Below are positions 1-64,000 of a DNA stretch of 64,000 nucleotides, piece after piece; position 1 is the stretch's first letter, and each line of letters starts with the position of its first letter. Both the position numbers and the translations under genes were made by a program. The notes under the pieces were generated by a model. That model searched no databases. It was not told where the DNA came from and saw only the letters and a list, made by a program, of their open reading frames with translations. The stretch is from Acidobacteriaceae bacterium. Its GTDB lineage: Bacteria > Acidobacteriota > Terriglobia > Terriglobales > Acidobacteriaceae. The DNA is taken from assembly GCA_031296325.1 (NCBI GenBank), contig JARLFY010000030.1, forward strand, positions 1 to 64,000, given 5' to 3'.

Positions 1-741
1 GTCAGGACTTCGGCCAAACGGCTGCGGGAACCCGACGTGCTCTCACCAGCCGAGCTGGCAGCTCTTCTGGCCCAGTTGGATCTTCGGGAACGGGCCATGG
101 TGATGCTGGCAGGGAGCACGGGACTCAGGAGGTCCGAGCTGGTCGCGCTAACCTGGCGCGATATAGATCTCGAACTCCTACAGGTGAACGTCCGCCGTTC
201 CTGCGTACGCAATCACTTCGGAGATACCAAAACCGAGGCGAGCCGCAAACCGGTCCCATTACACTCGTCTGTCATTGAATGCCTCGAAGTCTGGCGGAAG
301 GAATCGCCGTACAACAGCGACGAAGACTTCCTTTTCCCGTCGATCCGGCTTGGAGGTAAGCAACCGCTCTCGCCGGACACGTTGCTCAAGAAGGTCATCC
401 GTCCCGCACTGTTGCGGGCCGAGATCAAGGGCAAGGCAATCGGCTGGCATAGTTTTCGCCATTCGCTTGCTACGAATCTACGGGCGGCAGGAGTGGACCT
501 CAAAACGGCGCAGGAGCTTCTGCGCCATGCCAATTCGCGGATCACGCTCGACGTTTACACGCGAGCCATCTCCGCGACAAAAAGGGAGGCGAACAATCTG
601 GTAATGGAAATGGTATTTGAGGCGGGAAAGAAGGCGCTTTCAGCACCCTCATCTGCACCCTCGCGGGGTGCGCAACCACAAAAGAAAAAAGGTGCGGATC
701 GCTCCGGCACCCTCGTCAGCACCCTCAAAGGTGCCCCTTAA
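1..741 (+). CDS. Tyrosine recombinase/integrase, C-terminal catalytic part (5' truncated by window edge)
   Basis: Site-specific tyrosine recombinase of the phage/island integrase type. The catalytic residues are visible in order: Arg in TGLRRSELVALTW, the HSFRHS box (His-x-x-Arg), His in ELLRHAN, and the nucleophile Tyr in DVYTRA. The frame is open to base 1 and reads sensible integrase sequence (SAKRLREPDVLSP) before the GTG at 37, so the gene starts upstream of the window and lacks its N-terminal core-binding domain here. The gene points at the 3' end of a tRNA-Asp gene 42 bases away, the usual layout for an island integrase at its attachment site. The low-complexity C-terminus (SAPSSAPSRG..) is coded by direct DNA repeats. 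Confidence 0.93.
   Translation, partial: VRTSAKRLREPDVLSPAELAALLAQLDLRERAMVMLAGSTGLRRSELVALTWRDIDLELLQVNVRRSCVRNHFGDTKTEASRKPVPLHSSVIECLEVWRKESPYNSDEDFLFPSIRLGGKQPLSPDTLLKKVIRPALLRAEIKGKAIGWHSFRHSLATNLRAAGVDLKTAQELLRHANSRITLDVYTRAISATKREANNLVMEMVFEAGKKALSAPSSAPSRGAQPQKKKGADRSGTLVSTLKGAP
643..726 (+). repeat. Four GCACCCTC direct repeats at the integrase 3' end
   Basis: GCACCCTC occurs at 643, 655, 707 and 719, i.e. as two pairs with 12-base periodicity. The first pair and the second pair lie in different reading frames of the integrase, so they are conserved as DNA rather than as protein. Short direct repeats beside an attachment site can be arm-type integrase sites; that role is inferred. 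Confidence 0.55.
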
Positions 742-752
742 TCTTGCCACTT

Positions 753-782
753 GCCATAAAACCTTTGTTTTCTTAGGTTTTA

Positions 783-786
<4 letters not shown>
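753..786. repeat. 12-bp perfect inverted repeat overlapping the tRNA-Asp 3' end (possible attachment core)
   Basis: GCCATAAAACCT (753-764) and AGGTTTTATGGC (775-786) are perfect inverted copies separated by 10 bases. The right arm covers the discriminator and CCA of tRNA-Asp. There is no T-tract on the minus strand, so it is not a good terminator. Inverted arms flanking a short spacer at a tRNA 3' end, next to an integrase, resemble a tyrosine-recombinase core site. Not proven. Confidence 0.5.
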
Positions 787-859
<73 letters not shown>

Positions 860-1213
860 TCTGTATTTAGAGCAACTTCTCTCAAGCCTCAGAGTTTACT
901 GGCTTTCCTACCGTGCGCTCTTCCTCCTGACACCATCTCCCCGAATCGAACCTTGCATCCGGCGAATCAAATGGGCAGAAAGAAACTCCACACGTCTGTC
1001 TATCCAACACTCATATTGAATGCGCTTTTAGACAACGAAACTGTCACCGTCTCGCAAATCAATTGTAGCAAAGATTCCGCCTCTATTACGACTCGCACCA
1101 AGAAGTCAGAAAAACAATTGCGTCCGTAGATCGAAAGGGCCGCTTCGTTCAAGGCGACTTGTCTTCTATACTTATCCAATCCCGTATAAAAATCTGGTGC
1201 GCAAGGAGTCCCT
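860..1213. other. Intergenic region between tRNA-Asp and the permease
   Basis: No convincing gene on either strand. It must hold the tRNA-Asp promoter (reading leftward) and the permease promoter. A TATAAA box at about 1185 lies upstream of the AAGGAG ribosome-binding site (1203-1208). A tRNA-like T-arm string near 940 has no matching stems. Confidence 0.5.
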
Positions 1214-2599
1214 ATGCTGGAAAAGTCGCTCGAAGCTCTGGAAATGACCGGAATCATGGCGTGGGAGATTCTCTGGGCTCTCTGCCTAGGCTTTCTACTC
1301 TCGTCGATCGTCGAGTCGGCCGTCTCCAAGGCACAGCTCTCCAGGCTTCTGCCTGACTCCTCGCCGCGCACCATTCTGAAGGCCACCGGACTCGGCGCGG
1401 CTTCGTCCTCCTGCTCCTATGCGGCGACGGCTCTGGCGCGCACCCTCTTCCGCAAGGGCGCGGACTTCATCGCCGCAATGGCCTTCCAGTTTGCCTCAAC
1501 CAATCTGGTCGTTGAGTTGAGCGTTCTGCTCTGCGTAATGCTCGGCTGGCAGTTCATGGCGGCGGAGTTCATCGGCGGGCCGATCATGATTACGCTGCTG
1601 GTCGTTCTGCTGCGCGCCACACTGCGCCCGCGCGTCATCGAAGCCGCGCGCGTCTACGCCAATCGCGGCATCGCCGGTCGCATGGAGGGCCACGCCGCTA
1701 TGGACATGAGCCTGCACGAGGGAACCTTCCTGCAAAAACTGCGCTCGCCCGCCGGACTGACCGCAACCAGCCACTACTACTGGATGGACTGGTACTGTCT
1801 GGTGCCGGACATCGCTCTCGGACTGCTGCTCTCCGGCATCATCGCTGCGTTTGTGCCCACCAGCTTCTGGCAGGCCTTCTTCCTGACCGGCCATCCGCTG
1901 CTGGCCAAGATCTGGGGGCCGCTGGTCGGGCCGCTGGTCGCGGTTCTCTCGTTCGTCTGCTCGGTCGGCAATGTTCCTCTGGCCGCCGTGCTGTGGAACG
2001 GAGGCATCAGCTTTGGCGGAGTCATCAGCTTCCTCTTCGCCGACCTGCTGATCTTCCCCATACTCAACATCTACCGCAAGTATTACGGACTGAAGATCGC
2101 CGCTCTGCTCGCCATCGTCTTCTACATTGCGATGGCGGGAGCCGCGCTGATCGTCGAAGCCCTGTTCTCCGCGCTGCACCTGATTCCCGCGCACACACAG
2201 CTCCACATCATGCACGACGCAATCCGCTGGAACTATACCTCAGTGCTGAACCTCTTCTTCCTGTTGCTGAGCGTCCTGCTGATGATCCGCTTCCTGCGCA
2301 CCGGCGGTCCCGCCATGATGCGCGAGATGGACAACACCGTCGCCGACCCCGACGCCGCGCCTCACTCCTGCTGCCAGCCCGAGCCAGTCCAGAGTTGCTG
2401 TCAGCCTGAGCCAGAACCCACGCACTCCTGCTGCCACGCAAAACCAGCGCATGTGCCGGAGCCAGTTCACAGTTGCTGCCACGCCGAGCCAAAAGCTGCT
2501 CCAGAGCCGACGCACAGTTGTTGCCACAAGGCCGAGCCTGAACCAGAGCCTGCGCACTCCTGCTGTCATTCCAATAGCTCTGGCACAAAATTGTTGTAG
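1214..2599 (+). CDS. ArsP_1/DUF318-type permease with Cys/His-rich C-terminal tail
   Basis: Multi-pass inner-membrane permease of the predicted ArsP/YraQ-like family (461 aa). The family signature ASSSCSYAATALARTLFRKG lies near residues 58-80, and about eight to ten hydrophobic spans follow up to residue 375. Family members are linked to export of arsenic compounds or other metal-like substrates; the substrate here is unknown. The striking part is the tail from about residue 378: six SCC units, mostly HSCCH or HSCCQ, separated by Pro/Glu/Ala spacers, which looks like a cytosolic or periplasmic metal-binding domain. A good AAGGAG lies 5 bases before the ATG. The last residues and stop run into a dispersed repeat. 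Function is inferred by family; the tail is seen directly. Confidence 0.85.
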   Translation: MLEKSLEALEMTGIMAWEILWALCLGFLLSSIVESAVSKAQLSRLLPDSSPRTILKATGLGAASSSCSYAATALARTLFRKGADFIAAMAFQFASTNLVVELSVLLCVMLGWQFMAAEFIGGPIMITLLVVLLRATLRPRVIEAARVYANRGIAGRMEGHAAMDMSLHEGTFLQKLRSPAGLTATSHYYWMDWYCLVPDIALGLLLSGIIAAFVPTSFWQAFFLTGHPLLAKIWGPLVGPLVAVLSFVCSVGNVPLAAVLWNGGISFGGVISFLFADLLIFPILNIYRKYYGLKIAALLAIVFYIAMAGAALIVEALFSALHLIPAHTQLHIMHDAIRWNYTSVLNLFFLLLSVLLMIRFLRTGGPAMMREMDNTVADPDAAPHSCCQPEPVQSCCQPEPEPTHSCCHAKPAHVPEPVHSCCHAEPKAAPEPTHSCCHKAEPEPEPAHSCCHSNSSGTKLL

Positions 2600-2700
2600 A
2601 CCAATTTGTCTGTCATTCTGAGCGGAGCGAAGAATCCCCGCATTTCGCTCGCGCCGCGACGGTCTACGCCATTACCTAAACGGTTCCTGACAGGATCTAA
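2575..2700. repeat. CATTC dispersed element copy 1
   Basis: Contains TGTCATTCTGAGCGGAGCGA (2611-2630) and then GAATCCCCGCATTT. The left end (TAGCTC at 2575) lies inside the permease 3' end, so the final residues and stop codon are element-derived. The right end lies just before the rdgB ribosome-binding region. Confidence 0.7.
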
Positions 2701-2705
2701 GACAC

Positions 2706-3347
2706 ATGCATCTATACGCAGCGACCACCAATCCGGGCAAACTCCGCGACTTTGCCCGTGCCGCCGAAGGCTCAGCCTCCATCCGCATCGAAGCGCTTCC
2801 CTCGCTCGCCAGCATTCCCGCGCCGCCCGAGGACGAGCCAACCTTTGAGGGAAACGCTCGTCTGAAGGCCGTCTACTATTCCCTGCGCGCGCCGGGGCTG
2901 CTGGTTCTGGCCGACGACTCAGGTCTGGAGGTCGACGCCCTCGATGGAGCGCCCGGAGTTCGCAGCGCACGCTTTGCCGCCGATCTGGCTGCCGCAAATG
3001 CAGCTCAAGCCACGCCCTTCCCTGCTCCTCATGACGACCCCGACCATCGCAATAACGCCGCGCTGCTGGCCTCGCTCGCAGGCGTTGCCGAGGAGCGTAG
3101 GCAGGCGCGTTATCGCTGCGTTCTGGCGCTGGCCCGCGACGGCCAGGTTCTTCTGACTGCCGAGGGGAGCGTCGAAGGGATCATCCTGAGCGCGCCACGC
3201 GGCGCGGGCGGCTTTGGATACGACCCGCTTTTTCTGGTTCCCCAGCTTGGCCACACAATGGCGGAACTGCCCGCCGCAGACCGCCTCGCCCTGAACCACC
3301 GCGGCCGCGCACTCAAAGCTTTGCTGGCTCAGTTAGCAGCTCAGTGA
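2706..3347 (+). CDS. rdgB: RdgB/HAM1 non-canonical purine NTP pyrophosphatase
   Basis: Cytosolic house-cleaning enzyme that hydrolyses XTP, dITP and ITP to monophosphates, keeping deaminated purines out of nucleic acids. At 213 aa it is close to the usual 195-205. Family motifs are visible: N-terminal ATTNPGKLRDF (substrate/Mg binding), DEPTFEGNARLKA, LADDSGLEVDAL with the catalytic Asp pair, GVRSARFA, GFGYDPLF, and the C-terminal ALNHRGRAL. A small insertion (ATPFPAPHDDPDHRNN) precedes the segment that is usually shorter. It stands alone between two dispersed repeats. The start ATG follows a weak AGGAT lying in the repeat tail. Confidence 0.95.
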   Translation: MHLYAATTNPGKLRDFARAAEGSASIRIEALPSLASIPAPPEDEPTFEGNARLKAVYYSLRAPGLLVLADDSGLEVDALDGAPGVRSARFAADLAAANAAQATPFPAPHDDPDHRNNAALLASLAGVAEERRQARYRCVLALARDGQVLLTAEGSVEGIILSAPRGAGGFGYDPLFLVPQLGHTMAELPAADRLALNHRGRALKALLAQLAAQ

Positions 3348-3357
3348 ATCCGCAAAA

Positions 3358-3463
3358 AACTCCGGGATTTTATTACGAGTGAGGAGCGAGCAAAAGCAGA
3401 TTCCTCCGCTACACTGCGGAATGACAAGCAAATTGCGCTATAGCGACTCTGAACCGTGATTTA
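3358..3463. repeat. CATTC dispersed element copy 2
   Basis: The plus strand reads GCAGATTCCTCCGC..CTGCGGAATGACA (3398-3430), i.e. the core on the minus strand. Its right end meets the TAA stop codon of the minus-strand HAD gene at 3461-3463. The left end is approximate. Confidence 0.65.
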
Positions 3464-4150
3464 TCGCGCTGAAGGAAATTGCAGCTTCAGGCCGTCCGAG
3501 GTTGCCGTCACGGAGACCACTTCGAGCGACCGGGTGATCCACGAGGCGGCGTGCAGCTTCTCCGCCGTGTGCGTTCCCAACACGCCGAGTACGCGGCACC
3601 CCGCAGCCACTCCCGCGCCCACTCCGGACGGAGCATCTTCGACCACCACGCACTCGCTGGGGGCAAAGCCCAGCAGTTCTGCGCCGCGTCGATAGGGTTC
3701 TGGATCGGGCTTGCCGTGGACGACCATGTCTCCGCTGATGAACTGCGCGGGAATTGGCAGGCCAGCCGCCTTCAGGCGCCCGATCAGAAGCCGACTCGTC
3801 GCCGAGGTGACGATCACCCAACGCTCCGGCGGAAGGCCTGCGAGCAGATCCTTCACTCCCGGAAATACCGTCAGGTCGGCGGTGTCCTCGACCTCCATGT
3901 CCTCGATGACGCGCAGCCCTTCGGCTACCTGCGCCTCGTCGAACTCCGGCTTCAGCAGACGCACGATGTCCACCGCGCGAGTGCCGTGGGGAACGTGAAA
4001 CTGCTCGGCATTGACGACGTTGTACAGCTTGCACCAACGCTGCCAGCAGCGCACCACCGAGCCAATGGAGCTGATGAGAACACCGTCCATGTCAAAGAGC
4101 AGAGCTTTGGTTTCAACCGTCAACATTTCCTCTTCCGCAGTCTCGATCAC
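3461..4150 (-). CDS. HAD-superfamily phosphatase (beta-phosphoglucomutase/sugar-phosphatase type)
   Basis: Soluble HAD hydrolase, about 229 aa. Motif I is FDMDGV (nucleophile Asp and acid/base Asp), motif II is VIVTSATS, the motif III Lys is in HGKPDPEPY, and motif IV is VVVEDAPSGVGAG. The helical cap after motif I and the KPDPE signature place it with DL-2-haloacid/phosphoglycolate/sugar-phosphate phosphatases; the substrate is unknown. The chosen GTG start at 4150 overlaps the TGA of the upstream phosphohexomutase (GTGA) and has GGGAG 7 bases before it, suggesting translational coupling. ATG 4126 (MLTVETKALL) is an alternative. A role linked to sugar phosphates fits the neighbours. The stop codon lies at the edge of a dispersed element. 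Confidence 0.85.
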   Translation of the reverse strand: MIETAEEEMLTVETKALLFDMDGVLISSIGSVVRCWQRWCKLYNVVNAEQFHVPHGTRAVDIVRLLKPEFDEAQVAEGLRVIEDMEVEDTADLTVFPGVKDLLAGLPPERWVIVTSATSRLLIGRLKAAGLPIPAQFISGDMVVHGKPDPEPYRRGAELLGFAPSECVVVEDAPSGVGAGVAAGCRVLGVLGTHTAEKLHAASWITRSLEVVSVTATSDGLKLQFPSAR

Positions 4151-5595
4151 GCGACGCTCCCTGCCAGCACGAAGGCTCGTGCGGCTTCCAGAATCTCCGT
4201 GACCGACTCGGTCGAACAGCTCTCGCAGTAGACGCGCAGCAGCGGTTCGGTGCCGGAGGCGCGCAGCAACAGCCACGTCTCCGCCGCATTCTTCTTGGTT
4301 GCGGCGACCGGATTATCGAGGAAGAACTTGATGCCGTCCATCGTCTCCACGCGCAGAATCTTCATTCCGGCCATGGTGTCGCCAGCGGTCAGAGCGCGCG
4401 CTCGCGTTATGGCGGACTGCTTCAACTGCTCGTCGATGTGCATGTCGATGCGTCCGTACTGATGCTCACCAAACTCCTCCTGCAACGCCGCGACGAGTTG
4501 GCCCAGCGTCTTATGCTCGTCTGCCATGACGTTGGCCAACAGCAGCGAGTTCAGCAGCCCATCGCGCTCTGGCAGGTGACGGCTGATGCCGACTCCGCCG
4601 GATTCCTCGCCGCCGATCAGGATCTCACGCTCCAGCATCAGGTCGCAGACGTACTTGAAGCCGATGCCGTGCTCGTGCAGGGTTCGTCCGTACTTTGCCG
4701 CAATGCGGTCGAGCATCTTGGTGGTATTGAAGGCGCGGGTGACATCGCCCGGCCAGCCCTTGCGCGTCAGCAGCCAGTGCAGCAGAACCGCGTAGACCTT
4801 GTGCGCATCGACGACGTTGCCGTTCTCATCGACTGCGCCGATGCGGTCGGCATCGCCGTCGGTGATGAAGCCCGCGTCGCACTTCTCCGCGACCACGGCC
4901 AACTGCGAGGCATGAATGTGGGGCAGAATCGGCTCGGGGTTGATGCCGGGAAAGAGCGGATTCAACTCGCTGCGAATCTCTACGAAGGGAATATCGGCGC
5001 GAGTAAAGATTCCCGCGATGATGCCGCGCCCGCAGCCGTACATGCAGTCGATGAGGAACTTGTAGCCGGAGTTGCGAATCGCGGTGAGGTCGACGAACTT
5101 GGCAATCGCCGTGATGTATTCCGGGTTGAAGTTGACCTCTTCGATCGTGGCCGGCGTCGCGGCATCGGGCAGCGGTTCGCCCAGATAGCTCTCAATCGCG
5201 CTGATGATCGACGGCTTGCCCGATCCACCGTAGCTGGCCTTGTACTTCACGCCGTTCCACTCGGCTGGATTGTGGCTGGAGGTAATCATCACTCCACCGG
5301 CGGCCTTGCGTCCGCGCACAGCAAAGGAGAGCGCCGGGGTCGGCGTAATCTCCGTGCCCAGAGCGACCGGAATTCCCGCCTTGGCCAGTACCTCGGCGAC
5401 GACTTTGGCAAAGGATCGCGAGCCGAAGCGCGTGTCGTAGCCTATGCAGACTCCGCGCGTGGCATCCTCCTGCTGCAACACATAGTGCGCAATCGCCCGC
5501 GCCGCCACACGCACGTTGGCGAAGGTAAAGTCGTCCGCAATAATGCCGCGCCATCCGTCCGTGCCAAACTTCACTGCCGCCGTAGTCTCTGCCAT
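4147..5595 (-). CDS. Phosphoglucomutase/phosphomannomutase family protein
   Basis: Alpha-D-phosphohexomutase (482 aa), which interconverts hexose 1- and 6-phosphates through a phosphoserine. The catalytic loop is TSSHNP (Ser about 107), the Mg loop TDGDADRIG, the sugar-binding loop GGEESGG, and the C-terminal phosphate loop RASGTEPLLRVY. Substrate choice (Man-6-P or Glc-6-P) cannot be read from sequence. The mannose-1-phosphate guanylyltransferase 53 bases upstream on the same strand suggests it feeds GDP-mannose synthesis. The downstream HAD gene overlaps its stop. It is a paralogue of GlmM at 59108. Confidence 0.92.
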   Translation of the reverse strand: MAETTAAVKFGTDGWRGIIADDFTFANVRVAARAIAHYVLQQEDATRGVCIGYDTRFGSRSFAKVVAEVLAKAGIPVALGTEITPTPALSFAVRGRKAAGGVMITSSHNPAEWNGVKYKASYGGSGKPSIISAIESYLGEPLPDAATPATIEEVNFNPEYITAIAKFVDLTAIRNSGYKFLIDCMYGCGRGIIAGIFTRADIPFVEIRSELNPLFPGINPEPILPHIHASQLAVVAEKCDAGFITDGDADRIGAVDENGNVVDAHKVYAVLLHWLLTRKGWPGDVTRAFNTTKMLDRIAAKYGRTLHEHGIGFKYVCDLMLEREILIGGEESGGVGISRHLPERDGLLNSLLLANVMADEHKTLGQLVAALQEEFGEHQYGRIDMHIDEQLKQSAITRARALTAGDTMAGMKILRVETMDGIKFFLDNPVAATKKNAAETWLLLRASGTEPLLRVYCESCSTESVTEILEAARAFVLAGSVA

Positions 5596-5647
5596 CTGCT
5601 TGTTTGATTCTCCCTTGATGCTGCGTTTGAAAGCTACTGCGGTAAGG

Positions 5648-6817
5648 CTAGATCAGATCGTAACGGCCACGCGCCTTGAGTTCTTCGACCACCTTGGAGG
5701 TGTCCTGCGAACGCTCGCGCGTGGTAATCAAGAGCGCGTCCGGCGTTTCGACCACCACCAGATTGTTGACGCCGACCAGCGCCACGGTCTTGCCCTGCGC
5801 GAAGACGTAGTTGCCCTTCGCATCGATGATAATGCTCTGCGTATTGGCTCCGTCGCAGACGTTCACCAACGCAGCCTCCTCCGGCGAACAGTTTGCAATG
5901 TGTTCGTGCAGCGAGGTCCATGTGCCAAGATCGTTCCAGGCAAAGTCCGCCGGAAGGCAGTAGATCTCCGAGGCCATCTCGCCCTTGGCCGAACGCGGTT
6001 CCAGCACTGCGTAGTCGATGCTGATGTTCTGACACAGCGGATAGACCTCGGCGAAGAGGCTCTCGAAGTTTGCGCGCTGATCCAGCTTGTGAGCCGCAGC
6101 AATCTTCTCCAGCAGCGGAGCCATCTGCGGACAGTGCTCGCGAATGGCATTGGCCAGCGTGCGCGCACTCCACAGGAACATTCCGCTGTTCCATATGTAG
6201 TTTCCTGAAGCGACAAACTGCTCTGCCCGCGCCTTGTCGGGCTTCTCGGTGAACCGCTTGACGCGCCGCACCGGAAGATCGCCACAGGGGACGGTGGACG
6301 CATCGAGCGTCTCGCCCAGTTCGATGTAGCCATAGCCCGTCTCAGCGCGCGTCGGAGGCACGCCCAGCACGACGATTCGCTCGCCGCTGGCAGCCAGAGC
6401 GACTCCCGCGCGAATCACCTCGTCGAAGCGAGCCTGATCCTTGATGACATGGTCGGAGGGAAAGATTCCGATGATAGTGTCCGGCTCGGTCGGTTCCAGC
6501 AGAAACGCCGCCAGAGCGCAGGCCGGAGCGGTATTGCGCGCCGCCGGCTCGCTCAGAATGTTGCCGCGCGGAACCGGCAAAAGCTGTTCCGCAATCACCT
6601 TATCCAGCAAGTGGTTTGTGACAACCCAGATGTTTTTCGCCGAGGCCAGCGGAAGAAGACGATCCATCGTCTGCTGGATCATCGTCCGATTGCCATCGAG
6701 CGCCAACACCTGCTTGGCGTGAGCGCGTCGGCTCCTCGGCCAGAATCGCGTTCCGCTGCCGCCCGCCAGAATCACCGGAGCAAACCGTGGCCCCGTCTTA
6801 CCGTCCGTAGAATTCAT
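5648..6817 (-). CDS. Mannose-1-phosphate guanylyltransferase
   Basis: Nucleotidyltransferase forming GDP-mannose from mannose-1-phosphate and GTP. The N-terminal signature VILAGGSGTRFWPRSR is the GMP-family loop, FPSDHVI is the metal/nucleotide motif, and RFTEKPD and WNSGMFLW are sugar-binding motifs. With 389 aa from ATG 6817 it has only the transferase and short beta-helix part and lacks the C-terminal cupin isomerase domain of bifunctional ManC. ATG 6817 is preferred over 6883 because GAGGGG lies just before it. It probably forms an operon with the phosphohexomutase and HAD genes; GDP-mannose would serve Gmd/Fcl at 55844-57982. Confidence 0.92.
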   Translation of the reverse strand: MNSTDGKTGPRFAPVILAGGSGTRFWPRSRRAHAKQVLALDGNRTMIQQTMDRLLPLASAKNIWVVTNHLLDKVIAEQLLPVPRGNILSEPAARNTAPACALAAFLLEPTEPDTIIGIFPSDHVIKDQARFDEVIRAGVALAASGERIVVLGVPPTRAETGYGYIELGETLDASTVPCGDLPVRRVKRFTEKPDKARAEQFVASGNYIWNSGMFLWSARTLANAIREHCPQMAPLLEKIAAAHKLDQRANFESLFAEVYPLCQNISIDYAVLEPRSAKGEMASEIYCLPADFAWNDLGTWTSLHEHIANCSPEEAALVNVCDGANTQSIIIDAKGNYVFAQGKTVALVGVNNLVVVETPDALLITTRERSQDTSKVVEELKARGRYDLI

Positions 6818-6884
6818 TGACCCCTCGTGTTCGTGGAAAATGACTCTGCCTGATATGAAATATAGCCGACTTTCCCCATTCACC

Positions 6885-7011
6885 AGCTCATTTTCAGCAA
6901 CAGTGTAATGGTTCGCGCTGCGAACATAATGTGGGGATTCTTCCCCGGCATTTCGTGTAGTGTCAGAATGACAATATCATTCTGCATTACAGTAACCGTG
7001 AAAATGCTCTA
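6885..7011. repeat. CATTC dispersed element copy 3
   Basis: Full-length-looking copy. The minus strand starts TAGAGCATTTTC (7011-7000), in which TAG is the aminotransferase stop codon. It contains TGTCATTCTGA and a diverged GAATCCCC core, and ends GAAAATGAGCT (6885-6895), an inverted match to its start. Confidence 0.75.
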
Positions 7012-8205
7012 GCTCAACCTGGCAAAGAACTCGCGCATCCGCTTCACGCCCTCGTCGACCACGTCGGACGAGACCGCGTAGGAGAGACGAATGTGTTCGC
7101 TGGTTCCGAAGGGTTCGCTGGGAACCACCACCACACCGGCCTCGCTCAGAAGTCGGGAAGCCACGTCGGTGGCCGTGTTCAGCCCGCCCCTGCCGAAGAA
7201 TGCACTGACGTTGGGATAGACGTAGAACGCGCCCTGCGGCACCGTGCAAGTGAGTCCGGGAATCGTCTTGAACCCGGCCAGAATGCGGTCGCGCAGCTTC
7301 AGATAATCCGTCCGCATATCGACCACGCACTGCTGCGAGCCGGTGAGCGCCGCAATCGACGCCTTCTGCACAAAGCTGGTCGTGTTCGAGGTGCTCTGCG
7401 ACTGTAGCTTGCTCATCGCCGCGATCACCTGCTTCGCCCCCAACGCAAAGCCAGCGCGCCAACCGGTCATCGCATAGGTCTTCGAGAGCGATCCCAGAAC
7501 GACGATATGTTCTTTGCAATCCGTGAAACTGCCGCCGCTGACCGGGACTCCGGCGTAGGTCAGATAGGTGTAGCACTCGTCCAGCAGCACAAAGATTCCG
7601 CGCGCATGAGCCAGACGCACAATGGCTTCCAGATCGGCGGGAGAGACGACGGCTCCCGATGGATTCGACGGCGTATTCAGAATGATGGCCTTGGTCTTCG
7701 GCGTAATGGCGGCCTCAATCATCTTGGCGGTGACGCGGAAGTTCTCGCGCTCGTCGCTCTTGACCAGCACGACCTTGCCCCCGGCGTACTGAATGATGTC
7801 CTTGAACGAGACCCAGAAGGGAGCCGGAAGAATCACCTCGTCGCCGTGATCGACCAGCACCTGCATGACGTTGAAGAGCGCCTGCTTGCCGCCCGTGGTG
7901 AAGACGCACTCCTCGACCGCGTAGTTCGAGCCAAAGTCTGTGGCGTGGCGCTCGACCACCGCCTTGCGCACCTCGGGAGTTCCAGAGACTGCCGTGTAGC
8001 GCGTGAAGTTCGCCGTAATCGCCGCGATCGCCGCGTCCTTGATGTGCTGCGGCGTCGCAAAGTGCGGCTCGCCAGCGCCAAAATCCGACAGGCTGATCCC
8101 ACTCGCCTTCATTCTCAGTGCCTCGGCCGAGATGGCCATTGTCGCTGAGAGCTCAATCCGGTTGATCCGGTCCGATAAAATCTTGTTGCTTATTGTTGTG
8201 CTCAC
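7009..8205 (-). CDS. Class I/II pyridoxal-phosphate aminotransferase (aspartate/prephenate type)
   Basis: PLP enzyme of fold type I, 398 aa, full length for the bacterial AspC/AspB-Ib family that uses aspartate, and often prephenate, as amino donor or acceptor. Visible motifs are FGAGEPHFATP, TRYTAVSG, PFWVSFKD (stacking region), LNTPSNPSGAV with the PLP-contacting Asn, LDECYTYLTY, and SLSKTYAMTGWRAGF carrying the Schiff-base Lys; a substrate-binding Arg lies in EHIRLSYA. Cytosolic amino-acid metabolism. It is single, not in an operon. Its TAG stop is the first triplet of a dispersed element. Exact substrate preference is not decidable here. Confidence 0.93.
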   Translation of the reverse strand: MSTTISNKILSDRINRIELSATMAISAEALRMKASGISLSDFGAGEPHFATPQHIKDAAIAAITANFTRYTAVSGTPEVRKAVVERHATDFGSNYAVEECVFTTGGKQALFNVMQVLVDHGDEVILPAPFWVSFKDIIQYAGGKVVLVKSDERENFRVTAKMIEAAITPKTKAIILNTPSNPSGAVVSPADLEAIVRLAHARGIFVLLDECYTYLTYAGVPVSGGSFTDCKEHIVVLGSLSKTYAMTGWRAGFALGAKQVIAAMSKLQSQSTSNTTSFVQKASIAALTGSQQCVVDMRTDYLKLRDRILAGFKTIPGLTCTVPQGAFYVYPNVSAFFGRGGLNTATDVASRLLSEAGVVVVPSEPFGTSEHIRLSYAVSSDVVDEGVKRMREFFARLS

Positions 8206-8277
8206 ACTATCCAGTCTCGCAGATTTTCCGGGGGATATAAAGCAGGAAAACTTGCGACAACGATGCGGATGGCAATC

Positions 8278-8412
8278 TAGTGCATTTTTGCCCAGGAGTA
8301 GAGCAACGTGGCGCGGAAAAAAACAGGCCGCCGTGGAGCGAGCAAAAGCAGATTCCTACGCTTCGCTGCGGAATGACAAATAAAGTGGTTTAGCGGCTCC
8401 GAAGTGGTTCTA
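8278..8412. repeat. CATTC dispersed element copy 4
   Basis: Left end TAGTGCATTTTTGCC (8278-8292); core GCAGATTCCTACGC..CTGCGGAATGACA (8347-8378). The right end is the CTA at 8410-8412, which is the TAG stop codon of coaD on the minus strand. Both ends carry the TAG-terminal pattern. Confidence 0.75.
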
Positions 8413-8910
8413 ACTCTTGATCGGCATTCTGGCGCGCATCAGTTCCATCACCGACGGCGGCACCAGATCGGTCACATCGCCGCCTAGCTGGAAGACCTCC
8501 TTGATCAGCCGCGAGCTGACGTAGGTGTACTGCTCGGTCGGCATCATGAACAACGTCTCCAGTTCAGGGTCGAGCTTGCGATTCATCATCGCCATGGGAA
8601 ACTCGTACTCGTAGTCGGTGATGGCGCGAATCCCGCGCAAGACCGCCTTCGCCCCCTGCTGGCGCGCGAAGTTAACCATCAGCCCGTCGAAGGTCGTCAC
8701 CGTGACGTTCTCGAAGCCCGCCTCGGCGATTGCCGCCGCGATCATCTCCATCCGCTCCTCCACCGTAAACAGCGGAGCGCCCTTGCCCGAGTTGCGCAGA
8801 ATCGCCACAACCAGCTCGTCTACAATTCTCGACCCACGCTCAATCAGGTCCAGATGTCCATTGGTCAGCGGATCGAAGGTTCCCGGATAAATCGCCTTAA
8901 CTTTTTTCAT
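8410..8910 (-). CDS. coaD: Phosphopantetheine adenylyltransferase
   Basis: Penultimate enzyme of coenzyme A synthesis: 4'-phosphopantetheine + ATP to dephospho-CoA. From ATG 8910 the protein has 166 aa, the usual size. It shows the nucleotidyltransferase motif PGTFDPLTNGH near the N-terminus, KAVLRGIRAITDYEYEFPMA (phosphopantetheine site) and the YTYVSSRLIKEV motif (ISSTxxR equivalent). The longer frame to 8997 reads low-quality sequence and is rejected. No strong Shine-Dalgarno precedes ATG 8910. Its stop codon falls on a repeat end. Confidence 0.96.
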   Translation of the reverse strand: MKKVKAIYPGTFDPLTNGHLDLIERGSRIVDELVVAILRNSGKGAPLFTVEERMEMIAAAIAEAGFENVTVTTFDGLMVNFARQQGAKAVLRGIRAITDYEYEFPMAMMNRKLDPELETLFMMPTEQYTYVSSRLIKEVFQLGGDVTDLVPPSVMELMRARMPIKS

Positions 8911-9028
8911 GCGTACTAGCAGAATACCCTCTTCCCCGGCCAGAGGGAAAAATCTTCCCCGATAAAATATTCTGCGCCGGTGTAGACTTCCCGGCACTGG
9001 CCTCCGTCTGTTCTAGTAGCCGCACGAA

Positions 9029-9787
9029 ATGGCCGACGGTAGCCGTTTCGCAAAAGAAGTGGCAAGAGAAGCAGCCGTCCAGATTTTGCAATTGCAGGAT
9101 TGGAACCACATGGCACCTGAAGAAACACAGAGCTTTTCAGCGACGGATCTCACCCTCGGCAGCGTCCCTCTCGACGACCTTGCCTCGGGCGAAAAGTACC
9201 GATCCACCGCGCTGGACGACCTGAACGGCATCGTCGCACTCTACCAGCCGCGCGTCTTCCGCTTTCTGCTGGCTACTTTGCGCGACCGCGACTCCGCCGA
9301 GACGCTGACGCAGGAGACTTTTCTTCGCGCCTGGAACGCCCGAGACAGCTTCCGCGAGGACTGCTCGATCGCTACCTGGCTGATTCGAATCGCGCTGAAT
9401 CTGGCGCGAGATCACACCCGCACCGGACGCTTTCGCTTCTGGAAACGCGTCTCGGCCAGCGCGGTCGATGTCGCCGATGTCGCCACCAGCGTTCCCAATC
9501 ACGAATGCTCGGCTGAGACACAGTTGATCGCGCAACAACAGGTCGCCGGAATCTGGAAGACCGTCGACGGCCTCTCCGAACGACAGCGCAGCATCTTTCT
9601 GCTGCGCTTCCTCGAAGAGATGGAGATCGCCGAGATCGCCACCGTCACCGGCCTGCCCGTGAGCACGGTCAAGAGCCACCTTTACCGCGCACTTGCCATC
9701 GTTCGCGCGCAACACAACCCACCGCCTCGCGACCTTACGCCGCGCAGGTCCAACTCTCACAGCCTCACGTCCAAGGAGACGCTATGA
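9029..9787 (+). CDS. ECF-family RNA polymerase sigma factor
   Basis: Group 4 sigma factor. Region 2 spans roughly residues 65-135 (IVALYQPRVFRFLLATLRD through TQETFLRAW and SIATWLIRIALNLARDH). Region 4 follows after about residue 165, with LSERQRSIFLLRFLEEM and the helix-turn-helix IAEIATVTGLPVSTVKSHLYRAL. The N-terminus is uncertain: ATG 9029 and ATG 9110 (MAPEETQSF) are both possible and neither has a clear ribosome-binding site. The 3' end overlaps the anti-sigma gene by four bases (ATGA). With the next two genes it forms an operon of the envelope or metal stress type; the signal is unknown. Confidence 0.92.
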   Translation: MADGSRFAKEVAREAAVQILQLQDWNHMAPEETQSFSATDLTLGSVPLDDLASGEKYRSTALDDLNGIVALYQPRVFRFLLATLRDRDSAETLTQETFLRAWNARDSFREDCSIATWLIRIALNLARDHTRTGRFRFWKRVSASAVDVADVATSVPNHECSAETQLIAQQQVAGIWKTVDGLSERQRSIFLLRFLEEMEIAEIATVTGLPVSTVKSHLYRALAIVRAQHNPPPRDLTPRRSNSHSLTSKETL

Positions 9788-10395
9788 CTCCTCAACTCGT
9801 ACCACAGCAACACGTTGACCTCGGCGCCACAAGCCCGAGCGGTTCGCAATCCGCCAGCTCGCACCTGAGCGAAGAGCAGATCGACCAGCTACTTGCCCGT
9901 CGCGACGGAGCCATCGCCCCAGAACTGGCCCTCGCCGAGGCCCATCTGCTGGTCTGCGAGTCCTGCGCCGCCGAGTTGGCCAGCCTGCGCACCTCGCTCG
10001 TCCTCTTCCGCGAGGCCAGCGACGCCTACGCCGAGAGCCAGTTTCTGCATCAGCCGAACCTGATTCGTCCGCGATGGGCGGCTCCGTCGCGCCGTCCCGC
10101 GTTCTCGCACCTCTTTGCTCCGGCCTACTGGTTCGCCGCCGCAGCCATGCTTATGACCACGTTTCTGCCTATGCAGGTTTTGCATCGGCATACTCTTCCG
10201 ACGCCGCAACCAGCGGCTGTCGCCAGCGTATCAGCCTCCCCCGTCCAATCCGACGAGGCGCTGCTGAACGATGTCAACAGCGAGATCTCCGCATCGGTTC
10301 CCAGCTCGATGCAGGCGCTTGCTGATCCCTCGACCGACGAATCTACCGTTTCCACCGAACCAAACGAGACCACTTCACCCCAAAGGAAGAACTAA
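9784..10395 (+). CDS. Putative membrane anti-sigma factor (zinc-finger-like)
   Basis: 203-aa protein translationally coupled to the ECF sigma gene. The N-terminal third holds HLSEEQIDQLLARRDG and AEAHLLVCESCAAEL, i.e. the His-x3-Cys-x2-Cys pattern of ZAS anti-sigma domains that sequester region 2/4. One hydrophobic span (about residues 117-135, APAYWFAAAAMLMTTFLPM) would anchor it in the inner membrane, followed by a Ser/Pro-rich, presumably periplasmic tail. Role inferred from motif plus gene order. Confidence 0.8.
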   Translation: MTPQLVPQQHVDLGATSPSGSQSASSHLSEEQIDQLLARRDGAIAPELALAEAHLLVCESCAAELASLRTSLVLFREASDAYAESQFLHQPNLIRPRWAAPSRRPAFSHLFAPAYWFAAAAMLMTTFLPMQVLHRHTLPTPQPAAVASVSASPVQSDEALLNDVNSEISASVPSSMQALADPSTDESTVSTEPNETTSPQRKN

Positions 10396-10399
10396 AACT

Positions 10400-11083
10400 A
10401 TGACCCCCAAATCAACCTTCACATCGCTATTTTCTGTGGCCGCACTCGCGCTCTGCGGCTCCATCGCCCTCGCCCAGCAGCCTCCGGCTCCGGCACCAGC
10501 CGACGATGCAACCACACAAGCCGCTCCCGTTGAGCGCCAGACCCCTCCGGATGGCGCGATGCAGCCCGGCACAATGCACCACCCCGGCATGATGCAGCAC
10601 GGCAAGATGCAGGCTCAGGCGCAGCACAAGGATGCGGGCATGCAGGCCAAGGGACACGAGGGATTCAAGCCCGAGGGCATGTGGTGGAAGAACCCCATGG
10701 TCGTGCAGAAGCTCGCTCTGACGCCCGACCAGATCACGCGCATCAACGGAGTCTTTGAGAAGAGCCGCCTCGAACTCATCGACCTGAAGGCAAATCTGGA
10801 GAAGCAGGATCTCTTCCTTGAGCCGCTGATGAGCGCCAACCCGGTTGATACCACCAAGGCTCTCGCCCAGATCCACAAGGTTGCAGAGGCCCGCGCCGAA
10901 CTCGAAGAGGCACACGCCAGAATGCTTCTCGGCATCCGCGGCGTTCTCACCCCTGAGCAGTGGACCAAACTCAGCTCCCATGTTGGCCCTGGCGCACCCG
11001 GCCCCGGAGGCCCTGGAGCGCCCGTCGGATTCGACGGCGGACGCGGTCGCAACCCGCATGTCGATGGCCCGGAAGTAAACTAG
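10400..11083 (+). CDS. Spy/CpxP-like periplasmic protein, His/Met-rich
   Basis: 227 aa with a clear signal peptide (cleavage likely after SIALA). A His/Met/Gln-rich stretch (about residues 50-95: MHHPGMMQHGKM, AQHKDAGMQAKGHEG) is followed by a helical LTPDQ..LTPEQ domain (KLALTPDQITRINGVFEK; RGVLTPEQWTKL) typical of Spy/CpxP/ZraP proteins, and then a Gly/Pro tail. Family members are periplasmic chaperones or metal-stress sensors. The His/Met segment suggests copper or other soft-metal binding (inference). The start has AAGGAAGA upstream; it is third gene of the sigma operon and ends before a strong terminator. Confidence 0.8.
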   Translation: MTPKSTFTSLFSVAALALCGSIALAQQPPAPAPADDATTQAAPVERQTPPDGAMQPGTMHHPGMMQHGKMQAQAQHKDAGMQAKGHEGFKPEGMWWKNPMVVQKLALTPDQITRINGVFEKSRLELIDLKANLEKQDLFLEPLMSANPVDTTKALAQIHKVAEARAELEEAHARMLLGIRGVLTPEQWTKLSSHVGPGAPGPGGPGAPVGFDGGRGRNPHVDGPEVN

Positions 11084-11154
11084 CTCCGACTCACGTCGGA
11101 CTCAAGCAGCGGCAGGCGCTGCCACAAGCAGCAAACCTTACCGCATCCAGCAAA

Positions 11155-11190
11155 AAGGGGTACCCGCAACACTCGGGTACCCCTTCTTTT
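11155..11190. terminator. Bidirectional rho-independent terminator
   Basis: Twelve-base-pair stem AAGGGGTACCCG / CGGGTACCCCTT with a 7-nt loop. T-rich tracts follow in both directions (TTCTTTT rightward, TTTTTG leftward). It serves the sigma operon and the convergent FCD regulator gene. Confidence 0.88.
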
Positions 11191-11203
11191 GCATGTCTCT
11201 CGC

Positions 11204-11974
11204 CTATCTTTCCATCGCCTGCAAAAACGACTTCAGGTGTCGTCTATCCTGAGCGGGCAGAATGGGCAGGTAGAACTCTCGCAGATGGCTGCGCACGGCG
11301 CAGGCGGCCTGATGCGCCTCGCCCTTCTGAATCGCCTCCACGATGGCGGCATGCTGCTGTAGCGTCTCCTCGCGACTGCGCGGCTCGGAGGAGCGAAGAG
11401 TGTTCTCGATCATCGTGCGGATGGGCTCATTCAGCGCTTGAAAGACGAGGTGGAAGATTCGGTTTCCGCTGGCCACAATCACCGCCTCGTGGAAGTTCGC
11501 ATCCTGCTCGGCAAAGCTGTGCAGATCGGTCGTCGCCTGCATCTTGCGCAGCGCCTCGTGCAGGCCGCTCAGATGGCTCTTCGGCTGTGTGCTGGCCAAT
11601 GCCGCGGCGGAGGAATCCAACACAACCCGCATCTCCAGCAACTCCAGAGCCGAGGTACAGCCTGTCTGTAGCAGGCTGTCGAAGACGCGCGCGATTCCAA
11701 CGCTCGGCGTTCCCAGCACCTTCGATCCTCCCGGATCGCCGGGGCGCACCGAGATCAGCCCAATGTTTTCCGCCACGCGCAGAGCCTCGCGAACCGTCGG
11801 ACGGCTGACCTGAAACTCAACCATCATCGCTCGCTCCGACGGCAGACGCGATCCGGGAGCCAGCTTTCCGCTCAAAATCGCATGCTGTAGCTGCTCTACA
11901 ATCTGCTCGTGCGCCCGCGTCGAGCGGACGATAGAAAAGGGAGAGACCTTTGCGCCAGAAGTTAGCGGATCCAT
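11204..11974 (-). CDS. GntR/FadR-family transcriptional regulator (FCD domain)
   Basis: DNA-binding regulator, 256 aa from ATG 11974. The N-terminal winged helix shows AILSGKLAPGSRLPSERAMM and VSRPTVREALRVAENIGLISVRPG. The C-terminal FCD ligand domain shows LELLEMRVVLDSSAAALA, DANFHEAVIVASGN and HAAIVEAIQKGE; the acidic and His residues fit a metal-assisted carboxylate-binding pocket. FCD regulators such as LldR and PdhR sense lactate, pyruvate or related acids. It is divergent from lrgAB with a palindrome between. A GTG at 12001 is an alternative, but a TATACG box (11993-11998) just upstream argues for the ATG. Confidence 0.9.
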   Translation of the reverse strand: MDPLTSGAKVSPFSIVRSTRAHEQIVEQLQHAILSGKLAPGSRLPSERAMMVEFQVSRPTVREALRVAENIGLISVRPGDPGGSKVLGTPSVGIARVFDSLLQTGCTSALELLEMRVVLDSSAAALASTQPKSHLSGLHEALRKMQATTDLHSFAEQDANFHEAVIVASGNRIFHLVFQALNEPIRTMIENTLRSSEPRSREETLQQHAAIVEAIQKGEAHQAACAVRSHLREFYLPILPAQDRRHLKSFLQAMER

Positions 11975-12006
11975 TTCTAAATAGTAGCACCGCGTATACA
12001 CGGTTG

Positions 12007-12021
12007 ACTGGTAAGGCCAGT
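12007..12021. promoter_or_regulatory. Candidate FCD-regulator operator
   Basis: ACTGGTAAGGCCAGT is an inverted repeat (ACTGG/CCAGT, 5-base spacer), close to the TGG-N5-CCA layout of FadR-subfamily operators. It lies 33 bases upstream of the regulator start and between it and lrgAB, next to the regulator's -10-like box. Assignment is inference. Confidence 0.4.
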
Positions 12022-12077
12022 AATGTTAGGCTTGATTTCGGATGAAAAGAATCGCCAAATCGCAACGACTGGCCAGA

Positions 12078-12190
12078 TTAGAGCAGTTCCGATAATGATG
12101 GAGACCGTTGCGGAGTGAGCAAAAGCAGATTCCTTCGCTTTGCTACGGAATGACAAACAAATTGGTCGATAGCAATTCCGAAAGGGTTTC
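12078..12190. repeat. CATTC dispersed element copy 5
   Basis: Left end TTAGAGCAGTTCC (12078-12090); core GCAGATTCCTTCGC..CTACGGAATGACA (12125-12153). The right end is GGTCGATAGCAATTCCGAAA followed by GGGTTTC. It sits between the FCD regulator and lrgA and may carry or displace regulatory DNA. Confidence 0.7.
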
Positions 12191-12228
12191 ACCTCCGATT
12201 CTCTACAGTCGTCGCCACAAACAAAACC

Positions 12229-12612
12229 ATGAAAACTTTCAAAGTCATCCTCGGATTCAGCATCCTCATCGGCTTTCAACTCGCTGGGATGGGGCTTCAC
12301 AAAGTCGGAGTGCCGCTGCCTGCGGGCGTTCTGGGCCTGCTCCTGTTCACCACGGCGCTGGCGATCGAGATCGTCAAAGTCGAGTGGGTAGAGACCACCG
12401 CCGACTTTCTAGTTCGCCACATGCTGCTTCTGTTTATCCCGCTGATGGCGGGCCTGACCCAGATGTCCGCCGAGTTGCGCCGCGACGGAGTGGCTCTGCT
12501 GGCCAGTCTCATCGCCAGCCTCATCGCCGTGCTGCTGACCACGGGCGGCCTGGCCCACTTCCTGTTGCGCGATGTTGTTCCTGCCGCCGCCACGGAGCCG
12601 GAAGACAAATGA
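12229..12612 (+). CDS. lrgA: CidA/LrgA family membrane protein
   Basis: 127-aa holin-like inner-membrane protein with four hydrophobic segments and family motifs GFQLAGMGLHKVGVPLPAGVLGLLLF and LLLFIPLMAGL (read across the first two and third spans). LrgA/CidA pair with LrgB/CidB; the complex was first linked to murein hydrolase control and later, in several bacteria, to pyruvate uptake. Its ATG overlaps the lrgB start by ATGA at 12609. No Shine-Dalgarno is visible before ATG 12229. The neighbouring FCD regulator supports an organic-acid-responsive role (inference). Confidence 0.9.
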   Translation: MKTFKVILGFSILIGFQLAGMGLHKVGVPLPAGVLGLLLFTTALAIEIVKVEWVETTADFLVRHMLLLFIPLMAGLTQMSAELRRDGVALLASLIASLIAVLLTTGGLAHFLLRDVVPAAATEPEDK

Positions 12613-13304
12613 GAGCGCTGACCGAGGTCTTCAACTCACCCGCCTTTGCCATCGGCATGACCCTCGTTCTGTACTGGGCTTCGTTGCGCGTGCAGAAGCG
12701 TTATATGTGGGCAAGCCCCCTGGTCACAGCCTCCCTTGCATTGGTGCTTCTGCTCTACGTTCTCCGCATCCCGTATGCGGACTATCGCATCGGCGGAAAC
12801 GTCTTCACCTATCTGCTGGGGCCGGCGACCGTCGCGCTCGGCGTGCCGATGTACAAGCAGGGAATCAAACTGAAAGGATCGCTGCGACGCTTGCTGGTGG
12901 TCGTGCTGGCCGGATCCATCGTCGGAATGTTCACCGCCGGAATCGTGGCATGGCTCTTCGGAGCCTCGCATGAGGTCATCATGTCGACCCTGCCCAAGTC
13001 CGTGACCACGCCGATTGCGATTCAGGTTTCGGCAGAATTGCATGGCAACCCAGCGATTACCGCAGCGATGGTTCTGGTCACCGGAGTTCTGGGCAGCATC
13101 GTTGGCCCGTCGGTTCTGCGCATGTCGCACATCTTTCACGACAACGCTCACGGCGCGGCGATTGGAACCTCGTCCCACGCCGTCGGAACCGCTTCCCTGC
13201 TTCGCACCTCCGAGGTGCAAGGCTCTGTGTCTTCGCTGGCGATGGCGATGGCGGGAGTCATCACCTCGATTCTAGCAATGCTGCTCACCTGGTACTGGCA
13301 CTAA
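12609..13304 (+). CDS. lrgB: CidB/LrgB family membrane protein
   Basis: 231-aa polytopic membrane protein, partner of LrgA. Family motifs are visible: LGPATVALGVPMYKQ, SVTTPIAIQVSAELHG, TGVLGSIVGPSVLR, and AHGAAIGTSSHAVGTA near the C-terminus, the last two forming the conserved transport core. The gene is translationally coupled to lrgA (ATG inside the lrgA stop). The frame continues open upstream to 12108, but that part is the antisense or alternate frame of lrgA and is not coding. It ends 15 bases before a strong terminator. Confidence 0.92.
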   Translation: MRALTEVFNSPAFAIGMTLVLYWASLRVQKRYMWASPLVTASLALVLLLYVLRIPYADYRIGGNVFTYLLGPATVALGVPMYKQGIKLKGSLRRLLVVVLAGSIVGMFTAGIVAWLFGASHEVIMSTLPKSVTTPIAIQVSAELHGNPAITAAMVLVTGVLGSIVGPSVLRMSHIFHDNAHGAAIGTSSHAVGTASLLRTSEVQGSVSSLAMAMAGVITSILAMLLTWYWH

Positions 13305-13319
13305 ACTTCCAAGAGCAAA

Positions 13320-13370
13320 AATCGTTACGAAAAGGAATTCAATCCCCTTTCCGTAACGATTCTCTTTTCT
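13320..13370. terminator. Bidirectional terminator between lrgB and recA
   Basis: AATCGTTACG (13320-13329) pairs with CGTAACGATT (13352-13361), extended by AAAGG/CCTTT inside. The plus strand continues TCTCTTTTCTT and the minus strand continues TTTTGC, so it can end both convergent transcripts. Confidence 0.85.
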
Positions 13371-13414
13371 TCACAAGCCAATGTTCTGCAACGCAGCGCT
13401 GTTGCCTGTGCGGA

Positions 13415-14491
13415 CTACTTCTTGCCCTTGACCACTTCCGCTGCGAGCGATACCGCTCCAGCCGGAACCGCAGGAATCTCCGATGCAGCGACCAGAGCTG
13501 CGCCGATGCCGAGCTTCTTGCGCAGTTCGCTATCGACCCGTGCGAAGACGTCCTTGTTCTCCTTCAGGAAGCCGCGCACATTCTCGCGTCCCTGTCCGAT
13601 GCGTTCGCCCTGAAAGCTGTACCACGCGCCGCTCTTGTCGACGATGCCGTTGGCCACTGCAAGGTCCAGCGCATCGCCCTCGCGCGAGATTCCCTCGCCG
13701 TAGAGAATGTCGAACTCGGCGTCGCGGAACGGAGCCGCGACCTTGTTCTTCACAATCTTGACCTTGGTGCGCGAGCCAACCACCACGTCGCCCTCTTTGA
13801 CCGCGCCGATGCGGCGAATGTCGATGCGCATGGACGAGTAGAACTTCAGCGCCTTGCCGCCGGTCGTCGTCTCCGGATTGCCGAACATGACGCCAATCTT
13901 GTCGCGAATCTGATTAATGAAGATCAGGCAGGTGCGCGACTTCGAGACCGTTCCGGTCAGTTTGCGCAGAGCCTGCGACATCAACCGCGCCTGCAAGCCC
14001 ATATGCGAATCGCCCATCTCGCCGTCGAGTTCGGCCTTGGGAACCAGCGCGGCGACCGAATCGACCACCAGAACGTCAATCGCGCCCGAACGCACCAGCG
14101 CCTCGACGATCTCCAACGCCTGCTCGCCATAGTCCGGCTGCGAGATCAGCAGGTTGTCGATGTCCACGCCCAGTTTCCTCGCATAGGCCGGGTCGAGCGC
14201 GTGCTCTGCATCGACGAAGGCCGCGAGACCGCCCGCCTTCTGCGCTTCGGCGATGATCTGCAACGTAATCGTCGTCTTGCCCGAGGACTCCGGCCCGAAG
14301 ATCTCGATGACGCGTCCGCGCGGCACTCCGCCCACACCCAGCGCGGAGTCGAAGGAGATCGAGCCGGTCGAGATGACCGCGATCGGAACCACCGCTTCCT
14401 TTGACCCGAGACGCATCACCGAGCCTTTGCCAAACTGCTTTTCCAGTGCTGCGAGTGCGGTCTCTATTGCTCTGTTGCGATCATCGGCCAC
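13415..14491 (-). CDS. recA: Recombinase A
   Basis: Cytosolic DNA strand-exchange ATPase and SOS co-protease, 358 aa, full length. Walker A is GPESSGKTT (residues 66-74), Walker B is [10 protein letters not shown], loop L1 is [21 protein letters not shown] (read over two lines of contact), loop L2 lies around [14 protein letters not shown], and the C-terminal domain ends in a Lys-rich tail (VVKGKK). The start codon follows CAGGAG. A palindrome that may be a LexA box lies about 70 bases upstream. Convergent with lrgAB. Confidence 0.99.
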
Positions 14492-14561
14492 GGCTTAATT
14501 CTCCTGATTGGAAGGTCAAGACGAATTCTAGCATCCAAATCGGGAACAAGCGAATAAAAAA

Positions 14562-14572
14562 CGAACTGTTCG
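14562..14572. promoter_or_regulatory. Candidate SOS (LexA-like) palindrome upstream of recA
   Basis: CGAACTGTTCG is a perfect 11-base palindrome upstream of a -10-like TAGAAT (minus strand, 14530-14525). Position before recA suggests an SOS operator, but it matches neither the Gram-positive nor the alphaproteobacterial LexA consensus exactly. Confidence 0.35.
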
Positions 14573-14674
14573 CCAGATTGTTTTCCTTCCAGTCCGCTGA
14601 GCCGCTGAATTCCGGGCATTACAGCGAAATTTCGCCACGTTCCCCCGTAAGCGTATATCCTAGTTTCAATAGGT

Positions 14675-14803
14675 ATACGTCTTCAGGGCGGGGTGCGATT
14701 CCCCACCGGCGGTGATAGCCCGCAAGCGCCTGCGCAAGCAGGGTCAGCAGATCTGGTCAGATTCCAGAGCCGACGGTAACAGTCCGGATGAAAGAAGATG
14801 TAC
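14675..14803 (+). ncRNA. FMN riboswitch (RFN element)
   Basis: All conserved RFN blocks are present in order: GTCTTCAGGGCGGGGTG, CCCCACCGGCGGTGATAGCC, GCAGGGTCAGCAGATCTGGT, TTCCAGAGCCGACGGTAACA, and GTCCGGATGAAAGAAGATG. The closing P1 helix forms between TACGTCTTC and GAAGATGTA. It lies about 100 bases before ribB, so FMN should switch off ribB by transcription termination or by masking the start region. Confidence 0.97.
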
Positions 14804-14900
14804 CAGTCGACCATGGGCCACAGAGATCGCGGCCAGTTTGCTCTGCTTGGGATGTTCGCGCCCTGAAACGCCTGCCTCTGATCCTGCGAGGAGCGTCAAA

Positions 14901-15593
14901 TTGTCCGCCTTTACCAGCCTTCCCGATTCAGCCATCGCCGTTGCCCATACCCCCGCCGCGTACTCTCCCAATGCCCCCGTCGAAGAGCGTTTTGCTCAGG
15001 CTATGAACGACATGCGCCGTGGGCATCCGGTGGTTCTGGTGGACGATTTCGACCGCGAGAATGAGGCCGACCTGATTCTCGCCGCCGAAAAGATTACCCC
15101 CAAAACCATGGCTCTGCTGATCCGCGAGTGCAGCGGAATCGTCTGTCTGTGTCTGGACAACGCGACCGCCGACCGTCTCGAACTGCCTATGATGGTGGCC
15201 AGCAACGAGAGCCGCTTCCAGACCGCCTTCACGGTGACCATCGAGGCTCGCCACGGCGTCACCACCGGAGTCTCGGCGCAGGATCGCGTTACCACAATTC
15301 GCGCGGCCATCGCCGACAACGCGCGCCCGGAGGACATCGTCCGTCCCGGTCACGTCTTCCCCCTGCGCGCGGCGGAGAACGGCGTTCTGGGCCGCGAGGG
15401 CCACACCGAGGGCTCGATCGATCTGGCGATCATGGCTGGCTTCAAGCCCGCTGCGATCCTGAGCGAGTTGACCAACCCCGACGGCACCATGACCAAGGGC
15501 GAGCAGATCCAGCAGTTCGCCGAGAAGCATCGGATGGTGATCCTCAGCATTCAGGAATTGATCGAGCGCCGCCGCTCTGCACAGAAGAATTAG
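14901..15593 (+). CDS. ribB: 3,4-dihydroxy-2-butanone-4-phosphate synthase
   Basis: Makes the four-carbon precursor of riboflavin from ribulose 5-phosphate. 230 aa, RibB domain only, without the GTP cyclohydrolase II part of RibBA fusions. Motifs: [19 protein letters not shown] (metal-binding acidic loop), [53 protein letters not shown]. The start is the TTG at 14901 with GAGGAG 7 bases upstream; earlier in-frame codons lie inside the riboswitch and are not coding. Controlled by the FMN riboswitch. Its TAG stop is the first triplet of a dispersed element. Confidence 0.95.
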
Positions 15594-15705
15594 AGCATTT
15601 TGCCTAATGGTCTAGACCGTCGCGACGCAACGAGCGAAGCAGAGTCGTCTGCTTCGCTGCGGAATGACAAAAAATCATGGCCGTCCTGAGCGACTCAGCC
15701 AATCC
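15591..15705. repeat. CATTC dispersed element copy 6
   Basis: Begins TAGAGCATTTTGCC (15591-15604), with TAG serving as the ribB stop. It continues AATGGTCTAGACCGTCGCG and a core with CTTCGCTGCGGAATGACA. The rest of the ribB to transglutaminase gap (to 15896) shows no gene; the right border is approximate. Confidence 0.7.
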
Positions 15706-15896
15706 GCCCGTCAATAATCTGAGATGCTACCCTGAACAGAATGAATTTTGTCGCGAGCAAAGCATTTTGGTCGCAAACAAACAACATTTAACGTAGCCTT
15801 ACAGTTACAACTTCCGCGAGACGTCTGGAGCCTTTATGGGACGTGGTGTCAGGCGAGCGCGAACGCATAACTTCTGGCATGGGTGCATGAGGGTGA

Positions 15897-18800
15897 ATGG
15901 GCATACAAGTTGCTTTAAATCACCGGACAACGTACCGGTACGACAAGGCTGTATCTCTGGGTCCGCAGGTGATCCAGTTGCGTCCTGCGCCGCACTGTCG
16001 GACTCCGATTCTCAGCTACTCGCTTAGCGTCACGCCCTCCGATCATCTGCTCAACTGGCAGCTTGATCCGCACTCCAACTATCTGGCGCGCTTTCTCTTT
16101 CCCCACAAGACGAATGAGTTTGTGGTGGAAGTAACTCTGGTCGCGGATCTGTCTCCATACAATCCCTTCAACTTCTTTCTGGAGCCGGGGATCGAGGAGT
16201 TTCCCCTCTCGTATGCGCCGGAGCTGGTCAAGGATCTTGAGCCGTATCGCACGCCCGAGACGGCTGGGCCTCGGCTGAGGGATTTTCTCAGCAGCATTCC
16301 GAGCCAGAGATGCGGGACGATCAGCTTTCTGAACGATCTCAATCGCAGGGTGAGCGGCGAGATTGGCTATGGAACGCGCATGGAGCCGGGCGTACAGAGT
16401 TGCGAAGAGACGCTCGAACGGCGCATGGGATCCTGTCGCGATTCGGCATGGTTACTGGTGCAGGTTCTTCGCCATCTGGGACTGGCGGCGCGCTTTGTCT
16501 CCGGCTATCTGATCCAGTTGGCCGCAGACGAGGCAGCGCTGGACGGGGCAAGCGGGCCGATCCACGACTCCGCCGATCTACATGCGTGGGCCGAGGTCTA
16601 TCTGCCCGGAGCGGGATGGATCGGGATGGATTCCACCTCGGGACTCTTCGCCGGCGAGGGACACATTCCGCTGGTCTGCACGCCGAACGCCTCGCAGGCC
16701 GCGCCGATTGGCGGCACGGTCGAGCCAGCGCAGGTGGACTTCAACTTCTCCATGTCTGTGCGTCGCATGAACGAAACGCCCCGCCTCTCCAAGCCCTTCA
16801 GCGACGAGGAGTGGGCGAAGGTTGAAGCGGTTGCGCACCGTGTCGATGCGGAGTTGGAGGAGCAGGACGTGCGCCTGACCATGGGCGGCGAACCGACCTT
16901 CGTCGGACTCGACGAGCCGGAGAGCGCACAGTGGAACATCGAGGCGCATGGCCCGATCAAGCGGAGTCGCGGTCTGGCTCTGATTCAGTCCATTAGCAAG
17001 AAGACTGCGCCCGGAGCCATGCTGCACTACGGGCAGGGTAAGTGGTATCCCGGCGAGCCGCTGCCGCGCTGGGCGCTGAGTTGCTATTGGCGCAGCGACA
17101 GCGTCCCGGTGTGGGAGAACTGCGACCTCATTGCGCGCGAGGACGTGGACTATGGCTACGGCGTGGCCGAGGCTCTGCGCTTTGGCAAGGCGCTGACGCA
17201 ACGGCTACAGGTCAGCAGCGAGAACCTGCTGCCCGCCTACAATCCAGAAGAAGACTCGACCGAGCCTGCGGGATACATTCTGCCACTGCGCCGCCGCCAG
17301 CCGGAGGGACGACTGGGCTGGTCGAGCCAGTTGTGGTTCCCGCGACCGGAGCGGCTGGTGTTGATGGCGGGAGATTCTCCAATTGGCTTTCGCATTCCTA
17401 CCGAGACGATTCCGTGGGTCGCACCGGATGAGATTGCATACGAGTTTGACGCGGCTCCGTTTGAAGAGCGGGTCAAACTTCCCTCGTCTCCGGTTCGCTG
17501 CATGGAGTACTTCGATGTAGACCCGATTGCCGATCCGCTTCCCCCGCAATCGAGTACGGCGGAGACGGCGACGGAGCTGATCCGCCCCTCGCTGTGCGTG
17601 CAGGTGCGCGAGGGACGTCTCCACATCTTCCTGCCCTATGCGTCCAAGCTGGCGGACTATCTCGATCTGGTCGCGGCGGTCGAGGATACGTGCGCTTATC
17701 TACAGATGCCGGTGTGGCTGGAAGGCTACACTCCGCCCCACGATCCGAGGCTGCGATTCTTCAGCGTTACGCCCGACCCCGGCGTTCTGGAGATCAATCT
17801 TCCTCCCGCAAGTACGTGGGATGAGCTTGTATCCATCAACACGCTGCTCTTCGATGAGGTGCGCAAGAATCGTCTGACCGCCGAGAAGTTCAACTACGAT
17901 GGAGGCCACGTCGCAACCGGCGGAGGCAGTCACATCGTCATCGGCGGAGCGACGGTGCTGGATAGCCCGTTGCTGCGTCGTCCGAATCTTCTGCGCAGCA
18001 TGGTGTCCTTCTGGCAGAATCATCCGTCGCTGTCGTACCTGTTCTCTGGAATGTATGTTGGCCCGACCAGCCAGTATCCGCGCGTCGACGAGGCGCGCAT
18101 GGATGCCTTGTACGAGTTGGAGGTCGCCTTCCGCAATCTGCCGACCGGCGAGTGTCCCGCGTGGATCGTCGATGGACTCTTCCGCAATCTTCTGGTCGAT
18201 ATGACCGGGAACTCGCATCGGGCGGAGTTCTGCGTCGACAAACTCTTTCCTCCAGAGGGCTTCGGTCTGCAACTCGGCTTGCTGGAGTTGCGCGCCTTCG
18301 AGATGGCTCCCCACGTCCGCATGGAACTGTTGCAACTGCTCCTGGTGCGCGCGCTGGTCAGTGTGTTCTGGAAGCGACCCTTTGTAGGCAGCCTGATTCG
18401 CTGGGGAATGACGCTGCACGACCGCTTCATGCTGCCGTACTTTATCGAGCAGGACTTCTCCGACGTACTCGGTCAGTTGCGCGCGGCGGGCTACAACTTC
18501 GAGGAGCAGTGGTTTGCCGCGCATCGCGAGTTTCGTCTTCCGAAGATCGGGACGATCTCCGCGCAGGGAGTTGAACTGGAGCTGCGTCAGGCGCTGGAGC
18601 CATGGAACGTACTCGCCGAAGAGACGGCCTCTGGCGGAAAGGTTCGCACCGTGGACTCCTCGCTGGAGCGGATTCAGGTGAAGCTCTCCGGTCTGACGAC
18701 CGACTCTCGCTACGTAGTGACGTGCAATGGTCGCAAGGTTCCGCTAAGCGCCGTCGATGAGCCAGGAGTGGCCATCGCAGGCGTACGCTATCGCGCGCGG

Positions 18801-19124
18801 AAGCTGTCTGCGACCTTGCATCCCACGGTTCCGGTTCATGCGCCGCTGGTCTTCGATCTGATCGACAGTTGGAGCGAGCGGCTGATTGGCCGATGCATCT
18901 ACTATGTGGGACGACCCGACGGAACTCTGTACGCGGCCCGGCCCGCCAACGCTGCCGAGGCCAAAGAGCGGCGCAAGGAACGCTTTCAGCAGGTCGATTG
19001 TGCGTCCGGTACGGTGACGCTGCCAGAAGAGGAGGTGAATCCGATCTTCCCGATGACGCTCGATCTACGCCTGCCGTCCGGGGTGCAGGAGACACTGCTC
19101 AACAGGTCGGGAATTGCCCTATGA
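15897..19124 (+). CDS. Transglutaminase-like protease domain fused to DUF2126
   Basis: 1075-aa cytosolic protein. It has an N-terminal bacterial transglutaminase-like beta region, then a papain-like transglutaminase core with the triad Cys180 (MGSCRDSAW), His229 (LHAWAEVYLPGAGW) and Asp245 (GMDSTSG). The long DUF2126 region follows from about residue 320 (RLTMGGEPTFVG, HYGQGKWYPGEPLPRWAL, GGHVATGGGSHIVIGG). Such proteins occur in operons with circularly permuted ATP-grasp and alpha-E proteins and are predicted to make or trim peptide-like conjugates; no product is established. It overlaps the next gene by ATGA, so the three genes 15897-22544 form one unit. ATG 15897 has no strong ribosome-binding site. 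Confidence 0.9.
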   Translation: MGIQVALNHRTTYRYDKAVSLGPQVIQLRPAPHCRTPILSYSLSVTPSDHLLNWQLDPHSNYLARFLFPHKTNEFVVEVTLVADLSPYNPFNFFLEPGIEEFPLSYAPELVKDLEPYRTPETAGPRLRDFLSSIPSQRCGTISFLNDLNRRVSGEIGYGTRMEPGVQSCEETLERRMGSCRDSAWLLVQVLRHLGLAARFVSGYLIQLAADEAALDGASGPIHDSADLHAWAEVYLPGAGWIGMDSTSGLFAGEGHIPLVCTPNASQAAPIGGTVEPAQVDFNFSMSVRRMNETPRLSKPFSDEEWAKVEAVAHRVDAELEEQDVRLTMGGEPTFVGLDEPESAQWNIEAHGPIKRSRGLALIQSISKKTAPGAMLHYGQGKWYPGEPLPRWALSCYWRSDSVPVWENCDLIAREDVDYGYGVAEALRFGKALTQRLQVSSENLLPAYNPEEDSTEPAGYILPLRRRQPEGRLGWSSQLWFPRPERLVLMAGDSPIGFRIPTETIPWVAPDEIAYEFDAAPFEERVKLPSSPVRCMEYFDVDPIADPLPPQSSTAETATELIRPSLCVQVREGRLHIFLPYASKLADYLDLVAAVEDTCAYLQMPVWLEGYTPPHDPRLRFFSVTPDPGVLEINLPPASTWDELVSINTLLFDEVRKNRLTAEKFNYDGGHVATGGGSHIVIGGATVLDSPLLRRPNLLRSMVSFWQNHPSLSYLFSGMYVGPTSQYPRVDEARMDALYELEVAFRNLPTGECPAWIVDGLFRNLLVDMTGNSHRAEFCVDKLFPPEGFGLQLGLLELRAFEMAPHVRMELLQLLLVRALVSVFWKRPFVGSLIRWGMTLHDRFMLPYFIEQDFSDVLGQLRAAGYNFEEQWFAAHREFRLPKIGTISAQGVELELRQALEPWNVLAEETASGGKVRTVDSSLERIQVKLSGLTTDSRYVVTCNGRKVPLSAVDEPGVAIAGVRYRARKLSATLHPTVPVHAPLVFDLIDSWSERLIGRCIYYVGRPDGTLYAARPANAAEAKERRKERFQQVDCASGTVTLPEEEVNPIFPMTLDLRLPSGVQETLLNRSGIAL

Positions 19125-21634
19125 CGATCGATCTCTATCAGCCACCGTTGCGCTATGGATCGGCCTATGACGAGCTATCGTCCGATGGGGTGACTCCGCG
19201 TACGCACTGGGCGCACCTGATGGACTCGCTCGAAGAGATTGGCCCCGATGAGTTGGGCCGACGCTGGAGCCGCGCCGAGCGCCGCATCCGCGAGAACGGA
19301 ATCACCTACAACATCTACGACGATCCTCTCGGAGCCAATCGCCCGTGGAAGATCGACATTCTTCCCTTCCTGATTCCGGCCAAGGAGTGGCGCCACATCG
19401 AAGCGGGAATTATTCAGCGGGCGCAGTTGCTGAACCTGATTCTGCAAGATCTATATGGCTCACAGAGTCTGGTTGCGAGCGGACATCTTCCCGCCGAACT
19501 GCTCTATGCCAACCCTGCGTTTCTCCGTCCGCTGGTCGGGGTAAAGGTTCCTGCGCAGAGCTATCTCCATATGCTGGCGGTTGATCTGGCGCGTTCTCCA
19601 GACGGCCAGTGGTGGGTGATGGCCGATCGCACGCAGGCTCCTTCGGGCAGCGGATACGCGCTGGAGAATCGCACCATCGTCTCCGATGTTCTGCCCGAAG
19701 TCTTCCGCACCTCGAATGTGTTGCGGCTCGCTCCGTTCTTCCGCGCGCAACGCGAGGCGCTCATCAACCTGACGCAGAGCAGCAATCCGCGCATCGTCCT
19801 GCTGACCCCCGGCCCGCATAACGAGACCTACTTCGAACACTCCTACATCGCGCGCTACCTTGGATTCACGCTGGTTGAGGGAGCCGATCTCACAGTGCGC
19901 GACCGCTGCGTCTTTCTCAAGACGGTCAACGGACTGGAGAAGATCGACGTCATCCTGCGCCGCGTTGACGACAGCTTCTGCGATCCGCTGGAGTTGCGCG
20001 GAGACTCGCTGCTCGGCGTTCCCGGACTGGTGGACGCCGTGGTTGCGGGCAACGTGAAGGTGGCCAACGCACTGGGCAGTGGCCTGATCGAGAGCGCGGC
20101 GGTCATGCCCTTTCTTCCCGGCCTGTCGAAACTTCTGCTGGGCAAGAACCTCAAACTGCCCTCCGTCGCAACCTGGTGGTGCGGACAGCCCTACGCGCTT
20201 GATTGGGTGCTGAACCATCTCGACTCCGTAGTCGTAAAGCCAGCCTTTCCCGCGCGTGGAATCGAGCCAGTCTTCGGCGCAGACATATCGCAGGACGAGA
20301 AGCAACGCATCGCCGACCAGCTTCGCGCCCGTCCCTGCGAGTATGTCGCGCAGGAGCAGGTTGCCTTGTCCACCGCGCCGGTCTGGGAGGACGGGCATAT
20401 CATCTCGCGCAGCATCGTTCTGCGCGCCTACGTCCTCAATACGGGCAACGGATGGGTTGCAATTCCCGGAGGTCTCACCCGCGTTGCAGAGTCGGAGGGT
20501 TCCGTCGTCTCGATGCAGCGCGGAGGTCACAGCAAGGACGTATGGGTACTCTGGGACAGCCCGGTGGACACCTTCAGCCTGCTGCGTCCGCGCAATGCTC
20601 CGCTGGAGCTGAGCCGCGGCGAGCGAGCCGTGCCCAGCAGCGTCGCCGACAATGTCTTCTGGCTCGGTCGCTACGTCGAGAGGTCGGAGAATATCGCGCG
20701 CATCGTGCGCTCCATCCTCACGCGCATTCGTCAGGCCGACCCGTTGGAGTTTCGCTGTCTGCTCCGCCTGCATCGTTGTCTTGATTCGCAGTTCAGCAAG
20801 CTGCCCAAGACGAAAAAAGCTCGCAGACCAACCCCGGCAGTATTTGAAAAGGAACTGGTTGGAGTCCTGACGGATAGCAATCGTCCAGACAGTCTGGTCT
20901 GTACTCTGGCAGAACTCTCGCGCGTTGGCGGCAATGTTCGCGAGCGGCTCTCCGCCGACATGAACTACCTCATCGTTCAACTGCGAGACTCCATTCCAGT
21001 CGAGCAGATTCCACCGTTTCTCGAACTGCCCGCCATGCTGACGGCCAGCCTTGAACTGCTCTCCGCCTTCTCCGGCATGGAGCGCGAAAACATTATTCGC
21101 GGCTCGGGGTGGTTGTTCATGAGCATCGGCCGACGTCTGGAGCGCGCAGTCTATCTGACCCGGCAACTGCGCGAGATCACCGCGCCTCTTGCCGAAGAGG
21201 AATGGTCTTTTCTCGAATATCTGCTTGAGGTCGACGATAGCTCGATGACCTATCGAACACGCTACTACACCACGCTACAGCCGTTGGCCGTGCTGGATGT
21301 ACTCATGGCCGACGAGACTAATCCCCGCTCCCTGAGCTTTCAGTTGAAACATCTCGCCGATCTCTATCAACAACTGCCGCGCCACCTGTCGGACGACCTA
21401 CAAGCAATGCAGATGGCTCTGGCCATGTTGCGCAGCTTTAATCTGCAAGAGATGAGATACCCTTCATCCAGCGCGACAACGTCCAGCACGGCAACGCCCG
21501 TCAGTTCCGAGGGCATCACCAATCTACAGCGTTTTCTTGGAGATCTGGAGGGCTTGCTCCTCTCCTGGTCGAACAACGTATCGCACCGCTACTTCAGCCA
21601 CGCCCGCACTCTGCCAATCACCATAAGCCAATGA
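19121..21634 (+). CDS. Circularly permuted ATP-grasp fused to alpha-E domain
   Basis: 837 aa. The N-terminal two thirds is a circularly permuted ATP-grasp ligase (DUF404/DUF407 type): WKIDILPFLIPAKEW, YANPAFLRPLVGV, LARSPDGQWWVMADRTQAPSGSGYAL (over two motifs), LTPGPHNETYFEH and VVKPAFPARGIEPVFG. From about residue 510 it becomes an alpha-helical alpha-E (DUF403) domain: ADNVFWLGRYVERSENIARI, GWLFMSIGRRLERAV, SSMTYRTRYYT. Many genomes encode the two parts separately, so this is a fusion. ATP-grasp members form amide bonds; an amidoligase role is inferred. The start ATG 19121 lies in the stop of the upstream gene. Confidence 0.9.
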   Translation: MTIDLYQPPLRYGSAYDELSSDGVTPRTHWAHLMDSLEEIGPDELGRRWSRAERRIRENGITYNIYDDPLGANRPWKIDILPFLIPAKEWRHIEAGIIQRAQLLNLILQDLYGSQSLVASGHLPAELLYANPAFLRPLVGVKVPAQSYLHMLAVDLARSPDGQWWVMADRTQAPSGSGYALENRTIVSDVLPEVFRTSNVLRLAPFFRAQREALINLTQSSNPRIVLLTPGPHNETYFEHSYIARYLGFTLVEGADLTVRDRCVFLKTVNGLEKIDVILRRVDDSFCDPLELRGDSLLGVPGLVDAVVAGNVKVANALGSGLIESAAVMPFLPGLSKLLLGKNLKLPSVATWWCGQPYALDWVLNHLDSVVVKPAFPARGIEPVFGADISQDEKQRIADQLRARPCEYVAQEQVALSTAPVWEDGHIISRSIVLRAYVLNTGNGWVAIPGGLTRVAESEGSVVSMQRGGHSKDVWVLWDSPVDTFSLLRPRNAPLELSRGERAVPSSVADNVFWLGRYVERSENIARIVRSILTRIRQADPLEFRCLLRLHRCLDSQFSKLPKTKKARRPTPAVFEKELVGVLTDSNRPDSLVCTLAELSRVGGNVRERLSADMNYLIVQLRDSIPVEQIPPFLELPAMLTASLELLSAFSGMERENIIRGSGWLFMSIGRRLERAVYLTRQLREITAPLAEEEWSFLEYLLEVDDSSMTYRTRYYTTLQPLAVLDVLMADETNPRSLSFQLKHLADLYQQLPRHLSDDLQAMQMALAMLRSFNLQEMRYPSSSATTSSTATPVSSEGITNLQRFLGDLEGLLLSWSNNVSHRYFSHARTLPITISQ

Positions 21635-21647
21635 GCCGATCACAACC

Positions 21648-22544
21648 ATGATCTATCGAATCGTTCACAAGAATACGTACAAATACGACTTTCCGGTCTC
21701 GGTCGGCAGCCATGTAGCCTGCCTGGAACCTCGCTCCCTGCCGCACCAAAAGCTGCTGTCGAGCGAGTTGCGCATCACTCCGCGTCCGGCAACCAGCACC
21801 GAGCGAATCGATTACTTCGGCAACCGCCTCTGCATCTTTACCGTTCAGGAGCCGCACACAGAGTTGCTGGTCGAGGCGCGCAGCGAGGTCGCCCTTGACG
21901 TCGCGCCGCCGTTGTCGCGCAAAGCCGATCTTCCCTGGGAGTTGGTCGCCAAGTCGCTGCCCGAAGACCGCAGCCCCGCCGGACTCGATGCCTACCAGTT
22001 CGCGTTTGAGTCGCCGCGCATCCGCACCCATCCCGATTTCGCCGACTATGCGCTGCAATCCTTCACTCCCGGACGCCCACTCTCGCAGGCTCTGCTCGAT
22101 CTGACCTCGCGCATTCACAAGGACTTTCGCTTCGATCCAAAGGTGACCAACGTCCGCACTCCTCCCGAAGAGGTCTTTCGCAAGCGACACGGCGTATGTC
22201 AGGACTTCGCGCAGGTACAGATCGCCTGCCTCCGCTCGCTGCATCTTGCCGCCCGCTACGTCAGCGGATACCTGCGCACCTATCCACACCCCAACAAGCC
22301 AAGACTGGTTGGAGCCGACGCCTCGCACGCATGGGTCTCTGTCTACTCGCCGGGCAACGGCTGGCTCGACGTCGATCCCACCAACAACGTCGTCCCCTCG
22401 ACCGACCATGTCACGCTCGCCTGGGGACGCGACTTCGGCGACGTTAGCCCACTGCACGGTCTGGTGATTGGCGGAGGAGGCCATACCCTCAAAGTCGGCG
22501 TCGATATGGAACCACTCGACTCCGCGCAATCCAACCGAGCGTAG
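21648..22544 (+). CDS. Transglutaminase-like cysteine protease/ligase
   Basis: 298-aa protein with the bacterial transglutaminase N-terminal region (MIYRIVHKNTYKYDFPVSVG) and a catalytic core: Cys184 in HGVCQDFAQV, His227 in DASHAWVSVY, Asp243 in LDVDPTNN. It lies 13 bases after the ATP-grasp/alpha-E gene and is the third member of the cluster. It may hydrolyse or transfer the isopeptide or amide product made by the ATP-grasp enzyme (inference). The TAG stop coincides with the end of a dispersed element. Confidence 0.92.
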   Translation: MIYRIVHKNTYKYDFPVSVGSHVACLEPRSLPHQKLLSSELRITPRPATSTERIDYFGNRLCIFTVQEPHTELLVEARSEVALDVAPPLSRKADLPWELVAKSLPEDRSPAGLDAYQFAFESPRIRTHPDFADYALQSFTPGRPLSQALLDLTSRIHKDFRFDPKVTNVRTPPEEVFRKRHGVCQDFAQVQIACLRSLHLAARYVSGYLRTYPHPNKPRLVGADASHAWVSVYSPGNGWLDVDPTNNVVPSTDHVTLAWGRDFGDVSPLHGLVIGGGGHTLKVGVDMEPLDSAQSNRA

Positions 22545-22675
22545 AGCATTTCTTTTGTTGAAGAGCCAGATCGCATTGCCATACTGAGATCGTCATGCAT
22601 GGCCATACTGAGATTGTCATTCTGAGCGCAGCGAAGAATCCCCGTATTTTGCTCGCAGTGCGACACATTACCGTC
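22542..22675. repeat. CATTC dispersed element copy 7
   Basis: Begins TAGAGCATTTC at the transglutaminase stop codon. It carries TTGTCATTCTGAGCGCAGCG (22616-22635) and GAATCCCCGTATTTTGCTCG, and ends near ACATTACCG (22675). Two diverged GCCATACTGAGAT units precede the core. Confidence 0.7.
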
Positions 22676-22729
22676 ATCGCTGAAAATTTTGTAGTAGCCA
22701 GAACGACTATTCTTCGAGCTGCAATAGAA

Positions 22730-22757
22730 AGACGGATCACAGGAGAGTGATCCGTCT
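22730..22757 (-). terminator. Terminator of infC
   Basis: Perfect 11-bp stem AGACGGATCAC / GTGATCCGTCT with a 6-nt loop. On the minus strand it is followed by TTCTATT. It lies 52 bases past the infC stop. Confidence 0.78.
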
Positions 22758-22809
22758 GAACTGTGCGATGGCATCGCAAAGTTGAGCCACGCGTCAAAAC
22801 GTTGAAGCT

Positions 22810-23439
22810 CTATGCTTGCGGTTCCGAAGTCGCCACTGGAGCAACCGGAGCCGCCACGGGAGCGGGCTTTGCATCGACCACAGGCTTTTTCACCACGACC
22901 TCGGCCTTCTTGGTCGGAGCGATGATCGCGTGCAGCGTGGTGCCTTCCATGCGCGGCATGAACTCGACCTGTCCGGCGTCGCCGATGTCCATAATCAGGC
23001 GATTGACGATCTTGTATCCCAGATCGCGATGGGCCATCTGCCGTCCCTTGAAGCGCAGCGAAGCCTTGACCTTGTCGCCGTCTCCGAGGAAGCGGATGGC
23101 CATATTCTTCTTGGTCTGGTAGTCGTGTTCATCCACCGTCACCGAGAACTTGACTTCCTTGATGGTGATGACCTTCTGCTTCTTGCGCGCGGCGCGTTCG
23201 CCCTTGTCCTTCTCGTAGAGGAACTTGCCGTAGTCCTGAATCTTGCAGACGGGTGGCACGGCGTTGGGCGAGATCTCGACTAGATCGAGCATCCGCTCAC
23301 GGGCCATCTTGAGGGCCTCAAACGGGATCATGACGCCGAGTTGCTCGCCGTTCTCGTCGATGACGCGAATTTCACGCGCGCGAATTCTTTCGTTGGTACG
23401 GATGAAGCTCTTTGCGGAACGCTTATCAATCGGTGGAAT
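22810..23439 (-). CDS. infC: Translation initiation factor IF-3, AUU start
   Basis: IF-3 binds the 30S subunit, prevents 50S joining and proofreads initiator tRNA selection. The N-domain (FIRTNERIRAREIRVIDENG, EQLGVMIPFEAL), the basic linker (EKDKGERAARKKQK) and the C-domain (VKFSVTVDEHDYQTK, VKASLRFKGRQMAHRDLG) are complete. There is no ATG/GTG/TTG before NERIR in frame; the ATT at 23439 has a perfect GGAGG 6 bases upstream, giving MPPIDKRSAK and 209 aa. AUU starts on infC are known to allow autoregulation by IF-3 itself. A Lys/Pro/Ala/Val-rich tail extends the C-terminus. The usual rpmI-rplT partners are not adjacent. Confidence 0.93.
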   Translation of the reverse strand: MPPIDKRSAKSFIRTNERIRAREIRVIDENGEQLGVMIPFEALKMARERMLDLVEISPNAVPPVCKIQDYGKFLYEKDKGERAARKKQKVITIKEVKFSVTVDEHDYQTKKNMAIRFLGDGDKVKASLRFKGRQMAHRDLGYKIVNRLIMDIGDAGQVEFMPRMEGTTLHAIIAPTKKAEVVVKKPVVDAKPAPVAAPVAPVATSEPQA

Positions 23440-23528
23440 AGGTCGCCTCCACAGCGAACCTGTCCGGTCGCCATGTCTTGTTCAAATTGGATTGCATACC
23501 TCTACAAAAGGTTGCGCGTATACCAGAA

Positions 23529-23537
23529 AGTATAGCA
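23529..23537 (-). promoter_or_regulatory. Extended -10 promoter element for infC
   Basis: The minus strand reads TGCTATACT, a good extended -10 (TG-N-TATACT), about 90 bases before the AUU start. Confidence 0.45.
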
Positions 23538-23643
23538 TTACGCTGCCCTAAAGCGACTGGGCGGCCCCTCCTGCTCGAAGAACCTGTTCAATAACTCGAC
23601 CGTTCTCTCTATTCCGCAATGGTTTGCCGAACAAAGGTCGTAT

Positions 23644-23704
23644 CCCGGGGGCTAAAGCCCCTTGTTCCTGTACCGATTCTGGAGTCAGGGCTAAAGCCCT
23701 GACC
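23644..23704. repeat. GGGCTAAAGCCC palindromic repeats (second family)
   Basis: GGGGGCTAAAGCCCC and CAGGGCTAAAGCCCTG are two short palindromes within 60 bases. Related pieces occur at 58925-58980 and 60511. No gene is seen in 23540-23799 apart from these repeats. Confidence 0.6.
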
Positions 23705-23799
23705 TATCTCAGAAACAACAGCTTCAAACTACTGGCTTCTGAAGTTATTAAACAGGTTCTAAAGGCCACCCCAGGATGGAACAGTTCAACCCTCCGTAG

Positions 23800-25437
23800 C
23801 TACTTCGCAGCCATCTCCATCTGCTGCTTATACTCCGAGTACGGCCCCTTGAAATCTTCAATGCGGAAGTCGTCCGGGCCGCCCTCGAAGTGCCAGATGC
23901 GCGTGGCCACCTCGTCGATCAGGTCGAGATCGTGCGTGACCAACAGCACCGTTCCCTCGTACTTCTGCAACGCCAGATTCAGCGCATTGATGGCTTCGAG
24001 ATCGAGATGGTTTGAAGGCTCGTCCAACACCAGCACGTTGGGCTTCTGCAACATCAGCTTGCAGAAGAGCAGTCGCGCCGCCTCGCCGCCAGAGAGAGCG
24101 TCCGTCATCTTCAAGCCCTCTTCGCCCTTGAAGAGCATCTGGCCGAGAATCCCGCGAATATCTTCCTTGGTCGCGTCCTCGTCGAACTGGTGCAGCCAGT
24201 CGTTGACCGTCATGCCCAGCTCAATCGAGCTTTTGAAGTCCTGCGCAAAGTACCCGACCTGCGCCTCGTGTCCCCACTTCACCTCACCCGAATCGATCGA
24301 CAGATCGGTCTCGGTGACGCCCGGCGCATTGGCCAGCAGAGCCTTCAGCATCGTCGTCTTGCCCTGTCCGTTGCGTCCCATCAGCACAATCTTGTCGCCA
24401 CGCATGCACGACGACGTGAACTCCTTGATGACCTGCAACGGCGAGCCGTCCTTCTGCTCATACGCCTTCGACACGCCCTCAATCTCCAGAACGTGCTTGC
24501 CCGAAGGCCGTTTCTGCTCGAAGCGAATATAAGGCCGCTGAATGTTGGAGCGCGCCATCTCGGTGGTCGCCAGCCGCTCAACCTCCTTCTTGCGCGAGTT
24601 CACCTGACTCGAACGCGTACCGGCGGAGAAGCGTGCGATGAAGTCGTTCAACTGCGCAATCTTCTTCTCGCGCTGCTCGTTCTGGCTCTCGATGCGCGAA
24701 CGGATGGCGGTCTTCTGCTCCACCATGTCGTCGTATCCGCCGTTGTAGGTGATGATGGTCTCGTAGTCGATGTCGGCGATATGCGTGCAGACCGAGTTCA
24801 AGAAATGCCGATCGTGCGAGATGGTAATCAGCGTCCCGTTGTAGCGGACGAGGAAGTCCTGTAGCCACAGGATCGAATCCAGATCGAGATAGTTGGTCGG
24901 CTCGTCCAGCAGCAACGCCTGCGGCTCGCCGAAGAGCGCCTGACAGAGCAGCACACGAACCTTCTGTCCGCCCTGTAGCTCGGACATTTTTCGCTCGTGC
25001 AACTCGTCGGGAATGTCCAGCCCCTGTAGCAGAATCGCCGCATTGGACTCGGCCTCGTAGCCGTCCTCTTCACCGACGATGCCCTCAAGCTCGCCCAAAC
25101 GGCTTCCGTCCGCGTCGGTCAACTCGGGCTTGTTGTAGATGATTTCGCGCTCTTCCAGCGCCGCCCACAAGGGCTTATTGCCCATGATGACCGTATCGAT
25201 GACGCGATAGGCGTCGAAGGCATACTGATCCTGCGAGAGTACACCGATCTTCTTCGGGCGCACGACCGTTCCCTTCTGTGCGTCAATCTCTCCGGTCAAC
25301 ACCTTCATAAAAGTGGATTTGCCCGCGCCATTCGGCCCCGTCAATCCATACCGCCGACCGCTCGTAAACGTGACCGAGACGTCCTCGAAGAGGAGCTTCT
25401 GGCCATACCGCATCGTGACATTCGAAACTGAGATCAT
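23800..25437 (-). CDS. ABC-F family ATPase (YbiT-like)
   Basis: 545-aa soluble protein with two ABC domains and no membrane part. Domain 1: Walker A GPNGAGKST, signature region MSELQGGQKVRVLL, Walker B LLLDEPTNYLDLDS. Linker about residues 245-310, rich in charged residues (IESQNEQREKKIAQL). Domain 2: GRNGQGKTT, DALSGGEAARLL, LVLDEPSNHLDLEA. ABC-F proteins bind the ribosomal E site and modulate elongation or antibiotic protection. The N-terminus MISVSNVTMRYGQKLLFEDV is of the YbiT subgroup. It lies alone between repeats and the helicase gene; a resistance role is not implied by context. Confidence 0.94.
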   Translation of the reverse strand: MISVSNVTMRYGQKLLFEDVSVTFTSGRRYGLTGPNGAGKSTFMKVLTGEIDAQKGTVVRPKKIGVLSQDQYAFDAYRVIDTVIMGNKPLWAALEEREIIYNKPELTDADGSRLGELEGIVGEEDGYEAESNAAILLQGLDIPDELHERKMSELQGGQKVRVLLCQALFGEPQALLLDEPTNYLDLDSILWLQDFLVRYNGTLITISHDRHFLNSVCTHIADIDYETIITYNGGYDDMVEQKTAIRSRIESQNEQREKKIAQLNDFIARFSAGTRSSQVNSRKKEVERLATTEMARSNIQRPYIRFEQKRPSGKHVLEIEGVSKAYEQKDGSPLQVIKEFTSSCMRGDKIVLMGRNGQGKTTMLKALLANAPGVTETDLSIDSGEVKWGHEAQVGYFAQDFKSSIELGMTVNDWLHQFDEDATKEDIRGILGQMLFKGEEGLKMTDALSGGEAARLLFCKLMLQKPNVLVLDEPSNHLDLEAINALNLALQKYEGTVLLVTHDLDLIDEVATRIWHFEGGPDDFRIEDFKGPYSEYKQQMEMAAK

Positions 25438-25612
25438 AAGATTACTTCCATTTTACAGGTTTCAGTGGATTCTTTTGTGAATCCCAGGTAAGTCAACGCG
25501 CCACCCCGACGCACGACAGCTTCGCTCAACGGCTGGTTAGCGCGCCAAACGAAGCTGCAAAGCGTGAAGGTTCGACCGATCCGTTTGACCGATCGAACCA
25601 TCCGCAACGGGA

Positions 25613-27244
25613 CTATTGTCCGCGACGAGCTGGACCCGATCGGCTGCTGCCGGGACGGCTGCTGTTGGAACGACCGCCGCCACCGGGGCCGCGTCCGCCA
25701 GAGAAGCCGCCACCGCCACCCGGACGACTACGGAATCCGCTGTTGGTTTTGCCCTTATACGGGCTGCTGCCGTTGTTGCGAACCTGCGTTTGAGCAGAGG
25801 CATCGCCCGACTTCCAGGCCCGAGTTTCCAGCGAGAGCAGGTCGCTGCCCTTGCTGGATACATCGAGAGGCTTGTTACGCTCCTCTTTTTCAAGGTTCTT
25901 ATCGGCCTCGCGCCAGAGGAACTTGACCTTCAACTCGCGCTCCATGCGCCGCGCGTCAGATCGCTCCTGCGGCATGACGAAGGTCGTCGCAACGCCAGAG
26001 GCTCCAGCGCGTCCCGTACGACCAATGCGATGCACAAAGTCGTCAGTGCCATTGGGCAGATCGTAGTTCACTACATGGGCAATGTCGTGTACGTCGATGC
26101 CGCGCGCGGCCACATCGGTCGCCACCAACACGCGATGCTTGCCGCTGGAGAAGCCCTTCAGCGCGGCGGTACGCTGCGACTGCGAGCGGTCTCCGTGAAT
26201 CACGTCAACATCGTGACCCAGCCGTTCCAGCTTCTTCGAGATACGATCCGCACCGTGCTTGGTGCGCGAAAAGACCAGGAACGAGCCTGTCTCTTCCTTC
26301 AGCATCTGATCCAGCAGACCCAGCTTCTGATCCTGCATCACGGTACAGGCGCGCAGTTCAACCTGCTCGCAGGGATGCGATGTCTGGCCGATCTCCACCC
26401 GCACCGGCTTGTTCACGTAGTCGCGAACCACCTCGCGCACATTGGCGTCCAGCGTGGCCGAGTAGCACATCGTCTGCCGCGTACGAGGCAGCGCGCCAAC
26501 GATGCGACGGATCGCGGGCAGGAAGCCCATATCCAACATGCGATCCACTTCGTCGAGAACCAGCATCTCGACCGAGTTGATGTTGATCGCGCGGCGGCGA
26601 AGGAAGTCTTCCAACCGTCCCGGAGTCGCCACCACAAGCCTTGGCCCGCGGCCCAACTGATCGAGCTGCGTATGTTCGCTCAACCCGCCAACCACCAGCA
26701 CTGCGTCGTTCTTCGAACTGGGCACAAGCTTGGCGTAGACCTCCATCACCTGCATCGCCAGCTCGCGAGTCGGCAGCAGGATCAGCGAGCGGATCGGCCC
26801 ACGCTTGCCCTTGGTCGAGGGCACTGAATTCGCATCCATCTTCTCGATCATCGGGATCAGGAAGCTCAGCGTCTTGCCGGTTCCGGTCGATGCCGTCGCC
26901 AGAATATCCGCGCCATCGAGAGCCGGAGGAATTGCCTTGGCCTGCACCGGAGTCGGAGTCTTGAAGCCGGCGTTGCTCAACCGTCCCTTCAACCCATCGG
27001 AGATGTTGAAGTCGTTGAATTCGATGCCCTTCAGAAAGGGAAGGTGGGTCGCCGGATCGATCTCGATCTCGCCTGACTCGACAACGCTGTCGCGCTTGTC
27101 CTTGTCGTTTGCGCTGGTCGGAGTGGCGAAGTTGACCGCAGGGATCGTGTTGTTGGTATTTGTGAAATTGGGTTTGTTTGTTGCAGAAGTGTTGCTTGTA
27201 AATTCTTCCGTCATAGCCTCAGGCTCAAGAGTTGCGGTAGTCAA
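25613..27244 (-). CDS. DEAD-box RNA helicase (RhlE-like) with Gly/Arg-rich tail
   Basis: 543-aa ATP-dependent RNA helicase. Motifs: Q motif FKTPTPVQAKAIP, I ASTGTGKT, Ia PTRELAMQV, Ib TPGRL, II DEVD (a variant of DEAD), III SAT, IV FLVFSRTKHGAD, V ATDVAARGIDV, VI HRIGRTGRAG. The first 70 residues are Asn/Thr-rich and low complexity. The C-terminus is basic and RGG-like (FRSRPGGGGGFSGGRG.. RPGSSRSGPARRGQ), a typical RNA-binding extension. Likely acts in ribosome assembly, RNA decay or cold adaptation (family knowledge). Confidence 0.93.
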   Translation of the reverse strand: MTTATLEPEAMTEEFTSNTSATNKPNFTNTNNTIPAVNFATPTSANDKDKRDSVVESGEIEIDPATHLPFLKGIEFNDFNISDGLKGRLSNAGFKTPTPVQAKAIPPALDGADILATASTGTGKTLSFLIPMIEKMDANSVPSTKGKRGPIRSLILLPTRELAMQVMEVYAKLVPSSKNDAVLVVGGLSEHTQLDQLGRGPRLVVATPGRLEDFLRRRAININSVEMLVLDEVDRMLDMGFLPAIRRIVGALPRTRQTMCYSATLDANVREVVRDYVNKPVRVEIGQTSHPCEQVELRACTVMQDQKLGLLDQMLKEETGSFLVFSRTKHGADRISKKLERLGHDVDVIHGDRSQSQRTAALKGFSSGKHRVLVATDVAARGIDVHDIAHVVNYDLPNGTDDFVHRIGRTGRAGASGVATTFVMPQERSDARRMERELKVKFLWREADKNLEKEERNKPLDVSSKGSDLLSLETRAWKSGDASAQTQVRNNGSSPYKGKTNSGFRSRPGGGGGFSGGRGPGGGGRSNSSRPGSSRSGPARRGQ

Positions 27245-27676
27245 AATATTTCCTTATTCAATCGGTGTAGATGAAGCGGCAAAAGGGTGCAGAGGCGCCA
27301 AAGCACCTTGGAATTCCTTTAGTCAGCATTGCTACCTGAGTTCGAAGCGCTGCTGCTGCACGGCGAGACGCGTCCAGTGACGCATCTTCCAGCCAGAGCA
27401 TCCAGCGCAACTTCTTCCCTTGCTTTCCGACTCATCTGCTTCTGCGTCTTTCATTACGCGGAAGCCCAATGGCCGAGGTGTGGAAGATCTGCGGTGGCAG
27501 AGGCAGATCGCAGTCTCTGGCCAGACTACAGTCAGCAACTCAAAAGTTGCAGCCCGGAAGTCTTTGCCTGCGATGCCTACACTCGTTTAAGTCGAGCGCA
27601 AAACCAGTCTACCACATCCAGACGAGGAATAGGAAGACGGGATTAGTTCAGCAGTTGTTCCCGGTGAGAACAAGAA

Positions 27677-27896
27677 CCGACCACGGATAAACACGAATGA
27701 ACACGGATTAAAGACAGAACGATCTTGTTAGATATTTCCTGTATTGCGATAGACCATAATTATTTGTCATTCCGCAGCCATTATTTGTCATTCCACAGCG
27801 AAGCGGAGAAATCTGTTTTTTTCGTTGCACCACGTCCACGCCATTTAGGTGAAATGCTCTTATCCGTGAAGATCCGTGTTTATCCGTGGTCGGTTT
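27677..27896. repeat. ATCCGTG-family palindromic element interrupted by a CATTC element
   Basis: The left arm GACCACGGATAAACACG (27679-27695) continues to ACAGAACGATCTTG at 27727. The right arm TTATCCGTGAAGATCCGTG starts at 27859 and ends GATCCGTG..ATCCGTGGTCGG. An uninterrupted relative lies at 32702-32778, where the same two arms are joined directly. The remainder of the 27245-27996 gap shows no gene. Confidence 0.75.
27728..27861. repeat. CATTC dispersed element copy 8, nested
   Basis: Left end TTAGATATTTCC (27728-27739); a duplicated TTTGTCATTCC head at 27764 and 27785; right end GAAATGCTC (27850-27858) then TTA. TTA is found on both sides and may be the target duplication. It is inserted in the ATCCGTG palindrome. 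Confidence 0.72.
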
Positions 27897-27996
27897 TGTG
27901 CGATCTCCGCTACGCTAACTTCTACTCCGCAGCGCGAGTTTGCCCGCACCTCATCATCTCCACTATGAAACAATAGCTCCAGTTACAAGGAGCCGC

Positions 27997-29310
27997 ATGA
28001 CCGTAGCCTGCACCCCATTTGCCGCAACCAAATCCCCCTCCCGCAACATCCGCCGCACCGTGCTCCCCAACGGCTTGCTGGTTCTCACCGAGAGCATCCC
28101 GCACGTCCGCTCGGTCTCGATGGGCGTCTGGATTCGCTCCGGCTCACGCGACGAATCGCTGGAGTTGAACGGCATCTCGCACTTCGTCGAGCACATGGTC
28201 TTCAAGGGAACCACGACGCGCGACGCTCAGCAGTTTGCCCGCGAGGTGGATTCAATCGGCGGCAATCTGGACGCCTTCACCGGCAAGGAAGCAATCTGTT
28301 TCAATATCAAAGTCCTCGACGAGAACGTATCCCGCGCGCTTGACCTGCTCACCGATCTGGTTCTCCATCCCACCTTTACCCCCGAAGACATCGTCCGCGA
28401 ACAGGGAGTCATTCTGGAGGAGATCAAGATGGACGAGGATTCGCCCGACTACCTCGTCCACGAGACCTTCACCCAGAACTTCTGGAAGGGCGATGCGCTG
28501 GGGCGTCCCATTCTCGGCACCGTCAAGTCCGTCTCCAGCTTCACCCAGCAGATCGTCTTCGACTTCTACCGCTCCTGCTTTACGCCGCGCAACATGGTCT
28601 TCTCCGCCGCGGGAAATCTCGACCACGACCGTTTTGTAGCGCAGGTCGCCGAACGCTTCCGCGATCTCGCCGCCAGCCCCGAAGGCGACATCGCCAAACC
28701 CACCTCGCCAGCCACCTTCCCGCACATCACGCTTAAGCGCAAGAAGTCGTTGGAGCAGGTGCAGCTCTGTATGGGAATGCCCGCGCCGCCGGTTGATTCG
28801 CCCGCGCGCTACGGGGTCTATCTGCTGAACACCATGCTGGGCGGAGGCATGAGTTCGCGCCTCTTCCAGACCATCCGCGAGGAACGCGGTCTGGCCTACT
28901 CCATCTACTCGGAGACCAGCCCCTTCCGCGACACCGGCTCGCTCAGCATCTACGCCGGAACCTCCGTCGAGAAGACCGGCGAGGTCATTCGGCTCACCAT
29001 CGCCGAGTTGCGCCGTCTCAAAGAGGAGCCCGTTCAGGAGGCAGAGTTGAAGCGCGCCAAGGATCAGTTGAAGAGCAACATCGTCCTCGGCCTGGAAAGC
29101 TCGTCGAGCCGCATGTCGAACCTCGCTCGTCAGGAGATGTACTTCGGGCGTTTTTACTCGATCGACGAGATCGTCGCCGCCGTCGAAACTATAACCTCCG
29201 CCGACATTCAGGAGCTGGCGCAGCAACTCTTCCAACCCGAGCAAATCGCCGTAACCGTCCTCGGCAATCTCGGCAATCTGGTTATTAATCGCGAAGCCCT
29301 CGCATGTTAA
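27997..29310 (+). CDS. M16-family zinc metallopeptidase (processing-peptidase-like)
   Basis: 437-aa single-chain insulinase-type peptidase. The inverted zinc motif HFVEH (residues 62-66) and the third ligand Glu about residue 142 (VILEEIKMDE) are intact, so it is the catalytic type. The C-terminal half shows the inactive-domain repeat with GGGMSSRLFQTIREERGLAYSIYS. Family members degrade peptides or process precursors; related bacterial proteins lie near pnp or riboflavin genes. ATG 27997 is chosen for AAGGAG 5 bases upstream; the frame's earlier start at 27940 lacks one. A prepilin gene follows 59 bases downstream. Confidence 0.94.
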   Translation: MTVACTPFAATKSPSRNIRRTVLPNGLLVLTESIPHVRSVSMGVWIRSGSRDESLELNGISHFVEHMVFKGTTTRDAQQFAREVDSIGGNLDAFTGKEAICFNIKVLDENVSRALDLLTDLVLHPTFTPEDIVREQGVILEEIKMDEDSPDYLVHETFTQNFWKGDALGRPILGTVKSVSSFTQQIVFDFYRSCFTPRNMVFSAAGNLDHDRFVAQVAERFRDLAASPEGDIAKPTSPATFPHITLKRKKSLEQVQLCMGMPAPPVDSPARYGVYLLNTMLGGGMSSRLFQTIREERGLAYSIYSETSPFRDTGSLSIYAGTSVEKTGEVIRLTIAELRRLKEEPVQEAELKRAKDQLKSNIVLGLESSSSRMSNLARQEMYFGRFYSIDEIVAAVETITSADIQELAQQLFQPEQIAVTVLGNLGNLVINREALAC

Positions 29311-29369
29311 GCCGCGCCCTGTTACAGTTTCTATCGGAACCGAAGCGCTCATTCTGCTTCAGAGGAAAT

Positions 29370-29906
29370 ATGACGACCATCGAATCCACCGCCTCGAACC
29401 TTGAACCTCGAACCTCGAACCTCGAATCCGGCTTCACCCTCATCGAATTGCTGATCGTCATGTCGATCATGCTGATCATCATGGCCTTCGCCGTGCCGCA
29501 GATGTTGAAGGTGAAGAAGACAGCCGACGAGACCTCCGCCATTCAGACCCTGCGCACCATCAGTTCGGCCGAGGCCAGCTACAACTCTGCGTACCCGGCC
29601 ACCGGCTACGCCTGCCCGCTCTCCGGCCTCGGCGGCGATCCCAAGTCCGGCGCGCCCTCGGCTCAGGCGTCCCAGTTGATCGACCCAGGACTAGCCTCCA
29701 GTGGTCAGAAGTCCGGCTACACCTTCACCGTCACCTGCGGCAATAAAGTTACGGTCAACAATCAGGATATGTATACCTCCTACACCGTCACCGCCGTTCC
29801 GCAGACGGTCGGCAAGACCGGCGACCGAGGCTTCTGCTCCGACGAGAACAACATCATCAAGTTCGATCCGACCGGAGCCACCAACTGCACCCAGCCCATC
29901 CAGTAG
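29370..29906 (+). CDS. Type IV pilin/pseudopilin-like protein
   Basis: 178-aa protein with a class III signal: leader ending ESG, then FTLIELLIVMSIMLIIMAFA. Cleavage by prepilin peptidase is expected after the Gly, leaving an N-methyl-Phe and a 20-residue hydrophobic helix. The globular part has four Cys (YACPLSGLG, TVTCGNKV, GFCSDENN, TNCTQPIQ) that may pair. ATG 29370 has AGAGGA upstream and is preferred over 29304. The leader is unusually long because a heptanucleotide repeat encodes SNLEPRTSNLE. Role could be pilus major/minor subunit or type II secretion pseudopilin; no assembly genes are near. Confidence 0.88.
   Translation: MTTIESTASNLEPRTSNLESGFTLIELLIVMSIMLIIMAFAVPQMLKVKKTADETSAIQTLRTISSAEASYNSAYPATGYACPLSGLGGDPKSGAPSAQASQLIDPGLASSGQKSGYTFTVTCGNKVTVNNQDMYTSYTVTAVPQTVGKTGDRGFCSDENNIIKFDPTGATNCTQPIQ
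29394..29428 (+). repeat. Heptanucleotide TCGAACC tandem repeat in prepilin leader
   Basis: Five units of T(C/T)GAA(C/T)C in a row, coding for the leader peptide just before the prepilin cleavage site. The same heptamer array occurs inside glmM at 59516-59550, and a degenerate one at 31608-31628. Confidence 0.8.
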
Positions 29907-29942
29907 GCGCTGGTTCGTCGTTGTAATTCTGGAGTGACTTCC

Positions 29943-30068
29943 CGTACTGAATTGTCGTTCCGTATTGGATTGTCATTCCGTATTGGATTGCCATTCCGTA
30001 TTGGATTGCCATTCCGTATTGGATTGCCATTCCGTATTGGATTGCCATTCCGTATTGGATTGTCATTC
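29943..30068. repeat. 18-bp minisatellite, seven units
   Basis: Seven tandem units close to CGTATTGGATTGCCATTC, the outer ones reading TGTCATTC. The array runs directly into a CATTC core (TGTCATTCCGTAGCGAAGCG at 30061), so it looks like repeated duplication of the element's first bases. No spacers, hence not CRISPR. Confidence 0.9.
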
Positions 30069-30155
30069 CGTAGCGAAGCGGAGGAATCTGCTTTAGCCTT
30101 TGCCTGTTTTGATTGTCATTCTGAACGAAGTGAAGAATCCCCGCATCTCGCTCGC
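30061..30155. repeat. CATTC dispersed element copies 9a/9b
   Basis: Copy 9a: TGTCATTCCGTAGCGAAGCG..GGAATCTGC (30061-30091). Copy 9b: TTGTCATTCTGAACGAAGTG..GAATCCCCGCATCTCGCTCG (30113-30153). Copy 9b overlaps the start of the LolA-like coding sequence. Confidence 0.8.
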
Positions 30156-30777
30156 ACTTCCCCTACTGCTCGTGCTTCTGTGCGTCCTGCCATCCCGTGC
30201 GCAGGACGCCGCTCTCGTCCGCCGCGTGGACGACCACTACAACCACCTCCGCACCCTGCGCGCCCGATACACCGAGCGTTACACCGGCATGGGCATGAAT
30301 CGCACCGAGAGCGGCACGCTCACCCTGAAGAAGCCCGGCCTGATGCGTTGGAGCTACGACGCGCCCACCGGCAAGATATTCGTTCTGGACGGTCGTTACG
30401 CCTGGTTCTATACCCCCGGCGATGCGCAGGTCTCGCGCGCCCCCGCCAAACAGCTCGACGACCTGCGCTCTCCGCTGCGTCTCCTGCTCGGCCACACCCA
30501 ACTCGCCAAAGAACTGGACAATCTAGCCACCGCGCCCGATGGCTCCAACTTCCGCATCTCGGGCGTTCCCAAGGGCATGGCGCAGCGCGTCCATCTTCTC
30601 ACCCTGACCGTCACCTCCAGCGGAGCCATCGCCCGCATGAGGCTGGAAGAGACCGATGGAGCGACGACCGAGTTCACCTTTACTGGACTCGAAGAGAACG
30701 TCCCGGTTCCCGCCGCCGACTTCAGCTTCGCCCCGCCACGGGGCATTCCCATCGTCAACGCGCAGGCTCCGCTCTAA
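30130..30777 (+). CDS. LolA-like outer-membrane lipoprotein carrier
   Basis: 215-aa periplasmic protein with a signal peptide (RISLALPLLLVLLCVLPSRA, cleavage before QDAAL). The LolA-type half-barrel core shows LRTLRARYTERY, ESGTLTLKKPGLMRWSYDAP, GKIFVLDGRYAWFYTP, ISGVPKG, and FTFTGLEENVPVPAADFSF. LolA shuttles lipoproteins to the outer membrane. The start is unusual: the only reasonable codon is GTG 30130 inside a CATTC repeat, so the repeat encodes MKNPRISLA. A TTG at 30100 would extend further into repeat sequence. No Shine-Dalgarno is evident. Confidence 0.85.
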   Translation: MKNPRISLALPLLLVLLCVLPSRAQDAALVRRVDDHYNHLRTLRARYTERYTGMGMNRTESGTLTLKKPGLMRWSYDAPTGKIFVLDGRYAWFYTPGDAQVSRAPAKQLDDLRSPLRLLLGHTQLAKELDNLATAPDGSNFRISGVPKGMAQRVHLLTLTVTSSGAIARMRLEETDGATTEFTFTGLEENVPVPAADFSFAPPRGIPIVNAQAPL

Positions 30778-30849
30778 ACCGCTGTAACAATCCATTCCTC
30801 GTCGCCATGTACAATGGTTGCTTAAAACCATTACAGCGCGCATTGAGCC

Positions 30850-31599
30850 GTGCAGAAGAGCAGCCTACCCGTGAGTACAGCTACTAATTCCAATATTCTG
30901 ACCACCTCCGAGTTTCACGCCTCCGTCCTGAACCTCTCCCCCGCCGTTGCGGTCTTCGATTGCGACGGCACCCTCTGGTCGGGCGACGCCGGCTCCGGCT
31001 TCATGACCTGGACCATCCGGCATGGCCTGCTCTCGCGTCATGCCATCGACCAGCTTGATGCGCGCTATCGCGGCTACCTCAGCGGTCAGGTCTCCGAGCT
31101 GGCCATCTGCGGCGAGATGGTGCAGATCTATCAAGGACTGCGCGATAGCGAGATGCGCGCCGCCGCCGCCGAGTTCTTTGCAGCCAGCATCGAGCGCAAC
31201 ATCTTTCCCGAGATGCTGACGCTGGTTCGTCAGCTCCAGTCTCGCGGCACCGAGATCTGGGCTGTCAGCTCCACCTGCGACTGGGTCATCGAAGAGGGGA
31301 TGCGTCGCTTCGACATCGCCCCCGAGCGCATTCTCTCCGCCCGCGTAGCCATTGCCAACGGCGTAGTCACCAACCAGTTGCTGGACGTCCCCACCGATGA
31401 GGGCAAGGTCGCCTCCTTAGCCCGCGTCGGTCTCACCGCTCCCGACGTCGTCTTCGGCAACTCCGTGCATGACGCGGCGATGCTCTCCATCGCTCGACGC
31501 GCCTTCCCGGTCAATCCCTCCCCCGATCTACTCACTCGCAGCGCCGAGAAAAACTGGCCCGTCTACTACCCCGCCAGCGTCGCTCCGGCGCATTCATAG
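30850..31599 (+). CDS. HAD-IB family phosphatase (SerB-like)
   Basis: About 249-aa haloacid dehalogenase of subclass IB. Motif I is FDCDGTLW, motif II AVSSTCDW, and motif III/IV lies around DEGKVASLAR and FGNSVHDAAML. The helical cap between residues 50 and 130 fits phosphoserine phosphatase and relatives that act on small phosphorylated metabolites; the true substrate is unclear. Starts at GTG 30850 or GTG 30871 (MSTATNSN); neither has a strong ribosome-binding site. It is followed 38 bases later by the DapA-like gene. Confidence 0.85.
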   Translation: MQKSSLPVSTATNSNILTTSEFHASVLNLSPAVAVFDCDGTLWSGDAGSGFMTWTIRHGLLSRHAIDQLDARYRGYLSGQVSELAICGEMVQIYQGLRDSEMRAAAAEFFAASIERNIFPEMLTLVRQLQSRGTEIWAVSSTCDWVIEEGMRRFDIAPERILSARVAIANGVVTNQLLDVPTDEGKVASLARVGLTAPDVVFGNSVHDAAMLSIARRAFPVNPSPDLLTRSAEKNWPVYYPASVAPAHS

Positions 31600-31637
31600 C
31601 CCTTCTCTCAAACCTTGTACCTCGAATCTGGAGAACT

Positions 31638-32681
31638 ATGCTCCTCGAAGGCCTGCAAATCCCGGTGACAACGCCCTTCTACCCAGACGGGCGTCTGAAC
31701 CTGCCCAAGCTGGACGCGAACGTTGCGCGCACCTCGAAGTCCTCTGCCGCTGGCCTCATCCTCCTTGGTCCAACCGGCGAGCCGACGCTGCTCTCCGACG
31801 AGGAGACGCGCGAGGTTCTTCGCGTCGCAGCGCAGGCCGCAGCGACGGAGAAGGTTCTCATCGCTGGAATCAGCCGCGACAGCGTGCGCGCCACCCTAGA
31901 CCTTGCCGACTTCGCAGCCGAGCAGGCCTACGATACCGTCCTCGTCTCCGCACCATCAATTTTCACTTCGGAAGATGAAGCCCACGGTCGTGAGGTGCTC
32001 ACCTACTTCCAGACCGTCGCCGACCGCTCGCCTCTTCCCGTCGTTCTACTCAGCACGATCAGCAGCGCTCTCTCGTCTGATATGGTCGTCGAACTCGCCG
32101 CGCATCCCAACATCATCGGCCTGATCACGCATCGCTCCCCTGCGGCCATCGCCGAGTTTCTCTCCCGCACCACAGTCGTCGAGCGCGAGGTTCCCGTTAC
32201 GATGGTCTTCGCCGCCGTCACCGAGCGCATGAGGCGAGCCGCAGCACAGTGCGCTACCCGCAGTCTCGTCTCTGCCGCCAGCCTGGCCGGAACAGCAATC
32301 GTCGAAGCCCCGCCCGCCGTCCGGCCTCTGCGTACCCGCAGCAAGACGGTCGGCTTCCAGATCCTCAGCAGTTCCACGCAGTCCATCCTGAAAGCTCTCC
32401 GCGCCGGAGCCGTTGGAGCTGCGCCCAGCCTCGCCGCCGCCGCTCCGCAGGCCTGCTACGAGGTCTACGCTGCATGGAAGGACGACGACCAGCCGCTCGC
32501 CGAAGAGAAGCAGGCTCGCCTGCGCGAGGCCGCAGTCCTCGCCGAGTCCAGCGTCGGCAGCCTGAAGTTCGCCTGCGAACTCAACGGCTACTTCGGAGGC
32601 CTGCCGCGCCTTCCCCTGCTCCCTCCCACCGGCGACCAGCGCGCCGCTCTGAAACCGCTCCTACAACAACTTCACAACTAG
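31638..32681 (+). CDS. DapA/NAL-family TIM-barrel protein lacking the catalytic Lys and Tyr
   Basis: 347-aa member of the dihydrodipicolinate synthase/N-acetylneuraminate lyase superfamily. Family features: N-terminal GLQIPVTTPFYPDGRLN, GPTGEPTLLSDEE (GxxGE motif), LIAGISRDSVRATLDLA. The Schiff-base Lys expected in a GIK segment is replaced (NIIGLITHRS, Ile163), and the Tyr of the VLYN segment is also missing (VVLLSTISS). It therefore probably does not act as a classical Schiff-base aldolase. The C-terminal half is longer than in DapA. Function unknown; it may bind a keto acid or use other chemistry. Confidence 0.8.
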   Translation: MLLEGLQIPVTTPFYPDGRLNLPKLDANVARTSKSSAAGLILLGPTGEPTLLSDEETREVLRVAAQAAATEKVLIAGISRDSVRATLDLADFAAEQAYDTVLVSAPSIFTSEDEAHGREVLTYFQTVADRSPLPVVLLSTISSALSSDMVVELAAHPNIIGLITHRSPAAIAEFLSRTTVVEREVPVTMVFAAVTERMRRAAAQCATRSLVSAASLAGTAIVEAPPAVRPLRTRSKTVGFQILSSSTQSILKALRAGAVGAAPSLAAAAPQACYEVYAAWKDDDQPLAEEKQARLREAAVLAESSVGSLKFACELNGYFGGLPRLPLLPPTGDQRAALKPLLQQLHN

Positions 32682-32701
32682 CAGTCCAGACGAGACAAGC
32701 G

Positions 32702-32778
32702 CCGACCACGGATTGACACGGATTAAAGACAGAACGGTCTTGCTTTTATCCGTGAAGATCCGTGTTGATCCGTGGTTG
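32702..32778. repeat. ATCCGTG-family palindromic element, intact
   Basis: GCCGACCACGGATTGACACG on the left and GATCCGTGTTGATCCGTGGT on the right form an imperfect inverted repeat with a middle CAGAACGGTCTTG. It is the undisturbed version of the element at 27677-27896. Confidence 0.78.
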
Positions 32779-32850
32779 CTTCCGCTTTCGATTCTGAACT
32801 GTTCCCGCGTAGAATTTGCGAGAAAAAATTGCGAGAAAAATCGACACCCC

Positions 32851-32879
32851 TTGCAACCAATCTTCTTCCGATGTAGTCT
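32851..32879 (+). promoter_or_regulatory. Candidate promoter for the aroK leader
   Basis: TTGCAA (-35), 17-base spacer, TAGTCT (-10). A start about 7 bases after the -10 would fall near 32886, only a few bases before the leader ATG. Confidence 0.45.
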
Positions 32880-32889
32880 TACTGGCAGG

Positions 32890-32988
32890 ATGAAAAAGCG
32901 CTCGCTCCAGTCCGGCTACTTTACCTACCCCTGCCTTTGGTGGCAGGGAGCGGGTCAGCTAGGCTTGCGAGCACCTCTGAATCGATAA
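32890..32988 (+). CDS. Candidate aromatic-rich leader peptide of aroK
   Basis: 32-codon open frame beginning MKKRSLQSGYFTYPCLWWQG and ending APLNR-stop. Within nine residues (10-18) it has Tyr, Phe, Tyr, Trp, Trp. It has no spaced Shine-Dalgarno, but the proposed transcript starts almost at the ATG, so leaderless translation is possible. A strong terminator follows 40 bases downstream, and shikimate kinase, an aromatic-pathway gene, lies next. Together this is the layout of a transcription-attenuation leader. The peptide has not been recognised from a known family; the assignment is inference from layout and codon content. Confidence 0.5.
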   Translation: MKKRSLQSGYFTYPCLWWQGAGQLGLRAPLNR

Positions 32989-33033
32989 AAAAAGATCGAA
33001 CTTCAGAGCATCCGCTATATTAGCTGAGCCGCG
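32929..33033 (+). promoter_or_regulatory. Candidate attenuator alternative pairings
   Basis: Stem 1:2 is CCCTGCC (32929-32935) with GGCAGGG (32942-32948) around the Trp codons. GCGGGTCAGCT (32950-32960) can pair with AGCTGAGCCGC (33023-33033; 10 of 11 bases), which overlaps the left arm of the terminator and so would act as antiterminator. Confidence 0.42.
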
Positions 33034-33060
33034 ACCCTAACATGGTCGCGGTTTTTCTTT
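33029..33060 (+). terminator. Rho-independent terminator upstream of aroK
   Basis: CCGCGACC / GGTCGCGG stem, 7-nt loop, followed by TTTTTCTTT. No full-length gene ends just before it, so it ends a leader transcript or a small RNA starting near 32886. Confidence 0.85.
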
Positions 33061-33127
33061 GCTCCACAGTTGTCTCTTCAGCAACTAAGCGATTGCAGTT
33101 AGCGTTACACCTTACAAGGAGCCGTTT

Positions 33128-33736
33128 ATGAACGTCCAGTCCGCCATCGAGTCCCACACTAACGCGACCGCGCCCGCGCATCTTCGTCGCCTCGTCCTCT
33201 CCGGCTTCATGGGTGCGGGCAAGACCACGGTCGGACGCCTGCTTGCCGCTCGCCTCAACTGGGAGTTCCTTGATCTGGACGCCTACATCGAGGCGCGCAC
33301 CGGCCTCACCATTCCCTCGCTCTTTTCGCTGCACGGCGAGCCGCGCTTCCGCCAGCTTGAGTCGCAGGCTCTGGCCTCCGCCCTCGGTCGCTCGCAGCTC
33401 GTTCTGGCTCTGGGAGGAGGAGCGCCCGAGGTCCTCACCAACCGCCTGCTTCTGGAGCAGACTCCTGCCACCGCGACGATCTTTCTCAACGCGCCCTTCC
33501 CTGCTCTCTTCGACCGCTGCATGTTACAGGCCTTGAACCCCGCAGTTACATCGCCCGACCAGGCCAACTCTGCCCAGCCCGAACAGATCCGCCCCTTGCT
33601 CGCCGACCCCGCCATCGCCGAGGCGCGCTTCCTCGCCCGCCAGCCCATCTACCGCCGTCTTGCCCGCCTGACCATCGACACCGCCGACCTTACCCCGGAC
33701 GAGACCGTCGCCACGCTGCTCGCTCGCCTCATCTAG
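33128..33736 (+). CDS. aroK: Shikimate kinase
   Basis: Fifth step of the shikimate pathway: ATP-dependent 3-phosphorylation of shikimate. 202 aa. P-loop GFMGAGKTTVGRLLA, shikimate-binding DLDAYIEARTG (Asp) and RFRQLESQAL (Arg-x-x-Glu), and the GGGAP loop (LALGGGAPEV). It is somewhat longer than the usual 170-175 aa, with an N-terminal extension and an insert in the lid region (LQALNPAVTSPDQANSAQP). ATG 33128 follows AAGGAG. It is preceded by the attenuator-like leader. Confidence 0.94.
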   Translation: MNVQSAIESHTNATAPAHLRRLVLSGFMGAGKTTVGRLLAARLNWEFLDLDAYIEARTGLTIPSLFSLHGEPRFRQLESQALASALGRSQLVLALGGGAPEVLTNRLLLEQTPATATIFLNAPFPALFDRCMLQALNPAVTSPDQANSAQPEQIRPLLADPAIAEARFLARQPIYRRLARLTIDTADLTPDETVATLLARLI

Positions 33737-33828
33737 CGAGCCGTTCTCAACCATTCCGAATACCGTGTCTCACTTTTATTCTTGTCATTATTTCTTCTAC
33801 CCATCAACCGTCGCATGATGCAAACTAG

Positions 33829-34926
33829 ATGCATCATAGTCTCAGCACCGAGGAGGAGACGCTGTCAACGCCGATTCAATCCGAGAGTTCGACCAGAGAG
33901 ATTCGCAGCCATATTCTCTTCACCATCGCGATCCTACTGGCGCTGGCGCTGGTCTGGAGACTGCGCGAGGTCTTGATCCTCATCTATGTCAGCGCGCTCT
34001 TCGCCGTAGTCCTCAGACCCATGGTCAACTCCATCATGAACCTGCGCGTGCGCGGCAGGCAGCCGATCACGCGTCCCGTTGCCATGCTGCTTTTGTTCAG
34101 TGCAGTCGTCATCGTGCTCACTCTGTTTCTGGTCGCTGGACTTCCCCCCGTCATCAACAACCTGCACCAGTTTGCCGATGACCTTCCCAACCGTATTCCT
34201 CCGATCGTCGCGCAACTCAAGCATCTTCCTCTGGCCGACAAGATTGGCGTCGACAACCTCACTCTGCGAGCCGAAAACGCACTCGACTCCACCGCAGCCT
34301 ATCTGTTCGCCTCCTTCCCCGATTGCATGGTGCGCCTGCTCGACCTGCTCACCGCGCTGGTTCTCTGCGTCTACTTCATGCTGGAGGGAGACAGCGCCTA
34401 TCGCTGGATACTCTCGCTCTTCTCTCCCGGATGTCGTCAGCGCCTCGACGCCACGCTACAGACCGCCGAGTTGCGCGTCAGCAAGTGGCTGCTTGGCCAG
34501 ACGCTTCTGATGCTGATTCTCGGCGTCTCCAGCACCATCGCCTTTGGCCTGCTGCACGTGCGCTACTTCTTTCTGCTCGGCGTACTCATGGGCCTGATGA
34601 ACATCATTCCCATCGCTGGAGGAATCGTCACCATCCTTCTGGTCGGGCTGGTCGCCGCACTCGACTCCTGGACCAAGATGGCTGGAGTCTTTGCCTTCTA
34701 CTTCCTCTACGTCAACGTGGAGAATGCCTATCTGACGCCGCGCATCATGAGCCACAGCGTCAACCTGATGGGACTCACGGTGCTGATCTCCTTCCTCGTC
34801 AGCACGGATCTGGCCGGAGTCACCGGAGCGCTGGTCGCCGTCCCCACAGCAGCCCTCCTCGTCGTCCTGATGGACGAGTACATCGTCCAGAAAGACCTGC
34901 CTGAACCGACTTCCCCTCCCGACTGA
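33829..34926 (+). CDS. AI-2E/PerM-family membrane protein
   Basis: 365-aa polytopic inner-membrane protein of the AI-2E transporter family. Eight hydrophobic spans are arranged as three before and five after a soluble segment (about residues 115-160). Signature region near the C-terminus: GLMNIIPIAGGIVTILLVGLVA, LYVNVENAYLTPRIM, SVNLMGLTVLISFLVSTDLAG (each a separate stretch). Family members export autoinducer-2, Na+ or other solutes; the substrate here is unknown. The N-terminus lies close to an in-frame ATG at 33814; 33829 is used without strong ribosome-binding support. Confidence 0.88.
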   Translation: MHHSLSTEEETLSTPIQSESSTREIRSHILFTIAILLALALVWRLREVLILIYVSALFAVVLRPMVNSIMNLRVRGRQPITRPVAMLLLFSAVVIVLTLFLVAGLPPVINNLHQFADDLPNRIPPIVAQLKHLPLADKIGVDNLTLRAENALDSTAAYLFASFPDCMVRLLDLLTALVLCVYFMLEGDSAYRWILSLFSPGCRQRLDATLQTAELRVSKWLLGQTLLMLILGVSSTIAFGLLHVRYFFLLGVLMGLMNIIPIAGGIVTILLVGLVAALDSWTKMAGVFAFYFLYVNVENAYLTPRIMSHSVNLMGLTVLISFLVSTDLAGVTGALVAVPTAALLVVLMDEYIVQKDLPEPTSPPD

Positions 34927-34969
34927 TCTCTGCTTCGTCCATGGTTCCTTGCTATCCTTAACGATGAAT

Positions 34970-35147
34970 AGTCATTCTGAGCAAAGCGCGAGTCGAAGGA
35001 TCTGCGTTTTTCTTGGCACAGCTAAACTCTACCCATATAGAGCGGCTCCCAAATTCATGTAGACTGTTTTTTGTCATTCCGTAGCGCGAGCGGAGGAATC
35101 TGCTTATTCTCGTTCGACGATGAAATACACCATTACGAAAATTGCTC
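34970..35147. repeat. CATTC dispersed element copies 10a/10b
   Basis: 10a: GTCATTCTGAGCAAAGCG..GGATCTGCG (34972-35006). 10b is full length: TAGAGCGGCTCCC (35038-35050), TTTGTCATTCCGTAGCGCGA..GGAATCTGC (35073-35103), end ACCATTACGAAAATTGCTC (35129-35147). Confidence 0.75.
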
Positions 35148-35195
35148 AAACCGCAATGCCCTAACCGCACCTCTTCGCAGCAACAGAATATTTTC

Positions 35196-35930
35196 ATGAC
35201 ACGACGCCGCTGGATCGCCAACGCCTGGTCCCCACAAACCGCCCATCCCACCGAAGCCTCGCTGACCGGCGAGCAGGCGCAGCACCTCGCCCGCGTTCTG
35301 CGCGCCGAGCCGGGGCAGATCTACGACGTCGTCGCCAACGGCTTCCTGCACCGCGCCGAGATCGTCTCCGTCTCCGAGCAGGAGGTTCGCTTCCTTCTGC
35401 ATGAGGAGTTGGAGACAGACGCGGCTCTGCCCATCCATCTGCTGCTGGCCGTCTTCAAGTTCGATCACTTTGAATGGGCCATCGAGAAGGCAACCGAGTT
35501 GGGCGTCGCGCGCATCACGCCGATTCTCGCTCGCCGCACCGAAAAGCATCTCGCTCTCGCCGCGCCCAAGCGCGTGGAACGCTGGCGGCGCATCGCTCTG
35601 GAGAGTTCCAAACAATCTCGCCGCACCGACATTCCCGATATCGACGACCCTATCACGCTGGCCGCCGCGCTCGCCCGCGAGTCCGCTGCAACGCGCATCC
35701 TGCTCAGCGAGACCGAGCAGAGCCTTACGCTTGTCTCGACGTTGAAGAGCAGTGCAGATCAGAGCAACGCCGACCTCGCTCTGGCCATCGGCCCCGAAGG
35801 CGGTTGGACGCCGGAGGAGATGGCTCTGTTCACCACGCACAACTGGACGCACGTCACATTGGGCCCACGCATCCTGCGCGCCGAGACCGCCGCCATCGCC
35901 GCTATCGCCATCGCATCCGCCCAAATGTAA
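35196..35930 (+). CDS. rsmE: 16S rRNA m3U1498 methyltransferase
   Basis: SPOUT-class RNA methyltransferase that N3-methylates U1498 of 16S rRNA using S-adenosylmethionine. 244 aa. The N-terminal PUA-like part is ASLTGEQAQHLARVLRAEPGQ. The C-terminal trefoil-knot shows ATELGVARITPILARRTEK, WRRIALESSKQSRRTDIP, LAIGPEGGWTPEEMALF, and LGPRILRAETAAIAAIA, all typical. ATG 35196 starts within a typical N-terminus (MTRRRW); no Shine-Dalgarno is visible. Confidence 0.95.
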   Translation: MTRRRWIANAWSPQTAHPTEASLTGEQAQHLARVLRAEPGQIYDVVANGFLHRAEIVSVSEQEVRFLLHEELETDAALPIHLLLAVFKFDHFEWAIEKATELGVARITPILARRTEKHLALAAPKRVERWRRIALESSKQSRRTDIPDIDDPITLAAALARESAATRILLSETEQSLTLVSTLKSSADQSNADLALAIGPEGGWTPEEMALFTTHNWTHVTLGPRILRAETAAIAAIAIASAQM

Positions 35931-35931
35931 A

Positions 35932-35955
35932 CGGCCACGAATCTCTTCGTGGCCG
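35932..35955. terminator. Terminator between rsmE and dnaJ
   Basis: CGGCCACGAA / TTCGTGGCCG stem with TCTC loop, directly after the rsmE stop, followed by GTGTTTGTCTTT. It could also end dnaJ transcripts from the other side. Confidence 0.72.
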
Positions 35956-35992
35956 CTGTGTTTGTCTTTGCGTCGAAGACGCTCCGCACAGG

Positions 35993-37144
35993 CTAGCTGA
36001 ACATGTCCTTCATCTTGGAGAAGAGGCTGTGGCTGGTCGGCGTATTCTCCACCGTCATCGTCTCGCCGAGCTGGCGCAACAACTCCCTCTGCGTCTTGTT
36101 CAGTTTGGACGGCGTCTGCACGCGCACCTCGACGATGAGGTCTCCCTTGCCGTGCGAGTTCAGGTGCGGAACGCCCTTGTTGCGCAGCTTGAACTGGTGT
36201 CCGCTCTGCGTTCCTTCAGGAATCTTGATCGTCACCGGGCCTTCCATGCTCTCGATCTGTAGCTCGGCGCCAAGCGCGGCCTGCGGAAACGAGATTGGCA
36301 TGACGCAGTGCAGATCGTCGCCATCGCGCTCGAAGAACTCGTGCGCCTTGACGCTGAGCACGACGTAAAGATCTCCCGCCGGCCCGCCGAATCGTCCCGC
36401 CTCGCCCTCGCCCTGATAGCGAATGCGCGTGTCCTGCTCGACTCCTGCGGGAACCTTGACCAGAATTTCGTGCTTCCTGGCCTGTACCCCTTCGCCGCGA
36501 CAGCCCGTGCAGGGATCGGCGATCGTCGAACCCGTCCCATTGCAGCGCGCGCAGGTCTTGGCCATGGTGAAGAAACCCTGCTGGAATCGCACCTGTCCGC
36601 GACCGCCACACTGGGTACAAGTCACCGGAGCCTTGCCCTTGGCGCTGCCCGTTCCGCTGCACTGCTCGCACGGCTCCAGCCTACGAATTTCGATCATCTT
36701 CTCAACGCCGAAGACGGCCTGCTCGAACTCCAGCGTCAGATCGTAGCGCAGATCGCGTCCACGCTGCGCCCGCGAGGCTCGCCGCCCGCCGCCAGCGTTG
36801 CCGCCAAACATCTCGCCAAAGAGATCGCCGAAGATGTCTCCCAGATCGCCCTGAAAGCCCTGCGCACCGGCAAAGGGATTGCCCGCCGCCGGCCCGCCGT
36901 TCTGGAAGGCTGCATGGCCGTAGCGATCGTAAGCGGCGCGTTTCTCCGCGTCGCTCAGAATCTGGTAGGCCTCGCTGCACTCCTTGAACTTCTCCTCGGC
37001 CTCGGGATTGTTCGGATTGCGATCCGGGTGATACTGCATCGCCAGCCTGCGATAGCTGGACTTCAACTCCTGATCGTTCGCATCGCGCGAGACCTGCAAC
37101 ACCTCATAAAAATCTACTTTAGTCACGTTAGCCGTAGCACTCAT
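35993..37144 (-). CDS. dnaJ: Chaperone DnaJ
   Basis: Hsp40 co-chaperone that stimulates DnaK ATPase and presents substrates. 383 aa. J-domain with HPD (MQYHPDRNP), Gly-rich segment, and four CxxCxGxG zinc modules (CEQCSGTG, CTQCGGRG, CARCNGTG, CTGCRGEG) around residues 150-215. Then the substrate-binding C-terminal domains (VKVPAGVEQDTRIRYQGEGE). Full length. Same strand as grpE and hrcA, 202 bases apart from grpE with a dispersed element between, so co-transcription is uncertain. No CIRCE site is found. Confidence 0.98.
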   Translation of the reverse strand: MSATANVTKVDFYEVLQVSRDANDQELKSSYRRLAMQYHPDRNPNNPEAEEKFKECSEAYQILSDAEKRAAYDRYGHAAFQNGGPAAGNPFAGAQGFQGDLGDIFGDLFGEMFGGNAGGGRRASRAQRGRDLRYDLTLEFEQAVFGVEKMIEIRRLEPCEQCSGTGSAKGKAPVTCTQCGGRGQVRFQQGFFTMAKTCARCNGTGSTIADPCTGCRGEGVQARKHEILVKVPAGVEQDTRIRYQGEGEAGRFGGPAGDLYVVLSVKAHEFFERDGDDLHCVMPISFPQAALGAELQIESMEGPVTIKIPEGTQSGHQFKLRNKGVPHLNSHGKGDLIVEVRVQTPSKLNKTQRELLRQLGETMTVENTPTSHSLFSKMKDMFS

Positions 37145-37221
37145 CTCTTGAAATTTCCCGCCAAAGTCTATGTCGTCATTGCGACGCAGTTGCTGTTATC
37201 GTTCCCGAATCTATATTTCCT

Positions 37222-37349
37222 GGAGCGGTTCTCCTATTGCTGTACTCCGTTGCCACTGCGAACAAAATGCGGGGATTCTTCGCTTTGCTCAGAATGACAA
37301 ACGAATTTTGATGCACACCATTGAGAGAACTGCCCGAACCGCTGTCTTA
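37222..37349. repeat. CATTC dispersed element copy 11
   Basis: Ends are perfect 8-bp inverted repeats: AGCGGTTC (37224-37231) and GAACCGCT (37336-37343). Core on the minus strand: ATTCTTCGCTTTGCTCAGAATGACA as seen on plus 37274 onward. The grpE stop (TAA, 37347-37349) abuts the right end. Confidence 0.78.
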
Positions 37350-37955
37350 CTCGCTGACCACGGAGGCATTGCTGGCGATTCGCACCAGAGCCGGACGCAG
37401 CAGCTTCTCGCGGATGCGATAGCCTCGGCGAATCTCCTCCATCACCTGATGGTCGGGGAACTCCACTGTTTCGATGCTTCCCAGAGCCTCGTGGACTCGT
37501 GGGTCGAACTGCGTCCCGACCGACTCAACCGGCTGCACCTGTAGGCCCTTGAGCGCCTCTTCCATCTGCTTCAGAATCAGCTCGATTCCGGCGCGCAACT
37601 GCTCGACCGAACCATCGGCCTTCAGAGCGAGTTGAAAGTTATCCATCACGGCAAGAAACGGCTCGACCGCGCCCTGCACCGCGTAGTCGCGCAGATCCGC
37701 GCGCTCTTTGACCTCGCGCCGCCGCGCGTTCTCAAACTCCGCCTGTAGACGCGCCAGACGATCCATCAACTGATCGCGCTCCTCGCGCACCGTGTCCAAC
37801 TCCGTCGGCAACGCGGCGATTGGATCTCCCGCGCTCTCCGCACCAGCCTCCGCCGTCTCCACTCCGTCCTTCAAATCCTTCTCATCCACTGCCGGCAACG
37901 CTGTCTCCACGGCCTGCGTCTCTGTCTCTACTGCCATCTTGTGCTTGCTCCTCAT
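37347..37955 (-). CDS. grpE: Nucleotide exchange factor GrpE
   Basis: DnaK nucleotide-exchange factor. About 202 aa from ATG 37955 (MRSKHKMAV); ATG 37937 is an alternative. The N-terminus is acidic and disordered, then a long coiled coil (EERDQLMDRLARLQAEFENARRR across residues 65-90), FLAVMDNFQLALKA, and the C-terminal beta domain with VQPVESVGTQFDPRVHEALG. Its place between hrcA and dnaJ is the common heat-shock order. The stop meets a dispersed element. Confidence 0.95.
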   Translation of the reverse strand: MRSKHKMAVETETQAVETALPAVDEKDLKDGVETAEAGAESAGDPIAALPTELDTVREERDQLMDRLARLQAEFENARRREVKERADLRDYAVQGAVEPFLAVMDNFQLALKADGSVEQLRAGIELILKQMEEALKGLQVQPVESVGTQFDPRVHEALGSIETVEFPDHQVMEEIRRGYRIREKLLRPALVRIASNASVVSE

Positions 37956-38084
37956 CGAAATACCGTCCTCTCTATTGTTGCCGATTCCGGCCCATCGCGC
38001 GACTTTTTCCCACTCACCCGCCATCTCACCCTCTCAATTCAAGCTTCATCCGCACGATTCTGTTATTCCAAACCACGCACCACT

Positions 38085-38132
38085 AGAAGCACTGTCATTC
38101 CAAGCAAAGGGGAAGAATCCCTGCATCTCCTA
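38085..38132. repeat. CATTC dispersed element fragment
   Basis: CTGTCATTCCAAGCAAAGGG..GAATCCCTGCATCTCC (38092-38130): core only, running up to the hrcA TAG stop at 38130-38132. Confidence 0.6.
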
Positions 38133-39239
38133 CCCTATTGGATGCAACATTCGCTCGAAGACCTGCGCAATATAGCTTACGGCGTTCATTGTGTTCTCAT
38201 AATGAATTCGCTTCGGGCCAATCACTCCGACGGCCCCGTGTCCTTCGCCGACCATCCGTGCCGGAGCCGCGATCAGCACCAGCCCAGCCATCTCCGGCGC
38301 ATGCTCCTCCAGATCGAAGATCACGCGCACCGACTCCTGCCGTGCGTCGATGTAGGCGTCCAGCAACTCGACCAGCCGCTGTTTGGCCTCCAGCGCGGCC
38401 AACACCTCGCGTAGCCGAGCCATGTCTTCGGCATTGCCCAGGGCATGTCCGCCCAGCAGATTGGCCACGCCCTCGACGTAGACCGTCTGTACTCCCGCAT
38501 CGTCGACGGGAACCGCTCCGGCCCAGAGTTGCTCAACCGAGCCGAGCAACCGCTGATACTCGCTACGTTCGCGCTCTACCAGCTTGCCGATCTCGGCCCG
38601 CACCCGCTCAATGCTCCAGCCGCGGAAGTGCTCGTTGAGAAAGTTGGCCGCAGCCTCCAGTTCGCGCGCCGAGACGTCAACCTCCATCGTCAACATGCGA
38701 TCCCGCACCAGTCCGGAACTGGTCACCACCACGGCCAGTACGCGGGCCTTGCCCAGCCGCGAGAAGTGAACGTGCTCCAACGTATCGCCACCGGCGACCA
38801 TCGCCACAGCCACGCCTACGCCGCTTGAAACCGTCGCCAGCACATGGCTGGTGCGCTCCAACATGGCCTGCGTTCCGGAGATTCCGGCGAAACTGGAGTC
38901 GATCTGCGACTCCAGACTCATCCGCTGCGGCCCACCTATCAACCGCGCTCCGGCGCTGCCTGCGCCGCCCAGCCGCTCCACATAGAGGCGAAAGGCACGC
39001 GCCGTGGGAACCCGTCCCGCCGAGGTGTGCGGCTGCTCCAACAAGCCCATGCTAGCCAACTCGGCCATCTCGTTGCGTACCGTCGCCGAACTCATTCCGG
39101 CCCCGGAAACTCCCCCGCCGACGGCCCGCAGCCGTGCAATCGTCCCCGAACCCACCGGCTCGCCCGTCTCGATGTAGCACTCGACGATGGCCGTCAGGAT
39201 CGCCCGCTGCCGCGCCGTTATCCGATCCTCCCCCGCCAT
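38130..39239 (-). CDS. hrcA: Heat-inducible transcription repressor HrcA
   Basis: 369-aa repressor of class I heat-shock genes, which normally binds CIRCE sites and needs GroEL for activity. N-terminal winged helix: RQRAILTAIVECYIETGEPVGS (seen as two stretches), SSATVRNEMAELASMGLLEQPHTSAGRVPTARAFRLYV spread over residues 49-88. The C-terminal GAF-like and dimer regions contain EDMARLREVLAAL and RMVGEGHGAVGVIGPKRIHY. It heads the hrcA-grpE-dnaJ row. No CIRCE motif (TTAGCACTC-N9-GAGTGCTAA) was found in the window. Confidence 0.95.
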   Translation of the reverse strand: MAGEDRITARQRAILTAIVECYIETGEPVGSGTIARLRAVGGGVSGAGMSSATVRNEMAELASMGLLEQPHTSAGRVPTARAFRLYVERLGGAGSAGARLIGGPQRMSLESQIDSSFAGISGTQAMLERTSHVLATVSSGVGVAVAMVAGGDTLEHVHFSRLGKARVLAVVVTSSGLVRDRMLTMEVDVSARELEAAANFLNEHFRGWSIERVRAEIGKLVERERSEYQRLLGSVEQLWAGAVPVDDAGVQTVYVEGVANLLGGHALGNAEDMARLREVLAALEAKQRLVELLDAYIDARQESVRVIFDLEEHAPEMAGLVLIAAPARMVGEGHGAVGVIGPKRIHYENTMNAVSYIAQVFERMLHPIG

Positions 39240-39338
39240 CGCATACCACCTCTCTATTCAGTTTATTCCATGTGTCAATCCGCAGAGAGGCTTTCAACGG
39301 AGACAGAGTCGATTCAAAGAAATCGCGAGACCGTGCGC

Positions 39339-39728
39339 CTACTTTGCCAGCAGGAAGACTCCGGCGCAGACAAAGATTGCGGCCATCCAGCGACGCCGGT
39401 CTACATTTTCCTTGAGGAAGATCTTGGCGGCAAAGGCGTTGCCCAGAAAAGTCAGCGAGGCGCTGGCCGGAGCCGCCAGCGAGACCTCCACGTTTGAGAG
39501 CGTGAAGAGCAGCGAGAAGAAGCTGGCCGCCATCGACAAGACGCCGAGCAGAAACATCGGGCTCGACACGACCGCGCTGATCGCACCGCCCAGCCCGGAC
39601 TTCGCGCGAATCTCGTCCAGATCGCCGATGCGGCGCATGGCTCCGGCGGTCAGCACGTCTCCCGCAACCGCCGTCGCCGCGACCGTAACGATCGTCGCCC
39701 ATGTCTCAATCGGGCTTATGGGCGTCAT
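39339..39728 (-). CDS. Half-size DMT/EamA-like membrane protein, second of a pair
   Basis: 129-aa integral membrane protein with four hydrophobic helices, the size of SMR (EmrE-like) or single-EamA units. Typical features are the N-terminal helix, an SAVVSSPMFLLGVLSMAASF helix, and a C-terminal helix WMAAIFVCAGVFLLAK after NVDRRRW. It overlaps the upstream gene of similar design by four bases (ATGA), suggesting the two proteins form a heterodimeric drug/metabolite transporter. Substrate unknown. Confidence 0.78.
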   Translation of the reverse strand: MTPISPIETWATIVTVAATAVAGDVLTAGAMRRIGDLDEIRAKSGLGGAISAVVSSPMFLLGVLSMAASFFSLLFTLSNVEVSLAAPASASLTFLGNAFAAKIFLKENVDRRRWMAAIFVCAGVFLLAK

Positions 39729-40201
39729 CGCACACCGTCCGTTGCAGCGCTCTCGCCAGCGCCAGCAAGAGCTTCCTCGGCAGAATCCGCCCCCGCAATC
39801 TCATCCGGCGCGTGCTCGGTCAGCGATGGCCCATTGGCGACGAAGCCCACCCCGCAGACAATCAGCAGAATCCCCGCCCAGCGATAGAGCGAGATCGTCT
39901 CATGCAGCCAGAACTTCGACAGCAGCGCGACGACGACGTATCCGAAGGCCGTCGAAGGCAGCACAAACGTGAGATCGGCCCAGGAGAGCGCGGTCAGATA
40001 GCTCGCAAAGAACCCCAGCAAGCAGAGAATTCCAGAGACCACCCAGAGATTGCGCATCGCCGACAACAGCATCCCCAGATGCGCCATCGAGACCGACCCA
40101 ACCTGCGTCATGCCGTGCGACAGCAGCGTGTCGCCGACCGAGGCGGTCAGCATCACGGCCAGCAAGATCAAATATCGCTGCGGACTGAGGGTGTGCTTCA
40201 T
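39725..40201 (-). CDS. Half-size DMT/EamA-like membrane protein, first of a pair
   Basis: 158 aa, four predicted transmembrane helices (YLILLAVMLTASVGDTLL; NLWVVSGILCLLGFFASYL; FVLPSTAFGYVVVALLSKF; WAGILLIVCGVGFVA), ending in a soluble acidic tail of about 30 residues (EHAPDEIAGADSAEEALAGA). ETISLYRWAG corresponds to the conserved loop before the last helix in EamA/SMR folds. Translationally coupled to the next gene. Only the first protein carries a tail, which may set orientation in a heterodimer (inference). Confidence 0.78.
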   Translation of the reverse strand: MKHTLSPQRYLILLAVMLTASVGDTLLSHGMTQVGSVSMAHLGMLLSAMRNLWVVSGILCLLGFFASYLTALSWADLTFVLPSTAFGYVVVALLSKFWLHETISLYRWAGILLIVCGVGFVANGPSLTEHAPDEIAGADSAEEALAGAGESAATDGVR

Positions 40202-40275
40202 TTTTTAGTTACCGAATCTCCCTTGCGCGTCTCACACATACATTAAGGATACCTTACAGCTAATACCAGAACGCT

Positions 40276-40323
40276 TGTCATTCTGGCCCTCGAGCGTAGC
40301 GAAGGGGAAGAATCCCCGCATTT
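40276..40323 (+). repeat. Left CATTC core of the GIY-YIG unit
   Basis: TGTCATTCTG..GAGCGTAGCGAA..GAAGAATCCCCGCATTT, 48 nt, with two short insertions relative to other copies; continues TCGTTCGCGGCTGCAATAC as elsewhere. Confidence 0.8.
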
Positions 40324-40366
40324 CGTTCGCGGCTGCAATACACTCGGAGAGAAGCCGCAAAAGCAC

Positions 40367-40711
40367 ATGCGCAAACACTGCTACTACGTCTATATTCTCG
40401 CCAACAGCTTTCATCGCATCTACACTGGCGTAACGAATGACATGATGGTTCGAGTCAAACAGCATAAGAGCGCAGACGACCCGAAGTCCTTCACCGCACA
40501 ATACGGCATTGACAAACTCGTCTACTTCGAGCGGTTTCAATATATCGATACTGCAATTGCCCGCGAGAAAGAGATCAAGGGTTGGTTGCGTTCGAAAAAA
40601 ATCGCGTTGATTGTTCAGCACAATCCGACTTGGCAGGATTTGAGCGAGGACTGGGGTAAGCCGATGGAGCCGTTCGATGAGACAAAGATGAAGCCGCCCG
40701 TTACTTTTTGA
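40367..40711 (+). CDS. Small GIY-YIG nuclease-domain protein
   Basis: 114-aa single-domain protein of the GIY-YIG endonuclease superfamily (the stand-alone UPF0213-like class). The GIY strand is VYI (residues 8-10), the YIG strand YTG (19-21, IYTGVTND), the catalytic Arg is about 29 (MMVRVKQHK), and the metal-binding Glu is in AREKEIKGW (about 69). No DNA-binding or helicase domain is attached. Family members cut or nick DNA, but most small ones are uncharacterised. The gene is flanked by inverted copies of the dispersed CATTC repeat and opposes both neighbours, which suggests a role in moving the repeat (inference). No clear Shine-Dalgarno. Confidence 0.88.
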   Translation: MRKHCYYVYILANSFHRIYTGVTNDMMVRVKQHKSADDPKSFTAQYGIDKLVYFERFQYIDTAIAREKEIKGWLRSKKIALIVQHNPTWQDLSEDWGKPMEPFDETKMKPPVTF

Positions 40712-40728
40712 AGAGTACGGGCGGCTTT
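40691..40728 (+). terminator. Hairpin overlapping the GIY-YIG stop codon
   Basis: AAGCCGCCCGT (40691-40701) pairs with ACGGGCGGCTT (40717-40727), 15-nt loop containing the TGA stop; only a short T run follows. Confidence 0.6.
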
Positions 40729-40741
40729 GACGTTGCCGAAA

Positions 40742-40776
40742 AAATGCGGGGATTCTTCGCTGCGCTCAGAATGACA
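40742..40776 (-). repeat. Right CATTC core of the GIY-YIG unit
   Basis: Inverted copy of the left core: the minus strand reads TGTCATTCTGAGCGCAGCGA and then GAATCCCCGCATTT. Two extra GAATGACA units follow at 40789 and 40810. Confidence 0.82.
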
Positions 40777-40828
40777 ATCCTGAAAGTTGAATGACAGCCA
40801 GAAAAGCCAGAATGACAACCTGAGAAAA

Positions 40829-42310
40829 TTAGTTGGAGGACTCCTGCGCCTTCAGTGCGTTGGCGTCCTTGGTGGCTTTGGCGGACTTGTTGCGTTGGCC
40901 GCGCAGCTTCATGAACGAGCGCGCCTCGGAGTAGAGTCGAGCCACGTCGCGGTTTACAATCGCCTTCCAGATGACGCGTGCTGCGGCCTTGGGACGGAAG
41001 AAGTACTCGTCGTAGAACTTGCTCACCATCTCCAGAACGTACTCGGCGGGAAGGCCGGGGTACTCGATGTGCGCCATCTGGTGGCCCTCATCATCGCTCA
41101 TGGCGAGGTTGGTGATGAAGCCGTTCTCCTTGGCGTAGTCGTAGAGTTCGGTGCCGGGGAAGGCGTGCGCCATCGAGACCTGAATCGTCTCGCAGTCGAG
41201 CTGCTTGGCGAACTCGATGGTGTTGCGGATCGACTCCTTGGTCTCGCCGGGGAGGCCGAGGACGAAGTCGCCATGAACCACCAGACCCAGCTTGTGGCAG
41301 TCGCGAGTGAAGTCCAGCGCGCGCTGCACGGTTGCACCCTTCTTGATGTTCTTCAGAATCTGCGCATCGCCCGACTCATAGCCCACGATCAGCAGGCGGC
41401 AACCCGCCTCCTTCATCGCCTTCAGCGTCTCGTAATCGGTGGTCACGCGCGAGGTGCAGGACCAAGTCAGGCCGAGCGGCTTCAGCTTCTCACATAGCTC
41501 AATCGTGCGCGCCTTCTGGATGTTGAAGGTGTCGTCGTCGAAGAAGAACTCCTTGACGTGGGGGAAGAGCTTCTTGGCGTTGGCCATCTCGGCGGCAACA
41601 TCATCGGTCGAGCGCTTGCGCCATGCGTGTCCGCTAAGCGTCTGCGGCCAGAGGCAGAAGGTACACTGCGCCGGACAGCCACGCGTCGAGTAGAGACTGA
41701 CAAACGGGTGCAGAAGGAAGGGCACGTTGTACTTGGTGACGTCCAGATCGCGGTTGTAGATTTCGGTCGCCCAGGGCATCTCGTCGAGCTGCTCCGGCGT
41801 AACCTGCGGACGGTCGGGGTTGTGCTGAATAACGCCGTTCTCATCCTTGTAGCTGACGCCCAGAATCTCGTTCAACGGCTTGCCGTTGGCGTACTCCACA
41901 ACGGTGAAGTCGAACTCGCGGCGGCAGACGAAATCGATCGCGGGACACTCGTTCAGCGCGCGGTCGGTCGAGGTGGTCACCGGAGGTCCGACAAAGGCAA
42001 TCTTGATATTGGGGTAGGTCTGCTTGATGACCGTGGCCATCTTCTGATCGCCTTCCCAGCCCATCGTGCTGGTGAAGAGGACGAGGAACTCATAGTCCTT
42101 CAGAATAGTGACAACCTCGGCCCACTTGATATGGTGTGGAGGAGCGTCCAGAAGACGCGATCCTTCCAACATGCCTGCCGGGTAGGTCAGCCACACGGGA
42201 TACCAGTAGGACTCGATCTCGCGGGTTGCAGGCCAGCGGCTGCTTGCGCCACCATCAAACTTTTCAAAGGAGGGAGGGTTGAGAAAAAGTGTCTTCAGCG
42301 GGGTAGTCAT
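40829..42310 (-). CDS. hpnJ: Hopanoid-associated B12-binding radical SAM protein (HpnJ type)
   Basis: About 493-aa protein with an N-terminal cobalamin-binding-like domain (TLFLNPPSFEKFDGGASSRW; LVLFTSTMGWEGD) and a radical-SAM core with CPAQCTFC (Cys-x3-Cys-x2-Cys for the 4Fe-4S cluster), FFFDDDTFNI, and GYESGDAQILKNIKKG. The N-terminus NPPSFEKFDGG and SYWYPVWLTYPAG match HpnJ, which acts in formation of the cyclitol ether head group of bacteriohopanepolyols. Start at ATG 42310 (MTTPLK) rather than 42328. The C-terminus is Lys/Ala-rich. No other hpn gene is in the window. Confidence 0.88.
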   Translation of the reverse strand: MTTPLKTLFLNPPSFEKFDGGASSRWPATREIESYWYPVWLTYPAGMLEGSRLLDAPPHHIKWAEVVTILKDYEFLVLFTSTMGWEGDQKMATVIKQTYPNIKIAFVGPPVTTSTDRALNECPAIDFVCRREFDFTVVEYANGKPLNEILGVSYKDENGVIQHNPDRPQVTPEQLDEMPWATEIYNRDLDVTKYNVPFLLHPFVSLYSTRGCPAQCTFCLWPQTLSGHAWRKRSTDDVAAEMANAKKLFPHVKEFFFDDDTFNIQKARTIELCEKLKPLGLTWSCTSRVTTDYETLKAMKEAGCRLLIVGYESGDAQILKNIKKGATVQRALDFTRDCHKLGLVVHGDFVLGLPGETKESIRNTIEFAKQLDCETIQVSMAHAFPGTELYDYAKENGFITNLAMSDDEGHQMAHIEYPGLPAEYVLEMVSKFYDEYFFRPKAAARVIWKAIVNRDVARLYSEARSFMKLRGQRNKSAKATKDANALKAQESSN

Positions 42311-42477
42311 TACTGTCAAGTTTAGCATTCGCAGCCATTAATTGCTGTGCCGAAGAATGCATATTCGCAGCAATTGCGTGAGTCTATTTATTATCAATCC
42401 CGCTCAGGTCCGGAGGAGATGCTGCTGGGATGGCCCATCAACCTGCGCCGTCGGGCAAAAGGCACTAGACTGGAGCT

Positions 42478-43089
42478 ATGCGACTGACTCCCGTATTTCT
42501 TCTCTCCGCCACCGACGCCGCTCACTTTCCCACTCCGGCGAAGACCTTCAATGCTCCCGAGATTGCGTTTCTCGGACGCTCCAACGTCGGCAAGTCGTCG
42601 CTTATCAACGCCCTGCTGGGATCGAAACAGGCGCACACCTCGTCTACTCCAGGACGCACCCGCGCCATCAACTTTTTCGCTCTGCACGAGGGCGCGGGAG
42701 AGAAGAAGAAGATTCGTCCCACGCTGATCTTCGCCGACCTTCCCGGCTATGGCTACGCCAAGATCTCGCGGTCGATCTCCGCCGAGTGGCCCAGCTTCAT
42801 CGAGCCGTACATCGCCGAACGCGAGACGCTCGCCCTCGGCATCTGTCTGGTCGACACCAACATCCCACCCCAACCCAGCGACAAGCAGCTCATCGACTTC
42901 TTCAAGCAGACCGGACGGCCCTTCCTCGTCGTGGGAACCAAGAGCGACCGGCTCTCCGGCAACACGCTGGCCAAGAGCCTCGCCGCCCTGCGACGCGAGC
43001 ACGAGATCGACGAAGTCCTCGCCGTCTCCACCAAGACCGAGACCGGAACCAAAGCTCTGTGGCCGCGCCTGATGGCCGTCGCCGAGTAG
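42478..43089 (+). CDS. engB: Ribosome biogenesis GTPase EngB/YsxC
   Basis: 203-aa TRAFAC GTPase essential for 50S assembly. G1 GRSNVGKSS, G2 Thr in TSSTPGRTR, G3 DLPGYGYAK, G4 GTKSD, G5 near AVSTKTE. Full length. TAGACT lies 6 bases before the GGAG-CT-ATG start, so the transcript could be almost leaderless. Convergent with the inositol-phosphate synthase gene, with a hairpin between. Confidence 0.96.
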   Translation: MRLTPVFLLSATDAAHFPTPAKTFNAPEIAFLGRSNVGKSSLINALLGSKQAHTSSTPGRTRAINFFALHEGAGEKKKIRPTLIFADLPGYGYAKISRSISAEWPSFIEPYIAERETLALGICLVDTNIPPQPSDKQLIDFFKQTGRPFLVVGTKSDRLSGNTLAKSLAALRREHEIDEVLAVSTKTETGTKALWPRLMAVAE

Positions 43090-43108
43090 CCTTTTCAGCA
43101 GCGCAAAC

Positions 43109-43142
43109 AGCAACGCGGAGAGCCGAAGCCCTCCGCGCTGCT
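43109..43142. terminator. Hairpin between engB and inositol-phosphate synthase
   Basis: AGCAACGCGGAG and CTCCGCGCTGCT pair with one mismatch around a 10-nt loop. Weak T-tract (CGTTT); plausible shared terminator of convergent genes. Confidence 0.55.
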
Positions 43143-43161
43143 CGTTTATCGGATGCGACGC

Positions 43162-44502
43162 TTATTCGCCGTAGTAGTCCAAGCCGAGGTGAGTGATGAG
43201 ATCCTCGCCCATAATGTGGCGCAGCGTGTTCTTCATCTTCATCGACTGGATGAAGAGGTCATGCTCGGGATAGACGCCGGGGGCGCTATCGGGAGCCTTG
43301 AAGTAGAAGCTGAGCCACTCCTGAATTCCCAGCCCGCGCAGGCTGGGCGTGCGTGCGGCCAAGTCCATGAACAAGCAGAGGTCGAGCGCCAGAGGTGCGG
43401 CCAGAATCGAGTCGCGGCAGAGGAAGTCCACCTTGAGCTGCATCGGGTAGCCGAGCCATCCGAAGATGTCGATGTTGTCCCAGCCCTCTTTGTTGTCGCC
43501 ACGCGGCGGATAGTAGTTGATGCGCACCTTGTGGAAGATGTCCTTGTACAGATCGGGATACAGCTCCGGCTGCAGGATCATATCCAGCAGGCCCAGCTTG
43601 GACTCTTCCTTGGTCTTGAACGACTCTGGATCGTCCAGCACCTCGCCATCGCGGTTGCCCAGGATGTTGGTGGAGAACCAGCCGGAGAGGCCGAGCATGC
43701 GAACCTTGAAAGCCGGAGCAAGAACACTCTTAATCATCGTCTGGCCGGTCTTGAAGTCCCGACCACAGATCGGCGCATTCATCTTGCGCGAGAGTTCATA
43801 CATCGCCGGAATGTCCACCGCCATGTTGGGCGATCCGTTGATGAAGGGAATTCCCTCCTTCAGCGCGGCCCATGCATACATCTGCGAGGGAGCAATGTTG
43901 GGATCGCTCTCGTCGAGACCCTTCTCGAAGGCGGCCAGCGACATGTGAACGGCGGACGGCTTCTGGAAGACCTCAGTCGAGCCGGTCCAGATCATCACCT
44001 GGCGGTCGGTCTTGGTCTTGAACTCGGCAATGTCGTTGCGAATCTGGCTGGCCAGATCGCACTTGTTCTTGCCGGTCTTGAACTTCTTGGGGGTCAGGCG
44101 CTTGACGTAGTCCTGATCGAAGACGGCGGGCATCGGCTCGATGGATTCGAGGAAGGGACGAATCTTCTCAATCGTCTCGTTGTCGAGAACCTGCGCGGTC
44201 TTTGCCGCGTCATAGAGGTTGCCGCCGAAGATGTCCCATCCGGTGAAGACCAGATCTTCGAGCTTTGAGATTGGCGCAAAATCTCGAATCAGCGGGCTAT
44301 TGGCTTCGGTGCGCTTGCCCAGACGAATGGTTCCCATCTGCGTGATTGAGCCGATTGGCTTGGCGAGTCCCTGGCGGACCGCCTCTACGCCGGCGATGAG
44401 CGTGGTACAGACCGCTCCCATGCCGACCGTCATGATGCCGAGTTTTCCTGTAGCTGGCTTGATGCTGGCCGCGTCGAGCGTGGCGGCTCCGGGTGTAGAC
44501 AT
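43162..44502 (-). CDS. ino1: Inositol-3-phosphate synthase
   Basis: NAD-dependent enzyme converting glucose 6-phosphate to myo-inositol 1(3)-phosphate, entry to inositol lipids and osmolytes. About 446 aa from ATG 44502. The Rossmann motif near the N-terminus is GIMTVGMGAVCTTLIAG. Family motifs: GSPNMAVDIPAM, CGRDFKTGQTMIKSVLAPAF (over two lines), GWFSTNILGNRDGEVL, DSILAAPLALDL. It is of the prokaryotic/archaeal-like short class. GDP-mannose genes and inositol synthesis in one region could support phosphoinositides, but no further gene shows this. Confidence 0.94.
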   Translation of the reverse strand: MSTPGAATLDAASIKPATGKLGIMTVGMGAVCTTLIAGVEAVRQGLAKPIGSITQMGTIRLGKRTEANSPLIRDFAPISKLEDLVFTGWDIFGGNLYDAAKTAQVLDNETIEKIRPFLESIEPMPAVFDQDYVKRLTPKKFKTGKNKCDLASQIRNDIAEFKTKTDRQVMIWTGSTEVFQKPSAVHMSLAAFEKGLDESDPNIAPSQMYAWAALKEGIPFINGSPNMAVDIPAMYELSRKMNAPICGRDFKTGQTMIKSVLAPAFKVRMLGLSGWFSTNILGNRDGEVLDDPESFKTKEESKLGLLDMILQPELYPDLYKDIFHKVRINYYPPRGDNKEGWDNIDIFGWLGYPMQLKVDFLCRDSILAAPLALDLCLFMDLAARTPSLRGLGIQEWLSFYFKAPDSAPGVYPEHDLFIQSMKMKNTLRHIMGEDLITHLGLDYYGE

Positions 44503-44707
44503 GCTTAGCGTTACCCTTCTGTGCTGCAATTTGGTTGCACTGCTACCGACTGGACGGATCGCACTTCCTCCGACAAGACGGAAAGTTCAGTATAGTCCTC
44601 TGAGCTTACCACTGTATCGCACCCTGATTATTTTGTGACAAAGAGGCCTGATTTCTGCGATTAGAGGGGGATGGCTTCAGATGCACCATATAGCCCAGCC
44701 ATGAATC

Positions 44708-45355
44708 TTAGGCCTCGACGCGGATGCGATTCTTCCAGTGCGAGACGATAAACCAGACAAAGGCTGCAAGGATAAAGACCTCAACGCTCAGGTGGAAGCG
44801 GTGGAAGATCGCCTTGAACTGCGGATTGCTGTTCCACGATGCGCCCAGCTTCATGCCAACGTAGGCCAACACATAGCACCACGGCCACGAGCCGATGAAG
44901 GTGTAGATGTGGAAGCGAACCTGATTCATCTTGGCCACGCCCGCCGGAAACGCGATGAAGGTGCGCACGATGGGCAACATTCTTCCCACCAGCACGGTGA
45001 TCGAGCCATAGTGGTCGAAGAAATGATCGACGCGGTCGAGGTCGCGCCGACTCAGCAGCATCCATCGCCCATAGCGCTCGACCATCGGACGTCCGCCGCG
45101 CGCGCCGACCCAGTAGGCTGGAATCGAACCCAGATTCGACGCCAGCGAGGCCACCGTCGCCAGCAGAAAGAGCTGCATCTGGATCTGCATCGGCGACATG
45201 CCCAGCGTATGCACCAGAGCGACGCCCGCCAGCGGCATAATTACCTCGCTGGGAATAGGAATACACGCCGACTGAATTGCCATCAGCACAACGACGCTGG
45301 CGTATCCGCCCGTCGCAATCAACCCCACCAGTAACGCGATAATTTTTTCAGACAT
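44708..45355 (-). CDS. DedA family membrane protein
   Basis: 215-aa inner-membrane protein of the DedA/SNARE-associated family, proposed to flip or scramble undecaprenyl phosphate and other lipids. Family motifs: IPIPSEVIMPLAG near residue 32, GSIPAYWVGARGG, GRMLPIVRTFIAFPAGVAKM (E/R-rich loops), GSWPWCYVLAYVG. Five to six hydrophobic spans. Stands alone; the 80-base gap to the lipoprotein gene holds nothing recognisable. Confidence 0.93.
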   Translation of the reverse strand: MSEKIIALLVGLIATGGYASVVVLMAIQSACIPIPSEVIMPLAGVALVHTLGMSPMQIQMQLFLLATVASLASNLGSIPAYWVGARGGRPMVERYGRWMLLSRRDLDRVDHFFDHYGSITVLVGRMLPIVRTFIAFPAGVAKMNQVRFHIYTFIGSWPWCYVLAYVGMKLGASWNSNPQFKAIFHRFHLSVEVFILAAFVWFIVSHWKNRIRVEA

Positions 45356-45436
45356 GCAGTAGCAGTATACCCGCCCCGTATTTTTCTTCGTGCGTCCTTG
45401 GCCGGCGGCGAAGGATTACGCTCCGCCGCCACACCG

Positions 45437-47605
45437 CTAAGGACGCGTTCCCAGGTTGCTGCTCCCGTCCGTAGTTGGCGTAGCCGGAAGGCCAGCCGCA
45501 ATCGGAGTAATCACCGGAGTTGCAATCCCAAGCAATTCGACGACGCCAGAGCCATTCCCCGTTGCCACCCATACATTTCCCGCCCCGTCGACGGCTAGAC
45601 CACCGGAGGAACCCACTATTGTGCCAGAAGCAAACCCGTAGAATCCGGAGCCGACTACGGAAAGGATTAGACCGTCACTCGAGCACTCGATGATACCGTT
45701 GCCATTGCTTGCTACCCATGCATTGCCAGAGCCGTCAATGGCGATACCTGTGGGGTTATTTGGCACTAAAGCGCCGTAACTGCCAAGGATGTACCCCCCG
45801 GTAGCAATCTTCATAACACCATATCGGTATGGCACCCAAGCATTGCCCGCACTATCAATCGCTATTGCCCCAACGTTGACACCACCGGTGGCACTCAGAG
45901 AGCGCCCTGGTCCACCATAAAAAGAAGACCCTGTCCTCAAAATCTTGGCGATGGATAGAGGGGATCCTCCATATAATATCCATGCACTGCCAGAGCCGTC
46001 GACGGCGATTCCAACATTGTATGGCGTCACTCCTCCAGCCGCGTAACCACTAGATCCAGAAAGAATGGAGCCCAAGCCAGAGAACTCGGTGACGATCGAG
46101 GTGATGTTTGCGGCCCAAGCATTTCCAATACCATCGATAGCAATAGGGTTAGGAGTACTCAGGCCGCCACCGGTATAGCCATTCGTACCGGAGAGGACAG
46201 CACCCGAGGTCGAGAGTTTGGTAATGCTATTCCCGCTAGAGTTTGAAATCCATGCATTACCAGAACCGTCAATAGCAACTCCGTCGGGATTATTTAGCGC
46301 TCCACCAGTAAAACCACTGGAACCAGATAGGATTGCACCTGTGCTGGAAAATTTGGTAACGCTGTTGCCGCTGTAGTTTGCAACCCACGCGTTGCCAGAT
46401 CCGTCAATCGCCATGCTATATCCCTCACTTAGACCGCCCCCCGTGAAGGTTAGTGCCATTGTGAAGTCGCTGGTAGCTATCCAGCTAGACATGCTGGGAG
46501 TGTAGTCAGTCGAGGTTGCCAAAGCATAGAGGGCTGCGCCATTCGATCCGGGATGATGCGCGATGTTGATCGCTGCCGTCGCCGTTTCGGTTGGCTGTCC
46601 GCCAGCGGTCGTTCCATCCGATGTTGCGGTCGTGAACAGCGTTGTGCAAGAGGCTGTCTCCACACATCTAGCCAGTATATTTGCCAGCGTGTTGATCTCC
46701 GTCTGCGGAACCGTACCGTTGCCCGCCGGAGTTGTCGCCAACGCCACGCCGGTCGAGAGCGTTGCCAGATTTGCCGCGTTTGCGAAGGCATTTGCGACCC
46801 CAACCTTTGCCAGCGCCGTCCCCGAACTCGCCACATGAATCGCATCCGTGGCGAAGCCCGCGATGGCATAGGCCGTAGCCACGGTCGTAACCTCGTTGAC
46901 CGTCGCATAGATTGCACTCGACCCGCTGGCTGGACAACTCCCAATGGCCGCAAGCAGTCCTGAGGATGCGTTTATGATCCCCGAGCCAGCGAGTCGACCG
47001 CCCAGCGCGTACAAGTAAAGTTGCTGCCCGCTGACACAAGCGTAATCCCCGGTCAGACTAAAGTTACCGTTCCAGTCTGTCGTCACATACGCTCCCAGTG
47101 AATCCGAAGTGCCCGTTTGCGCGGCACTCAACAACGAGGCAGAAATCGCCCCATATCCTGTGGTGTTCGCAGCCAGCAGATATACCTTCGCAGCAGCAAT
47201 CGGCGTCAGTCCGCTAGTCACTACGCCGGTCAGCGCCGCACTCGTCAGCGGAGCCACTGCAATCGTCACCCCGACACCCGTCGTGTTGCTCAAATTGCTG
47301 GTGTCGGTAACAGTCAGCTTAGCGGTGTAATAGCCCGCTGTGGCATAAGTATGCGTTGGGCTCGCACCCGTCCCGGTCGAGCTATCGCCAAAGTCCCATG
47401 CGTAGGTCAACGTCTGCCCTTGCGGATCCGTCGAGTTAGATCCGTTGAAGCTGACCGCCACCCCAGAAGCGCCGGTGTATGGCCCTGCTGCATTTGCCAC
47501 CGGAGTCTGTACAGTCGAAGAAGTAGAAGTCGAGTTGGAGGTTCCGCTGCCACAACCCACAAGTAAAACAAGACCGCAAGCTAGAATCGCAAGGCTTGAA
47601 CGCAT
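45437..47605 (-). CDS. PKD-domain and NHL/SBBP-repeat lipoprotein
   Basis: 722-aa predicted lipoprotein: signal peptide with lipobox LVLLVGC, Ser/Thr linker, PKD domain about residues 40-115 (GSNSTDPQGQTLTYAWDFGD; HTYATAGYYTAKLTVTD), a middle domain, and from about residue 385 a beta-propeller of at least six NHL-like repeats with the unit AIDGSGNAWVAN (for example residues about 397, 440, 480). Such proteins are surface or periplasmic and often adhere or bind polymers. AGGAGA lies 5 bases before the ATG. Codon use is visibly less GC-biased in the propeller than in neighbours, perhaps a recent acquisition. Confidence 0.85.
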   Translation of the reverse strand: MRSSLAILACGLVLLVGCGSGTSNSTSTSSTVQTPVANAAGPYTGASGVAVSFNGSNSTDPQGQTLTYAWDFGDSSTGTGASPTHTYATAGYYTAKLTVTDTSNLSNTTGVGVTIAVAPLTSAALTGVVTSGLTPIAAAKVYLLAANTTGYGAISASLLSAAQTGTSDSLGAYVTTDWNGNFSLTGDYACVSGQQLYLYALGGRLAGSGIINASSGLLAAIGSCPASGSSAIYATVNEVTTVATAYAIAGFATDAIHVASSGTALAKVGVANAFANAANLATLSTGVALATTPAGNGTVPQTEINTLANILARCVETASCTTLFTTATSDGTTAGGQPTETATAAINIAHHPGSNGAALYALATSTDYTPSMSSWIATSDFTMALTFTGGGLSEGYSMAIDGSGNAWVANYSGNSVTKFSSTGAILSGSSGFTGGALNNPDGVAIDGSGNAWISNSSGNSITKLSTSGAVLSGTNGYTGGGLSTPNPIAIDGIGNAWAANITSIVTEFSGLGSILSGSSGYAAGGVTPYNVGIAVDGSGSAWILYGGSPLSIAKILRTGSSFYGGPGRSLSATGGVNVGAIAIDSAGNAWVPYRYGVMKIATGGYILGSYGALVPNNPTGIAIDGSGNAWVASNGNGIIECSSDGLILSVVGSGFYGFASGTIVGSSGGLAVDGAGNVWVATGNGSGVVELLGIATPVITPIAAGLPATPTTDGSSNLGTRP

Positions 47606-47768
47606 AAGATCTCCTGAAAAATTCGTGCACCAAGAGTACTACAGGTTTTTACAGGCCCTCTGAAAAATACGAACAAAATGCTACAAACGGATGAATATCG
47701 ATTCGTCATTCCATTCCAGAACCCTCTGCGCTTCCCACAAAGGCCTTGCGGGTGAAATACTGTTAGTC

Positions 47769-48539
47769 ATGCCTAAAGTTACGCGTAAACCCCTGATCGC
47801 AGCCAATTGGAAGATGTTCAAGACGCCGGACGAAGCCGTTGCCTTTGTTCGCGCCTTCATCCCCCTCGTCGCCACCTATAGCCACGCCGAGATCGTTCTC
47901 AGCGCCTCGCCCACGCTTCTTCCCACCGTCGTCGCGGCGGCCAAGGGCACGGCCATCCACATCGCCGCACAGGATATGCATTGGAAGGAGAGCGGAGCCT
48001 ACACCGGCGAGACCTCTCCCCTGCAGCTCAAGGCCATCGCCGTCACCCATGTACTGATCGGCCACAGCGAGCGTCGCCAATACTTCAACGAGACCGACGA
48101 GACGGTCAACCTGAAGCTGAAGGCTGCGCTGGCTCACGGACTGGTTCCCATCGTCTGCGTTGGCGAGTTGCTGAGCGAGCGCGAGGCGGGCAAGACCGCC
48201 TCTGTGCTGGAGAGCCAGACCGCAGCTGCGCTGGTCGGAATCGATCCCGCCATCGCCGGCCCTCTGGTCATCGCCTACGAGCCCGTCTGGGCCATCGGAA
48301 CCGGCAAGACTGCAACTCCCGAGATGGCCGACGAGGCGCACAAGATCATCCGTGCGCAGATCGCCAAGTCGCTCTCGCCGGAGATCGCCGCCAGCACCCG
48401 CATCCTCTACGGCGGTTCGGTCAAGCCAGCCAGCACCGCCGCCCTGCTCGCTCTTGAGGACATCGACGGAGCCTTGGTCGGAGGAGCAAGCCTCGAACCC
48501 GAGTCCTTCTCCCAGATCGTTGCCAACTCCGCAGTCTAA
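47769..48539 (+). CDS. tpiA: Triosephosphate isomerase
   Basis: Glycolytic TIM-barrel enzyme interconverting dihydroxyacetone phosphate and glyceraldehyde 3-phosphate. 256 aa. AANWKMFK (catalytic Lys), HVLIGHSERRQYF (catalytic His95 region), AYEPVWAIGTGKTA (catalytic Glu167 and flexible loop), ILYGGSVKP and GALVGGASLEP (phosphate-binding loops). Complete. ATG 47769 (MPKVTRKPLIAANWK) is preferred to the upstream in-frame ATG at 47691. Confidence 0.98.
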   Translation: MPKVTRKPLIAANWKMFKTPDEAVAFVRAFIPLVATYSHAEIVLSASPTLLPTVVAAAKGTAIHIAAQDMHWKESGAYTGETSPLQLKAIAVTHVLIGHSERRQYFNETDETVNLKLKAALAHGLVPIVCVGELLSEREAGKTASVLESQTAAALVGIDPAIAGPLVIAYEPVWAIGTGKTATPEMADEAHKIIRAQIAKSLSPEIAASTRILYGGSVKPASTAALLALEDIDGALVGGASLEPESFSQIVANSAV

Positions 48540-48553
48540 TCGCGGCGCAATTC

Positions 48554-48587
48554 GAGCGGACGGCGTTGCAGTAAACGTCGTCCGCTC
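48554..48587. repeat. Hairpin downstream of tpiA
   Basis: GAGCGGACGGCGTT pairs with AACGTCGTCCGCTC (14 positions, one G-T). No T-tract on either strand; it may stabilise the tpiA mRNA 3' end. Confidence 0.55.
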
Positions 48588-48610
48588 AAAAGTATCAGGA
48601 TCGGCCGCAG

Positions 48611-48900
48611 ATAATTGCAGATGAACCCGGATTAGAACCGTTTCTGGAATGGTATAGACCAGAGATAATTGTCATTCTGAGCGTAGCGAAGAATCCCCGT
48701 ATTTTGCTCGCGGTGTCACGGTCTATCCCTGCTCTAATGAGGCAGACCATCGCGCTGCGAGCAGAAGCAGATTCCTCCGCTTCGCTGCGGAATGGCAAGC
48801 AAATTGAACTACAGCAATTCGGAAGATACTCTAATGCAGAGTCCGCCCGTCTTTGCCTTATCCGCGTTGATCCGGGCTTCTATCCGCGTCATCCGTGTTA
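48611..48900. repeat. Second ATCCGTG-family element interrupted by a composite CATTC element
   Basis: Left arm GCAGATGAACCCGGATTA (48617-48634) and right arms TTATCCGCGTTGATCCGGG and GTCATCCGTGTTAAG (48858-48900). The inner CATTC composite covers 48635-48831. Together with the hairpin this fills the tpiA-rpsA gap; no gene seen. Confidence 0.65.
48635..48831. repeat. Composite CATTC element copy 12 (two cores, inverted)
   Basis: Left end TTAGAACCGTTTC, core TTGTCATTCTGAGCGTAGCG (48669-48688), then the opposite-orientation core GCAGATTCCTCCGC..TGCGGAATGGCA (48767-48797), right end GGAAGATACTC-TAA. The two cores can pair as a long hairpin. Confidence 0.78.
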
Positions 48901-48950
48901 AGTTTCCCTCTTCCCTCGCTGCAATATCTCAGATCGAAGAACGCAGAATG

Positions 48951-48986
48951 AAAGAGGCCGCCCCATTCGGGACGGCCTCTTTGTTG
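48951..48986 (-). terminator. Terminator of rpsA
   Basis: AAAGAGGCCG / CGGCCTCTTT stem with inner CCC/GGG pairing (48951-48982), 23 bases past the rpsA stop; TTTC-rich tract follows on the minus strand. Confidence 0.75.
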
Positions 48987-49004
48987 CTTGCGTGAAACCC
49001 TGAA

Positions 49005-50972
49005 CTATTCGCGTTCGGAGCGTTTCCAGTTGATGAGATCGCCGAGCGTGGTGCTGCTCGATGAGGAGGACGAGGACTTCTGATCCTTGTGGCCCTTCTC
49101 GCCGCTGCGTTCCTTGTAGCTCTCGACCTCGGCGCGGCTTGCCTCTTCGCCAACAGCGCGAATGCTCAGACCGACCTTCTTCTCTTCCTGGCTCATCTTG
49201 ACGATCTTGAACTCGAACTCGGCATCTGTATCCAGCTTGACCGGAACGTTGTTCTGATCGACCGCCTCGGAGATGTGGCAGAGTCCTTCGACTCCTTCTG
49301 CAATCTCCACGAACGCGCCGAACTGAGCCGTGCGCAGAACCTTGCCCTTGATGACATCGCCGACGCGGTGCTGTGCGAAGAAGGTGTCCCAGACATCGGG
49401 CTGTAGCTGCTTGACTCCGAGCGACAGGCGACGATTCTCCGGCTCTACGCCAAGAACAATCGCGCGAACCTTCTCGCCCTTCTTCAGAACCTCAGAGGGA
49501 TGCTTGATGCGCTTGGTCCAGCTCAGATTCGAGACATGCACCAATCCGTCGATGCCGTCCTCGATCTCGATGAACGCGCCGAAGTCAGTGAGGTTACGCA
49601 CACGGCCTTCGATGATTGCGCCGATCGGGTACTTCTCTTCGAGCTGCTCCCAGGGATTGTCCTGTAGCTGCTTCATGCCCAGAGAGATGCGACGGTCGTT
49701 GGGGTTGACGCTGAGGATGATCGTGTCGACCTCATCGCCCGGCTTGACCATCTTCGACGGGTGCTTCATGCGCTTGGACCAGGTCATCTCAGAGACGTGT
49801 ACCAGTCCTTCAATTCCCTGCTCCAACTCGACGAACGCGCCGTAGTCGGTGACGGAGAGAACGCGTCCACGAACCTGTGCGCCAATCGGATAACGCTCGA
49901 TCGCGTCCAGCCATGGGTCAGGCGTCAACTGCTTGAAGCCGAGCGAGACGCGCTGCTTCTCCTTGTCGAACTTCAACACCTTCACCTGAATCTCGTCGCC
50001 GACGTTGACTAGGTCGCGCGGATGCGTCAGGCGCCCCCAGCTCATGTCGGTGATGTGCAGCAGACCATCCAGTCCGCCCATGTCAACGAACGCGCCGTAG
50101 TCGGTCAGATTCTTGACGGTTCCGGTCAGGATGCTTCCCTCGTCGAGAGTTGCGAGCGTGACCGCCTTCTTGGCGTTCTGCTCCTCTTCGAGAATCTCCT
50201 TGCGGCTGATAACGACGTTGCCACGCTTCTTGTTCAGCTTGATGACGCGGACTTCGATCTCGGTGCCGATGTATCCGTCCAGATTGCGAACGGGGCGAAC
50301 CTCAATCTGCGATCCGGGCAGAAATGCTTTAATGCCGATGTCGACGGTAAGTCCGCCCTTGACCCGGCTGACGACCATTCCCTTGACGGGAACCTTGTCG
50401 TTGGCGGCCTGTTCCAGCTTGTCCCAGACCTTGTGACGCAGAGCCTTCTCATGGCTGACCAGATAGCCGCCTTCGGGCTCCTCGCGCTCAACAACAACCT
50501 CGACCGCATCGCCGACGTTAAACTTCGGCTTGCCCTCAAGATCCAGCACTTGATCCAGCGGGATCAGACCCTCGGACTTCAGTCCGATGTCGATCACCAC
50601 ATGCTTGTCGGTGATCTTGACCACGGTTCCCGTAACGATGACCTCTTCGGCGGTCAGGTTCTGGGCGGCGGCCGATTCGGCGGCCTGTTCGCGATCAAAG
50701 TTCGCCAACGCTGCAGCAAAGTCCGCCGCATCGTAGTCCGGCTCGGACTGCGAGTCAGAGTCTTCGACGCTTGCATTCGGAGCTTCGTTGCTGCTGGATG
50801 CAGACACGCTGGAAATCTCAAGCGGGGTCTCGACGACCGGCTCTTGCGTGGTTGAGGTGGTTTCGGTTGACAGCTCGGCATTCTCCGCTGTCGCTTCGGG
50901 CACTAGGGCTTCCATTTCGGTGGTCAGGGGTTTACTCTCGGTTTGGTCAGGATTGGGGACGTCTACGGTCAT
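49005..50972 (-). CDS. rpsA: 30S ribosomal protein S1
   Basis: 655-aa RNA-binding protein that helps load mRNA on the 30S subunit. Six S1 (OB-fold) repeats: repeats 3 to 6 are marked by TDYGAFVDMGG-, TDYGAFVELEQ-, TDFGAFIEIED- and AQFGAFVEIAE- segments, each followed by (G)LVHVS or LLHIT. The N-terminal 100 residues are acidic and Ser/Glu-rich (longer than in E. coli S1), and the C-terminus has a run of serines before TTLGDLINWKRSERE. Monocistronic with terminator at 48951. Confidence 0.96.
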   Translation of the reverse strand: MTVDVPNPDQTESKPLTTEMEALVPEATAENAELSTETTSTTQEPVVETPLEISSVSASSSNEAPNASVEDSDSQSEPDYDAADFAAALANFDREQAAESAAAQNLTAEEVIVTGTVVKITDKHVVIDIGLKSEGLIPLDQVLDLEGKPKFNVGDAVEVVVEREEPEGGYLVSHEKALRHKVWDKLEQAANDKVPVKGMVVSRVKGGLTVDIGIKAFLPGSQIEVRPVRNLDGYIGTEIEVRVIKLNKKRGNVVISRKEILEEEQNAKKAVTLATLDEGSILTGTVKNLTDYGAFVDMGGLDGLLHITDMSWGRLTHPRDLVNVGDEIQVKVLKFDKEKQRVSLGFKQLTPDPWLDAIERYPIGAQVRGRVLSVTDYGAFVELEQGIEGLVHVSEMTWSKRMKHPSKMVKPGDEVDTIILSVNPNDRRISLGMKQLQDNPWEQLEEKYPIGAIIEGRVRNLTDFGAFIEIEDGIDGLVHVSNLSWTKRIKHPSEVLKKGEKVRAIVLGVEPENRRLSLGVKQLQPDVWDTFFAQHRVGDVIKGKVLRTAQFGAFVEIAEGVEGLCHISEAVDQNNVPVKLDTDAEFEFKIVKMSQEEKKVGLSIRAVGEEASRAEVESYKERSGEKGHKDQKSSSSSSSSTTLGDLINWKRSERE

Positions 50973-51300
50973 CGTTCGGCTACTCCGGGACCCAAGATTT
51001 CATTCCATTTGTGCTGCACTCTCGGCGTACCAAGCAACATCTCCCGTGAGAGGGGTGCTTGATTCATCCGATCGATTTGGCAGGTGGGAATGATATTGCC
51101 TTGCAGAGGAGCTGCTGCACTTGGATCCCACACGCAGTTGCTCACCTAAAGCATATCGCCTTGCGAGGGCAGCGTCAATGCATGCGCATACCTTCACAGT
51201 GCGCATTCCCGAAAAATCGCCGTTCTGAAGCAGTCGAAACCAGCGCAAGCCTGTCTTCTTCGTGCCCGACGAGTGCGCGCACACTGTTATACTTTGCCCC
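50973..51300. other. Divergent intergenic region between rpsA and the HIT gene
   Basis: Holds the promoters of both genes. A -10-like TATCAT (minus strand, about 51092-51087) may serve rpsA and TATACT (51288-51293) the HIT gene. No gene or repeat copy recognised. Confidence 0.45.
51286..51293 (+). promoter_or_regulatory. -10 element of the HIT gene, suggesting a leaderless transcript
   Basis: TATACT (51288-51293) ends only 7 bases before the ATG at 51301, preceded by TGT in extended -10 position. There is no Shine-Dalgarno before the ATG. Confidence 0.45.
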
Positions 51301-51888
51301 ATGGAACGTCTTTGGACCCCGTGGCGCTACGCCTATATCACCCGCGACAAAGTTGCCTCTCGCCCCGGCGTCCCGCCCGAACTCGATGCATGGCCCGGCC
51401 CGACCGCAGACGCGGATTCCGCCGTCTGCTCCTGCGTCTTCTGCAACATGATCGCCTCAGTCAACTACGCCATCGCGCAAGGAATGGCCATCGAAACCGC
51501 CGAGAAGGCAGCGCACATCGTGGCTCGCGACTCCTCCTGCTACGTCTGCCTCAATGCCTTCCCCTACTCCACCGGCCACCTGCTGATCGTTCCCTACCGC
51601 CATCTGGACTCGCTCGCCGCTCTGCCCACAGACGAGGCGCAGGAGGTGATGGCCCTCGCCCAACGCGCAGAGTCCGTGCTGCGCGCCGTCTACAACCCCG
51701 GCGGACTCAACTTCGGACTCAACCTCGGAGAGGCGGGAGGAGCGGGCATCGCCGCCCACATCCACATGCACGTGCTTCCGCGCTGGATCGGCGACACCAA
51801 CTTCATGACCGTCACCGCCGGGACTCGCATCCTGCCCGAGGATCTCGACACCACCTGGGAGCGCATTCGCCAAGCCTGGAAACCCTGA
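51301..51888 (+). CDS. HIT-family nucleotide hydrolase/transferase
   Basis: 195-aa protein of the histidine-triad superfamily acting on nucleotide phosphoramidates or dinucleoside polyphosphates (Ap4A). Triad HIHMH at residues 153-157 (AAHIHMHVLPRW). Cys45 and Cys48 (SCVFC) look like half of a zinc site as in Ap4A-phosphorylase-like HIT proteins; NAFPYSTGHLLIVPYRH is the nucleotide-binding strand. N-terminus MERLWTPWRYAYI is typical of this subgroup. Preceded by a promoter whose start would fall on the ATG. Confidence 0.92.
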   Translation: MERLWTPWRYAYITRDKVASRPGVPPELDAWPGPTADADSAVCSCVFCNMIASVNYAIAQGMAIETAEKAAHIVARDSSCYVCLNAFPYSTGHLLIVPYRHLDSLAALPTDEAQEVMALAQRAESVLRAVYNPGGLNFGLNLGEAGGAGIAAHIHMHVLPRWIGDTNFMTVTAGTRILPEDLDTTWERIRQAWKP

Positions 51889-51903
51889 ACCGGCCAGACC
51901 AAA

Positions 51904-51995
51904 TTTAGAGCGCTTAGCCAATGGTGTAGGCCATCGCGCAGTGAGCGAAATGATGGGATTCTGAGACTGAACACGCGTTCAGTCTCAGAATGACA
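51904..51995. repeat. CATTC-related element copy 13 with perfect hairpin
   Basis: TTAGAGCGCTTAGCC..GTAGGCCATCGCG, then a 14-bp perfect stem TTCTGAGACTGAAC / GTTCAGTCTCAGAA (51959-51972, 51977-51990) and ATGACA. The rest of the gap to 52254 is AT-rich, without a gene. Confidence 0.65.
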
Positions 51996-52254
51996 CTTCA
52001 TTCTTGGTTCATATCAATTACTAAAATTGTCTAAATCGCGTTACCCATTAGTTGTTTTTATCCAAAGAAATAAAACAAAGCACAGCCTCCACGAAGCGAC
52101 AACTCCCGTTCTTCCCCCTAAAAAAACAGATTCGCGAAAAATTATTTGAGTATTCAATCAATTTCGGCTCATCTTGAGCAACACTACTGTCGATAGAAAC
52201 ATCTGACCGAGTTATAGAGATTGATGGGAAGAAAACAAGTTCTGCGGAGGGATT

Positions 52255-52521
52255 ATGGCATCCACTCAGAGTACATTCGCCAGTTTCAAGCCACTCCCGC
52301 TCGTTTCCCCAGTTGAACGAGGAAAACCGGTAGCGTCGGTAACGGCTCTGCGCGCGATTCCAAATCCCCCAACCGCACAGCTAATCTCTACCATGCGTGC
52401 GTTGGCGAGGGAGTCCGAGGACGCGCACATCACCGGCGGAACCAGATCGCTTGACCGTCGCCTGCTCGCTTTGAATCTTTCTCCAGCAGGTTCGGCAGAG
52501 TCCGCGCCCGTCCAGAACTAA
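52255..52521 (+). CDS. Hypothetical protein, 88 aa
   Basis: Not recognised. ATG 52255 has GGAGGG 4 bases upstream, and the coding part regains the high GC third-position bias of the genome after an AT-rich leader, so it is probably real. Composition is Ser/Pro/Ala/Arg-rich without hydrophobic segments; the C-terminus RSLDRRLLALNLSPAGSAES has no known motif. Soluble, perhaps disordered. It is alone on the plus strand between two repeat-rich gaps. Confidence 0.6.
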   Translation: MASTQSTFASFKPLPLVSPVERGKPVASVTALRAIPNPPTAQLISTMRALARESEDAHITGGTRSLDRRLLALNLSPAGSAESAPVQN

Positions 52522-52628
52522 GCGCGGTCGCCCCGACGAAGAACGCGTCCGACGGCAGGCGCGCCCGAGGATTTGTGTAGCCTACCGGCATGAACCTGCG
52601 CTGCAAGCAGGATAGGATTTTCAGCGGA

Positions 52629-53183
52629 TCATTCCGGCTTTGCATCCTCGGTGCGCGGGTGTCGTCTCTCTTCCGGAGGCGGCGGGGGGCCTACGCGAGT
52701 GGCCTCGTAGTTAGTGATCTTCCACGTCCCGGAGAACTGCCGCGCATAGACTCTGGTGTAGCGAAAGACGCCATGAATCGGCGCGCCGTCGTTGGTTCCC
52801 TCGACCTCGGCCAGCGAGGTGACGATCGCGGTCGAACCAATCAGCTTCACCTTCATGTCCGTCAGGTCGATTCGGGTCAGAACCATCTTCTGGCTCCTCA
52901 TGCGATCCAACTGCTGCGTCTTGGTCACCACCTGACCGGTCATACTGATGCCGACGAAGTCGTCCGAGAGCAGCTTTGCCATGGCGTCGGCGTCGCCGTT
53001 TAGTTCGGCGGTGCGCCACGCCTCTTCCAACTTCTCCACCTGATGCTTGAACTGATCGTGCCGCTTGGGATGCTGTCCGCTGGCCGACGCGCACAGAACA
53101 AACGCCACCGCCGCGAGGGCGATCCACGCAATTGCGCTGATGTCGCGCCGAACCACTCGATGCTGATTTCTATGCTCCGCCAT
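52629..53183 (-). CDS. Secreted DUF4440/NTF2-like protein
   Basis: About 184 aa from ATG 53183 (MAEHRNQH). A signal peptide or membrane anchor (AWIALAAVAFVLCASASG) precedes a SnoaL/NTF2-type fold: LEEAWRTAELNGDADAMAKLLSDDFVGISMTG (cone opening, residues 60-90), TRIDLTDMKVKLIGSTAIVTSL, FRYTRVYARQFSGTWKITNY. Proteins of this fold bind small ligands or catalyse isomerisations; many are uncharacterised. The tail is Pro/Glu-rich. Function unknown. Confidence 0.82.
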   Translation of the reverse strand: MAEHRNQHRVVRRDISAIAWIALAAVAFVLCASASGQHPKRHDQFKHQVEKLEEAWRTAELNGDADAMAKLLSDDFVGISMTGQVVTKTQQLDRMRSQKMVLTRIDLTDMKVKLIGSTAIVTSLAEVEGTNDGAPIHGVFRYTRVYARQFSGTWKITNYEATRVGPPPPPEERRHPRTEDAKPE

Positions 53184-53288
53184 AGGACAAGCCACCCCTT
53201 CCCCCGTGTGACGGATAGTATTCCGCATCTCACTGCGAAGTCAAAACAAAGTCGCATGAATGCGTTTTACCCGCGCGCAGAGCAGCTT

Positions 53289-53576
53289 TTAGACGACCGC
53301 GTCGAGTTGCTCAATCTGTTGTGCGAGCATCAGTTTGTAGAAGCCATCCGTCGCGTACTGCTGAAAGTGGGGCGTTGCGGCGTGAAAATCCAGCGCCGCC
53401 TGATCCGCATACTGCTCGTAGATCAGCACCGTCGAAGGATCGCCCTGATCGAAGTGCGCAACATAGTTCACGCAGCCAGCCTCTTGCCGCGAGGCCAGCG
53501 TCAGTTTGCGCAACATCTCCGCCACCGCATCATGATCCTTATCTTCAAACCGCATCCGAACCGTAAAACTAATCAT
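53289..53576 (-). CDS. Antibiotic-biosynthesis-monooxygenase (ABM) domain protein
   Basis: 95-aa dimeric alpha/beta-barrel protein: FTVRMRFEDKDHDAVAEMLRKL, SRQEAGCVNYVAHFDQGDPSTVLIYEQYADQAALDFH (over residues 29-65), SHF-like ATPHFQQY. ABM proteins act as quinol or heme monooxygenases without cofactor, or in quinone detoxification. No metabolic neighbour indicates the substrate. Confidence 0.88.
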   Translation of the reverse strand: MISFTVRMRFEDKDHDAVAEMLRKLTLASRQEAGCVNYVAHFDQGDPSTVLIYEQYADQAALDFHAATPHFQQYATDGFYKLMLAQQIEQLDAVV

Positions 53577-53605
53577 TATTTCCCTCGAATACTCCAGTAG
53601 AAAAT

Positions 53606-54916
53606 CTACGCCTTCAACTCAGCATCGAATTCTGGCAGGGTCATGGTCTGGCTGCGATCCGGCCCGGTGGAGACCATGCCGATCTTTGCCCCCGACTCAC
53701 GCTCCAGAAACTGCAGGTACTCCTGCGCCCGCTTGGGCAGCTTGTCGAACTCGGTGATCCCTTCGGTGGTTGCATTCCAACCCGGCAGCTTGGTGTAGAC
53801 CGGCTGGATCGACTCGTATCCGCGCATGTCGGCTGGAATCGTGTCGGTCAGCTTGCCGTTGATCCGGTAGCCGGTACAGACGGGAATCTCCACGCACTCG
53901 TCCATCACGTCCATCTTGGTGACCACCAGCCACTCGGTTCCGTTGATCATGTTGGAGTAGCGCAGCAGCGGCAGATCGAGCCATCCGCAGCGTCGCGGAC
54001 GTCCCGTCACCGCGCCATACTCCTGGCCACGCGCGCGCAGCAGGGTCGCCGAATCGTCATGAATCTCGGTCGGGAACGGCCCCTCGCCGACGCGCGTTAC
54101 ATAGGCCTTGGTCACGCCAATGACGGTGCCGATGGAGGTCGGCCCAACGCCAGTTCCGGTCACCGCTCCGCCCGCCGTGGACGACGAGCTGGTGACGAAG
54201 GGATAGGTTCCGTGGTCGATGTCCAACAGCGCTCCCTGCGCTCCCTCGAACATCACCTTCTCGCCCGAACGCAGAGCCTCGTTCAGCATGACCGCCGTGT
54301 CGGTGACGAAAGGCGCAACCTGCTCGGCCGCGCGCGCATACTCCTCGTACATCGCCTTGGGGTCGAGCGGCGCCGTGCCAAACAGAGCTGCGGCAATCGT
54401 ATTCTTCTCGTGGCAGGCATTTTCAATGTGCGTGCGCAGCAGCGCCGAGTTCAGCAGATCGACCACGCGCAGCCCACTGCGGTGCATCTTATCCTCGTAG
54501 GCCGGCCCGATGCCGCGGCTGGTTGTGCCAATCTTGGTTCGCCCCGGCGCGTTCTCCGCCGCCAGCTCGATCATCCGGTGATAGGGCAGAATGACCTGCG
54601 CGCGGTTCGACACAAAGAGCTGGCCATCAATCGGCAGCCCCGCATCGCGCAGCTTCTTCACCTCGCTGAGGAAGGCCATCGGATCCAGCACCACGCCGTT
54701 GCCGATGACGCCCTTGCACTCCGGCCGCAAGACTCCGCAGGGAATCAATTGCAGCACGAACTTCTTTCCGCCAATGATGACGGTGTGTCCAGCATTATGT
54801 CCGCCCGCATAGCGAGCCACTACGGAGAACTTCTCCGACAACACATCGACGATCTTGCCCTTGCCCTCATCGCCCCACTGCGCGCCGAGGATCACTGCTG
54901 ATTTACGTTGACTCAC
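53606..54916 (-). CDS. purA: Adenylosuccinate synthetase
   Basis: First committed step from IMP to AMP: IMP + aspartate + GTP. 436 aa. P-loop-like GAQWGDEGKGKIVD (the Asp is the catalytic base), YAGGHNAGHTV (His general acid), TTSRGIGPAYEDK, GEKVMFEGAQGALLDIDHGTYPFVT (split over two motifs), GPTSIGTVIGVTKAY and VTGRPRRCGWLDLPLLR. The start is GTG 54916, not ATG. Complete. Confidence 0.98.
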   Translation of the reverse strand: MSQRKSAVILGAQWGDEGKGKIVDVLSEKFSVVARYAGGHNAGHTVIIGGKKFVLQLIPCGVLRPECKGVIGNGVVLDPMAFLSEVKKLRDAGLPIDGQLFVSNRAQVILPYHRMIELAAENAPGRTKIGTTSRGIGPAYEDKMHRSGLRVVDLLNSALLRTHIENACHEKNTIAAALFGTAPLDPKAMYEEYARAAEQVAPFVTDTAVMLNEALRSGEKVMFEGAQGALLDIDHGTYPFVTSSSSTAGGAVTGTGVGPTSIGTVIGVTKAYVTRVGEGPFPTEIHDDSATLLRARGQEYGAVTGRPRRCGWLDLPLLRYSNMINGTEWLVVTKMDVMDECVEIPVCTGYRINGKLTDTIPADMRGYESIQPVYTKLPGWNATTEGITEFDKLPKRAQEYLQFLERESGAKIGMVSTGPDRSQTMTLPEFDAELKA

Positions 54917-54998
54917 GAGAAGTTTGCTCCGGAATGGTAGGTACGCATCAGGCGAATCCGCCCGCCACGTCCATGATCCATTCTATACTGCCAGTCAG

Positions 54999-55031
54999 TC
55001 GGAAGCAGAATCGGATTGAGTCTGCTTCCGA
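54999..55031 (-). terminator. Hairpin downstream of the CAP-domain gene
   Basis: TCGGAAGCAGA / TCTGCTTCCGA, 11-bp perfect stem, 11-nt loop, 16 bases past the stop; no T-tract, so possibly rho-dependent or stabilising. Confidence 0.5.
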
Positions 55032-55046
55032 ACTGCCGCGCCCGGC

Positions 55047-55847
55047 TTATGGATAGAGCAGGACAGCGATGTTGTAGGAGCTGAAGGAGCCGGTGTTGCT
55101 GGCCGCGCAGGCTCCGATGGCGGCCTCGCGGTAGCGACCTGAGGCGAGGCGCGTCTTGAGCTGGGCGGGAAGCTCGGTCAGGCTATCCGAGGTGAAGCGC
55201 ATGACGAACCACGGCTTGCGCTGGCCCGCGTATCCGCTGGACATGGAGCAGGTGCGGCGCGCATCGGAGATAGCCTCGGACTGGGTCGTCAGCGTGATCG
55301 GGCTGGTCTGCGCGACCAGCGCTCCGATGGCCGACTCCTGCTCTTCGAGTGTGACGGAGCGAACGGTTTTGGCGAAGTCCTCGACCGCATAAAGCTCGCC
55401 GCCACGCGCGATGACGCGGATGCCGACCGCGTCGACCGCCGGATCGAGCAGGTTGGCGCGGTGATGTTCGGAGTGCATCCATAGGTCTTGAATCTGCACC
55501 GCGCTGGGAGCCTCGCCGACGTTCTCGCTGATGACGCTGAAGGCGACTCCCGCCCCGGCTCCACGACTCGTCAGCTCCGGCTCGCCCGCAAACTGATGGG
55601 AGATGGATCCGTGCTGAGCCATTACAAGCGCGTGCTGCGCGGCAGCGCGGGCAAGCTGAGAGTCGCGGTATAGCAGAGGCAGCCCACGCGCCGCACGCTC
55701 CTGATTGGCCGCGGCCAGCAGATACTGCTCGGCGACCGTGGTGGAGTCACTTGATCTAGCGGACTGCTGCGCATGAGCGCAAGGAAGCAGAGCCAGCGCA
55801 GATCCCATTGCAAGCAGAAGAAACGATCGTGAGCGCAACTGCGTCAT
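55047..55847 (-). CDS. CAP/SCP-domain secreted protein
   Basis: 266 aa with signal peptide ([16 protein letters not shown], cleavage before QQS). CAP (CRISP/SCP/PR-1) domain: [83 protein letters not shown] with the His residues of the CAP cavity. A C-terminal extra 100 residues carry Cys in TCSMSS and GACAAS. Bacterial CAP proteins are secreted with unknown function. Its ATG overlaps the fcl stop (ATGA), coupling it to fcl. Confidence 0.88.
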
Positions 55848-56809
55848 GCGCGGAAGTTCTCGAAGGCGCGGCGGATTCCCTCATCGAGACTGGTTGTGTG
55901 CCGCCAGCCGAGCGAGTGCAACAGGCTGACGTCGAGCAGCTTGCGCGGGGTTCCGTCGGGCTTGCTGGCGTCGAAGACCAACTCGCCGTCAAAGCCAAGA
56001 ACGCGCGCGATGATCTCGGCCAGTTCGCGAATGGTGACGTCCTCGCCGGTACCGATATTGACCAGCGGCGGCACGTCGTTCGTCAGCAGAGCGCCGTAGC
56101 GAGCCTCGTCGAGGTTCATCAGAAAGCAGCAGGCCTGGGCCAGATCGTCCGAGTAGAGAAACTCGCGGCGCGGCGTTCCCGATCCCCAGACGACAAGTTC
56201 GCGCGCACCCGCAGCCTTGGCCTCGCTGGTCTTGCGAATCAGCGCGGGAAGGACGTGCGAGCTATTCAGGTCGTAGTTGTCGCCTGGGCCGTAGAGATTG
56301 GTCGGCATCGCCGCCAGATAGCGCGTGCCGTACTGCCGGTTGTAGCTCCAACACATCTCGATGCCGCAGATCTTGGCCAGCGCGTAGGCGCGGTTGGTCG
56401 GCTCCAGCGGGCCGGTCAGCAGATACTCTTCCTTGATCGGCTGCGGGCAGAGCTTGGGATAGATACACGACGATCCGAGGAAGAGTAATCGCTTGACCGC
56501 CACTGCGCGACTGGCCTCAATGACGTTGGTCTGAATAATCAGATTGTCGCGAATAAAGTCGGCGGGGTAGGTGTTGTTGGCCAGAATTCCGCCGACCTTG
56601 GCCGCAGCGAGGAAAACGTACTCGGGCCGCTCGGCGGCGAAGAAGGCATCGACGGCGAGCTTGTCCATCAGGTCAAGCTCAGCGTGGGTGCGCATCAGAA
56701 GATTGCGATAGCCCAGACGCACAAGCTCGCGATGAATCGCCGAACCAACCAGGCCACGATGTCCGGCAATGTAGATGCGACTGTCGAGATTCATAAATGG
56801 CGCGATCAT
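55844..56809 (-). CDS. fcl: GDP-L-fucose synthase
   Basis: NADPH-dependent 3,5-epimerase/4-reductase turning GDP-4-keto-6-deoxymannose into GDP-L-fucose. 321 aa. Rossmann [27 protein letters not shown] (catalytic Ser, Cys), [14 protein letters not shown] (catalytic Tyr-x3-Lys), [26 protein letters not shown]. Start ATG 56809 (MIAPFMNL) has AGGGG upstream; 56794 is an alternative. Downstream of gmd, so with the GDP-mannose genes at 4147-6817 it completes a GDP-L-fucose route. Confidence 0.95.
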
Positions 56810-56899
56810 AAGACTGCCCCTACGAGAAGTGCAGAAGCAGATTCCTCCGCTTCGCTACGGAATGACAAATAAGACAGAAACTTGTGCAGAGCTTTCCTA
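56810..56899. repeat. CATTC dispersed element copy 14
   Basis: Core GCAGATTCCTCCGC..CTACGGAATGACA (56835-56867) between gmd and fcl. The gmd TAG stop (56897-56899) lies at its right end. Confidence 0.65.
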
Positions 56900-57982
56900 G
56901 GTCTCGTGGACGTTGTAGGCGTCGTAGCCGTGGCGCATCACGAGGGCGTCGCGCTGAGCAGCCTTCAGGTCGCACTCGACCATCTCTCGGACGAGTTCGT
57001 CGAAGCTGGTGCGTGGCGTCCAGCCAAGCTCACGCTGCGCCTTGCTTGCGTCTCCCAGCAGCGTTTCGACCTCGGTGGGACGGAAGTAGCGCGGATCGAC
57101 GGCGACAACGACCTTGCCGTCCTTGTCGAGGGCCTTCTCGTCGATGCCCGAACCCTGCCAGGTCAGATCCAAATCCAACAGTTTGGCGCAGCGCTGCACG
57201 AACTCGCGCACACTGTACTGCTGACCGGTGGCGATGACGAAGTCCTGCGGCTTTTCCTGTTGCAGCATCAACCACTGCATCTCGATGTAGTCTCTCGCGT
57301 GTCCCCAGTCGCGCTTGGAGTCGAGGTTGCCGAGATAAAGCTCCGTCTGCAGGCCGACCTTGATGCGCGCCAACCCGCGAGTAATCTTGCGGGTGACAAA
57401 CGTTTCGCCGCGCATCGGAGACTCGTGATTGAAGAGAATTCCGTTGCAGGCGTACATTCCGTAGGCCTCGCGATAGTTCACCACGATCCAGTAGCCGTAG
57501 AGTTTGGCGACGGCGTAGGGCGAGCGCGGATAGAACGGCGTAGTCTCGCGCTGCGGCGTCTCCTGCACCAGTCCATAGAGTTCGGAGGTGCTGGCCTGAT
57601 AGAACTTCGTCTTCTTCTCCAGACCGAGGATGCGGATGGCTTCCAGCAGGCGCAGAACGCCGAGCGCGTCGGAGTTGGCCGTGTACTCCGGCTCCTCGAA
57701 TGAGACCTGCACATGCGACTGCGCGGCAAGGTTGTAGATCTCGTCCGGCTGCACCTGCTGCACGATGCGAATCAGCGAGGACGAGTCGGTCATGTCGCCG
57801 TAGTGCAGGATGAAGTGGCGCGAGGGCAGGTGCGGATCCTCGTAGATGTGGTCGATACGCGCCGTATTGAAGAGCGAACTGCGGCGCTTGATGCCGTGAA
57901 CCTCATACCCCTTAGCAAGCAGAAATTCTGCAAGATAAGCCCCATCCTGCCCAGTAACTCCAGTAATCAGCGCCTTCTTCAA
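56897..57982 (-). CDS. gmd: GDP-mannose 4,6-dehydratase
   Basis: First step from GDP-mannose to GDP-L-fucose and other 6-deoxyhexoses. 361 aa. NADP-binding [67 protein letters not shown] (catalytic Thr/Ser, Glu), [16 protein letters not shown] (Tyr-x3-Lys), NHESPMRG and [15 protein letters not shown]. Full length; precedes fcl by 87 bases with a repeat between. Confidence 0.98.
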
Positions 57983-58048
57983 AACGTCTCTCTCCTCAAA
58001 ATCATCGCGTAAGATCGTTGACCCAGCGTTCCGCTCGGCACTTCCATA

Positions 58049-58519
58049 CTATAGGAGCTTGCCTTCGGCGAGGTCGCGGATGAGGTTGTGATCTGCCGCT
58101 AGAAAGTCAAAGGCGGGCAGAGCACTCAACGGAGTCCACTGCATCTTATTAAAGATGCGGTTGTCGAGCTCACAACTAAACTCGTTGACCACGAAGAACT
58201 GTAGGTCGATGGTGCCGCCGTTGCGATAGCGGTGTTGCAACTGCGCGATCCTGCGGCCGATCGTGGCATGGATGCCAAGTTCTTCGTCCAGTTCGCGAGC
58301 CAGAGCCTCTTCGGCAGTCTCGCCGGCCTCGATCTTGCCCCCGGGAAACTCCCATTTCAGGCTCATCGGCTGATCCGGCCGACGCTGACAGACCAGCACT
58401 TCGGTCTGGTCGCCGTTCGCGCCGGGGACTGTGCGCAGGATCAGCGCCGCAACCACCAGCCGAATCGGCCTATCGTTTGCATTGCCATGTCCGTCCAGTT
58501 TGCGAATGCGTTCTTTCAC
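58049..58519 (-). CDS. MutT-type NUDIX hydrolase
   Basis: 156-aa pyrophosphohydrolase, probably for 8-oxo-dGTP. The NUDIX box GGKIEAGETAEEALARELDE continues ELG and fits Gx5Ex7REUxEExGU. The N-terminal strand LVVAALILRTV and QRRPDQPMSLKWEFPG are typical of MutT. The first 20 residues are an extension. Cytosolic nucleotide sanitising; pairs in role with rdgB at 2706. Monocistronic. Confidence 0.92.
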   Translation of the reverse strand: MKERIRKLDGHGNANDRPIRLVVAALILRTVPGANGDQTEVLVCQRRPDQPMSLKWEFPGGKIEAGETAEEALARELDEELGIHATIGRRIAQLQHRYRNGGTIDLQFFVVNEFSCELDNRIFNKMQWTPLSALPAFDFLAADHNLIRDLAEGKLL

Positions 58520-58600
58520 AGCGGGGTCTATCTCTTTCCAACTTGATCTGATCGGCGTCCATGCGACACTCGATCTCTCTAGCTTAGACGCATTTCTCGA

Positions 58601-58873
58601 ATGCTGTACTGTGTGGTTCAGCCCTCATGGATTGACGGGGGGTGGCATACATATCGATCTTGCGGAGAAATCTTTTGGAATCAACCTGTTACGTCAAGGG
58701 TGTACCTGCAAGGTATTCATTACAAAATACTTACAGATAATATTGATTATGAATGGCTTGTTGGAATTGGGCGACGCAGAGGTTTAGACGTTTTCGGGAT
58801 GCCAATTCTTTATCCATACTTCTATTTTACGGGAATGGAGGATAACTACTATGCCAACTATTTTTATTGGTAA
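58601..58873 (+). CDS. Small hypothetical protein in an AT-rich patch
   Basis: 90-codon frame rich in Tyr, Trp, Phe and Ile (for example YFYFTGMEDNYYANYFYW at the end). Base composition is clearly lower in GC than the flanks. No Shine-Dalgarno and no recognised family. Could be a real small gene, or the remains of an acquired gene. Low confidence. Confidence 0.3.
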   Translation: MLYCVVQPSWIDGGWHTYRSCGEIFWNQPVTSRVYLQGIHYKILTDNIDYEWLVGIGRRRGLDVFGMPILYPYFYFTGMEDNYYANYFYW

Positions 58874-58920
58874 ATGATTGATGTGTTGATGGTTATATTG
58901 ATTGGGGCTTGGCAGCAAAA

Positions 58921-58981
58921 GGCCCGGAGCTAAAGCCCATTGAAGTAAGGGCGTTTATTCAGAGGGCTGAAGCCCGCTGCT
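58921..58981. repeat. GGGCTAAAGCCC-family fragments
   Basis: GGAGCTAAAGCCC and GAGGGCTGAAGCCCGC. Related to the pair at 23644-23704. Together with the AT-rich patch they fill the 58520-59107 gap. Confidence 0.5.
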
Positions 58982-59107
58982 CTCTCCGAGAGGAAAAAAC
59001 ATTCCCTCAGATCTAAAGCGGTCAAAGTAATGGGGTAGAGTGTTGCGGTGCGAACGGAATGCGGGATTCTTCTATCCCCTGATATAACGGATACGGAGAG
59101 TTATTCG

Positions 59108-60463
59108 ATGAAGAAGTTTTTTGGAACCGACGGCATTCGTGGCGTCGCAGGTCAGTCGCCCCTCGATCCCGCCACCATCTACGCCGTCGGCCTCGCCTTG
59201 GCACACCATCTGGGCGATACCCCCAGAATCCTCATTGGACAGGACACGCGAGAGAGTTCCAACTGGATCGCGGCTACGCTGACCGCTGGCCTGACCGCTG
59301 GCGGTGCAACTGTTGAGAGTGCGGGCGTTATCACCACCCCGGCGGTTGCGCTGCTGACCCGTGCGCACGGCTTCAGCGCAGGCGTCGTCATCTCCGCCTC
59401 GCACAATCCTTGGCAGGACAACGGCATCAAGCTCTTTGGCCCGGACGGCTACAAGCTGCCCGACTCGACCGAGATGGCCATTGAGGACGAGATTCTGCGT
59501 CGTCTGGAATTCTCCTCGAACCTCGAACCTCGAACCTTGAACCTTGAACCTCTCGTCAATGAGAGCGACCGCGCCGAGTACGTTCGCTTTCTGCTGGAAG
59601 CTGTTCCAGACCTCTCGCTGGATGGTCGGAGTCTGGTCGTCGACTGCGCCAACGGAGCCGCCAGTTCGGTCGCTCCAGAGGTCTTTGCTGCGCTCAACGC
59701 CAATGGCGGCGGGAAGGTTATCCTCACTCACGTCAGCCCCAACGGACGCAACATCAACGAGAACTGCGGTGCGCTGCACCCCAAGGTTGTGGCCGCAGAG
59801 GTCGTCGCACAAGGGGCCTCGATGGGCATTACCTTCGACGGCGACGCGGATCGTGCGTTATTTGCCGACGAGCATGGACAGGTGGTCAACGGCGACGCGG
59901 TTTTGCTGCTGGCTGCGCGCGATCTGGCCGCTCGTGGACTGCTGACCAACTTCACAGTGGTCGCCACGACGATGTCCAACATGGGCCTGGAGGCCGCGCT
60001 CAACCGCTCTGGAATCAAGATGCTGCGCGCTCCCGTCGGCGACAAGTACGTTCTTGAAGAGATGCTGGCGACCGGCGCAGCTCTGGGCGGCGAGCAGTCG
60101 GGACACATCCTCTTCACGGGCCGCTCCACCACTGGGGACGGGCTGCTGACCGCGCTTCTGCTGCTGGACATCGTACACCGCAGCGGGAAAACGCTGGCCC
60201 AGCTTACCGCAGACCTGAAGACCTTTCCGCAGGTGATTGTGAACGTGCGTGTGCGCGAGAAGCGTCCGCTGGAGACGATTCCTGCGGTCGTGGCCGCCAT
60301 CGCCGCCGCCGAGCTTGCACTGGCGGATTCGGGCCGCGTCGTCATTCGCTACTCCGGCACGGAGGCTCTGGCGCGCGTCATGATCGAGGCCGAGTCCGAT
60401 GCCCTCATGCAGCAGCACTCCGAAGCAATTGCCAACGCCATTCGCAGCGAACTCGGCGTATAG
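59108..60463 (+). CDS. glmM: Phosphoglucosamine mutase, with a repeat-coded insert
   Basis: Converts glucosamine 6-phosphate to glucosamine 1-phosphate for peptidoglycan and lipopolysaccharide. 451 aa. N-terminal FGTDGIRGVAG, catalytic loop ISASHNP (Ser98), Mg loop FDGDADR, sugar loop GGEQSGH, phosphate loop RYSGTEAL. Between domains 1 and 2 (residues about 136-150) the segment SNLEPRTLNLEPL is encoded by five TCGAACC heptamers. Start at ATG 59108 with a nearby GGAGAG. Confidence 0.96.
   Translation: MKKFFGTDGIRGVAGQSPLDPATIYAVGLALAHHLGDTPRILIGQDTRESSNWIAATLTAGLTAGGATVESAGVITTPAVALLTRAHGFSAGVVISASHNPWQDNGIKLFGPDGYKLPDSTEMAIEDEILRRLEFSSNLEPRTLNLEPLVNESDRAEYVRFLLEAVPDLSLDGRSLVVDCANGAASSVAPEVFAALNANGGGKVILTHVSPNGRNINENCGALHPKVVAAEVVAQGASMGITFDGDADRALFADEHGQVVNGDAVLLLAARDLAARGLLTNFTVVATTMSNMGLEAALNRSGIKMLRAPVGDKYVLEEMLATGAALGGEQSGHILFTGRSTTGDGLLTALLLLDIVHRSGKTLAQLTADLKTFPQVIVNVRVREKRPLETIPAVVAAIAAAELALADSGRVVIRYSGTEALARVMIEAESDALMQQHSEAIANAIRSELGV
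59516..59550 (+). repeat. Heptanucleotide TCGAACC tandem repeat inside glmM
   Basis: Five T(C/T)GAACC units in frame, adding an Asn/Leu/Glu/Pro loop between two domains of GlmM. Same unit as in the prepilin leader. Confidence 0.8.
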
Positions 60464-60499
60464 CGCTGGATGGGGAAGAACTCGTTTTTGGCACGGAGA

Positions 60500-60645
60500 G
60501 AAGAAGGCTCGGGGGCTAAAGTAGTTCCCGTAATGGGGTGCGTCGTCCAACGAGCCTAAGCAGATTCCTCCGCTTCGCTACGGAATGACAACCAAAGTGG
60601 TCTACAGTAATTTGAGAAACATCTAGCCGCTCCGAAGAGACTTTA
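60500..60645. repeat. CATTC dispersed element copy 15
   Basis: Core GCAGATTCCTCCGC..CTACGGAATGACA (60560-60591), then GTGGTCTACAGTAATTTGAG and CTCTTCGG-type end; the stop of the response regulator (TAA, 60643-60645) lies at its right end. Left edge uncertain. Confidence 0.62.
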
Positions 60646-61050
60646 TCTGGCTGATAATTTAGGCACAGCAGGCAGCAGAGAGGCTACACGCGTCTGAATC
60701 TGTTCCAGCGAGAAGGGCTTTATGAGGAAGGACTGCGCGCCAGCCTGCATGGATTGGAGCAACTGCGGGTAGTCGGATTCTGCGGTGAGGATTACGACCG
60801 GAACGCCTTGTGCAAGGTTGCGCAACTGTTTCTCCAACAAAAATTGAAGCCCATCCATGATTGGCATGTGAAGGTCGCAGAGGATGATGTCGATCGGCTG
60901 GTTGTTGGCGACAGAATCTTCGATTGCGGAGAGTCCCTCCACTCCGTTAGAGGCGTACAGCACATCGGTCAAACCCAGATCGCTCTGGCCCAACGCATGC
61001 TTCAGAAGCGTTCTCATTACTGCTGAGTCGTCAAGGATCAGGACTCTCAT
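60643..61050 (-). CDS. Single-domain response regulator (CheY-like)
   Basis: 135-aa receiver domain without output domain. Acidic pair Asp7-Asp8 (LILDDSA), phosphoacceptor Asp59 (IILCDLHMP), Thr89 (VVILTAESD), Lys111 (FLIKPFS). Start at ATG 61050 with GAGGAG 7 bases upstream; the open frame further upstream is repeat-coded (SFRSEG) and not part of the gene. Likely a phosphorelay or motility-type regulator; no histidine kinase is nearby. Confidence 0.93.
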   Translation of the reverse strand: MRVLILDDSAVMRTLLKHALGQSDLGLTDVLYASNGVEGLSAIEDSVANNQPIDIILCDLHMPIMDGLQFLLEKQLRNLAQGVPVVILTAESDYPQLLQSMQAGAQSFLIKPFSLEQIQTRVASLLPAVPKLSAR

Positions 61051-61130
61051 CTTGTGCTCCTCGAATCGCGTTGTAGAGTGTCTATCGGCACATTCGCCCC
61101 GCGCTTGAGTTTGGCCCGCAGCGGAGGCAG

Positions 61131-61231
61131 AGCCTTTTAGTCTACGGGGTTGACCGCCGTGGAGCGAGCGAAAGCAGATTCCTTCGCTACGGAATGACAA
61201 ATTGATCTATAGCAACTCCGAAAAAGCGCTA
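61131..61231. repeat. CATTC dispersed element copy 16
   Basis: About 101 bp: AGAGCCTTTTAG at left, core GCAGATTCC..CTACGGAATGACA (61173-61199), ATCTATAGCAACTCCGAAAA and AGCGCTA at right. The GH28 stop codon (TAG, 61229-61231) is its right terminus. Ends are inverted matches (AG-GC-TTTT). Confidence 0.78.
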
Positions 61232-62647
61232 AGGCGCGGGAAAAGGGACGAAATTGGCGGCGCAGGCGGGCAGAGATCCGGGACGCTGCTTGCCGAGGAT
61301 GGTGGAGTCGTCTCCGGTGAAGACGGGGTTTGCAGGGCCGGGGCCGAAGGTGAGATCGGTGTGAATGGCCTGCGCCTTGTAGCGGGATGCTCCGTCAAGC
61401 AACAGAACTCCGTCAAGGGTTACACCGATGCGGTGCGCATGGTCGAAGCCGTTGAACTGTAGCTTGCCGCCGCCGCTGATGCGGACGTTGCGCAGGGTGA
61501 TGTTTTTGTAGACCGGGTAGAGCGCGACGCCCTTGCCGGGGAAGGAATAGGCAGTATCGAAGACGATGGGATTCTTGGAGTCGCGGATGCAGACGTCGTC
61601 GTAGAGAACGTCCTCCACCAGCCCGCCGCGAGTGGGGTTGGACTTGATGCGCAGTCCGTTGTCTGGGCCGTCGAGGGTGAGGCTGCGGACGAGGATCTGG
61701 CTGACTCCGCCGTTGGTCTCGCTGCCGATCGACATGCCGTGGCCGGAGTAGAAGTGGTTGTCGAGGACGGAGACGTTGGTGGTAGGGCCGTCTCCCGCCT
61801 TGATGGCGATGTCGTCGTCTCCGGTGCGGATGTAGGTGTGGGTGATGGTAATGTTTCGCGACTGTGAGGGGTCGATGCCGTCGGTGTTGCGCGCCGTTCT
61901 GGGCGTGTCGATTTTAACGCCCCAGACGGTGAGGCCGTCGCCGCGATGGTAGGAGACGTGGAAGTTGGGCGAGTTGCGCAGGGTGATGCGGTAGAGCGTG
62001 AAGTCGTCGGTGAGGTCGGTCTCGATGAGGCGGGGAACCTGCTGGCGACCGGCGGTGCGTGCCTCCTCGGCCAGATCCCACCAGCTCTTGGCCGAGGGCT
62101 TGCCGTCGGCGATGATGGTGGCTCCGCCCTGACCGTCGATGACGCCATCGCCCATGATCGCCGAGCCAGTGGCGTTCTTCGCGGTAATCAGCGGGTGACA
62201 GCCGGAGGGTGCGTCCGAGACCAGGCCGCAGGAACTGTTGGAGATCTCGTAGTCCTGCGGATTGCGCGAGGCGAAGAGGGTGACGCTCTTGTCGATCAGC
62301 AGGGTAACTCCGGCGCGAAGCTGGATGGGGCCGGAGAGGAAGGCGGTCTTCGCTGCGGCGTTCGCGGGGTCTGGAGCCAGTTCGACGGCGTGGCCCTTGG
62401 CGCAGTGATCGAGAGCCTGCTGGATGCGTCGGGTGTCCTCCGCAACGGAGCGGGTGGTGCGCGACTCAATCTCTCCGCTGGTGGCGCTGGCCGGAGTGAA
62501 GACGGACGTCAACGTGACGCAGGTGGGCGGAAGGACCGGCTCGACGACCTTGCGCGTGTCCTGCGCGGACGAGGCTGCGCAGACGAGCAGGACAGCGAGA
62601 GAAGCGACAAATATACGAAGGACTGAGGGTTGCTGCGCTGAACTCAT
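61229..62647 (-). CDS. Glycoside hydrolase family 28 (polygalacturonase-like), secreted
   Basis: About 472 aa from ATG 62647 with a signal peptide (FVASLAVLLVCAASSA, before QDTRK). Right-handed beta-helix of GH28. Catalytic motifs: NTDGIDPS, TGDDDIAIKAG (catalytic Asp pair), GHGMSIGSE (His), and RIKSN (substrate Arg/Lys). All four are present, so it should hydrolyse galacturonan-type polysaccharide or rhamnogalacturonan. The longer N-terminus to 62785 is not supported. Its stop codon is the end of a dispersed element. Confidence 0.93.
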   Translation of the reverse strand: MSSAQQPSVLRIFVASLAVLLVCAASSAQDTRKVVEPVLPPTCVTLTSVFTPASATSGEIESRTTRSVAEDTRRIQQALDHCAKGHAVELAPDPANAAAKTAFLSGPIQLRAGVTLLIDKSVTLFASRNPQDYEISNSSCGLVSDAPSGCHPLITAKNATGSAIMGDGVIDGQGGATIIADGKPSAKSWWDLAEEARTAGRQQVPRLIETDLTDDFTLYRITLRNSPNFHVSYHRGDGLTVWGVKIDTPRTARNTDGIDPSQSRNITITHTYIRTGDDDIAIKAGDGPTTNVSVLDNHFYSGHGMSIGSETNGGVSQILVRSLTLDGPDNGLRIKSNPTRGGLVEDVLYDDVCIRDSKNPIVFDTAYSFPGKGVALYPVYKNITLRNVRISGGGKLQFNGFDHAHRIGVTLDGVLLLDGASRYKAQAIHTDLTFGPGPANPVFTGDDSTILGKQRPGSLPACAANFVPFPAP

Positions 62648-62742
62648 GATGACGGTCTCCGGTTTTAGTGTAGATCGAAATGGCAACGACGCGAGCGATG
62701 GGAGGGATGGTCTGGCGCGTCGTCCTATAATCGGGAACGAGG

Positions 62743-62982
62743 GTGTGCGCAATGATCGCTGGGCTGATTTTTTTGTGGAACGCAACGCGGGGATATCGGC
62801 TGAGGCCGTGGCGGAGCGAGTGTCTCAAGTGGCGGATCGAGACCTTTACCGGCAAGCAGGCCGAAGCGGTCAGATTGCGCGACTTCCTGCACTTTCTCTA
62901 TGCCGAGCGCAGACAGTTGCTGCGGTTTCTGCGTTGGCTCGCGGAGATGCGTTCGTATGCGCAGGCGACAGAGAGAGTATGA
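62743..62982 (+). CDS. Conserved-looking small hypothetical protein, 79 aa
   Basis: Starts at GTG 62743 or ATG 62752 (MIAGLIFLWNATRG). One short N-terminal hydrophobic segment is followed by a basic, Arg/Leu-rich amphipathic helix region (LRDFLHFLYAERRQLLRFLRWL). It may be a membrane-associated small protein. Divergent from the GH28 gene. Not recognised. Confidence 0.55.
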   Translation: MCAMIAGLIFLWNATRGYRLRPWRSECLKWRIETFTGKQAEAVRLRDFLHFLYAERRQLLRFLRWLAEMRSYAQATERV

Positions 62983-63112
62983 TGCGGGCGGACTCCCGTC
63001 GAAGAGCGAGATTATTTTCCCTCTAGTCTGCTCTCTATCTTGTTTTAATCTGGATTGAATTGGTGGTCATCGAAGCAAATCGGGATTAAACCTTTTTTCC
63101 GTAGTCGCTGCA

Positions 63113-63142
63113 TTGCCGCTTTCCCGCTTCCAGTGCTATTCT
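63113..63142 (+). promoter_or_regulatory. Promoter of rpsO
   Basis: TTGCCG (63113-63118), 18-base spacer, TATTCT (63137-63142) with TGC in extended -10 position; about 50 bases before rpsO. Confidence 0.55.
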
Positions 63143-63195
63143 TTACCAAGACACTATCGACCAAAGTGGACTAGAGATCAGGAGCAACAAAAGCT

Positions 63196-63462
63196 GTGTT
63201 GGAATCGTTGAAAAAGACAGGCATTATCGAGAAGTTTCGTACGCACGAGTCGGACACCGGCAGCCCCGAGGTTCAGATCGCGCTGTTGAGCGAGCGCATC
63301 GGCGAGTTGACCGAGCACTTCAAAACGCACAAGAAGGATCATGGCTCTCGCCGTGGACTCTTGATGCTGGTAAGCAAGCGTCGCGGCCTTCTGGACTATC
63401 TGAAGAAGTGCGACTCGGATCGCTACCGCGAAGTCATCGGGAAACTGGGCATTCGCAAGTAA
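63196..63462 (+). CDS. rpsO: 30S ribosomal protein S15
   Basis: 88-aa primary 16S rRNA-binding protein. Shows [60 protein letters not shown] and [16 protein letters not shown] (C-terminus). Start is GTG 63196, with AGGAG 11 bases upstream. The gene order rpsO-pnp is the usual one. Confidence 0.97.
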
Positions 63463-63824
63463 GCCGGGACTGGGACAAGCCCTCATCATGGACGCAAGCA
63501 AGTTTCGCCATGCTACGACATTCAATCTCTCGCAGAGCTGTTTCGGCACTTGCCGATGGAGTTGCTGACGATGGGAGAGTCTTTCTACGCATGCGCCTCC
63601 GAGGCCCGGAACACGGGTCGGTTGCGTTGCTCTCAATCCATGGGCTCCCAATTTGCGGGCTTTCAGGTTATCTCACAGATTTCAGCTATGCACTCCGCTG
63701 GCGAGCGTAAGGCTCGCACAGCCGGAGTGCATTTTTGCGCGCATAGGGCTTGTTGTTGACCAGCCACTCCGCGCACTCACAAGTTCCATTACTGATAGAA
63801 GAAAAAACAGAGAAGAGGCAAAAC
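63463..63824. other. rpsO-pnp intergenic region
   Basis: No gene. Contains the terminator at 63688-63736, and at the end AGAAGAGG (63811-63818), the pnp ribosome-binding site. In other bacteria this spacer holds RNase III sites that control pnp; here only the nested hairpin is evident. Confidence 0.5.
63688..63736 (+). terminator. Terminator/attenuator hairpin between rpsO and pnp
   Basis: ATGCACTCCG / CGGAGTGCAT outer stem with inner GCGAGC / GCTCGC stem, followed by TTTTTG. Confidence 0.8.
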
Positions 63825-64000
63825 ATGAAGCAGGAAGTTACAGTTGAGCTTGCCGGCGGCAAGCGAATTACATTCGAGACCGGACGGATGGCCAAGCAGG
63901 CCTCCGGCGCCGCGTTCACCACTTGCGGAGACAATGCAGTTCTGGCGACGGCCGTGGCCTCGCCCGACCCCAAGGAAGGCATCGACTTCTTCCCTCTGAC
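63825..64000 (+). CDS. pnp: Polynucleotide phosphorylase, N-terminal part (cut by window end)
   Basis: 3'-5' exoribonuclease of RNA decay. The visible 58 residues ([20 protein letters not shown], ..[19 protein letters not shown], ..[19 protein letters not shown]) are the start of the first RNase PH domain. ATG 63825 has AGAAGAGG 6 bases upstream. The gene continues beyond the window. Confidence 0.95.

Follow-up and report, generated by a model that had tools for sequence, protein, structure and literature searches.

Within the window (the whole 64,000-nucleotide stretch that was analysed), an ATCCGTG palindrome at 27672–27898 is interrupted by 129 bp (27731–27859) which are absent from a second copy of the palindrome at 32702–32778. 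The left arm of the split copy (27672–27708) consists of AAGAACCGAC and CACGGAT aaa CACGAAT gaa CACGGAT, the heptamers recurring every 10 bp, and is followed by the left part of the core (TAAAGACAGAACGATCTTG; 27709–27727); the left half over 27682–27727 reads CACGGATaaaCACGAATgaaCACGGAT TAAAGACAGAACGATCTTG. The same core is found in the unsplit copies C5, 32.7 kb and L089 and, as the reverse complement, in L066 and L068. A TTA (27728–27730) leads into the 129 bp and a second TTA (27860–27862) follows them, giving the layout ...CACGGAT TAAAGACAGAACGATCTTG TTA (129 bp) TTA TCCGTG..., in which the final A of the second TTA doubles as the first base of ATCCGTG. From 27862 the right half reads ATCCGTGaagATCCGTGtttATCCGTGG, its arm (27862–27898) being ATCCGTG aag ATCCGTG ttt ATCCGTG GTCGG.... 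None of these palindrome features was assigned to a strand.

The unsplit palindrome at 32702–32778, with its 24-bp core TAAAGACAGAACGGTCTTGCTTTT, represents the state before insertion. The original prediction had recognised a nested insertion and a before/after pair here and had located TTA at both junctions; the nesting, the positions and the junction bases all hold. It had also given the insert CATTC ends, which is wrong, as the ends are GATATTTCC...GAAATGCTC and the CATTC hairpin lies inside the insert, at 27766 and 27787. Relieved of its insert, the 27.7-kb site would be a palindrome carrying CTTGTTATCCGTG; this reconstructed empty site is 1–2 bases shorter than the other cores, which counts against the insertion model. 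No orthologous empty site was found for the 27.7-kb insertion, the DNA upstream of the M16 gene not being conserved in relatives.

Heptamer-arm palindromes and GxxExxY genes

ATCCGTG trimers are common in the genome to which the window belongs (G000; a 2.6-Mb assembly of 94 contigs, 88.8% complete). Most other sampled members of the genus have few or none, and across the class their distribution is patchy (22 of 299 genomes). When named genomes were scanned, the palindrome turned up in at least the Acidobacteriota, Planctomycetes, Verrucomicrobia, alpha-, beta- and gammaproteobacteria, Chloroflexi and Flavobacteriales, many copies reading TTAG-CCACGGAT...ATCCGTGG-CTAA. The arms were also considered as the ends of one large transposon at L077, where they lie 2.8 kb apart; this reading was rejected, the genes between them appearing to be housekeeping genes when their translations were inspected by eye. 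Outer ATCGGTG arms occur at L071, L082 and L085, and at L071 and L082 they enclose inner ATCCGTG-type arms, such that two heptamer types are nested.

Genes for GxxExxY proteins, to our knowledge a widespread family without known function, sit near repeats of this kind. In 20 genomes, 24 of 29 PF13366 loci are flanked by inverted repeats scoring at least 14, compared with 3 of 351 displaced windows; in a larger sample of GxxExxY genes (PF13366/TIGR04256; L366–L395 and L398–L487), sampled within the window's phylum with the best matches first, inverted heptamer arrays flank 99 of 122, compared with 1 of 232 displaced windows. The arms are arrays of two to three CRCNRAK units at 8–10 bp spacing, and the heptamers include CACGGAT, CGCAGAT, CACCGAT, CACAGAG, CACCGAG, CACAAAG and CACGAAG, among others. 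Repeat and protein co-vary: the heptamers around GFLE.VY genes end in T (26 versus 3) and those around GLLE.AY-type genes in G (56 versus 1), with a Fisher value of 1e-17 that overstates independence because the rows are related. The heptamer label changes twice along a maximum-likelihood tree of 87 domains, versus 23.4 times in shuffles.

The residues to be expected in a PD-(D/E)XK nuclease (E22, D61, E71-x-K73 and Q85) are invariant across 24 aligned GxxExxY domains. The PDB holds no sequence relatives of GxxExxY, and an AlphaFold model obtained from two sequences (mean pLDDT 52) was too poor for comparison. Among the loci listed from the trans-phylum palindrome scan, two matched GxxExxY, both without arms; outside the Acidobacteriota, the signs at four plasmid loci were weaker, three of them having a lone arm, a palindrome nearby or just one heptamer pair. 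The single GxxExxY gene of G000 (C13:28880–29205; L378, L388) is degraded, with an internal stop and split matches, and has CACCGAT arms (AAAGGCTTAACACCGATTGACAYCGAT). Within what is known of this genome the ATCCGTG copies are thus left without a partner, as are the MITEs. The palindrome-rich genomes G295 and G168 likewise lack a GxxExxY gene.

Members of this family with and without a gene behave as units. Between the cassettes L410 and L412 identity is 82% over approximately 480 bp, and the homology stops where the arms end on the outside, beyond which the flanks differ. Fifteen species of another genus (g135) were compared at three orthologous sites. At site A (L488–L494, L513–L514) two species have a gene cassette, one has a two-armed gene-less form and the six others read have nothing; at site B (L495–L500, L515–L518) one species has the cassette and the nine others read have nothing, with no clear target duplication seen at this site. 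At site C (L501–L512), gene cassettes are present in two species and gene-less palindromes in five, with CACCAAG, CGCCAAG, CGAAG-type, CGCAGAT and CACAGAG heptamers in different species; in the remaining five the site is empty, consisting of a 10-bp intergenic gap, which has been hit by different heptamer types. The filled, gene-less and empty states of orthologous sites imply that gene cassettes and gene-less palindromes alike are gained and lost as whole units, movement of the gene-less form being found at sites A and C for heptamer types other than ATCCGTG.

The best-surviving alternative, though still an unlikely one, is that the ATCCGTG palindrome has nothing to do with GxxExxY and shares the heptamer through convergence. 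The lack, in the 88.8% complete G000, of an intact GxxExxY gene bearing CACGGAT arms is in keeping with this; against it stand the loci L374 and L382, where CACGGAT arms bound the gene exactly, the CACGGAT arrays that adjoin the gene in L375 and L376, and the sharing of orthologous sites by gene cassettes and gene-less palindromes. On the best reading, the ATCCGTG palindromes belong to the GxxExxY heptamer family as members without a gene, the full-length members carrying the PD-(D/E)XK nuclease gene between arms whose heptamers recur at about one helical turn. From the association of arms and gene, their co-variation and the analogy with RAYT and REP (PMC2817692), the GxxExxY nuclease may be expected to bind the arms and to move the palindromes.

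More broadly, we regard it as rather likely that GxxExxY genes and inverted heptamer arrays of 10-bp period constitute a mobile class in many phyla, most members of which, the ATCCGTG palindromes of the window included, are gene-less derivatives. If so, there would be an origin for some of the most abundant palindromes so far unexplained in the genomes of environmental bacteria, and GxxExxY would acquire a testable role in recognising and spreading its own flanking repeats; a direct test is offered by the 15 related species in which a single site is empty, gene-less or gene-bearing. No description of a GxxExxY–heptamer system and no relevant match to the exact repeat strings were found in the open-access literature, where PDDEXK_3 was not found mentioned and GxxExxY occurs in two papers, in one of them as a passing mention.

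The inserted unit and its CATTC hairpin

The 129-bp insert (27731–27859, + strand) is non-coding and ends in inverted repeats of approximately 26 bp (GAGCATTTCn..TATAGACC) that adjoin TA. Its left terminal repeat (27731–27755, + strand) is GATATTTCCTGTATTGCGATAGACC and its right one (27834–27859, − strand) reads GAGCATTTCACCTAAATGGCGTGGAC as the reverse complement. In well-preserved units the left ends are close to AGAGCATTTYnGGAATTGCTATAGACC and the right ends, as reverse complements, close to AGAGCATTTTCGGTAATGGTGTAGACC. Compared with the MITE ends, seven IS630 ends taken from G059, G008 and G005 agree at 18–23 of 28 positions, TA included, and in a shuffled control none of 104,230 positions reached 18 of 28. 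The IS630-family elements with these matching ends lie next to TA in genomes of the same genus: one in G059 (L209), two in G008 (L192, L200) and one in G005 (L191). A DDE_3 transposase was confirmed in L209, which is the closest autonomous candidate. The L209 element (G059:C156, 1464–2492) is approximately 1029 bp long and has two overlapping minus-strand frames, as if read by frameshifting.

Judged by these ends, the insert belongs to the IS630-type MITEs: it has terminal repeats of its own and an apparent TA target, and the CATTC hairpin is its cargo. It was presumably moved by an IS630 transposase, which would have come from an IS630-like IS of the same genus, where the partner ISs are found; DDE_3 has no match in the 88.8% complete G000. 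TA flanks the insert on both sides in four split palindromes (the window copy, L081, L084 and L090), but in only 4 of 18 cleanly scored pairs of an automatically derived, decayed set. The third base, T, matches on the two sides of the window copy, though not in L090 (TTTA on the left, CTA on the right), so TTA at the window copy may be partly coincidence; the target duplication, which the original prediction had proposed to read from several cases, is best read as TA.

The hairpin occupies the interior of the unit, on the + strand, with a duplicated head at 27764–27784 (a 21-bp tandem step) and a core at 27787–27818 (GTCATTCCACAGCGAAGCGGAGAAATCTGTTT). The core was found in 40 of the 62 genomes of the genus, and at ten checked loci in other species of that genus the IS630-like ends are absent or weak, from which it follows that the CATTC family does not define the inserted unit. 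The view that the CATTC family inserts as a unit is accordingly kept for the insertion as a unit and given up for the identity of that unit, which is the MITE that carries the hairpin. In G000 a clear IS630 end is present on a given side in approximately 45% of CATTC copies and many copies have none; we attribute the missing ends and TA to decay. There are three nested levels: a CATTC hairpin within an IS630-type MITE within an ATCCGTG palindrome.

CATTC hairpins also occur in other arrangements. At 29956–30093 the hairpin head is repeated about seven times in tandem, in 18-bp steps, ahead of one complete hairpin, and shorter head duplications are seen in many copies (for example 27764–27805, L104 and L105). 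Two CATTC units that differ in subtype and face in opposite directions stand back to back at 48640–48880, beside a single ATCCGTG arm. Inverted pairs of CATTC hairpins lie within a longer, near-identical repeat at L047, L048, L049 and L093, several copies of which end in GGCCGTATCGACATATA and some of which are at contig ends.

An alternative agent would be a REP-type Y1 (RAYT) transposase moving the insert via its CATTC hairpin, with the IS630-like ends incidental. Conservation is much stronger in the CATTC core than at the ends, and other genomes of the genus, in which RAYT genes are common, have the core without the ends; the junctions, however, lie at the IS630-like ends and not at the hairpin, a PF01797 (Y1) gene has no match in G000, and neither CATTC nor ATCCGTG occurs within approximately 1.5 kb of 30 fetched Y1 loci of relatives. 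On the last of these grounds RAYT was rejected as a partner of either repeat, and its involvement in moving the insert appears improbable.

Recurrence of split palindromes in the genome

A pattern search of G000 returned about 45 places with ATCCGTG pairs, and the stretches around the matches were read and sorted. Approximately 21 are two-armed palindromes. Thirteen of these are interrupted by a CATTC-core unit (the window copy, L063, L073, L074, L076, L078, L081, two in L082, L084, L087, L090 and L095), L087 containing two such units in tandem. About eight are unsplit: C5, the 32.7-kb copy, L066, L068, L089 and L097 have a core of 21–24 bp with the consensus, in one orientation, AAAACAAGACCGTTCTGTCTTTA, and L062 and L070 look unsplit with one arm degenerate. 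A comparison of ATCCGTG copies across the genome, as had been suggested as a check, yields at least 12 further palindromes that hold an insert of this kind. About 1.1 splits would be expected (21 CATTC cores per approximately 9.8 kb of intergenic DNA in the window, applied to 21 cores of 24 bp) versus the 13 seen, with a Poisson P of approximately 2e-9; under this rough model the recurrence of splitting is not due to chance.

L090 reads GTCTT-TA-[GATCGG...TTCGCTC]-TA-ATCCGTG, and removal of the insert and one TA leaves a 23-bp core like those of the unsplit copies; in L081 and L084 the insert meets its flanking TA at the same core edge. Across the split copies the point of insertion varies between the left edge, the middle and the right edge of the core, and the MITE tips differ among split copies (TTTTAGG, TTTCTC, TTCTCG), indicating separate insertions into a preferred place. 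This weighs against the arms and the CATTC unit forming one composite element that moves whole, of which the short palindromes would be deletion products. Such an element would account for the CATTC unit being inside most palindromes of G000 and for the CATTC core lying directly inside at least 11 single ATCCGTG arms; yet the 23–24 bp core is kept in unsplit copies and reappears complete around the inserts of L090, L084 and L081, and the ATCCGTG trimer is nearly absent from same-genus genomes rich in CATTC cores. The composite element was already disfavoured, and we consider it very unlikely.

Least credible of all is a palindrome middle that is simply hypervariable, for which the differences of a few bases between cores and the approximately 75–120 bp of extra sequence beyond the MITE in L082 could be cited, but every large insert examined is the same kind of unit and the unsplit cores share one 21–24 bp sequence. 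The palindromes examined in G000 hold no other kind of large insert, so the unrelated sequence at the same point which the original prediction had named as the sign of hypervariability does not appear in these copies.

The nesting and its recurrence, the match of the ends, the association of arms with GxxExxY genes and the empty and filled sites of another genus together point to an account that we hold to be probable: an IS630-type MITE (27731–27859) would have inserted at a TA on the inner core edge of a pre-existing ATCCGTG palindrome, duplicating the TA, and the host palindrome would itself be a gene-less member of the mobile GxxExxY family. Counting against this account, besides the shortness of the reconstructed empty site, are the lack of an orthologous empty site, the many CATTC copies without clear ends or paired TA, the lack of an IS630 transposase gene in G000, the degraded state and CACCGAT arms of its one GxxExxY gene, and the absence of that gene from the palindrome-rich G295 and G168. 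The nesting would order the two families in time: the palindromes came first and the MITE moved later, in a genome that has yielded no transposase for it.

Comparison with known systems

The RUP element of Streptococcus pneumoniae, which is moved by IS630-Spn1, inserts at TA and is often nested in other elements (PMC2229807), is the closest precedent for the MITE. The two are alike in being MITEs of approximately 100 bp with ends like those of an IS630 of the same lineage and nesting in mobile elements (PMC2229807), and the TA target of RUP has its likely counterpart here; they differ in that the host here is a palindromic repeat, not an IS gene, and in that the present MITE carries a CATTC hairpin, has no IS630 in the same genome and has strongly decayed ends. 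The Correia and NEMIS elements are similarly short (100–155 bp), have TA ends and are abundant in intergenic DNA (PMC2229807), although their terminal sequence differs from that of the MITE, whose link to IS630 was tested by the end match.

For the host palindrome, the GTAG- and CGTC-tagged REP superfamilies are comparable as dispersed bacterial palindromes, some of which are linked to genes (PMC3733652); the CACGGAT repeat is absent from the text of that work. RAYT genes and their REP, BIME and REPIN repeats offer the nearer likeness, with a gene between inverted repeats, co-variation of repeat and protein, and many gene-less copies (PMC2817692), and on paper the GxxExxY cassettes work in the same way. 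The GxxExxY protein, however, is predicted to be a PD-(D/E)XK nuclease (PF13366) and not an HUH/Y1 transposase, and its arms are two to three heptamers at 10-bp spacing, not GTAG-tagged hairpins; the GxxExxY class would thus parallel the RAYT–REP system on a different nuclease fold.
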